Assembly: GCA_008508345.1 (NCBI GenBank)
Contig: QNGE01000945.1
Location: 62,001-126,000 of the forward strand
From: Paragonimus westermani
Taxonomy: Eukaryota > Platyhelminthes > Trematoda > Plagiorchiida > Troglotrematidae
DNA length: 64,000 nucleotides
Reading direction: 5' to 3'
Shown: positions 1 to 64,000 of the stretch, one piece after another
How the letters are laid out: each line of letters begins with the position of its first letter
How positions within the stretch are numbered: the stretch's first letter is position 1
Notes under the pieces: model-generated
What the model saw: only the letters and a program-made list of their open reading frames with translations
What the model was told of the DNA's origin: nothing
Database searches by the model: none
Translations under genes and position numbers: made by a program

Positions 1-190
1 CATCTGGCGGTTCGGTCGTGCCTATTGTGAGTTAGTGAATCCGCGATCAACTTGAGCGTTAAATCACGACTGTGATTTGAACAGGCAATACTGATGAGTT
101 TTTACAGCAGTGAAACTTAAATCATTTTCTTTTCGAAAAAGGCTGGATGAAAAGTGTATCTGAATTTAGAAACTGATTTGAAGACTGATT
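1..190 (+). repeat. decayed SINE copy (tRNA-like core), cut by window edge
   Basis: This stretch aligns loosely, in the same order, with the forward half of the SINE at 12230-12418. Shared blocks are the 'ggtcgtgc' motif, a degraded tRNA-like core with a B-box remnant (gatttgaac near 74-82), and the downstream 'cttttcgaaa...gtgtatctgaat' block near 132-168. It is heavily diverged and its left part lies outside the window. Assignment rests on hand alignment. Confidence 0.45.
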
Positions 191-3100
191 TTTGCAGTAC
201 TGGTATAACTCCATAAATGTGAATGCATTTGCCAGATATGCCAACTACTATAAATTACAGCCTCAACACATACATGAGCCTCGAGTTCAAGTTAACTAAC
301 GTGAGTTATTGGAGGTCCCTTATTCTAGGTAGTACAGTGCGAAAACACTGACCCCATTTAAAACGCTAAACTCATTTTGTTAATCCACATTTTTGCACCT
401 AATTCAACGCAACCCAAACATTGACAGATGAGATGATAATTTCGCAAACTTCTTTGACTGGACATCAATATTTCGTGGCATTTTTTATATATACAAAATA
501 AGTATCAGGTAAACTAAGTATGTAGTGTAAGCCATCGAAAGATATAGTTACTCACGTGATAAGTCAATGTACTCCAAATTGGACGCATTTTGAATAAGTC
601 GGCATAGTAACTGTGGATCATATGCACCTAGTCCAGTGTTTGATAATTTCTGTGTGAGTGAGGTGTCCGTTAGGATATCAACGCAGTTGATTAACTCACC
701 AATTGTTTTAAATGCTCCAGCTTTTGTACGTTTTGAGCAAGGTTATGTAGTGTGGACTCGGTAATCGGGTTCCCCGAGAGATTCACACACACACAGCCAG
801 GAAAGTGCTTGAAAACAAAGAGAACCGATTAGCAAGCGTTAACCTACTATGACCGAGTGGAAGGAACAAAAATTTGAGACTGAGTATACCGTGGTTGTTA
901 ATATCAATAATATTGTTGCCACTACGAATAATGGTAGTACTCATCCGGTTTGGACTCTAGTGATTTGAAGCAACGCCTTCTGTGAAGCGCATGGGTATCA
1001 CACGTTTCTCTGTTAGCAATAATCTCTTCTTGGCCCCGTTACTTGACACTGGAAGGGCACGAACACAGTAGTCAAAATTCAATTCGTCAGTAGGAGTTGA
1101 TAAGTGAGTGTCGAAATGAAGCCTGGTCTCTTCTTAGGGAATTCACTTGAAGATTCTGTCAATTTTACATCACCAGCTTTTACCTCTCTCAAGCATTTCT
1201 ACACTTCCTGAGTTTAAAGTGTCGTTACCTAACCGTTTTCTATCGTTTCTCTCAATGGTTCGAGTATGGCTGAAAATTACAGTTTTTACAGTTGATACTT
1301 TGTAATCAAATTTGTAGCAGTACTTATCAGTAGTAAAATTTTAAAGGTTATCAATCACGTTAGTGAATGTTAGAATGAAACGTTTAGGAAATTCAGTCAT
1401 CAGAACAACAGTGGATTTCGTATGAGACGATGGAATAGGCGACAAACTGCGTTAAAACACAAAGTTTGTGGACTCTCGATGTGGTTTAGTAGATCAGCTG
1501 ACAGAACAAGTGTAACTTTTAGACATGTGGTTTATCTAGCTGTTTTGTGTCCATTGGAGAACTCGGCTGTTCGAAACTGGATCTTATTTAGACATCCACC
1601 CAAATGCAGGGTCATTTACACATGTACAGAGACAAACAGTGTGGTTCACACGTCTGATGTGTTCTTGAGAACCTGTTCACATCTGCTTTCGCAATCACCG
1701 TCGTCTGGTCTGTTTAACTCACGCGTATGTTACGGAAATGTTTTTTTGGCCATTTTCTCATTACTTCATTCAGTTTTCTCAAGTGGACTTCAGAAACAGG
1801 CAGTCTGGATTTTCGTGAAGCAAACGGACATATTTGGGCCTAGCACATTCAGTAGTATAACGTTTGTAACCAGATCTCTCTTCCTTTCAAATTAGCTGTC
1901 ATCGATATAAAAAGGCCAGATTAAGCTTGCAACTGCTCACAGGCAAAAGTCTACGGGAGACGGGAACACTATAGGTGCATGTTGTGAGGAGCACAGAGAT
2001 TAAGGACTGAGTGGGTTGCTTCCCAAAGGTCAAGCAGTTTTCTTTAAATCTTACAGGAAAACTTGCTCACTGCATTTTGTTTGATTTTGAATTGAATAGG
2101 ACGTCCATAGCATGCGTCGCCGCTTACCACATCAGAGATGTGAGAAAATGACGCCTCTTTTAAAGTTGAGTCTCCAATGCGTCAACTCTGGTGAAGCGCC
2201 AGTCTGACCGGTGAATTTAACCATTCTGTCTAGTTGAGTAATGATGAAACGTGGTACTGAGATTAACTGCACCCATTTCTGAAGATGTCCAGGTTCTGAA
2301 TGGCCATATTGACAGTCAATCTGGCCACCAGTAGTTGGGTATTAAATCGGCTGTCAGATTCGGAGAAATGTTTAAACGACGTGCGGCTGAGCTGTAGAGA
2401 ACTGATCGAGTGACTGATTTGTTATGGTCATTATTCCACTCCGTTATTCCGGGTTGCACACCCTTGACGTGTGATTGATCGGTCCTACTGTGTGGCAAAC
2501 AAGCCAGCTATCGTACCTTAATGGAAAACTAAATTTTCACCTTCACACTGGAACTGAATGCTCACAGGTCTTGTGCACGTGTAAAAACACAGACACTATG
2601 AACACCTCGGGAGAGTTTGTTGAATTGCCCCATAGTTAACCCTTACAGGATTCGTTAGTTGTAATCGACTTCACTGCTGACTTTCATGTTCCATCTAAAT
2701 ATATTTTCTACCAGGACGACATGTCCAAACTTCGTCTTTTGATACAATCAAGTATGGATTAAATTTCTGTCACCATTTTCACGGAATTTTCTCCATCTAC
2801 TCGAACGATGTTTTTTTTTCCAGGTGAAACTGAACTTCTTTTCGTTAAAACACGGTTGTAATAGTCACCTGAAACAGCCCATCATTTAATATTTTGGTTA
2901 GTGTATGTAAAGTGGAAATAAGACACTAGGCATCGTATCGTCCATTTTATCTTAGACTGGCCTGAATCGGTGATGATGCTTAAGCGATATGCTCCAAACT
3001 AAATGATGATAGTAGTGTATGAAGAAACGCTCCGGAATAAATATCGTATAGTTTGATAGAAATGAAAAGCAACAAAAACTGGAACAGATTTTCTACAGAC

Positions 3101-5046
3101 AGAATTGGTAGCTTGTTGCAAACAATGCGTTTTATGTGTACTTCAAGTTAACTCTAATAATAACTGGCTTTAAAAAATAACGAAGTCTTCGTGCAACGAA
3201 GAATTTCTAGAAAGAAAGTTCAGCTGGCTCCTGTTTTCACACCACTGATCCCATACACTTCCGCTGGTCAAACCGGAGTCCGATATTGAACAACAAGTTT
3301 GACACCTATAAAACCTGAGGGCCATGATGGTCACGTGCTGGTATAACTTCAAATAAAGTGATAAGAATTCGGTGTCACCCTCAAGTTGTGTTTTTCGATC
3401 AGTGAGAACAACTACGAATTTCGCTGTTGAAGACAGATAGCAGTTTCTTTGTTTGGGAAGTGAAGAAAGCGTGCGTGTGAGAGTGATTGGTTCGACTCCT
3501 GTTATAACACAGGGTTTAATAATCAACTACTATGCCAGTTTTATGCGGTAAAGTGAGATGTTTTGTCGTGTCCGCCTTAGCTGACTACTGGCCAGGATAG
3601 CAAAATATAAGACTTGGTTGTGATGGTTAGTCAAATCAGTATAAAACCAGTCCGATGTCAATTACGGCCACTGTTAATTACATGGGAACCAGTTCGAAGG
3701 AGTCTGAGGGGTGGAAGCAAAATGTTCACCCTTGATTTTATACATAAAGTTGAACATCAGAAATTCAAGCACTTTGCGTGTTAACGGATCTTCTAAATCC
3801 CGGGAGGTGGATTGTTGTTTGGTTTACCTGTGGGGAAGACAGATTTGGCACACTATCAGAAAGGGCGTCCCCTGGGATGAATAACATCTCCGTTGAAATT
3901 CATCCACGCCATTATTGGAAATTAAAATTATATTACTCGTAAGTAAAATGATTTTGATGTATTTTTTACGTTGTAGTAGGTCCCTGTGTGACGAACCTAG
4001 AAAATCGGTGGATTCGGGTCTACCACATGAATCGCATACCATCAAATAGCCACCCAAGAGTGAACTGACAATAACACATCACTGGTCCAAACTGATGCTT
4101 AACTGCCACATAACAAAGAAGAAAGCAGAGCAGAGAGAAGGAAAAATATAGGAGACGGGGAGGGAGCTTACTACTGAAAATGGTATAAAGCTTCGTCTAT
4201 ATTCAAACATTTAACCTCAAGGTGTTTACAGCTTGTAAACAATTAGCCAAGCTGTGAGTGAAAGTAAGACGTGATCAGAAAGACAACTTCATTACCACTT
4301 TTCCCGCCAATTTCATTCACTCCACAGGCAACTCGGCCAAACGACGGCAACATTCACGCCACTGAGTTCGGCTAGCTGTCATTCCAATTAACGTCTTCAG
4401 CCACCGACTCTAAGAGCCGTGATACATTTTTCAAGTATGGGAATTAGTATCGTGACTCTAGCAAGGAGGGGTGGTGTCTGTCGTCCACATAAGTTAGAAA
4501 AGGCCTTAACTCAGTTGTAGAGTACATATAGAACACTGGTACGTGGTTTCTGAGAATGGTTCAAAGGGGAATCAGAAATTTTACTGTTTAGTATTTTCTC
4601 AATCATCGCATCCCCAAATTACGTTGTCGTTATATTTTGTAATAATATATATGGTCGAAATGTTATCGAGTTTCACAGTAAGACGTCACAGACCAGGCAG
4701 GTGTATGACGTCCGGTTAAGATGTGTTGACTTCTCTTGTATAGTCTACCAAATGTACAAGTCGTATATCCAAAGCAACATCTTCCTGAAGGCTTCGGAAT
4801 CGCAATTCAATAATGACAAACAAGATGTGTCTAGCTGGGCGATATAAAAGCCTTAGGTTGCTTTTTCAACTGTTCAACGACATTAAAATCTTTTTCTCTT
4901 CCCCGACTCACCATAAGGGTTGCGCACAAGGCTTGGGTGCCTCTGGTTCCAAAGGTGAACGGATTTAAGTTAAGGGTATTGTTTAACGAATCTTTCTCGG
5001 CATACTTCTTCCGCTCCTAGAAGATTTAACCGTATACCTGACATAC
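191..5046. other. gene-poor 5' flank, nothing recognised
   Basis: I see no recognisable exon, RNA gene or repeat here. A 157-codon open frame at 1422-1895 (+) has no domain resemblance and a cysteine- and serine-rich composition typical of chance frames. There are short low-complexity runs only (CA-repeat near 787-797, T-run near 2811). Confidence 0.5.
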
Positions 5047-5343
5047 CTGAGAACCATTCTTCTCATCGGAAAATTCGTGGAGTTTGTCACATTGTTCAGT
5101 CTCAATTCCTTGTTTGAACGACCTTGAAAGTGCGTCACTCATGGCCGATAAATATTTGCCCGATGCATGCACTCCCATTCTTAGGCATTCTTGGCAATAC
5201 TTATATTGTACGACAGTCAGCGATCCCGAGGGTATGTCCGATGTACTGTCATCCGGTGTACTTTGGCTGGGGGAGTTACAGGAACTAGCTTGATTGTTGG
5301 ATTCCAAAAGATCTGAGCTTCTGCACCGTTGAACTGAGCTCAT
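5047..5343 (-). CDS. candidate first coding exon, unknown protein
   Basis: On the minus strand an ATG at 5343 opens a 99-codon frame that ends in phase 0 at a good donor (TCTCAG, then gtatgt; the intron would begin at 5046). The first ~40 residues are rich in Ser, Asn, Pro and Asp and look disordered. Residues ~45-75 form a probable amphipathic helix (QYKYCQECLRMGVHASGKYL and following), and the tail is charged. Base -3 of the start is a purine. I do not recognise the family; the helix faintly recalls the first helix of IMD/I-BAR proteins, which is not enough to name it. No downstream exon was located at lower coordinates, so the gene would continue leftward past the window edge or be a chance frame. 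Frames this long are expected by chance in 64 kb; the start plus donor is what lifts it. Confidence 0.28.
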
Positions 5344-7058
5344 CTCACTACTGTTACACTAAAACGTAGGGCAATATATCAACTAGTTAAAAAATCTGTT
5401 CATACAACCTTTTTCAGGTAAAGCATCGTCTAAGCTCTTTGTAAAATATAATGGTTTACAAAAACAACATTCTAGGACCTCAAAAACGAATCGGCTGATC
5501 AGTCTGTTGATAAAATTGGCTAAACAAACACTTGTTAAACCTGATTAACTTCCAATGGTAAGTATGTATTGGTGTATGTAAAACCCTATCTGTAGAGTGA
5601 CGCTGCTGAACCGTTTATTTGGTAAGCGTCTGTCATGTCATTTTCTCGTTACCTGAACTGGACACATGTTGTTGACCAACAATTGAGTGAGTAGATACCA
5701 GGCCCCTGCAGAGACGAGATCCAGGTTACTCATAATGAAGCTGTGTTGCCTTCATTAAGACCGAATAAGTCAATAGTTTAACAAAAAACTACTGCAGACC
5801 AGCTGTAATTTTTCAAAAGACTGATTGTTCGTTGAAACATGCACAGTAAGTTGCTTTCATCTACGCAGTATCGATACAAACGCAGTTGATGTGCTACGTG
5901 AAGACACAATCAGCAACCGGTGTTGGAGGTGATCACGCATGGACTGGACCACGGGAAACTCAAGGTGGGCTATTAGTTACTAGCTAACTGATGTCTTCAA
6001 CCACGTCCAGAGTGGGCCTGGCTGTCACAGCGTTCGTTTGTTATCCCAGGTGTATTTATTTTGCTCGAAGTGATCCGTGGTCAGCCCTTATTAATTGGAT
6101 TCACCACATTCTTTAGGGAATTTTTCAGTAAATTAGTCACTTCAAGCTGGTTAGCATTGCAGTATGCTCATTGGCTGTGGTGACCGGTGACTCCAGTACT
6201 TGGGCACAGGGTGTGAGGGTGAAAAGACAATCTAGGCATTGGGTTCGGTTCAAGTAACACTCCTTCACCTTGGTGAATGCTCACCATTTTTTTCCATCTG
6301 AGAGTGAGGTGGCTAACGATAGCAACCTCAATGTTTGGAGCCGCCCCGATTTACGGCTTCCCATGAACAACAACAAGACAACCAAGGAGAGCCAAAAGAT
6401 ACGAACTGCAAACAACTTCATTCTAGTTCTCCAATCTCTTTCAAGTCGCTAACACACCTCAGCTTTCGGCATCTTCCGCCCCTCACCAAAACGGGAAATA
6501 AGTGTCAAAGAGAGATATGAATATCTAATTCGTTGGAGATGAGCTCAGAGCAAGGCAACGACCACAGAAGAATTTGATAACTACCGAGTCGATATATTGC
6601 CTGGCTTGTCTTTGATGGATGGTCACCGATGTAGACGCTGTTTGCGTAGTCTTCTAGAGCAACAGCCTTGAAGTGGGTCCCTGGGAGTGTGGCGTTTTCT
6701 ACTATGGTTGCTGGTCGATCAGCATTTTGATAGTAAATCAGCTGATCAACGGTTACGGTGCAAAAATTGTGGGTAGAGGTGGACTTGTTTCCTTTGTTCC
6801 TTTGGATTACCACCAGACGTCTAGCAAATTAACTTCAACGTTTCTTCTGCGATCTGAAAGATGTGGGGGCGCTTGTTTTTCTTTAAGGGACATTGTAATA
6901 GGCGAGTAAGTTGTGATGACACATCGGAGTTAGATACATTTAAGACTGATTTCTGTAATACAGCCATTCTAAACACTAATCGCATACGTACTTTGTGAGC
7001 TCATTATGTCTCGATGATCAAAAAGGCCTAATTTGGACTGTATCAGTAACAATGTGAC
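5344..7058. other. no feature recognised
   Basis: Unique-looking sequence without a convincing exon. A 102-codon minus-strand frame at 6505-6813 and overlapping + frames at 6270-6909 show no domain and no flanking splice sites I would trust. Confidence 0.45.
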
Positions 7059-7094
7059 TTGGACTCACTTACAAGCCCAAACGACAGAGAGCAG

Positions 7095-7254
7095 CCAATC
7101 AGACTCCGGCCCAAGGACTCCAGGGAACAACCAATCGGACATCAGGTCAAAGCTAAATTGCGACAAAATCAACCAATAGTGGGTCAGGCCAAACACGACA
7201 GAAACCGACCAACCAGAATTCAGACCAGTAGGTCAACCCACTCTGCTGTATAAG
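7095..7254 (+). promoter_or_regulatory. CCAAT array plus TATA box of the repeat
   Basis: CCAAT occurs at 7095, 7131 and 7173 and a CCAAC variant at 7209, giving starts 36, 42 and 36 bases apart, each in a similar context (A/GRCCAAT). A TATAAG lies 40 bases downstream of the last box, at 7249-7254. The related copy at 19695-19708 has a perfect palindrome, CTCCTATATAGGAG, at the TATA position. This looks like an RNA polymerase II promoter carried inside the element. Function is inferred. Confidence 0.55.
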
Positions 7255-7300
7255 AGCAGGCATCGATCCAACTTCAACAAACGCCAAATTCAAAATTATA

Positions 7301-7376
7301 CGCCGAACACTCACGCACTGACGATGTCACCTCGCTTGGTGATGAAACGTTTGCAACCTAAATGCCAAACTCGGCG
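7301..7376 (+). ncRNA. type I hammerhead-ribozyme-like motif, copy 1
   Basis: Elements in order: stem Ib CGCCGA (7301-7306); stem Ia GCA (7315-7317); core CTGACGA (7318-7324); one extra T (7325); stem II GTCACC (7326-7331), a six-base loop, then GGTGAT (7338-7343); core GAAA (7344-7347); minimal stem III made by ACGT (7347-7350); H17 = T (7351); stem Ia' TGC (7352-7354); stem Ib' TCGGCG (7371-7376), fully paired with CGCCGA. The N7 base differs from the copies at 20 kb (C versus T), which the hammerhead consensus allows. Odd points are the extra base before stem II, a G-U closing pair, and a stem III with no loop, which would favour a dimeric form. Catalysis is not shown. Confidence 0.6.
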
Positions 7377-7445
7377 AACATATCAATACGAAAACAATCA
7401 ACCCGAGCTACAAACAACACCACCACTATTCCTAACCATCAGAAA

Positions 7446-10400
7446 CAGTTAATTAGCTGACTCTCAAGATCTGAACAAATAACGCTTACGGTATGTATCA
7501 GCACAGGGTCTTCTGTTCAATGATTACAGTTGTACGGTTTGAATCTTAGAGAGAGTACGCTTCAGCGCTATCGTTTATTAAAAACGATTGGAAAACTAGA
7601 CCACAAAGACGCTAAATATGCATAGCAGACAATCGCCGTACAAGACGTTTAGGAGAGAGGATGAATTAAATGCGATGACTCTTTATGACAGTCGTACCAT
7701 TAAAACGGATTATGTTAGAAGGTCGTCGGGAGATAAGTAAGAAAACAGTTTAGATGGGGTTGAAAATTGTAAGCGTCCGATCACACAGCTGCAATCTGAT
7801 TGGCTTATTGGGACAATACAGAGCCATTCACGTGACATTGAAACAGGAAATATAGACCGAAATATTTCAGTTTCACTTTGAACAGCTGACTTTCAATTAC
7901 ACCTGAAGGTTTGCACAATGTCGTAGGTGATAGTATCCTTGAAACTGGACGGACCGATGTTGCAGGGGCTGTATCACTTGGTTCGTTAAAATATGCGCCC
8001 GTTAACACTCATTACCTCGGGGGTCAGAGCACAGAAACGGTTATCTAGACACTCATTATCCAACAACGGGCATTTGCTTTAGCAGTGTGCACTACCATCT
8101 GAGTACTGGTTATATCAGCAACTCTTTGCGTCTTATTTTTGGCTACTCTTTTCACACAAGATTTGGGGGGATAAAGACTTCACACAAACCGTCAGGGTCA
8201 GTGGGGCGCTCTCTTTTGTTCACGCTGATTGTGAAACAGATCCACATGTTTTAAACGCGGTGCCATCATTCAGGATGGGAGTAACCGGTGCAAATTACTT
8301 TGTTTTTAATTTTAACTTAGTTCTCCGGATGGTGGATTACTCACAAAGGAACCATATATAACGATATCAGAAGAGATAACCATGTCGCTAACTCCATCTA
8401 ATCGCTTTATGGACACTGTTTTCCATCTGAAGTGGAAAGCGCGGCTGGTAATGATGGCTAATAACCTCTGTTAAGAACGACGTAACAATCCCAAACGGAT
8501 TGTGGAACATAGTCAACGTTGCTCGTTGTGAATGTGAGTGGTCTACTCAGTTATGAAGAAGCGGGAAGATGGGTTGCCTGACCACTTCTAAATTGACATG
8601 GAAAAGCTATGACGGTCAATCGTACCTGGTTACACTATGTGCACAAGAAATTGTTTAGTTTCCGCTACTGAACGTTTGCCAGGATGAGAGGTTTGAGAAC
8701 GAGGACAGCTAGATGCCCACATGAAAGCCTCATGAACGCTGTCGCTTTACTTTAGCGAGGGAGGGCACAGAAGCAGCATGACGCGATAATTGTGATGAGT
8801 CGGCTTGTTGACAGCTTTTACCGATCGCTCTGACGGATTGCAATGGCCAGGTTCAGTTACTGTCTTTGGCCCTCTCGATGTTGAGCGCAAGCTGTTGTTT
8901 GTGTCAAACTAGCGATTCTCAATCCGATTAGTAATCTGGTACAATGCCGTACAACTAGGTTGCACTTGTCATACTGTCGAGTTTGATTATCATACATTGG
9001 CTAAGTTTGTCACACTGGCCGGTCTGTATAATTGTCTGAAGGGTGGAGCAACTCGGCTTCAATAAACCAGATTTGATAGTGCTCCAGTTAGGAGATACTT
9101 GCGATCAATTCAGTCGGAGCTGCCCAAGGCAACAGAAACCATTGGCAATGACAAATACCGGTTTCTTGAATAAAAGACGACACTTGTCTTTAAAACAAAG
9201 TAACCATGGACGAAAGAGCGAATAAACTGTCACGATTATTGTGGTCTATGCAATTATTAAACATCCACCCAACTGCAATGAATGAAACGGACTAGTTACT
9301 TGTTTGTGTGACAGTACCACCCGGTAGCATTTTTTGTTGAGTTTCCACTCGGTTATCTTGTCATTAATTCACCTAATCCGATATACTTGATTGAAACGGG
9401 ACACTCCGGATGAGAAGACAAAATTCAACAATAATCAGCCTGAAAGGGGTAGTCATCATTAGGTTAACAATTTTTCAGTTCGATGGAGTCTTTGATTTGT
9501 TTAATTATGCTGAATGATCCCAGATATACCCCCCCTATAGCTTCATGGGCAAAATAATCATCAGCCCTTTTATGTAGACTCGTATTTACACTTCCAGCTT
9601 TTGAGTAGGTCCCGTTTTCGAACTATTCACTACCGCTTCCGTGTCAGCTGAAGCAGATATCCGTTTGCTAACTCACTTAAAGTGAAGCGTCCAGACTACT
9701 GATGGACGGTGATTATATAGGCTAGCTTGCTTTTTGTCACCATCGTTTACCTTAATCTATGACTGTTAGTATGTTTTTTCTACCAGAGTTATACTGGCGA
9801 TTCTGACATGCGCTGGCTTGCTTTCATCGAGTGGTTCTGGCTGTCTGACGTTAGCCTACCAAGGTCAACATGCAAGTATTATAAGGAATATAGTAAGGGG
9901 CCCTGGGATGACCTTGAGCTTAGCCCGCCCTCAAACTCTCACAAGTTTGCAGCTTTAGTTGTTCAACTTTTACGCCACGGCACAAATGGAGGTGCATTTA
10001 ATTGTCGAGTGAAAACGCTCGTTATCAGGTTCGCGTCGAAGTCTTTTGACGCACTAAATCGCTGAGTTTCGTCTGCAGATTTCCGCCAGTCAAGTCATGA
10101 AGAAAAGTGAACGTTATGTGTGTGTGTGCTTACATCCCTGGCCTACAAAGCGGCAGTGTGTTTTAATGGGCATGGCTTAGGCCAGTTAAAGAGCGCAAAC
10201 TATTGATGTTCATCATGATGTGACTACGAGTATCGAAGAATGTGTCTGTATTCGTCGAAGGCTATAAAGTTGGCAAATGTCTACGATCAGGTATTGATAA
10301 ATAATAAACTGTTCAAACATAGTGGAAACTCACCTCTGAACTTGTGTCGGAATCCATTATGCCAATCTTCCTTGTTTACACTGCAAATGAAATATAAACG

Positions 10401-11986
10401 GCAAAGTACTTCGAAAGTATGTTCGCTTTGTGAGAAAATGGGGGATTTCGAAATCTGACTTGAAATGATTGATTACCGAAGCGGATAACTAATGATTCCA
10501 CCCGAACTGAGATAAGTTTGAGACTAATTTAACTCTTCAACGCACTGGAACAACATTGCTCAACGGTGTTTACAAGGAAAAGTTCTTTCCTTTCAGAAAA
10601 CCATGTCGACTGCAGTAGCTCTCCACAACAATGTATGTTGTCAGTTTTCACCGGTGAATATCGGGTCAAAGTTTTCTAAGTCCAACAGTTCATTCTAGCA
10701 TGTGAGACGGGATAGATCGGCATCACATACGCGTAATCGTGACACCAGCAAGCTGGCTAGGGCATAGAGGTGAGGTTTTGGCTTACGGTGTGGCAAGCAG
10801 AGAGTAGAAATGTGAGCTACCGTTATGGTTCTGACTCGTCAGTCAAAATCACATGATCGCCTCTGGAAACACTTCGAACAAAACCCATTGTTGAACACTG
10901 TGTGAATTGTCACCACAGTTCAGTTCAGTCTGCCCGGTCGATTCTTGTTTGTCCAAAAGCAGTAAGCCTACATACAATATTACACTTGGTAGGTTGTTGA
11001 TCCATGCTTTTGTGGTAATCTCTCTTGCGGTTGTACACTGCACCAACCACCAGTGATTTTTGCACAACACTGGCGCTGAGGCGCAAAGTTTCATTTGCAG
11101 TGTAAAGACATACTGACCACCAGTTGTTTAGGAAACCCTTAGCGATGTAACAGATGGGTATCTAGGATTATTCAGACATCTAAAAGACTGTTCAGCAGTA
11201 ATGTACTATACATATTAACGTTCAGTAAATCCGTATTAGTATTCGGTCACTTTCTTATTCCCAAAAAGGGGCTAGAGAGACGTATTTTTTGGCCAAAAAC
11301 TTTGCGTAAAGTTGTCGGAACGGAGGCACTCACGGTCTTTACCGCTGAGTTTGTTCCTGCATCGTTCTTATGTACTATAGAATTGTTTTATGAATTACTA
11401 AATATCTTCTAATGACACCAAATTAATTACAATTTCCGGATGTCGCAGTCTGGTGTTGTATTCGGCTTACGCCGCTTTAGTTCAAAGGCCAGTTAAGTGG
11501 TATAAGACCGTACGATCAACACTCGATGTTTGTTGCAAAAGAATTACTACATACTAAAACGGGTCGTACAACAAACCAACTTATCTATGAATGAAAACAC
11601 GACAAATGGAGTTTCGAATGTTGTGCGCAGTAAAAATACGATACAGGTAGTTTCGGACATAACTTTGCGCTTTCGAGAAGTCGCAGCATGGCTGATCAAT
11701 ATATTTTTGCAGTTTCTTTAGGTTTTTGGTTGGTTTTTCTCATAAGTTTACGTTTAAAGAAGACCAGGTAACCTTGCGGCAATCTGCTTGCATGGTGTCT
11801 ATGGTGGCTAATTTCGGGTATACACTGTTACTCCTGAGTTTTTCACAGTATAGTAGAATTAACAAATCCAAAATCATTCAGTGAATGTTTTGTCTCAGAT
11901 TTTCAGTTCCGATCGGACAAGCTTCTACGAAAATTATACCAACACACCTTCCTCGTACACCCAACCGAAGCTAAGATTTCACGTTG
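7446..11986. other. no feature recognised
   Basis: No exon, RNA gene or repeat I can support. Short open frames (for example 9808-10065 and 10849-11094) lack domain resemblance and splice context. Confidence 0.45.
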
Positions 11987-12418
11987 AACATCACTCACAT
12001 GCGATCAAAGCCTTCGCATTCGTTCGTGTTAAATCTCGCCGATAATGCATATCTCTACCACGGCCGGAATTAGAACTCCAGCAATGCTATCCTGAGGCAA
12101 CTGTGTTGACAACAGAGCCACTGACCTCACAATTGATAGGATAGTAACTGTGCCTCTTCTCGAGATGATCGGGCAACGTGACTGTTGCTCGCAAATGAAA
12201 GTGGTTGAACGTTCACATATGATAATCTGGTCGTGCTAATGTGAGGTCAGTGACGCATCGGTCAACACGGTTGTCTGAGGAAAGCGTGGCTGCAGTTCTA
12301 ATCCTGGCTGTGGCAAGGATGTAAACTTCTGTTCAACTGGTATAACAAGAGCGAAACTGGAGCCTGATGCTTCTTTTCGAAAGAAGGTAGCTGGTAAGTG
12401 TATCTGAATGCGAAGACT
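11987..12418. repeat. tRNA-derived SINE, inverted double copy
   Basis: The left part (11987 to ~12135) is a reversed copy: 'catcactcac...gatc...gcattc', then a reversed tRNA-like core ending in 'actgacctcac'. From ~12140 the same family runs forward: 'ctcgagatgatcgggcaac', 'ggtcgtgctaatgtgaggtcagtg', a decayed A box, a decayed B box (gttctaatcc, 12295-12304), then the 3' block to 12418. The better-kept relative is at 31069-31385. Two SINE pieces in opposite orientation, joined near the body, could form a long hairpin. Confidence 0.65.
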
Positions 12419-13069
12419 GTGATAATATGTTGGTGATTCTCAACTTAAAAATAATGAAATCCCAGACTACACATCGAGAAGCCAGTATTGCTGGGGAGGA
12501 GCTAACAAAGAAATACGCAACTGTCCAACGGGGACTTCTCACCCGTCACAACCAAGTGTATCATTTGAATATCTTCTCTAAAGTCCGGAGGCCAAAATAT
12601 TGTTATTACTTTGCTGCATATTTTACCGTGGTAAAATTGGTAAAGAGCGACCTTGTGATTGTTGCCATTGGCATAAAGGTCGGTTTAGTAATGGAGTAAT
12701 TAGTGACAGCTATGCGTGAGCAATATTAACACTTATTTAGATTCAGCGTTGACAAATTTGACTGGTCAGTCGACGTATGTAGACAGGTAGTTTAAAGTTT
12801 CTTTTAAAATCACAGCAATGGTAATCAACGAGACGACAAGCCAAAAACTTGGGTAGTTATTCGTGGTAAACTCATGTTGTGTTACACCGAATGAAGATGA
12901 TTTCTGCCACTACCGATGGGTTTTATCCGAACGAGCTGGAGCATCAGCCATCGTGCTACCGATGAAGGTAAAACGAAGTTCTTAAACGTGCGCTAGTTCT
13001 ATTTATGCACGTTATGATAAGAAGTTGCCGGGAACGCAGGGTCAGATTTTTGAAACCATAATACCACTT
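12419..13069. other. no feature recognised
   Basis: A 90-codon + frame at 12427-12699 has no recognisable domain. I see nothing else. Confidence 0.4.
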
Positions 13070-13256
13070 AAGGTCTTGGGGTTCTGATGGTTGGGAAGAG
13101 TGGTGGTGTTGTTCGTAGCTCGGGTTGATGTTTTTGGTATTGATATGTTCGCCGAGCTTGGCATTCAGGTTGCAAACGTTTCATTACCTCGCTTGGTGAT
13201 GAAACGTTTGCAACCTAAGTGCCAAGCTCGGCAAACATATCAAGACCAAGGTCTTG
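13070..13256 (-). mobile_element. Penelope-LTR-like repeat, copy 2, snap-back with TSD
   Basis: Bounded by the 9-bp direct repeat AAGGTCTTG (13070-13078 and 13248-13256), read as a target-site duplication. Inside, the element tail lies reversed (13079-13184) and is joined head-to-head to a short forward piece (13185-13247) that starts within stem II of the hammerhead. The CTGANGA core is absent, so the ribozyme cannot form. The CCAAT/TATA promoter part is missing too. It is therefore a truncated version of the inverted arrangement seen intact at 19559-20890. Confidence 0.65.
13142..13241. repeat. 43-bp arm hairpin inside copy 2
   Basis: Left arm 13142-13184 and right arm 13199-13241 are reverse complements at 40 of 43 positions, with a 14-base loop (13185-13198). 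The arms are two opposed copies of the segment from hammerhead GAAA to the 'acatatc' tail. Confidence 0.85.
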
Positions 13257-14284
13257 TGGTGGACGGAATCACCAAACAACTTTCAGGTATTATTGACATT
13301 TGTGTGAATTTACTGGCTTCCCCCAATCTGAGAAGAACTACTGGAAATCACAACCGAGCTACTTTCTAAATAACCAATATGCTTCAAACTAACTCCGATA
13401 CGAGCTGATATGTCTTCTAATTAGTAGAATTGAAGAAGGCCAGAATAAGTTAACGTCGCTTTGACAGTTTGAGTACTGCTGTGCTCATGGTGGTTTCTAG
13501 TTCAACTGTTCACTGCATGCGTCAGATAATTTTTTGAGATCTGTCTTGATACGTAGATGACAAGTTTCGGTGTGCTTATTTGTACCACAACCACCTGCAT
13601 TGACAGAGCCATGAGTTGTCCTTGGAGAAATGACCGATAAAAACATCTAGCTTCAACAACGTGTAACCAACTGGACTCACTAACCGGGAGACAACTGTTT
13701 GACCGTTGATAATAGGACAGCTTAGTAATTTTGTACGGAGTGTTTTTTCATCCACCCTGTTAACCAGTATTAATGAAAAAGTTGTATAATGTGCTTGGAA
13801 AACGAAATTTGTCCATTTCACATTTTTTTGTTAAGTAACACTGTTTACTCGCCGTTCGCTATTTCCGAACGTTATCAGCAGTTCATAACTATGCCAGGAT
13901 ATGGATGTGAACTTTTGCATGAGACAACGGAGAGCTTCAATTTAAGTAAGATGTAACACAACTGACTGCTTTATTCGGTTTCTGTAATTATAAGAGTTTA
14001 TATAATATTCATACTAAGCTTTCCTTTTCTTTAATTTTGCTACTTTCTTGCACACAATGTAAACGTCTGATTCAAATTACGGGTCTTAGCAAGCAAGCAC
14101 GGTGCCGAAACGTTCTCGATGAAGGAAAAGTCAAGTCTAGTGATTATTTTCGAAGACAGTTTTTTGAACAGTCTGTATGAATGCAAAAATACAAAGAACT
14201 ATCTTTGGAGTACAAATTAGGTTAGCCAACTCTAGAAATACTTACCGACAACTAGTAGATCTTTGTTTTAGACGGGAACCAATT
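13257..14284. other. no feature recognised
   Basis: No supported feature. An 81-codon minus frame at 13576-13821 is unremarkable. Confidence 0.4.
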
Positions 14285-14388
14285 GTGAAAGTCAGAATTT
14301 CGGCTGGATTCGAACCAGAAACAGACACAACGTGCCTCAACGCGGCAAGCGCTCTACCAGCTCAGCTACGAAGTTCACGGTGAAATCT
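14285..14388 (-). repeat. tRNA-like SINE head, reversed
   Basis: Read on the minus strand there is an A box (TAGCTGAGCTGGTAGAG, 14352-14368) and a perfect B box (GGTTCGAATCC, 14306-14316). A 7-base acceptor-like stem, AACTTCG with CGAAATT, pairs at 6 of 7 positions. The D stem has a mismatch and no good anticodon arm can be drawn, so this is a tRNA-derived SINE or pseudo-tRNA rather than a working tRNA gene. Confidence 0.6.
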
Positions 14389-14404
14389 ACCGACGCCACT
14401 GGTG

Positions 14405-14500
14405 AGCATAGAAATTGTGCTACTAATGGTAGAGTGCTTGCCGCGTTGAAGCATGTTGTGTTTGTTGCTGATTCGAATCCAGCAGAAGCTCTGAAGTTTC
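14405..14500 (+). repeat. tRNA-like SINE head, forward, decayed
   Basis: The same family as the reversed copy just to the left, in opposite orientation. A-box remnant 'ctactaatggtagag' (14420-14434), the shared block 'gcttgccgcgttga', and B box 'gattcgaatcc' (14470-14480). The two copies, about 20 bases apart, form an inverted pair. Confidence 0.6.
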
Positions 14501-17500
14501 ACAGTTGGGTCACATCTAAAATTATAAATTTGCTACAATACTCATTAGATCTTCATTTGTTTGCTGACTTGGAAAACCATTTTTGTGATTTTAAGGCAAA
14601 ATGATCAGTTTGCAGCTCGAATGGACTTGCTATTAATAGTGTCTGATAAAGAGGTAAAACCAAGAGGTTCCTTTGAAAACGTAGGAAAGAACATGATGAG
14701 TACTCCAAAATACTTCGATCCTGACGGGCTAACTTGTTGGTTCGAAGTTACTCATCTAGGCGCAGGTGATCAGGAGTTGCGCAGCCAGTTGTATACCAGT
14801 CATATGCACCATGTTGTAATTACCCAACATGAATGACTGTTGTGTTGTCTTTGTGAGATCTACGGAATTTTTGGGTAAGCAAAAGACTAAATCTACTGTT
14901 TATCTGCTTCTCTCGAAGTGGTCAGTGAATGTTGTGCTGGGTCCTTTCCGACTAGATTAAACTCATTCTACTTCGTGCAGGATGCCTGTCAAGAAGATAG
15001 GCTTTCATTTAAGCGAGCTTAGTGAAGACTCCGACAAAATCATCGCCATACAAGCTCTATTTTAGGGCATCGCTATCGAGATTAATCACTGAATAATACA
15101 GAGTCCAAGGTGCAACAGACTTCCATTCTGATTGCACTATTCAACTTTACTTGCACGGCAAACGTCCGTTGAGAGGTCCGATGCAGCTTACAAGTTATAT
15201 ATTGGTAAGAGTTGTGAATGCCTTTTTTCGGTTTATGGCACTCAAATGTAAAGAGGGTCTAGCGTTGTGACACTTAGTCTACTGATCTTATAACATTACT
15301 TATCAACTTTTCTCTTTAATTGTATTGTATATCACTGCAGCTGTCCAAATAATGCTCTGAGCTCCCTCAGTGAAAGCTGTTCTGCATACGTTTGTTAAAT
15401 ATCGGATCAGACAAAGTAAAGTCACAGAGATTCAAGCCACCCCGAAAATGGCGTTATCGATCACTGGGTTTGAGGAAAATTTTGAAAAGCGTTGCAGTTC
15501 ACTTCTTCACTACCTAATCATATCTGATAGCTATTTTCTATTGACCAGTAATTATCTTATAGTTGGCATGGTTTCAGCAATTATCAACCGCTTTTGGCAA
15601 CGTCACTTTAGAAACAAATTTTGATTTCCCATATTATTCTTAGCCAAGTAGTTTGCTAGTTATCTGAATGACTGACGCTGAGCTACCTCATTGTTCGGTA
15701 AAGTGAACAGATCTGCAGGCTACAGATGGACAGGCCAACGGGTCAAATATTTCAAGATATTGTACGTTACTGTTTGGCCATTAGTGCACCGCTCTGCAGG
15801 GTCGCTCAATATGTGCGCGGACAGCTTTGGTATAACGACCCATTCACTATGAGGATCACTTGCTTTAGATGAGCGTTAGGAAGACGTTCCTTTCAACTTT
15901 AATGGATGTGATATTGTTTGCTAAAAAAGTCTACCTTATGACATTTGTAGAGAGGATGATTTACTTGTTTAAGTGCTCTGCATGCTGCAAGAATGGTGTT
16001 TACAGGAAGATGATATTAGTACTGACTAATTGCAAATGGTGTAAATAGCACTCAGATTACAAAATGGCATTACTTAAGAGATGACACTTTTATAAAGGTC
16101 TTGATTCAACGGTAAAAGTGAATCTTAAGCAGGTGAGCCATAGCTTGGAGTTAATAACAAGGTGATACTGCTAAGGAACGGCGTTACTAGCAACACTTTG
16201 AATATTACAAAACGATAAGTAATTTCACTGAACTAGGCTTGCATTTTCCTATTTTAACTCGGAATCTCTTGTTTTTTTATTGCGAAAGGCTATGGTATAT
16301 AGCTTCACTAACCTGAAGAACAACCGCCTCGAAAAAATTACCCAAATCCAGTCAGCGACTTTTATCATTGCATATAAACCGTATCTTGAATTTCTGTCAG
16401 TCAGCCTTAACTCTTCAGGTCATCGATCAATAACAAAAATGCCACGTATGAAGCGGTAGAACAAGCTTGTGAGCACGCAAAGTGAGCTCACAAGTGCAAC
16501 AGACTATATTATGAACTTAAAAACAACAGGTGACATCAATGAAAGTGATTTACATTTCTGTGTTGATGTTACACGCACGACTGATACAAATTTGTAGTAA
16601 CTGACGGCAGGGAACTCGTGGAAACCCTGAGGATAAGACTAGGTGGAAAGTTTCATCAATTCATTTTATATATTTGCGAAAGTTTCCCAATACAAAATGT
16701 ACAGAGTCAAACTTTCTATAATTTTTCACGTTTTCTCAAGGTTACTGGATTAGGCATATGTCAGGGACTATCCACAACAAACGCGAAAACTAAGTATCCA
16801 TTATTGACAAATTTCATGAACCAGCGTTCTGAAGCTCCGAGTAAAGTTCATCTTGTTAATCGAAATGGTCCTTCTCACTTCGGATGTCTTTGTCCTGTCG
16901 CTAATTTGCACGTGAAACACTCCGACAGAAGGACGGTTCTGTAGGTGTCCGATGTCGTTCTATCTGGTTAGTTAATTCCAATTAATCTCCCAATTCGTCT
17001 AAGATCTGCAACAAAGTAACATTTGATAAAACAAGGTAGATTGACAACTGTTCGTGGCAAACTTATGCCCAGGCGGTCATTAATAACCATGTACATTAAT
17101 TAGGAGATAAACTCCTGTTTCGTTAGCTGTGACTGGTCGGATAGACTAGAATCTCGGTACTAGCGCCACCGTCAGTTTTCGACTGAATGGCTTTATTGTG
17201 AAGGTGACTTATTAGAGAAGTAAGTGAAATTCACCTTGACACGACCACTTAAATGACACAGTAACTGTGTCCTTGAAGTCCCACGAATAATTGCCATCTA
17301 GAACTACCTTAATTGACTAAATGTTAAACTTTCAACTCTTCTGCTGTTGCCCACGGATGTTTATTGTTCCTCCAGGAAGCAGTTGAGTACAGAGCCGATT
17401 TGAGCTAAACTGATGACTTTATTGGAAATCTCATTCTACTACGTGACACTCAGTTCGTTAAACCCGAACTGCTGAATTCTGCCTTTTTGCCGCTCAGACT

Positions 17501-19558
17501 TGACCAAAAGTATGAAGTCGATTTTTCAATTTATACAACCACCTGTTTTTGCATGGAAACAATCAACCCGCAGGCCCCTACTATGCTGTAGCCCACTTTT
17601 TGTAATATTGGGTCAACGCCTCAGAGTTACCATTCGGTTGCAATTATTTCTGAAACAAACGACGTTGTGGACGTTGTAAAGTTCATGATAACCGCTTGCA
17701 GATCTTCAAGAGCTGATGATACTTTCTATCTCAAAATCAGAGGTATTTAGTTTGTCTTGAACTGAAGTACAAATGTGCTTTCAATTGACGTCAGATTTGG
17801 CTACGCTGTCACCGAGCAACCTCACTATTGATCCATTTTTGAAACGTCACCTTGACAAAAAATATAAACTCTTTTTGTGTTAACAGCCTTAGTGATAGTT
17901 AGCTGATTGACCGCGGTTGAGCTGCCATGCCTGTCATCAGTTCAATTTACTTAGTGGCTATTGTTCGGCCAATCATCTGAACAGGCTAATCGACCACGCA
18001 TGTTACATCAGTGTGTGTAAGTCGTTGCGCAATGCTGCATCATGCTCAGTTACTTTGGTGGCTCATTCACTGTGTAAGATGTTGTAATGTCGCCCACATT
18101 CACTCGCATATGTCCTGCTGTCGTCCTGGTGGGCGGACGGTAGGGTGATGACCATTCGCCAGATCTGATTTGGCAATGGGCTATCCGGGATAAGTAGTGG
18201 ATCGTTTACGACAACGATTGAGAATGAACTTTGCTTGAATGACTCCCTTGTTGCAATGTACACCTGTAGTCCCGATAGAGTCACTGTTATCAGGACACAT
18301 TCGCTCACAGTATTTCTATCGACGATGGACCAGAGACTATTTTGCTACCTTATGTCTAGCTTGTTAGCCTGAAAAGTTCGAAAGAACCAAATGGTGCCTG
18401 TTTGAGAAGTCTCGTTCTTTCAGACATCGGTGAGTGTGTGTAAGCTACTGTTAGTCTGACCTCCAGTGTTACAAGAACATTTCGGTTGTAAACTGTGTGT
18501 CGACATTCGGAGCCAACAGCATTCTTCTTCAGTGTTGATTGATCAACATCGCAAGGCCAACATTCACTGTCACTAGTCTCTTCAGGATGCGTTGAGCACT
18601 CGTCCAACTTGCTGTTATAAAGTTGCGTGATCGTACGTACGCAGTGAACATATACTAATAGGCCCACTTGTACATGGCTATCACAATCTCGCGGTCCTTC
18701 AGGACCACTTTTAGACTGGAGCTTTACCATTAGTTCTTGTTCGTCAGTAGTACACATATTTTCGTCGTGTAAGATGCCGAACTCCAAGTTCCACACTCTC
18801 GACGTGAACAGGCTGGTTACAGTCTAACTAATATTACTTGGGGGGTAAGACTTTGTGCAGAAAAATCTGGCAGCGGCTGTTTTTGATGAATACCGGATTG
18901 GCCATTCCTCTTCGCAAGTGATATCAGCTGCTCTGCCACTTAAAAACCAAAAAAGCGCACGACTGAAAATCCTCATTCTGCTCTAGGTCACTGATTTCAT
19001 TGGTCTTACAGGGCAATCGTTTTATTTTGGACATGCAACAACACAGCAAATAAACTGGCAGGGTCGATCAAATGATATGCTGCTGGAATATGCTCCACCG
19101 TGAATGAATTCAAGTTTTCTGTTTTATTATTTTGGGACTGCTTCTTCTGGCACATTTAAAGTGACCGTTTGATGTGTAGTGTGTCACACGGTTTTGATGT
19201 GGGCGGACTATTTCTCAATCGTTTCCTTTATCACTGCATTGCATGCCACTGCAGTAGAGCTTGATGGGATGTTGAGTTAACTAGTCTAACCTATTTCGCT
19301 AAATGACAGAGGCTGATTTCTGCCACATTGAAGATTAAATAACGTCCTTCTCAAACTTCGTAAACTGCTTCAATAATCATGAGTTTTCCTGCAAATTAAA
19401 GTGTCCGTCAGTCCACAATCGATGTCTACAATTGATGCTTGTGTCAGGTTCAGACAACAGAACCTACAGGAAAAAAGCTCCGTTTGAAGTTCACATTATC
19501 AGGCTAAATAAAACGTACTCAGGTGGGATATCTTTTTCAGAAAAACAGCAGTAGTGGA
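14501..19558. other. gene-poor 5' flank, nothing recognised
   Basis: No supported exon. Two neighbouring minus-strand frames (18356-18796, 146 codons; 18063-18308, 81 codons) are in different frames and 47 bases apart, with no convincing intron between them and no recognised domain. The first exon of the downstream tyrosine hydroxylase gene could lie here but I could not identify it. Confidence 0.4.
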
Positions 19559-19570
19559 AGATCAGGTCTT

Positions 19571-19669
19571 GGTATTCATATGTTCGCCGAGCTTGGCATT
19601 TAGGTTGCAAACGTTTCATCACCAGGCGAGGTGACATCATCAGTGCGTAAGTGTTTCAGCGTATATTTT
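19571..19669 (-). repeat. left inverted terminal arm of copy 3
   Basis: Reverse complement of 20725-20823. It contains the minus-strand hammerhead-like motif at 19585-19661. Confidence 0.85.
19585..19661 (-). ncRNA. hammerhead-ribozyme-like motif, copy 3 left
   Basis: The same fold as at 20733-20809, on the minus strand: stem Ib CGCTGA (19661-19656) pairs with TCGGCG (19590-19585), with core CTGATGA, stem II GTCACC/GGTGAT, and GAAACGT. Key bases are identical to the right-hand copy. Confidence 0.6.
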
Positions 19670-19694
19670 GAATGTGAAGATTGATCGATGCCTG

Positions 19695-19708
19695 CTCCTA
19701 TATAGGAG
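19695..19708. promoter_or_regulatory. palindromic TATA box of the left LTR
   Basis: CTCCTATATAGGAG is a perfect 14-base palindrome located where copy 1 has its TATAAG box (7249). On the minus strand it would drive transcription leftward through the hammerhead motif. Function is inferred. Confidence 0.4.
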
Positions 19709-19754
19709 AGTGAGTTGACCTACTAGCCTAGATTCTGGTTGGTCGCTTTCCGTC

Positions 19755-20724
19755 NNNNNNNNNNNNNNNNNNNNNNNNNNNNNNNNNNNNNNNNNNNNNN
19801 NNNNNNNNNNNNNNNNNNNNNNNNNNNNNNNNNNNNNNNNNNNNNNNNNNNNNNNNNNNNNNNNNNNNNNNNNNNNNNNNNNNNNNNNNNNNNNNNNNNN
19901 NNNNNNNNNNNNNNNNNNNNNNNNNNNNNNNNNNNNNNNNNNNNNNNNNNNNNNNNNNNNNNNNNNNNNNNNNNNNNNNNNNNNNNNNNNNNNNNNNNNN
20001 NNNNNNNNNNNNNNNNNNNNNNNNNNNNNNNNNNNNNNNNNNNNNNNNNNNNNNNNNNNNNNNNNNNNNNNNNNNNNNNNNNNNNNNNNNNNNNNNNNNN
20101 NNNNNNNNNNNNNNNNNNNNNNNNNNNNNNNNNNNNNNNNNNNNNNNNNNNNNNNNNNNNNNNNNNNNNNNNNNNNNNNNNNNNNNNNNNNNNNNNNNNN
20201 NNNNNNNNNNNNNNNNNNNNNNNNNNNNNNNNNNNNNNNNNNNNNNNNNNNNNNNNNNNNNNNNNNNNNNNNNNNNNNNNNNNNNNNNNNNNNNNNNNNN
20301 NNNNNNNNNNNNNNNNNNNNNNNNNNNNNNNNNNNNNNNNNNNNNNNNNNNNNNNNNNNNNNNNNNNNNNNNNNNNNNNNNNNNNNNNNNNNNNNNNNNN
20401 NNNNNNNNNNNNNNNNNNNNNNNNNNNNNNNNNNNNNNNNNNNNNNNNNNNNNNNNNNNNNNNNNNNNNNNNNNNNNNNNNNNNNNNNNNNNNNNNNNNN
20501 NNNNNNNNNNNNNNNNNNNNNNNNNNNNNNNNNNNNNNNNNNNNNNNNNNNNNNNNNNNNNNNNNNNNNNNNNNNNNNNNNNNNNNNNNNNNNNNNNNNN
20601 NNNNNNNNNNNNNNNNNNNNNNNNNNNNNNNNNNNNNNNNNNNNNNNNNNNNNNNNNNNNNNNNNNNNNNNNNNNNNNNNNNNNNNNNNNNNNNNNNNNN
20701 NNNNNNNNNNNNNNNNNNNNNNNN
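19755..20724. other. assembly gap (970 N)
   Basis: A run of Ns from 19755 to 20724. It sits inside an element with long inverted repeats, which is a common cause of assembly failure, so the gap length may be only an estimate. Open frames that cross it are artefacts. Confidence 0.99.
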
Positions 20725-20823
20725 AAAATATACGCTGAAACACTTACGCACTGATGATGTCACCTCGCCTGGTGATGAAACGTTTGCAACCTAAATGCCA
20801 AGCTCGGCGAACATATGAATACC
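20725..20823 (+). repeat. right inverted terminal arm of copy 3
   Basis: Reverse complement of 19571-19669, followed by the one-sided tail to 20878. Confidence 0.85.
20733..20809 (+). ncRNA. hammerhead-ribozyme-like motif, copy 3 right
   Basis: Stem Ib CGCTGA (20733-20738) with TCGGCG (20804-20809), one G-U pair; stem Ia GCA (20748-20750) with TGC (20785-20787); core CTGATGA (20751-20757); extra T (20758); stem II GTCACC (20759-20764) with GGTGAT (20771-20776); GAAA (20777-20780) running into CGT (20781-20783); H17 = T (20784). Compared with copy 1, one stem Ib pair changes from C-G to U-G and N7 changes from C to T. Both changes keep the fold. Confidence 0.6.
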
Positions 20824-20890
20824 AAATCCATCAACCCGAGCTACAAACAACACCACCACTGTTCCCAACCATCAGAAAGATCAGGTCTTT

Positions 20891-22917
20891 TTGAGGTCTA
20901 GTAACGTTACGCCTAACAGCTCACTGTACAAAGTGGGAGTATCTGCTAAGATAACATGCACAAACAACTAACCTCTTCACTCCGGACAGGGGCACAGGTA
21001 AATGGGCGATTTAGTGCTTGGACTGAACTCTTGTGCCTCCATAATAGAAATGAATGGGCGAATGGCGATAGCTCGCAAAGTTGTCGATAAGCGACCTTTG
21101 ACTTATAACGGTCATAATCCACGGATTCGATGCACAGGATGGTATGAGTCTTTGAGATTGGTAAACTTCCTGGACTCCATTAAGGGTGGAGTGATTGAAG
21201 ACAAGCAGGGTTTTGTCAAGTCAGAATTTAGCCATATCGTATGCTGTACCCTTAGTGAGTTCGGGCAATCGTCAATTCGTACGGCCTGTATTGCTCGTCA
21301 AGCAGGATCAAACGAAATGACACACACAATAAGGGGCAGCATGAGTAGGCAATGAGTCCTATTGAATAGAGATAAGTGATTAAACTGAACGTGTGTTATA
21401 TTTAGAGGACGACTATTAAGTGTTAAGTAACTAAACCTAAAAAGAATTGGTCCGTTTGAAACTGATGACGAATCACTCGATTAACTACTGTGCCTTCTTT
21501 CGCACATGATTAAAAGACATAAATGTGTGATATTTAGCCTGTTGATAAAAAACTGAAATCGAGCTTGTAAACTAGTTGGGGTAATGGTGGATGAGGTCAC
21601 AATAACACACTGCGATTAGTAATCAATGTATCAAGAAATTGAGATCATATGCAGTTTTAGCACACAATAAGCTGCTTGAAATTGGGTTGTTTGTACATAT
21701 ATGAAAAGGCACAATACGGGCTTATTACATCGATTCTTATTGCCCACTGGAAAAATAGATTTCTTACTCTGCTTACTGTCTTTATTTGTTTGAATATTCG
21801 ACGTAAATGGGAAATGCTGCCTGCTTAATTATGAGATCAAGCGTAACTAAAATATGTCGTAACATGTTTTTATTTAGGGTTGGTCGAAAAACTGATAAAA
21901 TTTGGCATTTTGATTATCAGAATGCAAAAAACCATTTTTACTCAAACCCGATTGTCAGTGCTGTCAAACTTGTTGAGTTTTGCGGAAACCGAATTTGATT
22001 TTGAAAGCAGATATGGAGTAAGGATATCCACATCCGCTTTCGGGGCAACCTTGAAGTTTGCTCTGTCAGACCCAGGAATATTCTGGCGTGGAAGGGATAC
22101 ATTTATCTGTTTTACATGGGACGGCTAGTTAACCTACAAAACAAACCCGAATCGTGAGTTACGAATTGACTAAGAAACGGAGCTACAAACTCTGAGGAAT
22201 CCGACGCACTGCGATTTGTCTGTCTGATACTGCGGTCTACCTGAACAACTATATATGAAGTGCTCACGCAACAGCCGAAACTATGGTCTGTTACAAGTGA
22301 GTTTTAACGAAAGGATCGAGTTCCTTAAACGGATCTAATGACTCAGTTTTTCGATCTAGATTAGGTGCTACAATTCTACAGCCTTTAGTTATATTTTTAT
22401 GTTGAGTTGACTTTGCTAAACTTGGTTAACTTTACCAGTAAGACTGGTTTTGAACTTCAGAGTTGTGAAAACACGGTTGAATTCAATATTTTCTCTATGA
22501 ATCTAACTAGCCATTGTTTAGGTCGTGACCACTGTGCACGTTTCAGAAGGTGACTTCCGAAACAATCACCAAATGATTGGAAATGTGGTCATTAAGTTCC
22601 GTCACTCAAGTGCTCTAACAATTATCTTTAACCTACTAGTTTGTTCACTTCGTAAGTCTTAGTTGATAAACTTTCTGTATGTAGCTTGAAGAAATGGGCG
22701 CGCCTTACTGCGCCAACAGCGTGATAGTCACATAACTGTTCACTGTAAAAATATTTACATACCTATAGTGTCTATTTACGGAACCAAAGCTTTGAGTTTT
22801 GTGCACACAGCAGCTAGTGGTTATTCAGCTATGAATTAATTATAGAAGGAAAGGAATGTTGACAAATGTTTACTCCATTCGGTTTAAGTTGTATACTTTA
22901 TCTTACTTGTTTAACAG
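20891..22917. other. upstream region of tyrosine hydroxylase; first coding exon not identified
   Basis: No exon here is secure. One weak candidate start is an ATG at 20956 (A at -3, in-frame stop three codons upstream) opening 14 codons to a donor CACAG/gtaaat at 20997 in phase 0, which would match the phase of the exon at 22918. So short a frame could be chance, and it lacks the Arg-Arg-x-Ser phosphorylation motif usual in this part of tyrosine hydroxylases. Confidence 0.35.
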
Positions 22918-23049
22918 CTCATAACAAACTTGAGCGGCATCGGAAATTTTGTCATGCCGCAAAAATGCTCCATGGTTGTTTATTTCTCGGACAAGGAGAC
23001 CACTTTCACTGAATGTCTGTTCGAGTTGATTCAGTGTTTACGCAAAAGT
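22918..23049 (+). CDS. TH: TH exon a: start of ACT domain
   Basis: Joined-fragment residues 1-44. The acceptor is tttaacag after a T-rich tract; the donor is AAAAGT/gtaagt; the exon is phase 0 at both ends. [20 protein letters not shown] and the following ELIQCLRKS match the first strand and helix of the ACT domain of tyrosine hydroxylases. This region is poorly conserved, so it is the least certain exon in sequence, but its phase, position and splice sites fit. Confidence 0.75.
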
Positions 23050-26000
23050 GTAAGTCTCACCTTTTTAACCAAAGCGCACGTCTTTCTGTTTGATCAAACA
23101 CATTATGCTACTTTGCAACTTTGGTCATCTTCTCATAATTACAATTGTGAGGTTTGCTTCACAAATGTATCTATTCAATTTGAAGGTGCTTCAATGTCAT
23201 TTTCCAGTATCTCAAAACTACTTTTTCGTGATTCTGTATTAGATTGAGCTGTTTGAATGAGTCTTAACAATACTCCACTATATTTTCGAAGTGGTGTTGC
23301 CTAAGCAGACTTCCCTGGCAAATCGAGTTTGAAAGTGGATTCTGAAGTGCCTCAGTGAAATCCTAACATTGTGAGAAGGTTTGCCTTAACAGTCCTTATA
23401 GACGAGCCGAGTCAGCAAGTCTCAGTATATCATGCCAATGGGGGCATGTTGGAGTGATAAGGTGAAGAGATTGGACCCAAGTAGAACACACATCAATATT
23501 TTGCAGTACTATCAAATATCAGCGGTGTACAATACGCGTTTGCCAATCTATCTCTGCAAAGACAATCGCCAGTGTCAACTACGAAGATTTGGTGCAACTT
23601 GTCCGTATCCACATGTCATTTGGTTTTCAGAATCGCAATGTAAATAGTATCGAACTAGTGGCTACTTCGGAAGCATCTATGATTGTGATGTTGCCACCTA
23701 CTACAGCTTACTTTATTTCGTTGGTTCTATTCTGTTCGCTTCATTTAGAGCTGAGAATAGTAGTACATAAGTCACAAGGGTTGAACACAAACAGATCCAA
23801 ATGTTGTTTGGTACTCTTGAACCGCGGACTCAATTGTCAACGGCAGTGAGGTCAAAGTCTTATCACTCCTGTCTAAAACGAATAGTCCCAGTCCGTAGTT
23901 TACTACTGCTTGAGACGGATCAGCCAGATTTCTTGAAGAATTCTCGAACTACTGGAACACCGAGGGCACCTGAAAGTAAAGCTATCGACGGACTGTAGTC
24001 AAAAAGGTAGGCTACAATTTACAATTTAAAGTACGGTAGAAAAACCCTAATTTTTTAAACACTTACCCATCGCGTCTATCGAGCTTGTGATAAGGGACTA
24101 GGTATGGTGAAGAATGTAGCTCCAGTACTTCAGTTGAAGAGTGTGTGCACTCATAAACTTTAAGACGGAGGCTCTATTCATACACAAAATGACCGGTTTA
24201 GCATCAGTAAAGTACATATGAACTTTCGGTACAGTTAAGGAACAGGAGCAGTTTGTTCATGTTAGTTGGTCAGGTGATGAACACCACTGTGGTCATCCAC
24301 GCTTTTCAAAGGAATATGCACTAAACTCTCAAACCTAAGTTAGGCTTCATTTCCGAAGACCTGAATCTTTGAAAGTCCTGGAATACCAAGCGAATCTACT
24401 GCTCACTTTAAATACTGTAATCGGACTGCAACTTTATATTATCCGTGGGGTAATGGATATCTTTATGCCTACTTGTGTCTAGCGTATGAATCTATTTTGG
24501 AAGAGCCAGTAATTAGAAGTCCCCGGCATTTTTCATAAGTGTGTATAAACCAGATCTCCGTCGACTAAGTTGACTTCATATCTGTTCATCAAACCAGGAA
24601 GGAAGCAACGGTGTTTTTTTATGCTTTTGAAACAGTCGTTGCTTGTTGTATAAACGCTAGGTCGGTTCGCTGATTAAGCTTGTACGCTTCGCTTTGAATC
24701 GTCGGGCAAGATATGATCACATTTTTGCTGTTAGATTTCGGAAAACATTCAGTTAGCAGGTAGTTCAAACCACTATAGACACAGCGAAGTTCACGTCGAC
24801 TATTCTCTCCGTGGTGGATAGTTGCGTTTTTTGGCCAATTATATTTTCTTCTCACTTTTGGGCGTTCAATATTTGTGTTTTGTTGTGGCTAAATCGGCTA
24901 CCTGTATGCTACTCTGACTGGCCAGTCCAGTTCAAACAAACAATTTCGACCTTTGAGTTTGAAAATGGCATGGTTTGACCGGAACTGACCTTACTATCGT
25001 TCATAAGAGTGTGGTGCGTACGTAGGTGGTTTAGTCACAACGGACGCAGACGAATGATTACCAAGCGATGTCAGTTCGTCGGTTGTGTTAGCTGATAGTG
25101 TAACGTATGATAAGGACCAAGTTATGGCTTAGAGTGACCTGATCACCTTCCGAAATTGTCTGTTTAACTCAAGGTGGTTGAATACGAAAGGCTCCCACCT
25201 ATCAATCCCCGTGTTTCAACTGTTTTGGTTGAACACAGATTAGCAGTAGATTGTTGAAGTGGTGGGCGTGTGCGACTTGCCAGTATGTACCGACCCAAAT
25301 GCAGTTCAAAATGACCTTGGTTTCAGAAAGCTGACAGTGACAAACGAGAAAACTCGGAAAAGCGTAACGAGTCCGACGGAAGATGTTATAAGGTCAATAG
25401 TTATGGGGAGGTTGTGTAAAGAAAAGTAGTTGGCAATAGCACTTGTTACGGTTCCCGCAAAATTAACTACAGCAGATGAGCAGGCTGTTTAGGCAGGATT
25501 GAAATAGGAGAGCGGCATCCTATCAGGACTCATTTGTGGATTCTGAAAACTGTTCACTATACGATGCATTCATTCATTATAGCCAGACAAATTAACCAAA
25601 CCAATAACATGCCCTTATGTTTGACAAATAGATTAGAGCAGTCGAATTTCAGGACGGTCACGGGTAATGGGTGATTTTGATTACAACTAGCAGAACATCA
25701 TTCGTGTATGTTTTGCTTTCAAGTTCACGTAGATTTCATGGCCAAGCAAGATAGAATGAAAACACGAAACTGCGGTCTTCGCAAAGCAACAGTGTAATTC
25801 GAAATGTGACATGTACGGAATATGTAGTGAAAACATTGTTCCAAGAGTTAGCTGAAATCTGTCAATTTAACCTAACTGAGAAGTCATGATAGTATTATCT
25901 AAGACTGGAGTTAACAAGTCATACGCTGTGGTTTCAGTATAGGTAGTCAAAAAAGCTGAGCATAGGTCGCAAACATTTTTGCCGATCGTTTGAATACGAG

Positions 26001-29000
26001 AATTCTATGACTGATCTCAGATCAGTGAGACTGCAGGCAACATAAGACACCCAACGAGATTTTAAGTCAACTTTTTAATCACGATCTCTTCGTGGCTGTA
26101 CTGAACGGTTGGTATATAACAAGCTGACGGTCATACAGTGTTACAGTCTCCTTTGTTCGTCAACTTAGCCCATATCAACCGTGTTATGATGACAACCACC
26201 GATAACTATCTTTCCATAGGCCACAGTTATGATTTTTGGTCAGCTTTGCTCATTCATTAGGTCAGCGTGAAACGGAAGTTCACACAATTAATGACCAACC
26301 ACAACGCGTTGATGTGTGCGCAGATTGTTGAGGCGCTCTTGCTAATATACTACCACCGTCCTCAAGCATGTCTGGTATTGTGTAATGACGACAACGGTTA
26401 ACTGGACTTTGAAAGAATGCAGAGGGCTATTCGCGTCAGCGTAGAGGCCCATCCAAAGATTAGTAGTATAATCTAGCGGATATCCGTTGATTAAAACTGA
26501 ACACATCTGAACAAACGGATCGTCACTGATGAAAACGGGAATCGGCAACTAGAAAGTGCTGCTTGTCGACAGAAGCTAATTGCAAAGCCGGAATTATGAC
26601 GGGAAAACCAGTATTCTCCCATGAGTGATCCGGAGGGAATTTTGTCTGTGCACGGAAACGCTGTCAGTGATGTTGAGTGTTTACAAAAAATAACAATTTA
26701 TTTCCTCTGTTTTCAATATATAACCATTGTAGGATACAGAGCGAGAACAATTCAAGTTGCTGCATCTGGAAACCCGATTGGCGGCACAAAAAACCACGGA
26801 TACCGAAAAACAACCAAACAGCTGCTTCCTTACCGTTGAATTCATTGGCAAATACGAGGATGTCCTTTGTGAACTCTTGAAAGCTCTAGAATGCGTTGAC
26901 AAGGTTCAAGTTCATTTGGAACAGCATGCTGAAAACAGTGAGTTTCGTTTTCAAAATTCACAACTGTACTCGTTTCGAGGACCTCCTGTCACAACCACAC
27001 TGTCATAGTTGTTAAGATGAACCAACCAGATAGTACACCATAAGATTAAAACCTGAATGTACCGTCCCATTTAAAACGGTTCCACCTTATGGTCTACAAA
27101 AACGATCACTTCCAGTGAAGCAAATTTCTTTATGAAGGTTAGCAGTTCCCAATAAGAATTTATCACTTTTGGATGCCAGAATAATAACCGAGAATGATTC
27201 AAAACCGTAGGATTTTTTCATAATAGCAGACTTTTTAAAGATTTATTGTTCGTAGAAACTCATTTCAGTCCATTATAATTGCTTTACACTCGTAATTTTC
27301 TGCCCCTAGTCGGTAGTCATTGTTTCTATTGATAGATCACAAGGTTTGGCACACAGATATTGTTTTGTGCTCGTATCTAACTATTCTATCCAGCACTGGC
27401 TAGTCATTAGACATAAGAGATTGCTACACGCTCTGGGGGTCATGTCTGTCTGTGCAACTGTATATATGATACGGCTAAGTACAGTGCAATGTGTACTCAT
27501 ACTCAAGAGGCTCACCTGACCAAGCGAAGTAGATACAACAATTGGTTTGATAATAAAACAGTGCAGAAAGTTGAGTTGTTTGCGTTCGCATGAGGGTAAA
27601 AGTAGACGCAAGTGGTGGGAGTTTCGTTAGCAAGATAATCATCTACTGAAACACTGTAAATGTAACAACAAACGCTGGGAGTACTTAAGAGCAGCGGAAA
27701 TGGCTTGATTAATGTGAGAACAAGCTAAAGGGGTACCAGTTTGTGCATCTCTTCAACTATAATCGTACAATATCAAGTGAATAACAGAGCAAACTAATAA
27801 TTGCGAGACGGCTGAAAAGGACAACTGCTCAAGACACAAGTTATATAATTAAAACCAAACTAACGCAAGGTAGCTTCGATCTTGGGGTGATTTGATCCTC
27901 TGTGTAGAGATGGGATTTTAAACATATGGTGCAAAACCTTCCCCACGGAAGTTATATCCGCTATTGATTATATGGCGGGCGACTGATGATGCGGTCATAC
28001 AGCTTGAAGCTAATGTTTAGTTGACATCCAGTAAACGTTTGCTGACTACCCACTTGGGTACATGCTTCGGCATTAATGTTCATAACCTTCTCACAATTCT
28101 TTGTGCATAGTTACGGCTACGATCGAAGTCATCTTTACAGTGAGAAACAGTAAGAACCATCTTAGGTGTCTTGATGGGCTGCAGAAGTACCGAATGATTG
28201 TTGGCTATCGCTACTAACGAGATTGCACAGAATGTTCGTTTGTGCTTGTATCTTCTCAAAGGACCTATTACCTCAATATCGCAGGTTACTAAACACAATT
28301 CTTTGAGTGAGATACACGTGTTCACATGTCACGATATTCACTGAAACTGGTAGGATGTTCAGCCTTCAGTAGTGTTCTGTCAGCAGTTCTACCTCATTAG
28401 GCAGGGTCACATGTGTATATTTATGTTTGCAACTGTAGGGTAATACTTTAGTGAACACAGTTTCTCGTTGCTTTGTTTGCAGTCTTTCAAAATGTTAGTG
28501 GTTTTTCGTCCATACCCCTTTGCGGCTGACGAAATATCTAACTGAATTATTCAATTGACGCGAGGATAGTACATCAAGGGAGCCAGTAGACCGTTTCTTT
28601 GCATCCCACAGCTTTTGGAGGGGACTTTGCTTTCTTCGATTGATTTATCTGATTAGATTCGGGGACGGTAAGCCAGGTGTTATTATCTCCGACAAAAATC
28701 TTTGGCGTTTAAAAACTAGTATATTGTTGTCTTATTTTTGTCACGCAAATATTGGCCCATTCTAACAACGTCAGTCTGTTGAAGAAATGTACTTAAAAAA
28801 TGAGATCTTTTATCATGGGTACGAAATATAATGAGATGTTTCAAGCACCCCAGTGTACAGACAAAAGGTTAGCGTGACACGAAATAAAATCTGAAAATTC
28901 ATGATTTTCTTATTGACCGTGAACTGCAATTAGGCGTTCATGAAGCACACCTATTCACCACTGATTTTGTAATTCTCTCATTAATTGGGAAGTATTCACT

Positions 29001-32000
29001 ATATTGTTCAAGCACACACTGCTTTGGCAACCTCTAATGCTTCGTTTGAACAGTTGGTTGATTTGTGGAGGATAGAGTTGCATACCAAGGTTCAAAGGGC
29101 ATTGGAGTACCAGGTTCGTTAATTTTGGTCGGAACGTTTAGCTGAGAGACGGTGAAACCAGTTAGTGTCTTCTCTCGAGATGACTAAACAACATGAGCAT
29201 TGCTGTCGTGCAAATATGGCTGAGGATTATTTGACCGTGTATAACGTGAGGTCAGTGACATAGTGGTCAAAAAGTTGCCTCATGAAAATATGGTTGAGTT
29301 TAAAGTGCGGTCGAGGCAATAGAACGGATAACTAATGCGTTTTAACAAAAGTGAAATCACGTACCATGTCTCCTTCCCAAACAGTCTGGTACAAAACTTC
29401 TACAGGACTGCGACAACTACAATCAGATGTGAGTGATTTTTGGGTTGTGTGAAACAAAATCCAATACTACTCACCAGTACAGCTAAATTACAACGCTGAA
29501 TAGCCTACGTCAATGACGGAAAAGTGCAATAAACTGAGGAGAATTTTTTGTACCAGCAGGACGACGGCCCAGTCATCTAAAACGCTGTGCAAATTAGAGA
29601 ATCAGTGACACTTCACACAAGAACAAAGCCACTGAGAAATTCCGTACATGCTCCCTGATTTTTTGTGCTGATTATAACAAGATATTGCATTAGTAGAACA
29701 ATGTAACATGACATCGGTTTGAATCACAACAGAGACCGTGAATAAAAGTTCAGAATAATCAAGCTAAACATATTTAACAATGCATGTTTTTAACTGGACC
29801 AGTGTTCAACCCCAACATTTTGCTGTTTGCAACGGTTGCGTACACTCCCATTCTGAAGACGACTACGAGTGAATGTCCAGGTAGATTATTTTGGTTATCG
29901 TTTAAGTGTGACCGATAGAGTGATGAAAATTTATTCTTCTTGCATAAATGTACAGAGAACTTCAGTTGCTCACTGGGAAAATATACCACACTGCTGATCA
30001 GTCCTAACTAGGTGCCACCCGCACATATGACTATGAATTTCATACTCAGATGGGTCTTCTAGGAAAAACGCGTTCAAGAGGGAGGCATAAGAGGCGAGTT
30101 TCGTTCTCACAAGAGCACGCAAGTAGTGTATATCCTTGTCAGTAGCCGGGGTGTGAAGTGCGGCCAATTCAGGTTATTAAATCCTGTTGATACACGGAGC
30201 AATATATCGGCCATATGTATGTCAGAAGGAGATTCGAGAACAGGTTTGCGCTCATTTGACATCAAATCCGAGTTGGCGGAATAATCTTCATTAATGTGGT
30301 CCTTAAAGAGAGAAGAGAAAACATCCTGACACTGGGGAGCATTGAGACAGAGGGATTAACAGTTCGGCTAAACGGCTGTACGTGAAAGTAGGCAGAGTTT
30401 TTATTTAAAGCCGACAAGGAGAAATTTGTTGTTTAACCATAAACTCAGAAATGAATGAGACTGGTCACGAAATAAAACAATGTCTATAGGCTCAACACAC
30501 TTATTTTGATTGTTTGCTTAAGTACAAACCACTGCATCTTTAGTACAGTCATAATGTCATTTATCGAGAAAAATTAACAATGTATCTGGTGGTTGGTAGC
30601 GAAATATCTGGGGAACGTAGTACATCTTTGCTGGTTGGTGAACGATATTGAGAACTCGCGCCAGGTCGTTGGACATTTGATGTACTATATTGTGCTGGAT
30701 TATTCCATTAAGTTGAATCATCCATGTCCTGAGACTTCTTGAAGCAAACAGTTCTATATAATTATAGATTCCTTCCCTAACCCTAGTTGTATGTGACTTG
30801 AATTGTTTTGCCTACGCCCTAGCCAGGTCGAATCTCAAGGGCTCGCTCCTCTTCACGGTGCTCCACATTCAGTCCGTTGTGTAATCAGATGATGTGATGT
30901 AACATCCAGATTAGTAAAAAGAGTGCAGACTATACTGTTTTACAGCAGAGCATTGCAGTAACAGTTTAATGTTATGTTGAGTAAGTTTGACAAAACAGCA
31001 GTAGATGCTTGATGATCTGCAACCGTATTATCACTGATGAGTAGTCGAAGATTTGGTTTATTTTCAAGTTGACCATCACTCACGTTTGATCGCAGCGTTC
31101 GCATTCAGATAGACTCTCCAGTCAGCCTCTTTAGAAAAGAAGCGCTAGACTCGAGTTTCGCTCTCATTAGAGCTCGTCAGTAGAGTCTATCCTTGCCACG
31201 ACCGGGATTTGAACTCCGGACATTCCAATCATGAGGTAACTGTGTTGACCACTGCGCTAGTGACCTCACATTAGGCACGACCAAATTATCAAATCTGAAC
31301 GCCCAACCACTCTCGTTTGTGAGCAATGATCATGTTGCCCGATCATCTCGAGAGGAGACACAGTAGCTGTCCCGTTAACTCCAATCGATAAAAAACCATA
31401 TTATCGCAGATGGAGATGACAGTTACCGAGTCTGTCTTCGTAATTAGTTTTAAGATGGTTATTCAATTTTGGTCACCGACGCCTACCTAATACATTCAAC
31501 TCAATACAGAGACAGTTGGCCAAAACAGTTGTTTACTGCTTGATAAAAACCACAAGGCAGACAAAATACACCAGGTGTTGTCTCTGAAACCGCTCACTAT
31601 CATACAATGTGTGTGTACTGTATTTTGTCTTTTCTCACCGCTAAGTTACTCTCTCATGTTTTTATGCTCCAGTTTGGGTTCCATGCCACGTATCCGATTT
31701 GGACAAATGTCAACACTTGTTGTTGAAATTTCAGCCGGAGCTGCAAACCGATCATCCGGTACGTTTTGAAAGTTTGATCTTGTCGAAGCCGATATTAAGT
31801 TACTATCTGAGGATACGTAAGTTACGCACATATTGGCAGTACATTGGTAAGCCCTCATAGTGAACGCTGTCGTAATGAAGAGCGCACTGTAACGAAAAGA
31901 GTTTATGATGCTGAAATTATTCCATGCCAAGGAATTGACTTTTCTTTTCATCCTAAGTGGAGCTGTTGTAACAAGAATCTCTCCGTGGGGAACAAACTAA

Positions 32001-35000
32001 CCATCCCCAGTAACGCTTTTTTCGAGTATAATGAAATGTAACTGGCGAACAACAGTTCAACCAATAGCATGATGCGAACAACCGTGTCACCGCATACAGT
32101 TGCACAGTTCATAGTCAGGTATAAATCTTTACGGGAATGGTTCGGTGAGTTCATCGTGCGTTTCACACACTCAGTAGGCACATTTACAAAAATTGCTTCA
32201 CATTATCTGAACCAAATTGCCAGAGGACGTGGACAGAGGCACTCGAGCATCTGACCACAAGGGTAGGTACGAACAAGCCGAATACCTGGTTTGTTATGTG
32301 TAGATTAACCCAGCAAGGATGGGTGGTGTCTACAAAGAGAACTCAACAATACAATGGGGTGCTGTTAATAACGATCGATAGTCAAAACACTTTTCAAACG
32401 GATGGTGTTCAATCAAATTCGGTCAAATGAACGGTGGTGTAATGACTGTATTCCCCGAGAAGTGTGAAGTAGCAGTTCACCAGGGAGGGTTGCAAACACG
32501 CAATAAAAACGCTACTGAGTAAAGAATTAAGGTTGATCAAACGTTTACGATCAGATTACTCATATAAGACTAATTGTTGACCTGTGTACGCATGATATTG
32601 TTTATTTCTATTTTTTGGACCGGGCTGCACTAGCCTTTAAGAGTTTGGTGACGAGTGAAGTGTGTCATCATAATGGGTTGATGTTGCAATCTTCTGTCTG
32701 GATAAGTGTCGAGATCGATTACCTATAATTCTTGGTTTAGTTTGGCCCGGTCTCCCACAGCAAGGGACACTTGGGAGGTGTTCGGCCATCTGTCAAAGCA
32801 AACACCGATCACTCCTGCTACTGTGGACGTCACCACAATTATAATCAAGTTTTCAGGTAACGTATGAGAGAGATTGGTTAGGCGAATTAAATTTCTTGTC
32901 TGCAAAACTTACTCTCCGGGTTAAAAAGAGGCCTACAAGAATCTGTAGCTCGACAATTGCGATAAAAAGGTATGTAAAAGCTTGTGGTTCACATCCTTGT
33001 TCAGATCGTTTACATAAGTCTTAAAAAGTATTCCAGCATTTTGCGTGCTTGGAAGTTCTTTCCGGCTTTACTTTGTTGCGAACGTATACAAACTGTTGAG
33101 ATGCTCCGTACACAAGTCAAATTTCAGTCAATGACTCTTCATTCCGTTGCGCGTATTTTTTTTTAGCTAACTCAAGGCGGAGCAATGCTGTTCATTTCAT
33201 AGCCTTATGAACTTTTCGAGTCGCAATATGAAGGTCAGATGTGAAGTTGATTCCAATGTTAGCCTTACATGCTGCTTTCGTTTTAACCCAAGACGACTGA
33301 GTTGTTCGCCTGCTGTTCAACAATCCAGCCGCCTGATGCTCACAATCAAGCCTATTTAGGTTCTCTGACTGATATGACGTCTGATGGCAGGACCAAAGCT
33401 CAGCTGACTCTTGTATCATTTGCGTATACGATTTACAAACGAAAGCAATATACACTTTCGAACCGTTTCTGTGGTCAGCCACTATTTAACACAAAAGTAA
33501 CGTTAAATATAGTGGAGAAAATTTGACCATTTCACGAGCTAGTAGGTACAATGTACCGCTTTTTCTGTCGGGCTAATTACTAGTATGAATCACTCCGTGT
33601 TTCTCAATGCAACCCGTTTTAGCTTACTCTAGTGGTTGTAGAATAGATAAGAAAGCAGCACTAGCTTTCTTCGATCAAAAAACCAAATTTTCGGACGAGT
33701 TTGTCAGTGTACTGGTTATTTTGCTTTTAGGAACTCGTCGCTCTGAAGTTGTTTTTACCAAATGTGTGTGCTCACTTGGATTTCACGTTATACATTTCCT
33801 CATAGGGCTTCCATGACGAGGCATATCGTAAACGACGACAAGATATCGCTCAGCTGGCATTTGACTACCATCAGTAAGTCTACTCTAGTAAACTCTCGTA
33901 GGTGTCAAAAGCATTGACACATTCTGTTCGGCCGTTTCTCATTCATGCAAGTCGAGTCATGTGATTTTACTGTACAGCCAAAATGTGTGGCTTCAGACAT
34001 AGAAACTGGAATATACTCATTGAGAAAGAATGTTAGTTACCAGTGAGTCTCGCACATAAGTCGGTTTAACGATATCGTGGGCATTCCGCCAATACACTGC
34101 GATATGCAAACGACCTATGTACAAACTGCTACCTGATTACTTTGTATGAATGAGGTGATATTTCCTGACTAAAATATCAAATGTTTAAACGAGAAGAATA
34201 TATCAAGTGCATTTACTGACAGTGGTGTTCGTCAAGGATGTTCAGGTATTTCAAGATGACAATGTTCTAGCTCAGCTACAAAGCCTTGTGCCATCATTTA
34301 AGTCGTCTGAAAGCGTAAGAACTGTTAGGTTTCTGGAGAAGTTCTGATGATTACACTGTTAATTTTTTTGTCCAACCTTTTTCTGCACCTACTGTGTGAA
34401 GCCTCTCTGGGCTAAACAGTGTTAACTGAGAGCAGTTTGTGCGAAAACCAACTAGTCAAATAATGAATTATATTCAGAAATTGTCATCCAGGGAAACGAT
34501 ACGGAAATGTGAAGCTACTTGCTTACAAGTACAACCAGTCTGGTGTGAGCGTTGTGCACTTTTTCGCAGTCGGATGAAAAGAGCTGGTCGAAAATAATGG
34601 GTCCCGTTTATATGTAGATGTTACCAATGTAAAGTGTGCCTACACTTACCGGGTGAACTGACCGCTGTATGCCATCGCTCTATGTCACTCTGCAGTAAAC
34701 GCAGTACAATTCAAATTTGACCTTGGTCTCCATAATAACATTGTAACGGTTATTAAATGCCAATTGTTTAAAATGTAGGTGACACTATAGGTCCGCAACT
34801 TGGCAGACTGTTTGTAACTATCAACTGGACTATTTCCTCGAATGAGGGTTTCATACGAATACAGCCCCATTTATCATGGTGTTGAACTGTTTATGGTGAA
34901 AAACAGTCAGCTCGAATTGCTACTCAAGTTGATAAACGTAAATGCCACCGAGGTACGTGGAGCGATATACTGACATCTGTGTGCAAACAACCCGAAATTA

Positions 35001-38000
35001 CTGGGGAACTGGATAGTGATAATGGTTGAAATATGAGGAATATATGCAGTTCACGTTTTTATTGTTTTTCTTCCTCTTGCTGTGTAATCGTGAAGTTTCT
35101 GAAACAGAACTAAAGGGAAAGGGAATCGTGAAGGCATGAAAATACATCCGACTCGGTTGGACGTGGACGTCCGCGTGGTCGTTTGTGGCCAGTTTAACTA
35201 ATCCATGTGGAAGTCTACCATTAATTTCTGTGGTGACCCTGTTCCTTGTGTGATTTATGTTCTTTTGTTATGAATGAACAAAGCCTCAGTACGGAAGAAA
35301 ATCAGTATCTTACTGTAATCAGTTAAGTTCTCCAGTAGCGTGAGTCTCTAGTTTGGTAATGGCTTATTCGTGCTATCGAAACACTAATTGGTAGTGACCA
35401 GCGGTTGGGGATAAGTCAGGTTTCAACTGACGTGTTACTCTCCTCCTATCGGCCGAAGAACTAACGGGTTGTGACCGAGTATAACAAGATGGATAGGCGG
35501 TTACCGAGAAACACCAGATGAACGTGATATAAAATTATATCACATCAGTATTACACCTCATTTTACACGGCTCGTATAGTTCATTGTCCGTTTTTAGACG
35601 CACAGAACTGGTTGCTTCACAAACATCTACCACGCAACCAATTTTCGGTTCCCGACGTTCATACCGGGTTTTCTATCTTCTAAATGTGGGCTGAGACTTG
35701 CCACTAATTTTAACACACGCCGATTCGAGATTTTCCTCCACACACTTCAGTAGCACCCATAGATAGCGATTTAGTGGTCTAAAGAAAATGACGACCGTCA
35801 CGTGTTTGGCGTGAATGAAAGTAATACAACTGTGTAGTAATCAAACACGAACTGACCAGACAACAAATGTTTAACGAAGCCTACACACCAACGGTTTGCC
35901 AGGTCACGCGTTTTCGTGTTATCGAAGGATAGTCACCTTTAAGGCTGCTCCTGTCATGTTATTCGTGAAATGGCGTTCTCGATAGAAATGGCTAGGACAC
36001 TATCTTAAACCTATCTGTGGTGAGTCTGAAGAGTTGACTAATACCCACGAACAGTTTACCACAATGGCTGACTTCAAACGTGTTCGAGAAATAGGTTGAT
36101 CCACTTATACTCATCGGTCCCTAGCCCAGCCACTTCCAGTGACTGTGTCATAGCGTTGACATGACCAAGGGTTTCTGTGGCTCACGTGTACCAGAAATTT
36201 TCTATATATCGACTAACGCAGCGGAGGTAGTATGCCGTTTTCAGTTGATTTGAAAAAAACGATTGCAATTCAGAATTCTCCTTCAATACTTCACACAGCG
36301 GTGATCCTTGTCCTGATGTTGACTATAACGAGGAGGAAACTGCAACCTGGTAAGAGATGTTTCTCATGGCTGTTGCTCCTGTTTGTACGTGTTGTACCTA
36401 TTTCATTATATAAGTTGATGAAGTATACAATTTATTTTTTTCTCAACCGTTAAAAATGTCACATTAATGCTCTGCTTACTGACAAGTAGTTAGTGACTTC
36501 GATGCAAACAACCTGGGTAGTAGGGATCATAGTTGATTTCCTCTTCCCATATTCGGGTGAGATTTATCTCCAGGCATCTGCCAAAACGAGTGAACAGATT
36601 CGAGAACAATTCCTACTACAACCTCGCTGAACACAGACGAGCATAATAACCACCATGAGGTCGCTTCGCAATAAACGATGAAATGAACTTCCACATCTAA
36701 ATGTTTATCCCCGATCATTTGCAAGCTCAATTGTCTTGACAGAAGACACAGTAAGATCTCTGTTAACTCCGGTTGATAATCTTCCAATTAGAAATCATTA
36801 TTTACGTCAAAAACGAAAAAAATTAGGCCCACTGGATAAATTTTTCTCAGTAGAGAATATGTGATTGAGGATTTCGATTTTTTGAAGTAGAGCACCATAC
36901 ATAATTTTAGTTATTGCTCCGATATTGAGCAAGCTTTTTATGCATGACTTCTTCCAAAAAGAACTATCGGCGCGTTAAACCAGTGCCATAAACCAAACAC
37001 CGTTTATCACTTAACTAGAATAATTTGCCCACACATAACGTAACGGTAATGATGAAGTGATCATCAAGGTCGTCACAACAGTACTTTGACGTGTGGGTCA
37101 ACTTCAGGCCATGGTAGGGATATTCACAACCAATCAGTTATAACAACAATGAAACTTACCATTGATCAAAAACTTTTGATTAGATAGTCAAACTCTTAGA
37201 CCACTGTTCTGATACTAGATTTCTAGAGGGTGTTATTTCATTTTTAAGATGCCGTTCGGTTGCCCCAATCTAAGTGTGAAAACTGAGCTCAAGTTTTGGG
37301 CGAATCTTCAGTGTGCACTTTTTCTTGTGGTGTGTGGCTGGTTAATCCGAAATCGACAGTAAAAATCTTCTGTCTTCTGGTGCGTCGGAGTTGTCTTGCA
37401 AAGTTAAAATGACCGTCTTAATTTGTATTTGCACACAGGTCAACCTGACTTCTTGTTGCCTTGATTTTATAGTTAACACTATATGTTCACAGCATAAGTA
37501 ATAAGTGTTTCTTTGCCACTATCAGTAACTAAAAAGCTAGTCGTTTCTGCGGTGGCATTAACTTGTTAGTTTGTACCTGCTTCAAAAAAGATAATGGTAT
37601 TTCAACCAGTTTACGTAGGCTTAGATAAGTGCATGTAAAAAGGGAATCGTTTTGATACTGCTACGATGCAAGAGACTTGGTTAATAGGAATTACATTCCA
37701 CTGCAATCTGATAGCATATTTCACACTCAGGTGGACTTTCCAGCGTGCCACTTTCGAGACTGAGTACTGGACTTAAGTCATGTTTTTAGTGGAGTCCGTT
37801 ATTAGTATGCATTTCCTAGCTAAGTCTGGGTGTGAATTCTGATAACATTCTCAAGAAGCAATCCTGCTTAACTGTACACTATTAACCTCGTATCAAACAC
37901 GACCGAATCATAACATATGAAGTCCTAACCCCGTTTCCTTTTGAGTAGGATAATGGGTGCACAATCCGATCGACAGGAAACGCAATAAATTAGGTCAAGC

Positions 38001-41000
38001 TTAATCCGGAATTAATGCACCTGAATTGAAAGCCACCTACAGTTGACCTATCAATGGATTTAAGCTATACCTTTCTCAAGAGAGGCCCTAGAATCAGGTG
38101 CCGTTTATCCTTAACGAAATGCAAAACTTGTGAACGAATATTGGTACAGTTCTACGTAACAAGCTTTATAACAAGCTTCCAGATGAACGGCGGAAATTAA
38201 GTGCACTAGAGCCGAAATTAGGAAACCTACATACTTTATGATGCCTTGATACAGATGATAAACCGGACCATATTCGTTGAACAAATGCACGAAATGAAAA
38301 CCTGCGCGAGATTAAGCATAGGCAGTTATTGATCAATTTCTTGTCCACTAGACTACCGGTTTCAGTAGCATCTCTAATGTGCAACCAGTTTAGATGAACG
38401 ACAGGTGAGCTGGTAACAACCACGCTAATGCGAACGGACAAAATGTACATTAACCTACCAGGTTGCAATAATAACATTCATGGAATATTGAAATGATGCC
38501 TGGTTGATAGAATGCAAACACGACACAGATAAATTTTGTAAGTTAGACTAACACATGCGATGTTCATGAAACCAGTAGTCTTAAGAATAAGAAATTCGGT
38601 TTGTAAAATGAAGTTTTTCCACTTGAGTTCCATTTCATCTGTTTCTGGTCACTCAGTTCGAGTAGGATGAAAATCCAACTGGTAATGCAACTAATTATCA
38701 CAAATATCACCTTCACTCTAATAATTGTGAGCTTTACTGCGTTTCTCAACATTCTGTTCGTTGGTTTAAGGAAGGAGGTCTACTCAACTTTGAAGGCAAG
38801 CCACAGTAAAAGGGCATGCGCTGAGTATCTTGAGGGTTTTCGTTTGTTGGAGGAGAACTGCGACTTTTGTCCCGATAAAATTCCAAAAATGGGAATAATA
38901 TCATCATTCCTGCAAAGTAAGACCTTTTAAAGTTTACGTTATATAGAATTCACTTTTTTTCTCATCGCTTTTGACTGATATTCTAGCAAAGATGCAACGC
39001 ACGCAGAAGCAAATTCAGTGTTTTGAAATTTGGACGTTTGTGTACGAGGCCTTAGATATGTTTTGTTCGAATCGGTAAAAGCACATGTAACACAGCCGGT
39101 GAAGTTAAGTAAGTCACTGTCGAACGTCGAAAATTATCAAAGAAAACAGCGCAGGAAATAAGCCACTGTAGACCGTTAGGGGTATTGCTATTTCCACTCT
39201 CATCGCAAATGCATTCATGCTTCAAAGAAATTCCGGCGGTGATCTTTATTCAGGCCCTCGACTGTGTTGGCACACCGATGCACACAGGCTGAGTTCTGTC
39301 ATGCGGTTTGGGTTTTAGGAAAGCTTGCCTGAGCAACAAATAATTTGGTCTGGTGTCATCAGTGGTGAACTGAACAAGCCGCTGACCTCAAACTGTCCAC
39401 GCCTGTCTTATAAGTTGATAGAATATGGAAATTGCAGACAGGAGGAAAAGTTGGCCAAACAGCAATTTATCGAGCATTGATCATGTGTGTTACAATATGT
39501 TGACGCTAATCAGGCTGACCTGATTAAGCAAAGGCCATGTTTGCTCGATTATTGAATATGGTTTGGTTGGATAGTCTAAAATTTCTCCTCGGTCGTTTTC
39601 ATTGACATGGGGTACATAAATACAACCATCTTATACAAATGACTGGAACGGATAACTGTTATTGCCCTGAGAGAACAGAGATGTGATTGAATCGGTGGAT
39701 CTGTTGACAAATCAACAAGAAACCTAAGGCAACCATGATGCAAGCAACAGTCAATCATCCGCTGATGTGCTTGTGCACATATGCACGAACATTTCGTGAA
39801 GGCAGTAGAGCTAGTATACTGAATGTTATGCACACGATGCAAGCCATGTTCAAGGGACTGTTTGTACCCTCTCCTCCATGAGTTCGGGTGACTGACAGGT
39901 TCTTTCGAAACAAACAATATGTTCTGACGGACTTTGGGAATGACATAAAGAATGTAATCACAAGAGTTTTAAGCTTTTAACGTGGATTCACCACTCAAAT
40001 GAAAAAGCGTAGCAAAGTTGAAGTGTGTGTCGCTCATCCTAAACCACCCAACGTTCGGAAGTTTAGCTTTTGAAGTTTTCTGCGTTTGTTAATTGTGTCA
40101 TACTGCTTTAAGGCAAAAGTCAACTACTGCGGCGTGGTTACTTATTCGCCGAGGTATTCCAGCATATCCGGTGGCGTTGGGCGGTTTGCTATCTACCCCG
40201 TCCTATGTGCTTTCAAGCAGTATAGCTAACTTGATTATCAAGACTTGGATGGCGAATGCATAATGACCAAACCCTCAGGTTAAGCAAGTGGCTGCAATAT
40301 TTATGAGTGTCGCATCGTTTGTCTTTTAACCCGAACGAATGGAATGTGGGGATGAACATTGCTGCAGCACTTGGACAGCTGTAAGGTTTGCGTCGATCGG
40401 TTTGCACATAAAATGTTTGAGTGGCACTCGTTTTGTTTCAACTAATTTCTGTGCTTCAAATGACCCACCAGCAAAAAATTCGAAGAGATCGACAGCAATG
40501 TACCGTATGGATATTATCTATTTTGTTAACCAGATAGATAGAAATCTTGTGAATAACCTTGATGGCCCGTCATTAAACTTGCCTCTTGCCTCATAAGAAT
40601 ACACTCTTGATTAATCTATTATCAAGAAGCCCATAGCTTTTGGTTTGTCATCCACGACTGGGAAAAGAATGATACACTTATCACTGATGCAGTCCAACAC
40701 AATACAGACGAAGAAACACTGGATTACTCTTACACGGCTAGCTAGTTGTTGAGTTGCGCAGTAGGTAAGCTGACCGTTCTGCGTGTTTTTCCAAAGAAAA
40801 CAATGAGAAAGTGTTAGTCCTGAAAAAAGCGGTTCATGGGAGGTGGGGGGGAAAATAGCGACTGTAGTATTCAATGGATGGTGATGGACATCAGACTATC
40901 AAAATACCTGGCACTCAGCTGACCAGATGACGTTTGGTTAACCCATTAGCCTAGGGACAGATCAGCAACCTTAGGTGGTGGTACACCTTTGTTACGATTG

Positions 41001-44000
41001 ATTTTCATAGTTTTGGAAATGATTCTTTTCTCTCCGAAAGCCATTAAGAACAGAAACAGTCCACAACTTTCTAATGACACTTGTTCAGTTACAGCAACTA
41101 AGTTCACCAGGAAGGTACTGTCACACAGTGGAGTTATAGTATGGTTTTGTTTCAATGGCTTTTCCAATGACCAACATAAAATTAACGTTTCTTCATACCT
41201 ACCGTGCACCGTTTTTTCGCCATCTACTAAACCGTGCTAATAAACCTTGTTTTTTTGTCATTCTGGCTTACTGATGTGAACACGTGGATTACTACTTTCT
41301 TATGAAACCATTGAAGTAATTTTTAACATGCTGATCCTATGTTCGAGACAACCAGGTTCATACACTTAGTTCCGAGCAAGTGCACAATAATTTTTTTGCT
41401 CCCACAAGAGCAGCTTTTGAAGTTGATGTTTCTTTTCAGTGGAAGATTATCGAAAATTTCATCAGATTTGTAAATACTACCTGTCTGATTTGTGTTCCTT
41501 GGGTACTGTTCAAACGAGCAACAGCCAGTCGCGGTGGAAGCACGGCCCTCGTCTGTGTGAAGATTAATGTAGTTATATTGAGTAGAAGATTCGTGATGGG
41601 AAAGTTTAGGTACTTCTGACGGTAATTTTTATTGATCGACCATGCTATGTGGCCTTTGACCAAAGCACGGCGTCTTTCGGACGCGTTCACACACAACGAA
41701 CCTAGTACGATTAGTGGTTAGACTTCGAGACGTACTGTTCATGTGACTACATTACTGAATTCAAAAGACTAGCCTGTAGTTATCTAAATGAGAAATTCTA
41801 ACACCAAACCGACAAGAGAAGTCAGATTGTTATAGAGAGATGAAGTAGAAGAAACCGAAACTGGTAAATCTGTGCGCGATTGCTTAAAACCAGATAAACT
41901 TAATCAGGTAACGGAGTTTTACTACAGTTGCTCATCATAACAGCTACCAGGAAAATGTTTACAAGAAAAATATTTTTAGCAGACATTTGGTGAATGTTTA
42001 CGGTTTTTGTCACTCATTTTGTTTACTGCCTGCACTTCCAAGGAATGATCACATTCAATGATTTAAGTGAAATGTCAAAACATCTCTAGTATATTTTGCC
42101 GAATGTTCATCCTGAACGGAGTGAAAACTACTATGGGGTCATTTGCTTTTGAAGTGCGAAGAAATAAATAAGAAATTTCACGTCATTGTTTACAAGTCCA
42201 TAACTGTATGCAGAAAGATAGGGAATTTCGCGTCCAATCACTTCCATGCCAGCACAGAAGTAGTTTATGTTTGATTGACACAAATCCTAGGGTGAATAAT
42301 CGGCTTGTAAATTTCCCTTACAAAATACATGCTGTACCCTGTTGAGAAGGCCGCTGATCTACAGTTTACTAATCTGTGCATCCATATGAGAACTGAGGCT
42401 TACGGTCGACTCTAAAAGGCTGAAAAGTACGGTTGCTAGTTCTACAAACTAGCTAGTACGAGCTTCTTAAGACAACTATGTAGTTCAAATCCGAGTGGGA
42501 GATTATTTGTCAGCCGCTTCTCTAGTTTCAGCTCGGTTATCATACTGAGAGTTGAAAGGCATAATCCTATCTGTATTCGTGATATCATGTTTTCGCATCT
42601 GCGAACCGTTGACTAGTGGCAACGGAAACCTCTGCATGTTTATTGGTATACCCGAGGGACTTTCGAAGTTGGGAAGTGATGGTTTGAATAATTTTTATTA
42701 AGAATTAAAAAAGACGCCTTTGTTTATTTAAGACAGAGCGACACATTCATTTTCTGGAACCATTTTATTCGTAATTTGTTTTGGCTGGTTATTGGCCGTC
42801 TCCAAGCTTAAAATGCTTCATCTGAATGCAAAATGTCTTGCTTTCGTGAGTTGAGAATATAAATTTTACGGTTAATATTCGCTAAACCAAATGATGTAAA
42901 CGCGGCCACACACTGTTTAATTAATGTTCGTGGTTTTTTGGTCGACATGAAAATGACGATTTACGGAAAACTTGTGTGTGCTAGTTGTTAACATGTAATA
43001 TCACAAAATTGGTAGTAAATTTGCATACGACTTGAGAATTGGTTGGTTTCTGCTTACAACGAATATATTGGCAGATGGACGCAACACGTGCATGATGGTA
43101 GAATTCCCAGTCGGGCAGACCGCTTTAAGAAATGAGCACAATGTATGAATGTTGCTTTTGTTCAAGCTATGCTACTAAACGACCTAGACACCTGTAGTGT
43201 AAAGATGAATTGAGTGTCTATTGTTCTGTTACATTAAATAACAAATTTATACCACATATCGTCAGAGTTCACGAGTAGCACCGAGGTCGCCCGGTCGGCT
43301 TGAAGGGGGACATAGCTGTAGTAATGAAGAGGTTATTTGCAATCCCCAAAAAATGAAATTTAACCAAATACAGAAAAACAACAGTCGAAAGCGCTTAACA
43401 CTAACTACAAACATTTACCATCAACGATTTGGTATACGAATAAAGTAGTGAAGGTAAACGAACAGTTTTGATTATTGCTTCGGACTTGGATTCTGTTCTC
43501 TTTTAACCCCACAGAAACTTCCGGGTTTCGGTTACGTCCTGTAGCTGGCTTGGTTTCGCCGCGAGATTTCTTGGCCAATTTCGCTTTCCGCATTTTTCCG
43601 TGCACGCAATATGTTCGTCACCATAGCAGACCAGCTCACACGCCGGAACCGTAAGTAAATGCCGGTGTGATGCCATTTACTTTGCGTGTTCTCAACTGAT
43701 GATTAAATCAGGAGGACATTGTTCATTGAATACAATTAAACTTTGGTTTTATGACTCATTTAGAAGGGAACCAAAATGATTATATGTAAGATGTATCCGT
43801 ATCTGTCTATATCTGTAGAGCATAAAGATGTATTTTTCGAAAGTAGGTATTCGATATTCAGAGTGCTGTACGCTAATTTTATTAAAAGTTGCTTTTATTG
43901 TTTTTCACCAAATATCAGAACTGTGATCGATCGGTTTATTTGAGTTTTTGAGAAATTCTGTAGGTGGTTTTCGACGATCGATATTTATTAAAATTCCACC

Positions 44001-47000
44001 CTATCATGAACCCGTCTCTGAGAGTGATGCTTCTTGTGAAAGTGTAGAAATTCAAACATCCATCCTGCACTTTTATCGAGTAATGAGAGAGTTTCATGTA
44101 CACATACGTACCTGGCGTTATCTTATAAGACAAACAATGGTATTTTTACGCTTCTCCAAATTTCCTCAAGAACATGTACCACTTTACCACTGTAATGAAA
44201 TTACGTAAAAAATTAGAATATTACGACACGTTTATTCTCCAGTAATCCCGGAGGAAAGATTGCGAATAAGGACGCAGTTACACAGGAATGGAATAAAATG
44301 GAGCTTCTGTATTCAAAACTGAGCGGCTTTGTCCTAATATAACTTAAATTCGGCGTCACAATTCCACCTCTTTGAGGCATATCTTCGTAAGGAGAGCAGT
44401 ATTATGATCCGTTTATGATGCGTGATGGTCCAAAGTGGAGGACTTAAATGGTATGCAGGTATTCGAACTCTGATATATTCATTCCCAGGCATTGAATAGA
44501 ATCATCGTTCCTGCGACGATGAAGTCAAGGGGCGCACGTTTGGCGGTAACCGTCAGACAAAGTCACTGGTATATCAAGGTGGTTGGGCTAACTGCTTTCT
44601 GTAGCAGCCGACCGTCTTCACAAGTGAGCAAGTGCTGCCGATGCAGCAGTGAGTAGCCTACGATTTGAGGTTGATACGCAGTAAATTAACAGGATGATTG
44701 GTTAATGGTTGGTTAGTAACACATAAGCCATAGTTTGTCTTGCAAGCTGGGGTTCTCGTAATTCACGGAGTTATGTGGGGGTAATGTTAAAACAGATGAC
44801 TAGTAATTGAGTCTTTTAGCGAGGATATTTTTTCTGGATAATTTATGTGCGAACTAAATTAACCCAACAAGCTGGTGCAGCGAGAGCCATGAGAAAGCTG
44901 TACGGCGGATTCCACTGAACTCAACCTTACAACTTGGCTATCTGTTTGTAAAATGAAGGTGCCATATTGTTGTGTATGAAGTTAGGAATAGGGTTCTCTC
45001 ATATAAAGCCTTGTTCCTCCCCTTCAGGTGGTCTCTCAAATATGATCTGTTCTTCTTTACTCTCTCACGGATGTGTGTCAGTTAACCGTCAATCACAGTC
45101 ACTCATGCGTGGCTGTCCACGATGACCACGATGGGTACACAATAACATTAGAAGCACCGTCTATATTAATTAACTGGGAAACATGCTGAATGACTAATAT
45201 GACCAAAACATAGTCAGCGTAAACGGAAGCTTTTAGTTTCCATTTTTCAGAGATGTGATTCATGAATTTCTCGGTCACGTGCCTCTGCTAACGAATCGGA
45301 AATTCGCTGATTTTGCACAACGATTAGGTCTTGTCTCTCTTGGTGCTTCAAACGATTTTGTGAACAAGCTGACGACGGTGAGTTACCAAGCTTATTCTGT
45401 TTTATTTGTGTATCACATGCTTATTAGTGAACCGATCCGACTTCATCAGATATTTTTGCCTACATAAACCTTTTGGACTCTCAATAACAGTTGTTATACA
45501 ACAATGGAAAGAGACGATACAGAGACCTTTCTCTTTACTGACTAAGTTTCAGCAACACTGCTAAATATTTTCCTAAACTGAGCCACGGCTCAGAATATGA
45601 ATGGCGTCCAACTAACTTGGGTAAACCAGAAGGATTTGAAAAGTACTTGGAGTCCATGGGAGACGGTAACTTCTTTTCACTTTGAGCGCTAACTAGAATT
45701 CAACATAGACGTTGAAATTACATTCGGTTGTAGTCCGGTATTGTCTCATTTCTAACACAGTATTGACCTGCTGTAGAATTTTATATCCGTCGAAGTTTAT
45801 TCAAACCCAGCAAACAGATGTACACTGGACAAGGTTTATATTTTATCACAGCATTATCATTTGGTCAGCAACTTTCCTACATAGAACAGCAGATCCAGTT
45901 ATAGCTTTTTGAGAGCACAACACTGTAGCAATAACGAACTTACCTGCGGTCAATTTTGCCACGTCAGCACTGAGTTGACAACCAATGCCACAGTCCCTAA
46001 ATGAGTGTTATGTCCGGTTGTCCGGCCACAATGGTTTGTGAGTAATGTTCAGGTTGTGGCAGTAAGTAGTGACTGTCAATCAACTCATGAACAGGGCTTT
46101 CAATGTCATTGAGAGAACTATTTCATTTGACCTTGATAACACAGGTCACGACTACTAATGAGTAGCATATTATTTCGATTGACGCCAATTGGGGATAATT
46201 TTTGTTTCGTGACATGGTTTGCATTCGAACGGACATTTCATCACATTCTCTTTGAAAAGAAGCATTGGATGCTCGTTCGGATCGGAACGACGAACAACAT
46301 TATTTTACTGTCATCCGTATATGGCGGAACAAATCAACAGTCTTTTCTCCGTCGAGAAAATATGGCCTTACAAATTGCTCTGAACTACCAAACATGTTTT
46401 TGGGTCCTGAAATTATCCACTTTAATAAGGTTGTTAGCTCTCATGGTACTTTCTGAACGCGTGATCTACAATGACTGGATTGTTTGTGTTTGCTGACTGC
46501 TACGTATACTAAACGGTGGAGTTTTCACACTTTGTTAAAACAAGAATATTCCTGACAATTTAGTCAATGTGATGAGATGTTCGATCGAATATCAAACAGC
46601 TAAGCCAGTGACGTATTGCACTGAAATCTCACAAACCGGAAAATCATGTGAGTATGGCAATAAATAATGTTGGGAGGCCCCGATAACTTCAGGGAATTAG
46701 GAATCACGTCAATTAACCAAAATGTGACTTTTCACTAAATAAGATTCCACGTAAACTGTACTTTATTCAAATTCATTCCATGGTGATTTTGCAACATTTG
46801 TTCAACTCATCCAGCCGTGTATTCTATTGTGACTTTCGGGAAACAGATAGATTAGACTGTGGAGCCGATAAAATCAATGACTCAAATGTAAGTTAGCTGA
46901 TACTGCTTATAGTGAATAGTGAACACATAAACGTTTGTTCGAATTTAGCTGAAGTCCAAATTTTTTGAAGTTGTTTCACCCAAGCAATAAAAAAATAATT

Positions 47001-50000
47001 GCAGTGTCTAGAACTGCCGAAAAAAGTTTGCTGACACATCATAGAATGCATAGATGCATGCACTTGTCACACCCGATCAATAATCCTGTGATAAGTAGTT
47101 GGGAAGATAATCAACGAGTCTTACCATCCAGTGGATTATCTACTGTCTAATTTACGTTCTTCATTTTCTAATGGCTTCAAATGTCATTGGTTGATAAGGT
47201 TGCCTCTTACTGTACAATGTAGTTGACAAACGAATGGTCAATAATGATTCACAACGGATATTTGATCGCTCCGGTAGCACTTAGGTTTGGCGATAACTCT
47301 GTTCGCTAACTCATAGCACTGGATAAATCCGGCGTTGTATTCAGTAGCTGCTACTGCGAAGTCTATTGTTCAATCCCATCAAGGAAGGCTATACAACGTT
47401 GCTGCGCACTCCGGCAGCCTCAGGCAATTTTAATTAACTGTGTTTGTGTGCCGCTACACGGTACGTTTGTTATGAAAAGACGATTTGACTGTTCACGATG
47501 AACGGACAGTAATCGATAAACTGTTTGGACTGACAGTCGAGAACTTGGCGGCAATTGAATAATACCGGCCTGTTAGGAAACTTCTAGAAGAAGTGTACAT
47601 TTATGTGTAATGGATTTGTGTCCATAACCAGAACAGATCCAGTCATGTAAAACCCTAGTTTTGTCCTGATAATGACGGATGTGAATTCCAACAGTAAACG
47701 TTTGTGAAAGCCCAACACAAGAGTCTATATCTGGGCCAATTTTGAGTGTTTTGTATGAAATAATGAGCTTGGTGATCGATTAGGGGAGAATACGAGGCTT
47801 CCGTGAACACCTACCACTAATTCACAGCTCCGTTTTTAGAGCATATGCCGGGTAAAAGTAAGGGGCTCCCGTCGTTGGTCTGAACCCATTGGATACTGGG
47901 ATATTTCTGTCATACGAATTTTTACGCTTGAACAAATCTGCTGTGACGCTTAGAAGGAGCTGCTGTCCAATAAATGTGTGCAGTGCTAACGGACCTTCGT
48001 TGATACACATGAGCGGGTCGCCTGGCATAGCTCGTTGCACAGTTCCAGAAAGCATGTTTCTATGGTTCTGGTAAATGAACAAGGCAACTGCTATACACTT
48101 ATAGGGCAGAATTTGACAATATACATAATGGGTGAACCATTCTGGCTTGTGGATGTGGTATAGATTGGTGTTTAACGCGCAGGTTACGTACAACGTCCAC
48201 GCTAGTTTCCTATATCCTTGAACTGGGAAAACTGTGTACCGGAATGACGGTTACAATCCTGTCATTCATATTGTCTTCATTTTTGTCCGTGTGTTATCAT
48301 TCTCTTGTCCTTGTCTGCGAATGCTGTGTAGATTCACGTTAGATTTCATCTTCTGGTCAATTTTACTACCCTAACATAATGCGTACCTTTCTCAGCATGT
48401 AACTGTAAACAGTTAGTAACTGTCACTCACCGGTAGGTGCTGACCATTCGCTACCAACTTCAACCGTACGTGCAACCAACAGATCTGACGATTTCATAAA
48501 TGTGATAGTCTATCACCTAGGTAATTTGGACATTCGACACACAATAGTAGCCAGTTCAACTCGGAATCCACTCTTATTCTGTATCAGTTGACCTAGTTAA
48601 CAGAACGTGTTAAGGTAACACGCTAACATCAACAATCTAGGACTTCATTGCACATGAATGTCCTTACTAACGTGAACAGTTGGAAGGGTTAATAAAGCTG
48701 CCATAAACAAAAGTTTAAGCTTCCACTTTCTAACGGAATTACGCCCTAATTTGCTGCGAATATTGATTTGTAGTTAAATGTATGTGTCCAGCAGGTGGCT
48801 CACTATTTTATTTATATATCTGGTTGGTAGACTCCATCGTGTTAGCAACAGTGTCATAACTATGGCAACCTTGCCACCATCACAGTATGTAAGCAAACAG
48901 GATGAGTGTGCATGCGATCAACCATTAGAATGAATGTGTCTTTTCACAGTTTTAGTTCACAACGGAATGTTCAACAACTCTGATAAAATAGTGTTTGACG
49001 ACGAAGCCCACATTAGGTTGGATGATTACACCGTGATTGAATGTCCGCTTATAGACAAGTTACTCATGCATCATTTGCCACAGAACCAGAAGTTGAAACA
49101 CATGCTTTCGTAGGCAAGAACCTTGACTAGTGAAATGCCGGAAACGAGCCAGATTATGAAACGAGTTCATTTTAAAGATTCAGGATTACATGACTTAGTT
49201 CACTACCAACAAAACTCCCATCCAATTCACAAACCCAACATGCATGATATGATCCTCAAACAAATGTGGTGAATTTGATGGTATCTTCTCATATTCACTT
49301 AGCTAAGTGTAAATTGCTTTGCTGAAAACCGGAAGCACTAGGCGTACACAGAAGAAGATTGGGCTTTGAACACTGATAAAACCAATCGTGAAGTTTACCG
49401 AAAGAAGCACAAACTTGTCAGACGTGTTTTCCAAACATTCGTCCGGCAAGATTTTCTGATTGGCGCTGTGATAATGTTCCGTAACAAAACCATGACCTCT
49501 CCCTTCTGGCGCTGATCAATCACCTTAATGTGCAATATACCACTATGATGGATAATATTCCTCTCCTCGGCATTAGTCATTTTCAGTACATGTTAAATTG
49601 CGCCGTGAATATTCATTAGGTCGAGGAGCTGAGTTCATGGCCATTTTTACTTCAATTCTCTGTGGATTACTAGTCAGCCTAAAGCCTTCAAGTGATCAAT
49701 TTGAATCTATCAGGGTTTAGGATGAGGACACTAGGTTAGGTCTGATAATTAGTTTAACTCATTTGGTGGAGCAGAACTGGGGACAAATTAGGTCGAAACA
49801 GAGTGGTTACTGTTACTTACTCCAGTATAAATGAATTTATTCTGAATTGTATCCATTCATCGGGATGCATCAGTTAATCTTCCTTAAAGCCACTTATAGC
49901 TGGTCAGCCGACGTTAGTCCGCGGAAGTTCAATAACGAACAGTCTGGAGGAAACATTTTTATGAAACAAATAACTAGAGGCAATTTAACATTTGCCAATA

Positions 50001-53000
50001 GATTTCTCACAGCTGACTAGACGTATGAAATTTCTTGGTTCTTGCCAGGAACAAGGTTTTACCTGAAAATTTGTTTTCTACAATCATTTTGCTACAAAGC
50101 TGCCACATAAGATCCACACTGATTTAAGAATGCACTGCATCATGTGATTGTTTCCCAAATCCCACTCAAATTCTCACACATTTGCAAACAAAATATCACA
50201 AGCTAACCATTCTTTATCTAAAATTGTCAAGTCTCTGTGCGGAAATGCGAAAGAAATACGCCGACAAATTGATTGATTGATTTTATTCTTTCGAAATGTC
50301 AGTCGGTAGATAGGCCCAGAGTTAGCAAGTCTTACGACGACGACAACACTGACAGTAAGGAATTGCTTCACACAGTATGATTGATTGAATTGTAGAATAT
50401 ATGAGACACTTGATAACACCGTCAATCACCGCACAGATTTTAACTTTCAAATATTGATAACAAAAGTCCTTGAATACTTTTTCCACTAAACAAAGAATGG
50501 TACTGGTGAGCATTGATACAAAGTTGTAAGCTGAGATGAAATATACTCACAATAAATCCGTCTTTGAGCGAGACTGCTATCAGCGACACTCGTCTAATCT
50601 ACTTCATTAAATAGATGTCATAAATAGGGTGTTCATATTTTCAAGGTTCGATCTGATGAATTCTGTTTTTTATGTGACATATGAGGAAAGAGTATATAGC
50701 TGTCCATCCCGCAAATGATTTGCTGGGCACCGAATACACAGTATGGTGGATGACCAAATGTCATGTGAGTAAGCTTGGTTTCATCCTAAGTAGTTGAATC
50801 TCAATGGTTGATAGAACAGTTAGTGTTCTACTGTAGTAGAGAGACTTGTCACTACATGTAACTCGTTTTAAACATCAGTGTGTTTTCCAGACTAAGTTTT
50901 CAGATGTAACTTCTGCTGCTCATTGGCTAGTGACCTTGCGTGACAAATTTTGATGTCAATTCATCTTTTTTGAAACAGTATTTCTTAGGCCACCTTCCAT
51001 CTAAAGATAAAACAATGAATTGATTACGATCCTATGTTCTTTACTAATGAACTAAAGTTTATTGAATAACGATGACTTTGGTGGATTAGAGCGTGAGTTG
51101 TTCGAGAAATTCAATCTATATCGTAGATCAATCAGTTCAACCTATATGACAAAATGGGTTTCCCAGGTGACTAAGCTATCTTCGTGGAACCTGTTGTCAT
51201 TTCGAGTCCAGCTGAAGTGGAGATTTCCAAGAACTGGATCTCTTTTTAACACATGAAATACAACGTCTGCATTTTCACAAAGCTTTTTCCCACGTGAAGC
51301 ATTCTTTTTTGAGGAGAGAAAATTTTTACAGCAGATGTTTCCTTCGAAGATACAAATCTACCAAAACCATAAGTGAAGTAAATTTTAGGGCTTAAATATG
51401 TGAAATACCCTTCTCAGGGGGGAACGAGGTTCATTTGACCAAATCTCGGCTTGTTTGCCTAGTAATTCGGCGGATTACAACAACTTATCAAGAAAAAGTT
51501 TGCGGGCAACTTGCACACACCACTTTGGCGTCCAAAAATTTGATATACCTCCGCCAACTCAACTCTCACCACAAATATTTGTGAAGACGTGTCCAGCGCT
51601 ACCCAGTGATGACCTATTGAACACGCGCTTGATATGTTCGTAAGCGCACTAGCTGGGCCACGGAACACATCATCATCTGAGACACTATGAACAATCTTCA
51701 ATTAACCTAAGCGCTAATCATGGACACATATTTCACGTTGGTTGGGTTTCATGGAATTAAAATGACTCCTGTTCCGAGAGGGGACATACGTTGGTCGATG
51801 AAAAACTCCCAAACAACCCATGGTGTTTCCTCTGGGGAAAGAAGTGCAGGTATTGACTTAATTAACTCAAAAAATGCCAGAAATACTTAGAAGAAAAATA
51901 CGTGAGTTGTCATGTTGATTATCCGGTGACTACGAAAAGAAATTTTGACACTCTTCAAAAGTAAAATGATATTCAGAGGAGGCATCTAACGTTACGTTTA
52001 CTGTGAATCAACAGAATGTGTTTAACAGACTTATTGCTATACAGATAAGTTCATACTGCCAGTTCATCATCCTGCGTGTATTCAAGAATATTGCTTCGAT
52101 ACTTTTTCAGTGGAATAGAGGGAACGTGATTAATTGTGTTGAATACAATGAGAGATTAGTAATCCTATTCTTGTCCACTTTCAGTGACATTCAGCACATG
52201 TTACGCGACATTCGGAATTCACCGACAAGCAAATTCATTTCTAAGTCTTTTTCGATGGTTGCTAGATTAACAAGACTCACCGATACCGTTTCGCAGCATT
52301 TGGCCGTTGGTTGGATTACATTCTTACTGCTCTATTGATTGAATGGCAAACTTAAATCTGCCCTGACAGTGAGAACCGCTGTCAACCTGGCCTTCTGAGT
52401 TTGATGAAAGTCATTTGTTTTCCAGTTTTCCTGTTGAAGAACGTAGCCAGCATTTCCTTTAAAACTACATTTTAAGACATCACTTCTGGCAATATCTATG
52501 CGTAAATTTTGTGTGTGAAAATTTCACACACGTGTACCGGAAGCAGTAAGTTTTGTTTTCCGTAATGTGCACTACATTGTTCTGTTATTTTACTACTTAG
52601 TCGACCTTCAGTAAACAATTTCTTTTTCTTATAACCTACCTCGCACATTACATGACTTCCTTTGTTAGGTTTAACTCTCAGTGTTTTGGTTTCAACAACA
52701 TTGTGCTAATAAAGTTTGGAGTTTCTGTTATTCATCTGTTCCATCCGTATATCCTCCTTTCTGTAAACTTTGTCGACCTGCAACATTCTAGGCCTATATC
52801 CAATTTGTGCGTGTTCTTTCAAGTATACTCCCACTTCTCCAGTCGCTGGTTCGAGTACGGTTGCCACGGCTGCTGTTGTCTATGCTTGAAGAGTTGGTGT
52901 GTTGCATGAGAAACAAATAACGGTACATGTCTTAAGATGTAGAGGCCGAAAAGCTTGAATTAGCTTCTCGCTGTACACATATGAAAGCAATTGGGGGTAT

Positions 53001-56000
53001 AAAATTCAACCTTCAGTTCGAGCTATATCGGATGAACAACTATGAATGACGTAAAATGACAATGTACTTGTAATTTTGGAAATGCTGTCCTGTGTAACAT
53101 TGTTAAAAATGCCGTGGTACAAGTAATCTAAATCACATTGACAGAGGATTTCGATTACAACACTCCTGAGGAAGGCCACCCGAGGTGGTTGAAACGTAGA
53201 GTATTACGCCGTGGTACAAGCTTCAACGGCGACACAATATTTCTAGAATAATCCTTTGGCATCGTAATCAAATACGATATGTGATAATGTTGACCGAGTG
53301 GGTTTTTACAATGGAAACGAAAACGACGTTTGCCGATATATGTTGTGTGAGTTCTACGTTCGTTTTACGAGCTCAAAGCGATGTACTTATCGCTGTCTTT
53401 GGCGGTTGCTCCTCCGTTTCTTGTTCATCGAAGACGATTTGTGATTGGTTGGTTTGCAAGCAAATATCAGTCAGGGACTGAGAAGAGAAACAAATGGGTC
53501 ATCACTGACTGTATTACTAGCGACCACTGCGTCAACTTGATAACTGTTCAGCCTATCATCCAGTCATTGGTTCACAGATAGCGGTTTCGGTTACGGTACC
53601 TCTGTGATGCTCATATGTTAACGAATAGTGAGAACATTTGCTCACCAGTTAATTGTTGACCAGGAAAACGATCTGCTTGCAACTCACACTTTTGGATCAA
53701 ATTAATAGGTGGCGAAAGGTAGATTTTCTAAACAAACAGTCATTTACCAAAACGACTTTGTCATGATAATGCATCTGAATGGTTTTTCAATCCTGGATTG
53801 CACGAACACTGTTCATAGCAGAGCTCCGGTTGCCTGATTTTTACTTGACCCACTCGAACTCTGGTTTTCCACGACAGGTAATCCATAAGGAACGGTAGCC
53901 CTGAAGGCCTGTAAAAGCTCAATGGAAATTAAGGTCTGTTGCCATTCTATTGCAATACCGTCCACATAGTTCATAACGGCCAATGCAGAAACTGAACCAA
54001 CCAGGATGCGAACGTTGATTTAATTCAACTTTCTCCTCAGACATTTTGCCATCGATACTAATTGTGGAAAAATAACATTTCTTTAAATCAGACGAGTAAA
54101 AACGTATTTAAGCAATGAGTTGCTTGTTGGTATGTATTAGGAGAATACAGCTTATAAGAACTGGGTGTCACGCACAATTAGTGACAGCTTTGCATTCACA
54201 AACCCGTATCAGCCATCTGTCGGATCTGAGATAAGCGACAATGCTAACTCACGCTTGAGTTGCCGAATTCAGCACTCACCTTTTCCACACTAGAATGTGG
54301 AGGTGGAGGCTCATAGGATACGTATACTGTTGATTGGCAACGACCAAGAAAAAGGTTACACGCTTCCAGTTGGTTCTGTTCATTGGATGTATGCTCTTCA
54401 TGTGACAATATATTGTGCGGTTGCATGGTGGGTATTTCTTATGGAAAATTGAATTGGAAAATACGCCTTCCTTTTGCAGCAATCTAGTGGTATACATACT
54501 GTAAGCGTATAAAATTTATTCACCTCAGCAAGAAAAGCACGTTAGTGTTGGTTTGAACCCAGACTACACTTTATTTATTCCTCCTTCACAAAGCTATTCT
54601 GGTTCACCATCGAATTCGGACTGTGTCTTGAGGTAGATCAGCTACGCGCAGTTGGGGCCGGTATACTCTCCTCATTTGGAGAATTGGAACACGCGTTCAG
54701 TGACGAGTCGGAGAAACGTCCTCTGGAGCCAAGCACTACGGCTATTCAACCATACGATGATGTAGGTTACCAACCGGTCTATTTTGTGTGCCAGTCCTTC
54801 GAACTAATGGAACAACAACTGAAGTAAGTCATCAGACTCACAAATGATTCCTCTTGAACTGACATCCTATTGTCACCAACACAGTAACTCGTAGGCGATT
54901 TATTGACGGCGCCGGTGCGAAAGTCAACCGGCGACTGCAGCTATTCTGTCGTTTTTAGCTTTCGCTGGATCGATTTTAACTTGGTCATGTTTACCTATGG
55001 CATTCCAAGCCCTACATTCTGTGATAGATAAGCCGATCAATACCACTCAACACTTGAGTATTGCTCACATGATCCATGCAATTGAACCACAAAAGGAATT
55101 AACTCAGCGTGGGCATTCAAATTAACAAAGTGATTTATTACCCGGTTTATTCTAAACTACGTTCATGGGCATTTGGCTTCCCAAATTTGGAAGTGTTGGC
55201 GGAGGCTGTACGAGTTGTAGTCTTTGTCATACTTATTGTTAGTGACCCTCAGTCGTAAGCTTGCCAGCGTTCATGATCGAAATTGGACGTTGTCACCTAC
55301 CCTGTCCACTTCATTTACTCAGTATGAGATATGAAATGTATGGGTTCAGTGAACTTCAACGGCGTAAAACATTAAGCGATATTTCATCTGATATAAAGTT
55401 ATGGGAACCAACCTAGATGACAATACACCAGATGATTACAGCATATGGTCGCCAGCAGTGGTATGCCCCCTAAAGGACAAACAATTTTGGTGTGTCTCAA
55501 CAGTGATAGCATATGGATGGAATGCTATTAACAGTAAGAATCATGTTTATAAAATAATCAAGCCTGACTGTTTCTGACACTTCTGACTTATAATCACTAC
55601 TGCAATATTTGGTTGTTTTGGATTAGCAATCATATGTGATGTTACGTTTACACAGTCAGTTGCTTCAGTCAAGCAAAAATGTCCGAGTATTTTCTGATCC
55701 CCTAGGTCTCACTGAAATGGTAAAACCAACCACTGTGATTGAACCGCGCTTAGGGGTATTGTGGGGTCGTTGACCGTAGGCGAACGTCGTACCGAAAGGA
55801 TCTTTCGTTTCGTAGTTGGAGACTGATATTGTCTTGATAACTGGTAAGTAGCTAGCCCTGATACTACCCACAGAGAAGGGATCAGAGTTGGACGCCTCAT
55901 TCACTTTGTTTCAACAACACAGTTATTTAGTAATATACATTTTTTAAAGGGAGATAATAAACGTGGCTGACTGGGGTAAATTCTTGAAACGATGTTTTGG

Positions 56001-57020
56001 AGTGTGTAGGGAGTAGTAACAATGTTAACCGAAAATCCTGGTCTCTCGGATAACACGACCGTCCAAACAAATTGCTCCAAAGTTATATCAAAAACGAGTG
56101 CGAAAGTTCTCTGTTCCCCTTCAAATCGTGTGCAGCAGGGAGAAAAACACAGGGTATTCATATGATGAGTGCTGACCTGAAGACGTTCTCGATTTAGAAG
56201 ATCAAAGAACAATGAGTAAAACTGGTGGTTAATCTCACTGGACCACCAATGAACTTGAAGGACTGAAGTTCCACGGAGAGGGTTCAACAATAGCAATGTT
56301 TATATTTGGTTGATACTGAGAATTTCTGTCCTGAATTGTCAGAATCATTTTCCAGAGGAAGGTGGCAGTTTTGGACAAAAACTGGGGTTCCCTAACAGTG
56401 TAAACCACGGGTCGAGTTACCATTAGGCCGTAACTAAAGCGGCTAAAAATCTCTCAAGTTATCAGCTTTCTATTCGTCTGCTTTTGGTAGATTCACAAAA
56501 ATGGGCCGTCAAAGATACTCCCTTCCTGCTAGTTCAACAGTTCACTCAGGACGGTTAATACACTGTCACCTGCCAAATCGCATTTCGGAGGGCTCAGGTT
56601 TTACCATTTGCTATTTTCTTCATTATACCTGCTTTTCATAAATATGCAACGGTTATAATCAACGGTTCAAGTTCCGCCCACTGAATAGGCTTTTCTATCC
56701 CAATTGTTGGTACAACTCTGCCGTATCTCTTCCACAACTAATAATAATACCCATATCAGGGCACTCCATGGCTCCTCCTAGCCAAACATTTGCGTACTGA
56801 TTATAAGTTATTTAATTTAATTATGTCATATTGACATTAATCGTCTTTCACCTTCCTGTTTTACAGTGAGTATGTCCGTACAGTCCAAAAGGATGTGTGG
56901 GCCACCTACGATCCTTACACAGAAACAATGAAGTTGCGAAGCTCAACGGAGCTAAGAGAGGCTGTGATCGAAAATGTAGCCAAGCAGATCGAGGCTCTGA
57001 AGTTCAACAATCTAGCGTGA
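22918..57020 (+). CDS. TH: tyrosine hydroxylase gene, 10 coding exons, N-terminus missing
   Basis: Tyrosine 3-monooxygenase hydroxylates L-tyrosine to L-DOPA using tetrahydrobiopterin, O2 and Fe(II), the first step of catecholamine synthesis in neurons. Ten exons join in frame with GT-AG introns to 444 codons and TGA; human TH is 497-528 residues, so about 50 N-terminal residues are absent. Order: ACT regulatory domain (residues 1-112), catalytic domain (~113-393), C-terminal oligomerisation segment (394-444). Iron ligands H279, H284 and E324 have the spacing of human H331, H336 and E376; R264 and D276 match substrate-binding R316 and D328. D373 matches Asp425 of rat TH, where phenylalanine and tryptophan hydroxylases have Val/Ile, so TH is preferred to its paralogues. 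ATWKEVY and QPYDD..YQ.VYFV also read as TH. Oddities: VPWFP is replaced by IWVPC, and human Tyr371 by Phe. Intron phases close at every junction, which argues for a working gene. Confidence 0.96.
23050..26732 (+). other. TH: TH intron after exon a
   Basis: GT-AG (gtaagt...attgtag), 3.7 kb. I see no repeat or nested exon in it. Small open frames at 23432-23998 and 24619-24855 have no recognisable content. Confidence 0.7.
26733..26937 (+). CDS. TH: TH exon b: ACT domain
   Basis: Residues 45-112 plus one base of codon 113. Acceptor ccattgtag; donor AAAACA/gtgagt. It opens with [26 protein letters not shown] matches the conserved H-I/L-E-S/T-R turn of aromatic amino acid hydroxylase ACT domains (HHLETRP in human TH). 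A linker of Lys, Thr and Gln follows, then a strand-helix unit ([20 protein letters not shown]) that completes the ACT fold. Confidence 0.88.
29160..29330 (+). repeat. decayed SINE copy
   Basis: Shares 'cttctctcgagatga', 'gtgaggtcagtgacatagtggtcaa' (A-box region) and 'gttgcctcatg' with the SINE at 31069-31385 in forward orientation. The B-box region is badly decayed (gagtttaaag). Confidence 0.55.
29995..30165 (-). repeat. decayed SINE fragment, reversed
   Basis: The blocks 'catactcagatgggtctt', 'cgagtttcgttctcacaagagc' and 'tatccttgtcagtagccggg' follow, in order, the 3' half of the SINE at 31069-31385. The body is missing. Confidence 0.5.
31069..31385 (-). repeat. tRNA-derived SINE, best-preserved copy
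   Basis: On the minus strand the tRNA-like core (31268-31195) has an A box TAGCGCAGTGG (within 31259-31244) and a B box GTTCAAATCC (31214-31205), both close to consensus. Unusually, about 110 bases of body containing the 'ctcgagatgatcgggcaac' block lie upstream of the tRNA-like core and about 130 bases lie downstream. Related copies are at 1-190, 11987-12418, 29160-29330, 29995-30165 and 37710-37965. Confidence 0.75.
31673..31758 (+). CDS. TH: TH exon c: ACT-catalytic junction
   Basis: Residues 113 (split) to 141. Acceptor tgctccag, donor CATCCG/gtacgt. [20 protein letters not shown] and TDHP match human [25 protein letters not shown]. The usually invariant PWFP before it reads I-W-V-P-C here, formed across the splice (A + TT). 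Confidence 0.93.
31759..33805 (+). other. TH: TH intron after exon c
   Basis: GT-AG (gtacgt...cctcatag), 2.0 kb. No repeat or nested exon recognised. Confidence 0.75.
33806..33873 (+). CDS. TH: TH exon d
   Basis: Residues 142-163 plus two bases of 164. [20 protein letters not shown], then Y-H, matches human [24 protein letters not shown]. Acceptor cctcatag, donor CATCA/gtaagt. Confidence 0.96.
33874..36298 (+). other. TH: TH intron after exon d
   Basis: GT-AG (gtaagt...cacacag), 2.4 kb. No repeat recognised. Confidence 0.75.
36299..36349 (+). CDS. TH: TH exon e (51 bases)
   Basis: Residues 164-181 (both ends split). It reads [18 protein letters not shown]; human TH has HGDPIPRVEYTAEEIATW. 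Acceptor cacacag, donor ACCTG/gtaaga. It is too short to stand out alone but is fixed by phase and match. Confidence 0.96.
36350..38770 (+). other. TH: TH intron after exon e
   Basis: GT-AG (gtaaga...ggtttaag), 2.4 kb, with a decayed SINE at 37710-37965. The polypyrimidine tract before the acceptor is weak. Confidence 0.75.
37710..37965 (-). repeat. decayed SINE copy, reversed
   Basis: 'cacactcaggtggactttccag', 'gtggagtccgttatt' and 'acctcgtatcaaacacgaccgaatcat' follow the order of the reversed SINE at 31069-31385. Identity is low and the B box is lost. Confidence 0.45.
38771..38916 (+). CDS. TH: TH exon f
   Basis: Residues 181 (split) to 229 plus one base of 230. Joined to exon e it gives [11 protein letters not shown], against human ATWKEVYTTLK; then [18 protein letters not shown] and the following [15 protein letters not shown], matching [33 protein letters not shown]. 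The loop after EGFRLLEEN differs more than elsewhere. Donor TGCAAA/gtaaga. Confidence 0.96.
38917..43514 (+). other. TH: TH intron after exon f
   Basis: GT-AG (gtaaga...ccccacag), 4.6 kb. I see no identifiable repeat or nested exon. Confidence 0.75.
43515..43650 (+). CDS. TH: TH exon g: pterin-binding loop
   Basis: Residues 230 (split) to 274 plus two bases of 275. [20 protein letters not shown] then [20 protein letters not shown] closely match human [20 protein letters not shown] and what follows. R264 is the counterpart of substrate-contacting R316. Acceptor ccccacag, donor GGAACC/gtaagt. Confidence 0.98.
43651..45250 (+). other. TH: TH intron after exon g
   Basis: GT-AG (gtaagt...tttttcag), 1.6 kb. 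An 86-codon frame at 43948-44208 is not recognised. No repeat. Confidence 0.75.
45251..45377 (+). CDS. TH: TH exon h: iron-binding HExxxH
   Basis: Residues 275 (split) to 317. [20 protein letters not shown] and onward, then LGLVSLGAS, match the hydroxylase signature. H279 and H284 are the two Fe(II) histidines (human H331/H336) and D276 equals D328. Acceptor attttcag, donor ACGACG/gtgagt, phase 0 at the 3' end. Confidence 0.99.
45553..45665 (+). other. possible nested or cryptic exon, unknown
   Basis: A strong acceptor (tttctctttactgactaagtttcag) is followed by a 37-codon open stretch, including [20 protein letters not shown] then SMGD, and a donor-like ACG/gtaact. It cannot belong to TH: joined to the previous exon it meets a stop at the fourth codon, and TH is continuous without it. 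[10 protein letters not shown] loosely recalls the first helix of fatty-acid-binding proteins, but the Gly-x-Trp-Lys that should precede it is absent. It may be a poison exon, an exon remnant or chance. Confidence 0.2.
53111..53220 (+). mobile_element. 84-bp hammerhead-like mini-insertion with 13-bp TSD
   Basis: GCCGTGGTACAAG occurs at 53111-53123 and 53208-53220 as a direct repeat flanking exactly 84 bases. The insert is a short leader (53124-53161) and a hammerhead-like fold (53162-53202), ending five bases later. There is no poly-A, no coding sequence and no inverted repeat. The likely origin is a 5'-truncated copy of a ribozyme-bearing retroelement whose RNA ended near the motif. Confidence 0.65.
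53162..53202 (+). ncRNA. hammerhead-ribozyme-like motif, second family
   Basis: Stem I ACTC (53162-53165) pairs with GAGT (53199-53202); core CTGAGGA (53166-53172); extra A (53173); stem II GGCCACC (53174-53180) with GGTGGTT (53184-53190), two G-U pairs at the core side and a CGA loop; GAAA (53191-53194) running into CGT (53195-53197); H17 = A (53198). The primary sequence of stems I and II differs from the 7-kb/20-kb family while the pairing, the extra base and the GAAACGT minimal stem III are the same. Activity is not shown. Confidence 0.6.
54594..54823 (+). CDS. TH: TH exon i: third iron ligand and specificity loop
   Basis: Residues 318-393 plus two bases of 394. [20 protein letters not shown] opens the exon, with E324 as the third Fe(II) ligand (human E376). 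[17 protein letters not shown] follows, then [16 protein letters not shown], where D373 equals the TH-specific Asp425 of rat. Human Tyr371 is Phe here. Acceptor cttcacaaag, donor CTGAA/gtaagt. Confidence 0.98.
54824..56866 (+). other. TH: TH last intron
   Basis: GT-AG (gtaagt...gttttacag), 2.0 kb. No repeat recognised. The 131-codon minus frame at 55901-56296 is not recognised. Confidence 0.75.
56867..57020 (+). CDS. TH: TH exon j: C-terminus and stop
   Basis: Residues 394 (split) to 444 and TGA at 57018-57020. [20 protein letters not shown] matches the [20 protein letters not shown] strand pair. The final helix ([20 protein letters not shown]) corresponds to the coiled-coil tetramerisation helix of human TH, at similar length. 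Acceptor cctgttttacag. Confidence 0.97.
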
Positions 57021-58659
57021 ATTCTCAGTTGGAACTATTTGTCAAGAAAGACTATTGATTTGTTCGTTTTATTTAAGCATTTAGTTACAGATTCGTCAGT
57101 TGTGTTGAACTCCTGAGGTCATTCGATGTTAAACATGCAAATTTAGTTTTGAGTCAGATACCTTTGTCATTTCAGTCGAAGTCCATCTCTTGCCTGTTTT
57201 TTCTATGACCTGTGAGGCGAATGAGAAGTTCAATGTAATTGATTTCAGTTTGAATGAATGAAGTTGTTGAAAGAATGCCAATCTCTTGGAGCGCTTCCGA
57301 ACGGTCGATGTTGCTCTTTTTCAACGCCAATCATGGGGAGGACTAAAGGCTTCTGGTTGAGCTTTTGGCACAGCTGATTCCAGTGTACCTTCCTACCTTT
57401 ATTTGGGTACAAAATTCCACCTTCGTCTACTTTGAGGGTCAGCAGTAGATTCAAATTTAGTTTAAAACGCGTTAGCAGCCGACATTCTGGAAAGAGGGGT
57501 GTCTTGAACTCCCATCTTCACTCACGTAAGATGATGGGGTTAACCAGAGGCTTAAGCAATTCTTTTCTCCGACATCCCCAAGTGGGCTGTGTTCACTAGT
57601 ATTTGGAGGTTTATGTCAGAAGTAAAACATCACTAACGAATCAGATTACCAACTACACACAAACTGCTCTGAAAATATGAACCACGTCCATTTTGTTTAG
57701 TCGCCGTAATGTAGCCTATTCAGTACGTGGTCTACTGACGCTTTGCGACAACTCCACCGCTATGTTTTCCGTCGAGGTTGAACTACTGACTAAGCAACTT
57801 TCAGTATTGATGTCAGACCTCTCATGTGGAACTAATTTAATAAGCGCCAGTTTGTACTGTTTCCAGAAAATGGGACAAAAGTTTTTTCAAGCTGGTTGTC
57901 GATTTAAGCGTTATTTCACGAGTAGGGTTGGAAAATCACGTTTTCACTGGTACTAGTCTTCAGGATGTTTCCAAACTCAGTGTTACCGGCTTGCGTTGTT
58001 TCAAACCCTCGAATCAATTCAAGTGTGAAATCACTCATACTTCGCATAGGAAACGAAGGCGGATGTAACGGACAATGGGAACCCCACAGTGAAACGACAT
58101 CTGTCTATGCCACGTTCAAACTTGACGAACTTTTGTCGGCGACTGTCACTTTCCAAGCGGTGATGGAAGTGAGCTTCATTACTTGTTTCGTTGTTTACGT
58201 AGACGAATAACCAAACCTTAGGGGGTGAAGTCGAGTGGTCACGCTGCGGACCAATGAAACGGGTCAGGTCACCTAGGGTCACTAAAATGAGTGGTTCACA
58301 ACAGATAGTATCTGATTGTTGAAGTTCTTATACTTGCTTGCTTCCAGGTCATCATATACCTCCAAGCGGGTGACGACCGGTCACGGTCGGTTGAAATAGA
58401 TTTGCCAAAGCGTAGAAAGTGCTGACCCTAAAGCGGAGTAAGTTAGGGAGTCAGAAACACACTACGATGGCTAAAAGGTCAACTATAGATGAAATGGCAC
58501 GTTACACTGTCGTTGGCAAAAGATTTCTTGTAGACAATTTTCCAACAGTTTCACAAGCTCGACCAACCTTACCCATTCCTGTAAGAATTCGCAACCTACA
58601 GATTTCTATGAACAATGAGTTCGTTTTGCTTGCCACATCATGGCGCAAAGAAGATACTT
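57021..58659. other. TH 3' UTR and downstream flank
   Basis: The TH 3' UTR must start here, but I find no AATAAA in the first several hundred bases, so its end is unknown. Open frames at 57693-57956, 57965-58210 and 58419-58661 have no recognisable domain. Confidence 0.4.
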
Positions 58660-60223
58660 AGTGCGATAGGGTAACAATTTGTTCACTCTCATCAATCACG
58701 AAAATAAAACCCGCGGGTCAAGTACATCAGACAAACAGAAACGAACTATAAGTATGCTCACGAATAATCGTTCCGCGTATTGTGCAATCATGAACATAGC
58801 AACCCAATAGGCCGCCCCAGCCGAATTTGTGAAAAAAACACAGGCTGTCAAGTCCGGGTGGGTATAGGTACGTCGAAAGCTAGTAATTTCAGGTTTGCTA
58901 ACTGCCTAACGATAGTTTGACTGGGCTAACTCGGCGAACCTAGTGACTTGTTGTCAAGGCGTGGGAATTCGAGCACCTGGTTCATCAGGTTGAGGCTGGC
59001 GCGTAATCAATTGCTTCTATCCCATCAGCTATTGTTTTGCCACTGAACCTGGTGGTCGTCGATCTGTTTTATCAGTGTGTACAATAATCTAAATATGAGA
59101 ATTGTTAAACCATCTGATTTTGCGAGTACTTGAAACTGACGATTGATATGTTGATCTAATTGCAGCTGCTCATCAGCATACGTTTACGCTCTGGCAAGCT
59201 TTAATTTGTGCGTTCGATCTTCTGCCAGATTATTCCTCATGAGTTGTAACCCCCTTTTACAGGTATTCTCAGTCGTGAACTTGTTAGTTGTTTTCCGAGT
59301 TGATATCCATGACATGATATCTATGACATGCGCGCTCTGTCCTATATGTCTCATCTCATTATGCACTGAAAACATTCAGCCTAGTTTTAAAAACTGACCC
59401 ACTAACGGATAAACAACGTGATTAGAGGTAATCCGTCGGCTCAAACACTAACGGATATCTTTAAAAGAATAACTGATAATACCAAGTTAACTTCACTGTG
59501 TAAATCATGAGTTTGATTTTCATAAGCATTATTAGTTTCACTTAAAAAACAGCTGTGTAATTTCGTTTCTTTCATGCAGTAGAGTTGAATAACACGCTCG
59601 AATTCGTTGATGAGCAACGTACGGACGGCAAGGTAAGGCGGTCCGTCCACTAAAAAACTTCACGAAGTGGTAACTTTCTTCAGTTCCCCAGTTCTTGTTT
59701 AATTGCACGCAAACGTGGTTTGGTCAAATCCATTGCTCACATAGTAGATCGCTGCTCTGCGGATGCTGACCATATCCTAAACGTATGCTGATGAGCAGCT
59801 ACAGTTAGAACAACATATCAGTGGTAAGTTCTAAGTCTGGGGGCAAAACAATGTCTGATGGGATAGAAGCAATTGATTACGCGCCAGCCTCAACCTGATG
59901 AACCAGGTGCTCGAATTCCCACGCCTTGACAACAAGTCACTAGGTTCGCCGAGTTAGCCCAGTCAAACTATCGTTAGGCAGTTAGCAAACCTGAAATTAC
60001 TAGCTTTCGACGTACCTATACCCACCCGGACTTGACAGCCTGTGTTTTTTTCACAAATTCGGCTGGGGCGGCCTATTGGGTTGCTATGTTCATGATTGCA
60101 CAATACGCGGAACGATTATTCGTGAGCATACTTATAGTTCGTTTCTGTTTGTCTGATGTACTTGACCCGCGAGTTTTATTTTCGTGATTGATGAGAGTGA
60201 ACAAACTGTTACCCTATCGTACT
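58660..60223. mobile_element. 1.56-kb fold-back element
   Basis: The outer arms 58660-59042 and 59841-60223 are both 383 bases and are near-identical reverse complements (a handful of mismatches and small indels seen by eye). Farther in, a perfect 23-base inverted match (59164-59186 with 59778-59800), with flanking similarity, shows that the arms originally extended further and that one side lost about 70 bases. No open frame of note lies in the centre, which contains a 14-base tandem duplication (59302-59329). The outer ends read AGTGCGATAGGGT... and ...ACCCTATCGTACT. A target duplication is not clear (possibly TTA). Class undetermined: a MITE or foldback DNA element, or inverted LTRs. Confidence 0.8.
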
Positions 60224-60774
60224 TTATTCTCTCTATCTGCTCGAATGATCTAAACGTGAGCCTATCTTGCAAGAGCAACTGTTTTCACAGATGCATGAGA
60301 AGTTACATCTAAATTGTATCTGTTGCGAATGAGGGGTGTTACGTTGTTGTTTCTGAAGATCACTTTGAGTGATTGTGAAGAATATTTTAAGATGTTGCCC
60401 TTCATTGTTTGAATGATTTACAGACGGACTTTAATACTGTTTAACGGTGGCAAAATGTTTACATTTTGTTTTCTAGGAAACTTTAAGTATAGTTCACCCC
60501 ATCACTTGGCTAATTTGGTTCGAACCAGTTATACATAATGTGTTTATACTTCATTGTGCCAAAACATGTTCTGCTCACTCCGCGTTCAAGAATCAAGTTC
60601 AGATAGTTCTTACAAGCTTACTGAGTACTTACATACCTATGTAGAAAAGCGGTTGTCAATGGCAACGCGCTATCGTCAATAGACCTTAATAATTAGAACT
60701 AGATTCTCCAGCATTAATGAACAGAAGTGAGAGAATTTTAAGCAACTCCTCCTTCAGATGAGCTTGAATGCGCC
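60224..60774. other. no feature recognised
   Basis: Spacer between two mobile elements. Nothing supported. Confidence 0.4.
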
Positions 60775-60955
60775 AGTGAGGTTTTCTGGACTAGCATTTC
60801 GTACAATCGGATCAAACGTTGATATGTAACTAGTTCCAAACATTACGATAGTGTCCCACAGATAAGAAGTCATGGCTTAAGGGATTAGACAGACAGATAC
60901 GGAAATGAAGAATAAAAATATAGGGACGTTGACTACCAGGGCAGCCGGAACGTCA

Positions 60956-61120
60956 TCACATGTTGGTTCGAAACACCCGGGTGGGATTCTGATGTCTGAT
61001 TGTCAGAGCCTCAGCAAACAGGAGGATGTGTCTGCGGTCGCTACGAAAAATCAGAGAGAACGCGCCACAATCTTTGACTTTGTGCCCTGTTTGGATCAAG
61101 TGCTTTGCTGTTGATGACGC
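60956..61120 (-). pseudogene. GIY-YIG endonuclease fragment, C-terminal part
   Basis: A different minus-strand frame carries STAKHLIQTGHKV, then RSDRRHILLFAEALTIRHQN to a stop at 60956. This matches the S-A-I-x-x-H...TGH...R...R.L.EA..I end of Penelope-type endonucleases. It is separated from the preceding fragment by a frameshift. The same end recurs in opposite orientation at about 62410-62490. Confidence 0.65.
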
Positions 61121-61140
61121 TGTGTACCGTCCGTCGGCCT

Positions 61141-61251
61141 TTATGCACCCACCTGGCGTTGTGCTTCCATCCACTCTGGAAAATGCTCCTTGATGCGAGA
61201 AGCTACCTGTCGGGTTGTCCTCCCTGTGCAGTTCACGTTATAACTGCACGA
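61141..61251 (-). pseudogene. GIY-YIG endonuclease fragment, N-terminal part
   Basis: The minus-strand frame reads CSYNVNCTGRTTRQVASRIK then EHFPEW, stopping at 61141. C..xGRTTR....RI.EH.P.W is the hallmark of the GIY-YIG endonuclease at the C-terminus of Penelope-like proteins (usual form YIGRTTR; here NCTGRTTR). The frame breaks before the rest of the domain, which continues in another frame. Confidence 0.72.
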
Positions 61252-61407
61252 CTATTTGTATGAACAATGAGATGTGACGGACTAAGACTGTTTACCCGTA
61301 GTAGAAAAGACTGGTAAAGCCATAGTTCGTTGTGTTGTACATAGCTGTACAGCGTTATGGAACCTGGATTCAGCAGCCATTTGAGGTCTTTTTGTCATTG
61401 TTGCCAA

Positions 61408-61662
61408 CTACAACTGCAGCTTCCACCGGTCTGCAGGAATTGAGCCGTTCATCTTCAGCTTTTCTAGCTCGCGGGTGATTTTCTTTTTCGATTCCTGGTC
61501 GTTGTCGGAAGTGTTGTCCAGCAGAAGCTTCTGGGTGTCACAGAAAATTTCAAACATTTCCTCCATATATCCCGCTTTATCCCTCAACGCAATTCCTGAA
61601 CCTTTGTTCGGAGGTAACACTGTTAAATCCACATTTTGTGTTATTTCCTTTGAATTTTGGAA
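61408..61662 (-). pseudogene. Penelope-like reverse transcriptase, N-terminal fragment
   Basis: The minus-strand frame reads FQNSKEITQNVDLTVLPPNK then G-S-G-I-A-L-R-D-K-A-G-Y, followed by a Lys/Glu-rich helix (KKKITRELEKLKMNGSI) and a stop at 61408. The pattern 'ITVLPADKG...D...Y..KM...L.D' followed by 'KI...L..L...G.I' is the conserved start of the reverse transcriptase in Penelope-like elements. ADKG has become PNKG. The catalytic YxDD region is absent, so this is a truncated remnant. Confidence 0.7.
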
Positions 61663-62680
61663 GTGTGCCGGTGTTAATATATCATGCCGCCTTTGTTTGT
61701 AGTTACGATGTTAATAAGCGACATGCACTAACTTCAGCCGGTTTTCATTTTCCTCGGACGTTGACAAATATCGTTGTTGTTTGTAAACATTTTCGAACCG
61801 CATATATAACCCACGTTCTCCAGTTTTCTTTGGTGATTTAGCAAACTTCACGCTTCAACAGAAAGTTTTAATTCGAGTCCTTGTTAACGGTTCTGACGGC
61901 AAATTAATAAAATATCTATTAAGCTCTTTAGGAACCGGAGACCTACTTGAAATTGGGCAAAATGGATCACCGAGCGATTACCCACATTCGTTTATTGCAA
62001 TCTCTAGAACGGTCCGCAAAAATCCTTATATTTGACTCGACAAACAATCGATAGGTCCTTCGTAAATGGTCACAACTTTTCGTGAATCACCTTACGCGAG
62101 GCCAGATTGTGTTGACAAAGTTCAGCGTGGGATTCGGTTATTCGTTTGAGGTCTTAACTATTAGACTACAGGCCATACGATCTGAATTTTTTCGTTAATT
62201 CCTGCAAAATCTGGCACTTAAAAAGCTATCAAGCATACTGGCAGTTTCTTTTGGGTGTCTTCTTCGTAGGAATTTGAAGCGATTTACTCCCACGATGAAT
62301 AAGGCGATGAGAAGACGTTAATCACGTGCTGTTCTCGTGGGTGACAGTACATTCTGATCACATGTGGAAGCAATAAAATAAGGTCTCATAGAACGCACCC
62401 TCTGTAATTTTTCGTAGCGACCGCAGACGCATCTTCCTGTTTGCTGAGGCTCTGACAATCAGACACCAGAATCCCACCCGGGTGTTTCGAACCAATTTGC
62501 GTTGACGTTCCGGCTGACCTGGTAGTCAACGTCCTTATATTTTTAATCTTCATTTCCGTATCTGTCTGTCTAGTCCCTTAAGCCATGACTTCTTATCTGT
62601 GGGACCTTATCGTAATGTTTGGAACTAGTTACATATCGACGTATGATTCGAATGTACCAACTGTAAATCCGGAGAACATT

Positions 62681-64000
62681 CCATGGTTTACATGTTCCCA
62701 CTGCCTTGTTCAGGGAGTGAGAAGTTGCGTGTATGTATTTACATGTAAACAAGATCACCAAACTGCCTCACTCAGCGCTCACTAGTTGTCAAGGCAACAG
62801 GCAAATACTAACGAGGACAATCTCCAGTTCTGCATCCCATGGTTGGTGTAGTGGGCTTTGGACAGATTAAAGCGGGTTATTCGCACTTTGCATCCAAGGG
62901 TTGTGGTTAATGTAGTCGTCGACTTTGCATTGACAAACGAATAGCACCTCTGACTCTATAAATTCGCCTAATTTGTTAAACGTAGATTTTGGTGTCATTA
63001 TAAATACACGAATGAAAGAAATGTCTGAATGTGGTGGCTATAGGAACCGAAACTAAGTTGAGTTAAAAGACCATCAGGTTTAAGGAGTGATGAGGTGACA
63101 TAACGACCGGATCTAGCTAAGTGTTAAGACGTAAGCGTTTTACATTCACTTCACTCTTAAACCGACGCTTCGCAGTCATTGGACTCTCCATATAAAACTA
63201 CCCGGAACGAGATTCGATTCGGCGACCGTCGTATAACTGACCGAAGCTAATGTCCACTAGAGTGCGCTGGCCTAATGAGTAGATCACGAGGATTTCAGTT
63301 TTGGGAATGGGCGTGAGAAAAACTACCGATATGCGTGTCAGTTACTGGCGCCAACCATGTATTTGATCAGCCTTGTTCTTTCAAAAGTTTCTGAGGCTAA
63401 CGGTAACACTAAATGCAACCGGTTCAAACAGGCAATTTGACCTAATATTCTCAACGAAATCATGGGGTAAACATCAAGGAGACTGAACACCAGATAAAAA
63501 TCTGTAAATTTAAAAATTTGTTTGACGGATTTTTAAGGTAGCTGCTTCTCACGTGTTCACGCCATTTGTGTGAAAACTGTTGGATGCAAATCGGAACGAT
63601 TAATTCACTTATGCGCTCCATAAACAGTACTACTAATGAATTGAAGCGATTAAACAGGTGCAATGCCAAACGGTTTTTTGGAAAGAGTACACTATTTTCT
63701 CCATTAATGAACAACTGCATTCCATATGGGTGTCTTGGTAACGCCTGTACTTTGATAAGAGTATTTCTTAGTTGCCATGACACCTAATGAAAATGAAGCT
63801 ATCACGGACAAGTTCAAGATGTAAGCTCAATGTATCTTATATTTATGCTGTTTTATATTCAGTGAAACAGATAAATTCATAAAAAAAACTTCGGCGATGG
63901 ATGTGCGAAAAACTGTTCAAGTCTATTTGATTTCCACTACAATTATGTTTAGTGTGTTCTGATCGGCACAAAGTGTAATCTTTGCAACATCCACCGATAA
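62681..64000. other. right flank, no gene recognised
   Basis: No supported exon. A 107-codon minus frame at 63460-63783 is not recognised. A faint tRNA-like remnant lies at 63185-63285. Confidence 0.4.
63185..63285 (-). repeat. possible tRNA-like SINE remnant
   Basis: On the minus strand an A-box-like GCCAGCGCACTCTAGTGG is followed at tRNA-like spacing by a B-box-like GAATCGAATCTC (near 63210-63221). Neither is perfect and no cloverleaf folds. Low-confidence remnant. Confidence 0.35.

What the first reader, a model, noticed from the sequence alone, without database searches (positions are those of the whole stretch)
53162..53202. A second, unrelated repeat shares the same odd hammerhead plan
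Stems I and II differ entirely from the other family, yet the extra base after CTGANGA, the G-U closing of stem II and the GAAACGT minimal stem III recur. Two independent sequences keeping the same departures from consensus suggest a selected ribozyme subclass, perhaps acting as a dimer through the ACGU palindrome.
Basis: partly seen in the sequence, partly recalled or inferred. Interest (0 to 1): 0.8.

Follow-up and report, generated by a model that had tools for sequence, protein, structure and literature searches.

The report
Penelope-type jumping-gene hammerhead ribozyme
The marked 41 bases look like a tiny self-cutting RNA motif (a hammerhead ribozyme) left behind by a Penelope-type jumping gene, which is a known kind of ribozyme; its many relatives in this genome also hint at a strict rule for how such a jumping gene pastes its two ends into DNA.

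Summary
The hammerhead plan is really there (53162-53202) and beyond chance. [quoted passage not shown] The window copy is a short insertion between 13-nt target duplications (53111-53123, 53208-53220). The same ribozyme lies about 40 nt behind the stop codon of RT/GIY-YIG elements of this genome (20 of 20 regions). The other family marks a second PLE clade (11 of 11 regions); the two proteins share 22% identity over 149 residues. So two old lineages do keep the same odd hammerhead, and dimer action is already the published idea for PLE hammerheads. Genomic copies show no compensatory stem II changes.

Less expected: many insertions have two outward-facing arms, one ending at a short and one at a long start of reverse transcription: 29 of 29 classifiable small pairs; of nine ORF-bearing pairs seven fit, one is long/long with identical inverted flanks, one lacks an arm. 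Coordinated priming at both DNA ends would explain this; arms of several pairs are nearly identical, so self-priming is not excluded. Cleavage and dimerisation were not tested.

The parts
53162..53202 (+). Minimal hammerhead ribozyme, family B (stem I 53162-53165/53199-53202, core 53166-53172, extra A 53173, stem II 53174-53180/53184-53190, GAAAC-GU 53191-53197, predicted cut after 53198)
53147..53207 (+). Part of the insertion that matches the family B element leader (reference positions -19 to +41 from the core)
53111..53123 (.). Left copy of the 13-nt target duplication
53208..53220 (.). Right copy of the 13-nt target duplication
53124..53146 (-). Rest of the insertion; by inspection it resembles the reversed 5' end of the leader, so perhaps a short remnant of an opposite arm (inference)
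7058..7445 (+). Family A copy, long, ribozyme core 7318-7350; no target duplication found
13082..13249 (.). Two-armed family A insertion, arms truncated inside stem II, duplication AAGGTCTTG at 13070-13078 and 13248-13256
19565..20878 (.). Two-armed family A insertion interrupted by 970 N (19755-20724 from the breaks in the self-match); ribozymes 19611-19643 (-) and 20751-20783 (+); duplication GATCAGGTCTT at 19560-19570 and 20879-20889

Best explanation
The feature is the minimal, stem-III-less hammerhead ribozyme of a Penelope-like retroelement, carried here by a short 5'-leader insertion. In complete elements the ribozyme lies between the GIY-YIG end of one copy and the ORF start of the next. 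It is expected to cut tandem or read-through RNA after H17 once two ribozymes pair through ACGU; this is inferred from published PLE work and not shown here. The element protein starts reverse transcription a little 3' of the ribozyme, at one of two sites, and copies back through it. Because the RNA 5' end is inferred to lie about 10-30 nt upstream of the ribozyme, most family B insertions sampled are just ribozyme plus tail, which would account for the high copy number. Often both DNA ends are extended, giving two outward-facing arms, one from each start site. Shown: identity of the element, its place in two PLE clades, target duplications, divergent short/long arms. Inferred: catalysis, dimerisation, RNA start, and two-ended priming as the cause of the arm pattern.
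For: Target duplication at the window copy and flank matches of 8 nt or more in 30 of 79 insertions against 2.5% in re-paired controls. Family B ribozyme region in 20 of 20 regions at the 3' end of RT/GIY-YIG ORFs, core intact in 19; tandem junction L098 leads into an open RT frame of 660 aa. Family A ribozyme region in 11 of 11 such regions, core intact in 10; at tandem junction L076 the next ORF starts at an ATG inside the ribozyme, as reported for the Anolis element (PMC11167929, main text read). Trematode homologues of the family A protein. 5' ends within 32 nt of the core in 48 of 50 family B copies. Short/long arms: 29 of 29 and 7 of 9 with one exception and one unclassifiable.
Against: Pfam hits of the family B ORF pieces lie just under the curated cut-offs (RVT_1 28.1 vs 29.6 bits, GIY-YIG 20 vs 22.6), and the family A ORF piece gave no Pfam hit. 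No Rfam hammerhead model matches. RNA folding does not prefer the hammerhead: monomer minimum -14.8 against -11.8 kcal/mol for the family B hammerhead stems, and dimer minimum -40.4 against -21.5. In vitro the Anolis ribozyme needed protein to cut, its mutants did not change insertion, and RNA reads did not end at the cut (PMC11167929), so a role of cleavage in insertion is unproven. Near-identical arms in several pairs leave room for self-priming.
Confidence: 0.88

Rival explanations
1. One reading: a free-standing repeat family kept by selection as a dimer-acting ribozyme.
For: Same departures in two families; stems of copies chosen for an intact core differ less from the reference than the tail.
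Against: Both families are junction pieces of autonomous elements; copies carry target duplications and truncated ends; no compensatory change in stem II within families; 9 of 104 catalytic sites changed in 8 unselected family B arms, no better than the tail (24 of 320, p 0.68; this set holds only broken cores, which inflates the first figure).
Confidence: 0.05
2. The two-armed insertions arise by self-priming: one cDNA folds back and copies itself, and stops before the end of the long arm.
For: Proposed for rotifer Penelope from palindromic junctions (PMC3846280 Discussion, there with an antisense template). Arms of one insertion share variants more than re-paired arms, and in five of eight ORF-bearing pairs with both arms the arms are 97.5-100% identical, although in some they are only about 85% like the reference.
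Against: Self-priming predicts equal arms, yet every classifiable small pair has unequal ends at the same two positions. Single-armed insertions also end at the short site. Arms of some pairs differ much (C2412 79%, C936 86% identity). Both sites are start sites in vitro and both strands are extended (PMC11167929).
Confidence: 0.25
3. A retrozyme or SINE-like non-autonomous element with a hammerhead.
For: Small size of the copies; animal retrozymes carry type I hammerheads (PMC7229834, passages).
Against: Copies are dispersed single or divergent arms, not small direct tandem repeats; the same ribozyme sits in RT/GIY-YIG elements; helix III is lacking.
Confidence: 0.03
4. A chance match to a short consensus.
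For: The core is short, and Rfam finds nothing here.
Against: 4 against 0.05 expected in the window; 7,806 against 514 in the genome; fixed place in elements.
Confidence: 0.005

Closest known systems
Minimal hammerheads of Penelope-like elements (Cervera and de la Pena 2014; Lunse, Weinberg and Breaker 2017; neither held, known from citing papers)
   Same: Hammerhead core, stems I and II, hardly any stem III, thousands of dispersed copies, place in PLE pseudo-LTRs, suggested dimer action
   Different: Whether the extra base and the G-U closing pair are in those papers could not be checked
Poseidon element of Anolis carolinensis and its ribozyme (PMC11167929, main text read)
   Same: Ribozyme at the pLTR/ORF junction, start codon inside the ribozyme (family A), two reverse-transcription starts just inside the ORF, both DNA strands extended
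   Different: Family B has its start codon about 55 nt 3' of the cut; the strict one-short one-long arm pattern is not described there, and no strand difference was seen in vitro
Penelope elements of the rotifer Adineta vaga (PMC3846280, passages and Discussion read)
   Same: Head-to-head inverted pLTRs, short target duplications, an optional tail on one of the inverted pLTRs
   Different: The paper favours self-priming; the pieces here are mostly ribozyme-plus-tail fragments
Schistosoma mansoni W-element hammerheads (PMC8490949, passages)
   Same: Fluke genome; minimal hammerheads with very short stem III
   Different: Satellite-like W elements, not PLE insertions

Membership tests
Penelope-like element | RT and GIY-YIG endonuclease in one ORF | tested here: met
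   Matches to RT/GIY-YIG proteins over both parts in open frames; note Pfam scores just under the curated cut-offs for family B and none for the family A piece
Penelope-like element | Tandem or partial-tandem copies forming pseudo-LTRs | tested here: met
   Two copies 2,687 bp apart on C6133 and two on C3884
Penelope-like element | Target duplication, optional tail, inverted copies | tested here: met
Penelope-like element | Place in the PLE tree of reverse transcriptases | not tested
   No tree was built
Hammerhead ribozyme | Catalytic core CUGANGA and GAAA with stems I and II | tested here: met
   weak stem I in family A
Hammerhead ribozyme | Stem III | tested here: inconclusive
   Cannot form in one molecule; ACGU could pair between two, but folding energies do not favour that dimer
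Hammerhead ribozyme | Self-cleavage | not testable with these tools
   Needs an RNA assay
Canonical Rfam hammerhead families | Covariance-model match | tested here: not met
Metazoan retrozyme | Small direct tandem repeats with a type I hammerhead | tested here: not met
   In the sampled loci adjacent arms are divergent in 36 of 37; the window has only 2 short tandem arrays, neither at these sites

The most novel reading that the evidence does not exclude
PLE integration is a coordinated two-ended reaction: the protein uses the two start sites of its RNA once each, one per DNA end, so every completed two-armed insertion has exactly one short and one long arm. The outward-facing hammerheads are a by-product of copying the RNA's 5' leader from both sides. 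A further speculation is that ribozyme cleavage of tandem RNA removes the downstream start sites and so limits full-length copying.
Probability: 0.38. Interest if true: 0.65.

Novelty: new member of a known kind. Interest (0 to 1): 0.42.

Why it matters
The ribozyme adds two PLE clades of one genome, one of them with the start codon outside the ribozyme, to a known kind. The larger value is the genome: a great number of small insertions that record both ends of the reaction. How PLEs integrate is left open in the papers read (self-priming or separate priming, sense or antisense template), and the one-short one-long pattern is a sharp constraint that can be counted in any PLE-rich genome.

Tried and rejected
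Chance motif: rejected. Free-standing selected repeat: rejected because both families are element junctions. Retrozyme: rejected. Compensatory change within families: none in stem II (36 distinct family B and 21 distinct family A sequences); in stem I of family B one cell in each of two pairs. GIY-YIG family search of the genome gave one match, which reads like SLX1 (that name is recalled), so the Pfam model missed the PLE endonucleases. Canonical hammerhead in three other RT/GIY-YIG clades: none on the element strand in 12 flanks of about 1 kb. Species: not named; the closest named homologues are from trematodes, besides one labelled Cetobacterium.

Rows dropped or set aside: L009 repeats L008 and was left out of counts; L003 holds no family B copy. 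Of 38 two-armed insertions 9 could not be classed by tail; the class limits were set after seeing the ends. L016 spans an N, so 28 of 28 without it. Of nine ORF-bearing pairs picked by eye from the list, five fall in the same class limits, two (C7111, C852) have a short end 1 and 3 nt outside them, C3512 is long/long with identical inverted flanks, C2556 lacks one arm. The minus arms of C2412 and C2674 are identical over 129 nt, so these two pairs may not be independent.

Full report
Observation. Core, extra A, G-U closing pair, GAAACGT and predicted cut after A53198 are as described. Four motif matches in 64 kb against 0.05 expected, and 7,806 in the 823-Mb genome against 514 for the reversed pattern, exclude chance.

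What carries it. I compared the window copy with 46 other family B loci and 20 family A loci taken from the first 100 places listed. They were chosen for an intact core and come from the first contigs only, so the sample is not random. The copies are short insertions. Their 3' ends cluster at two positions: family B about +79 to +89 and about +130 or more, family A about +73 to +82 and about +120 or more, counted from the first base of the core; the references end at +153 and +127. Their 5' ends lie within 32 nt upstream of the core in 48 of 50 family B copies. The longest match between flanks was at least 8 nt in 30 of 79 insertions, against 2.5% when flanks were re-paired. The window copy has a 13-nt duplication, 53111-53123 and 53208-53220.

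The parent elements. An ORF upstream of a long family A copy (L053) matches GIY-YIG proteins of Clonorchis sinensis and Opisthorchis viverrini at 49-58% identity. A protein from that search with precomputed RT and HTH domains (P0003) finds 99 matches in the genome among 96 scored of 14,400 candidates, many uninterrupted. In 11 regions at or beyond their 3' ends (10 flanks and one tandem junction) the family A ribozyme region is present in 11 of 11, with intact core in 10. At the tandem junction L076 the next ORF starts at an ATG inside the ribozyme, as in the Anolis element (PMC11167929, main text). Family B has its own element: in L020 an RT/GIY-YIG frame, 23-32% identical to the homologues P0001-P0007, ends about 40 nt before the ribozyme; it is 22% identical to the family A protein of L053 over 149 residues. 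Of the 150 matches scored (of 5,083 candidates) I fetched 20 regions: the family B ribozyme region is in 20 of 20, with intact core in 19. One tandem junction, L098, leads into an open frame of 660 residues with an RT match just under the Pfam cut-off. By counting on the reference, the family B start codon lies about 55 nt 3' of the cut, so unlike that of family A it would survive cleavage.

Evolution. Between the clades the plan is kept while stems I and II differ in sequence (by inspection). The Clonorchis protein P0007 runs past its GIY-YIG domain into a reading of the same ribozyme, consistent with the extra base, and matches family A ribozymes at 77-82%. Within families stem II shows no compensatory change. 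Eight family B arms with a broken core, reached only because a neighbouring copy was selected, show 9 of 104 catalytic, 9 of 176 stem and 24 of 320 tail mismatches; the set leaves out intact arms, which inflates the first figure. In copies selected for an intact core, stems differ less than the tail (B 5.7 vs 8.3%, p 0.019; A 2.7 vs 4.9%, p 0.073). Subfamily differences in the tail or selection in source elements could cause that. On balance selection acts on the living elements and not on the dead copies, but these data show it only weakly.

Two-armed insertions. Where two arms lie within 80 nt they are divergent in 36 of 37 cases, never convergent. In all 29 pairs where both arms could be classed, one arm ends at the short and the other at the long position (at most 2e-9 if the ends were independent; 28 without the gap-spanning L016); 9 further pairs could not be classed. 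As a check not based on ribozyme intactness I took nine inverted pairs of ORF-bearing family B elements: seven are short/long (two with a short end 1 and 3 nt outside the class limits), four with duplications of 10-13 nt; one is long/long but has identical inverted flanks; one lacks an arm. Arms of one insertion share variants more than re-paired arms, and in five of eight ORF-bearing pairs they are 97.5-100% identical (the long/long pair, also 100%, is left out of the five but counted among neither the differing two). So they come from one RNA or close kin, or were homogenised or misassembled later. Self-priming, proposed for rotifer Penelope (PMC3846280, Discussion), explains identical arms but not the fixed unequal ends. 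Two priming events on one RNA, one per start site, explain both. PMC11167929 found both start sites and extension of both strands in vitro, but no difference between strands.

Known or new. Minimal PLE hammerheads, probably acting as dimers, are in print (PMC7761336, passages; the primary papers are not held). None of the listings of my paper searches names the short/long rule in a title or abstract start; most listed papers I did not open. PMC3846280 says the tail is optionally present on one of the inverted pLTRs, so the rule sharpens a known trait.

Limits.

Noticed in passing
L103-L114 (3' flanks of three other RT/GIY-YIG clades): No canonical hammerhead (0 of 12), but near the 3' ends all three clades have, by eye, a stem, a GAAA, a second stem followed by UC, and the closing of the first stem; in one clade the core reads CCGANGA. 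Perhaps a variant or decayed hammerhead.
   Followed up: partly
31125-31198 (-): Weak Rfam match to hammerhead HH9 (26.4 bits, cut-off 52, E 0.025) inside a repeat of about 340 bp (31036-31372, relative at 12139-12475); the relative lacks the core.
   Followed up: partly
13154-13229: Sub-threshold mir-329 match; it lies in the palindrome of the two-armed family A insertion 13082-13249, so it is probably not a microRNA.
   Followed up: yes
58660-59041 and 59842-60223; 60781-61058 and 62400-62677: Inverted repeats, 98.7% over 382 bp and 90.6% over 278 bp.
   Followed up: no
14295-14375 (-): tRNA-like match just under the Rfam cut-off (28.1 vs 29 bits).
   Followed up: no
Families A and B, near the short 3' end: TATCAATA stands near the short reverse-transcription start in both families although the sequence around it differs (by eye); perhaps part of the start signal.
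   Followed up: no
C2412 and C2674 (L121, L122): Minus arms of two family B pairs on different contigs are identical over 129 nt but end at different tail sites.
   Followed up: no
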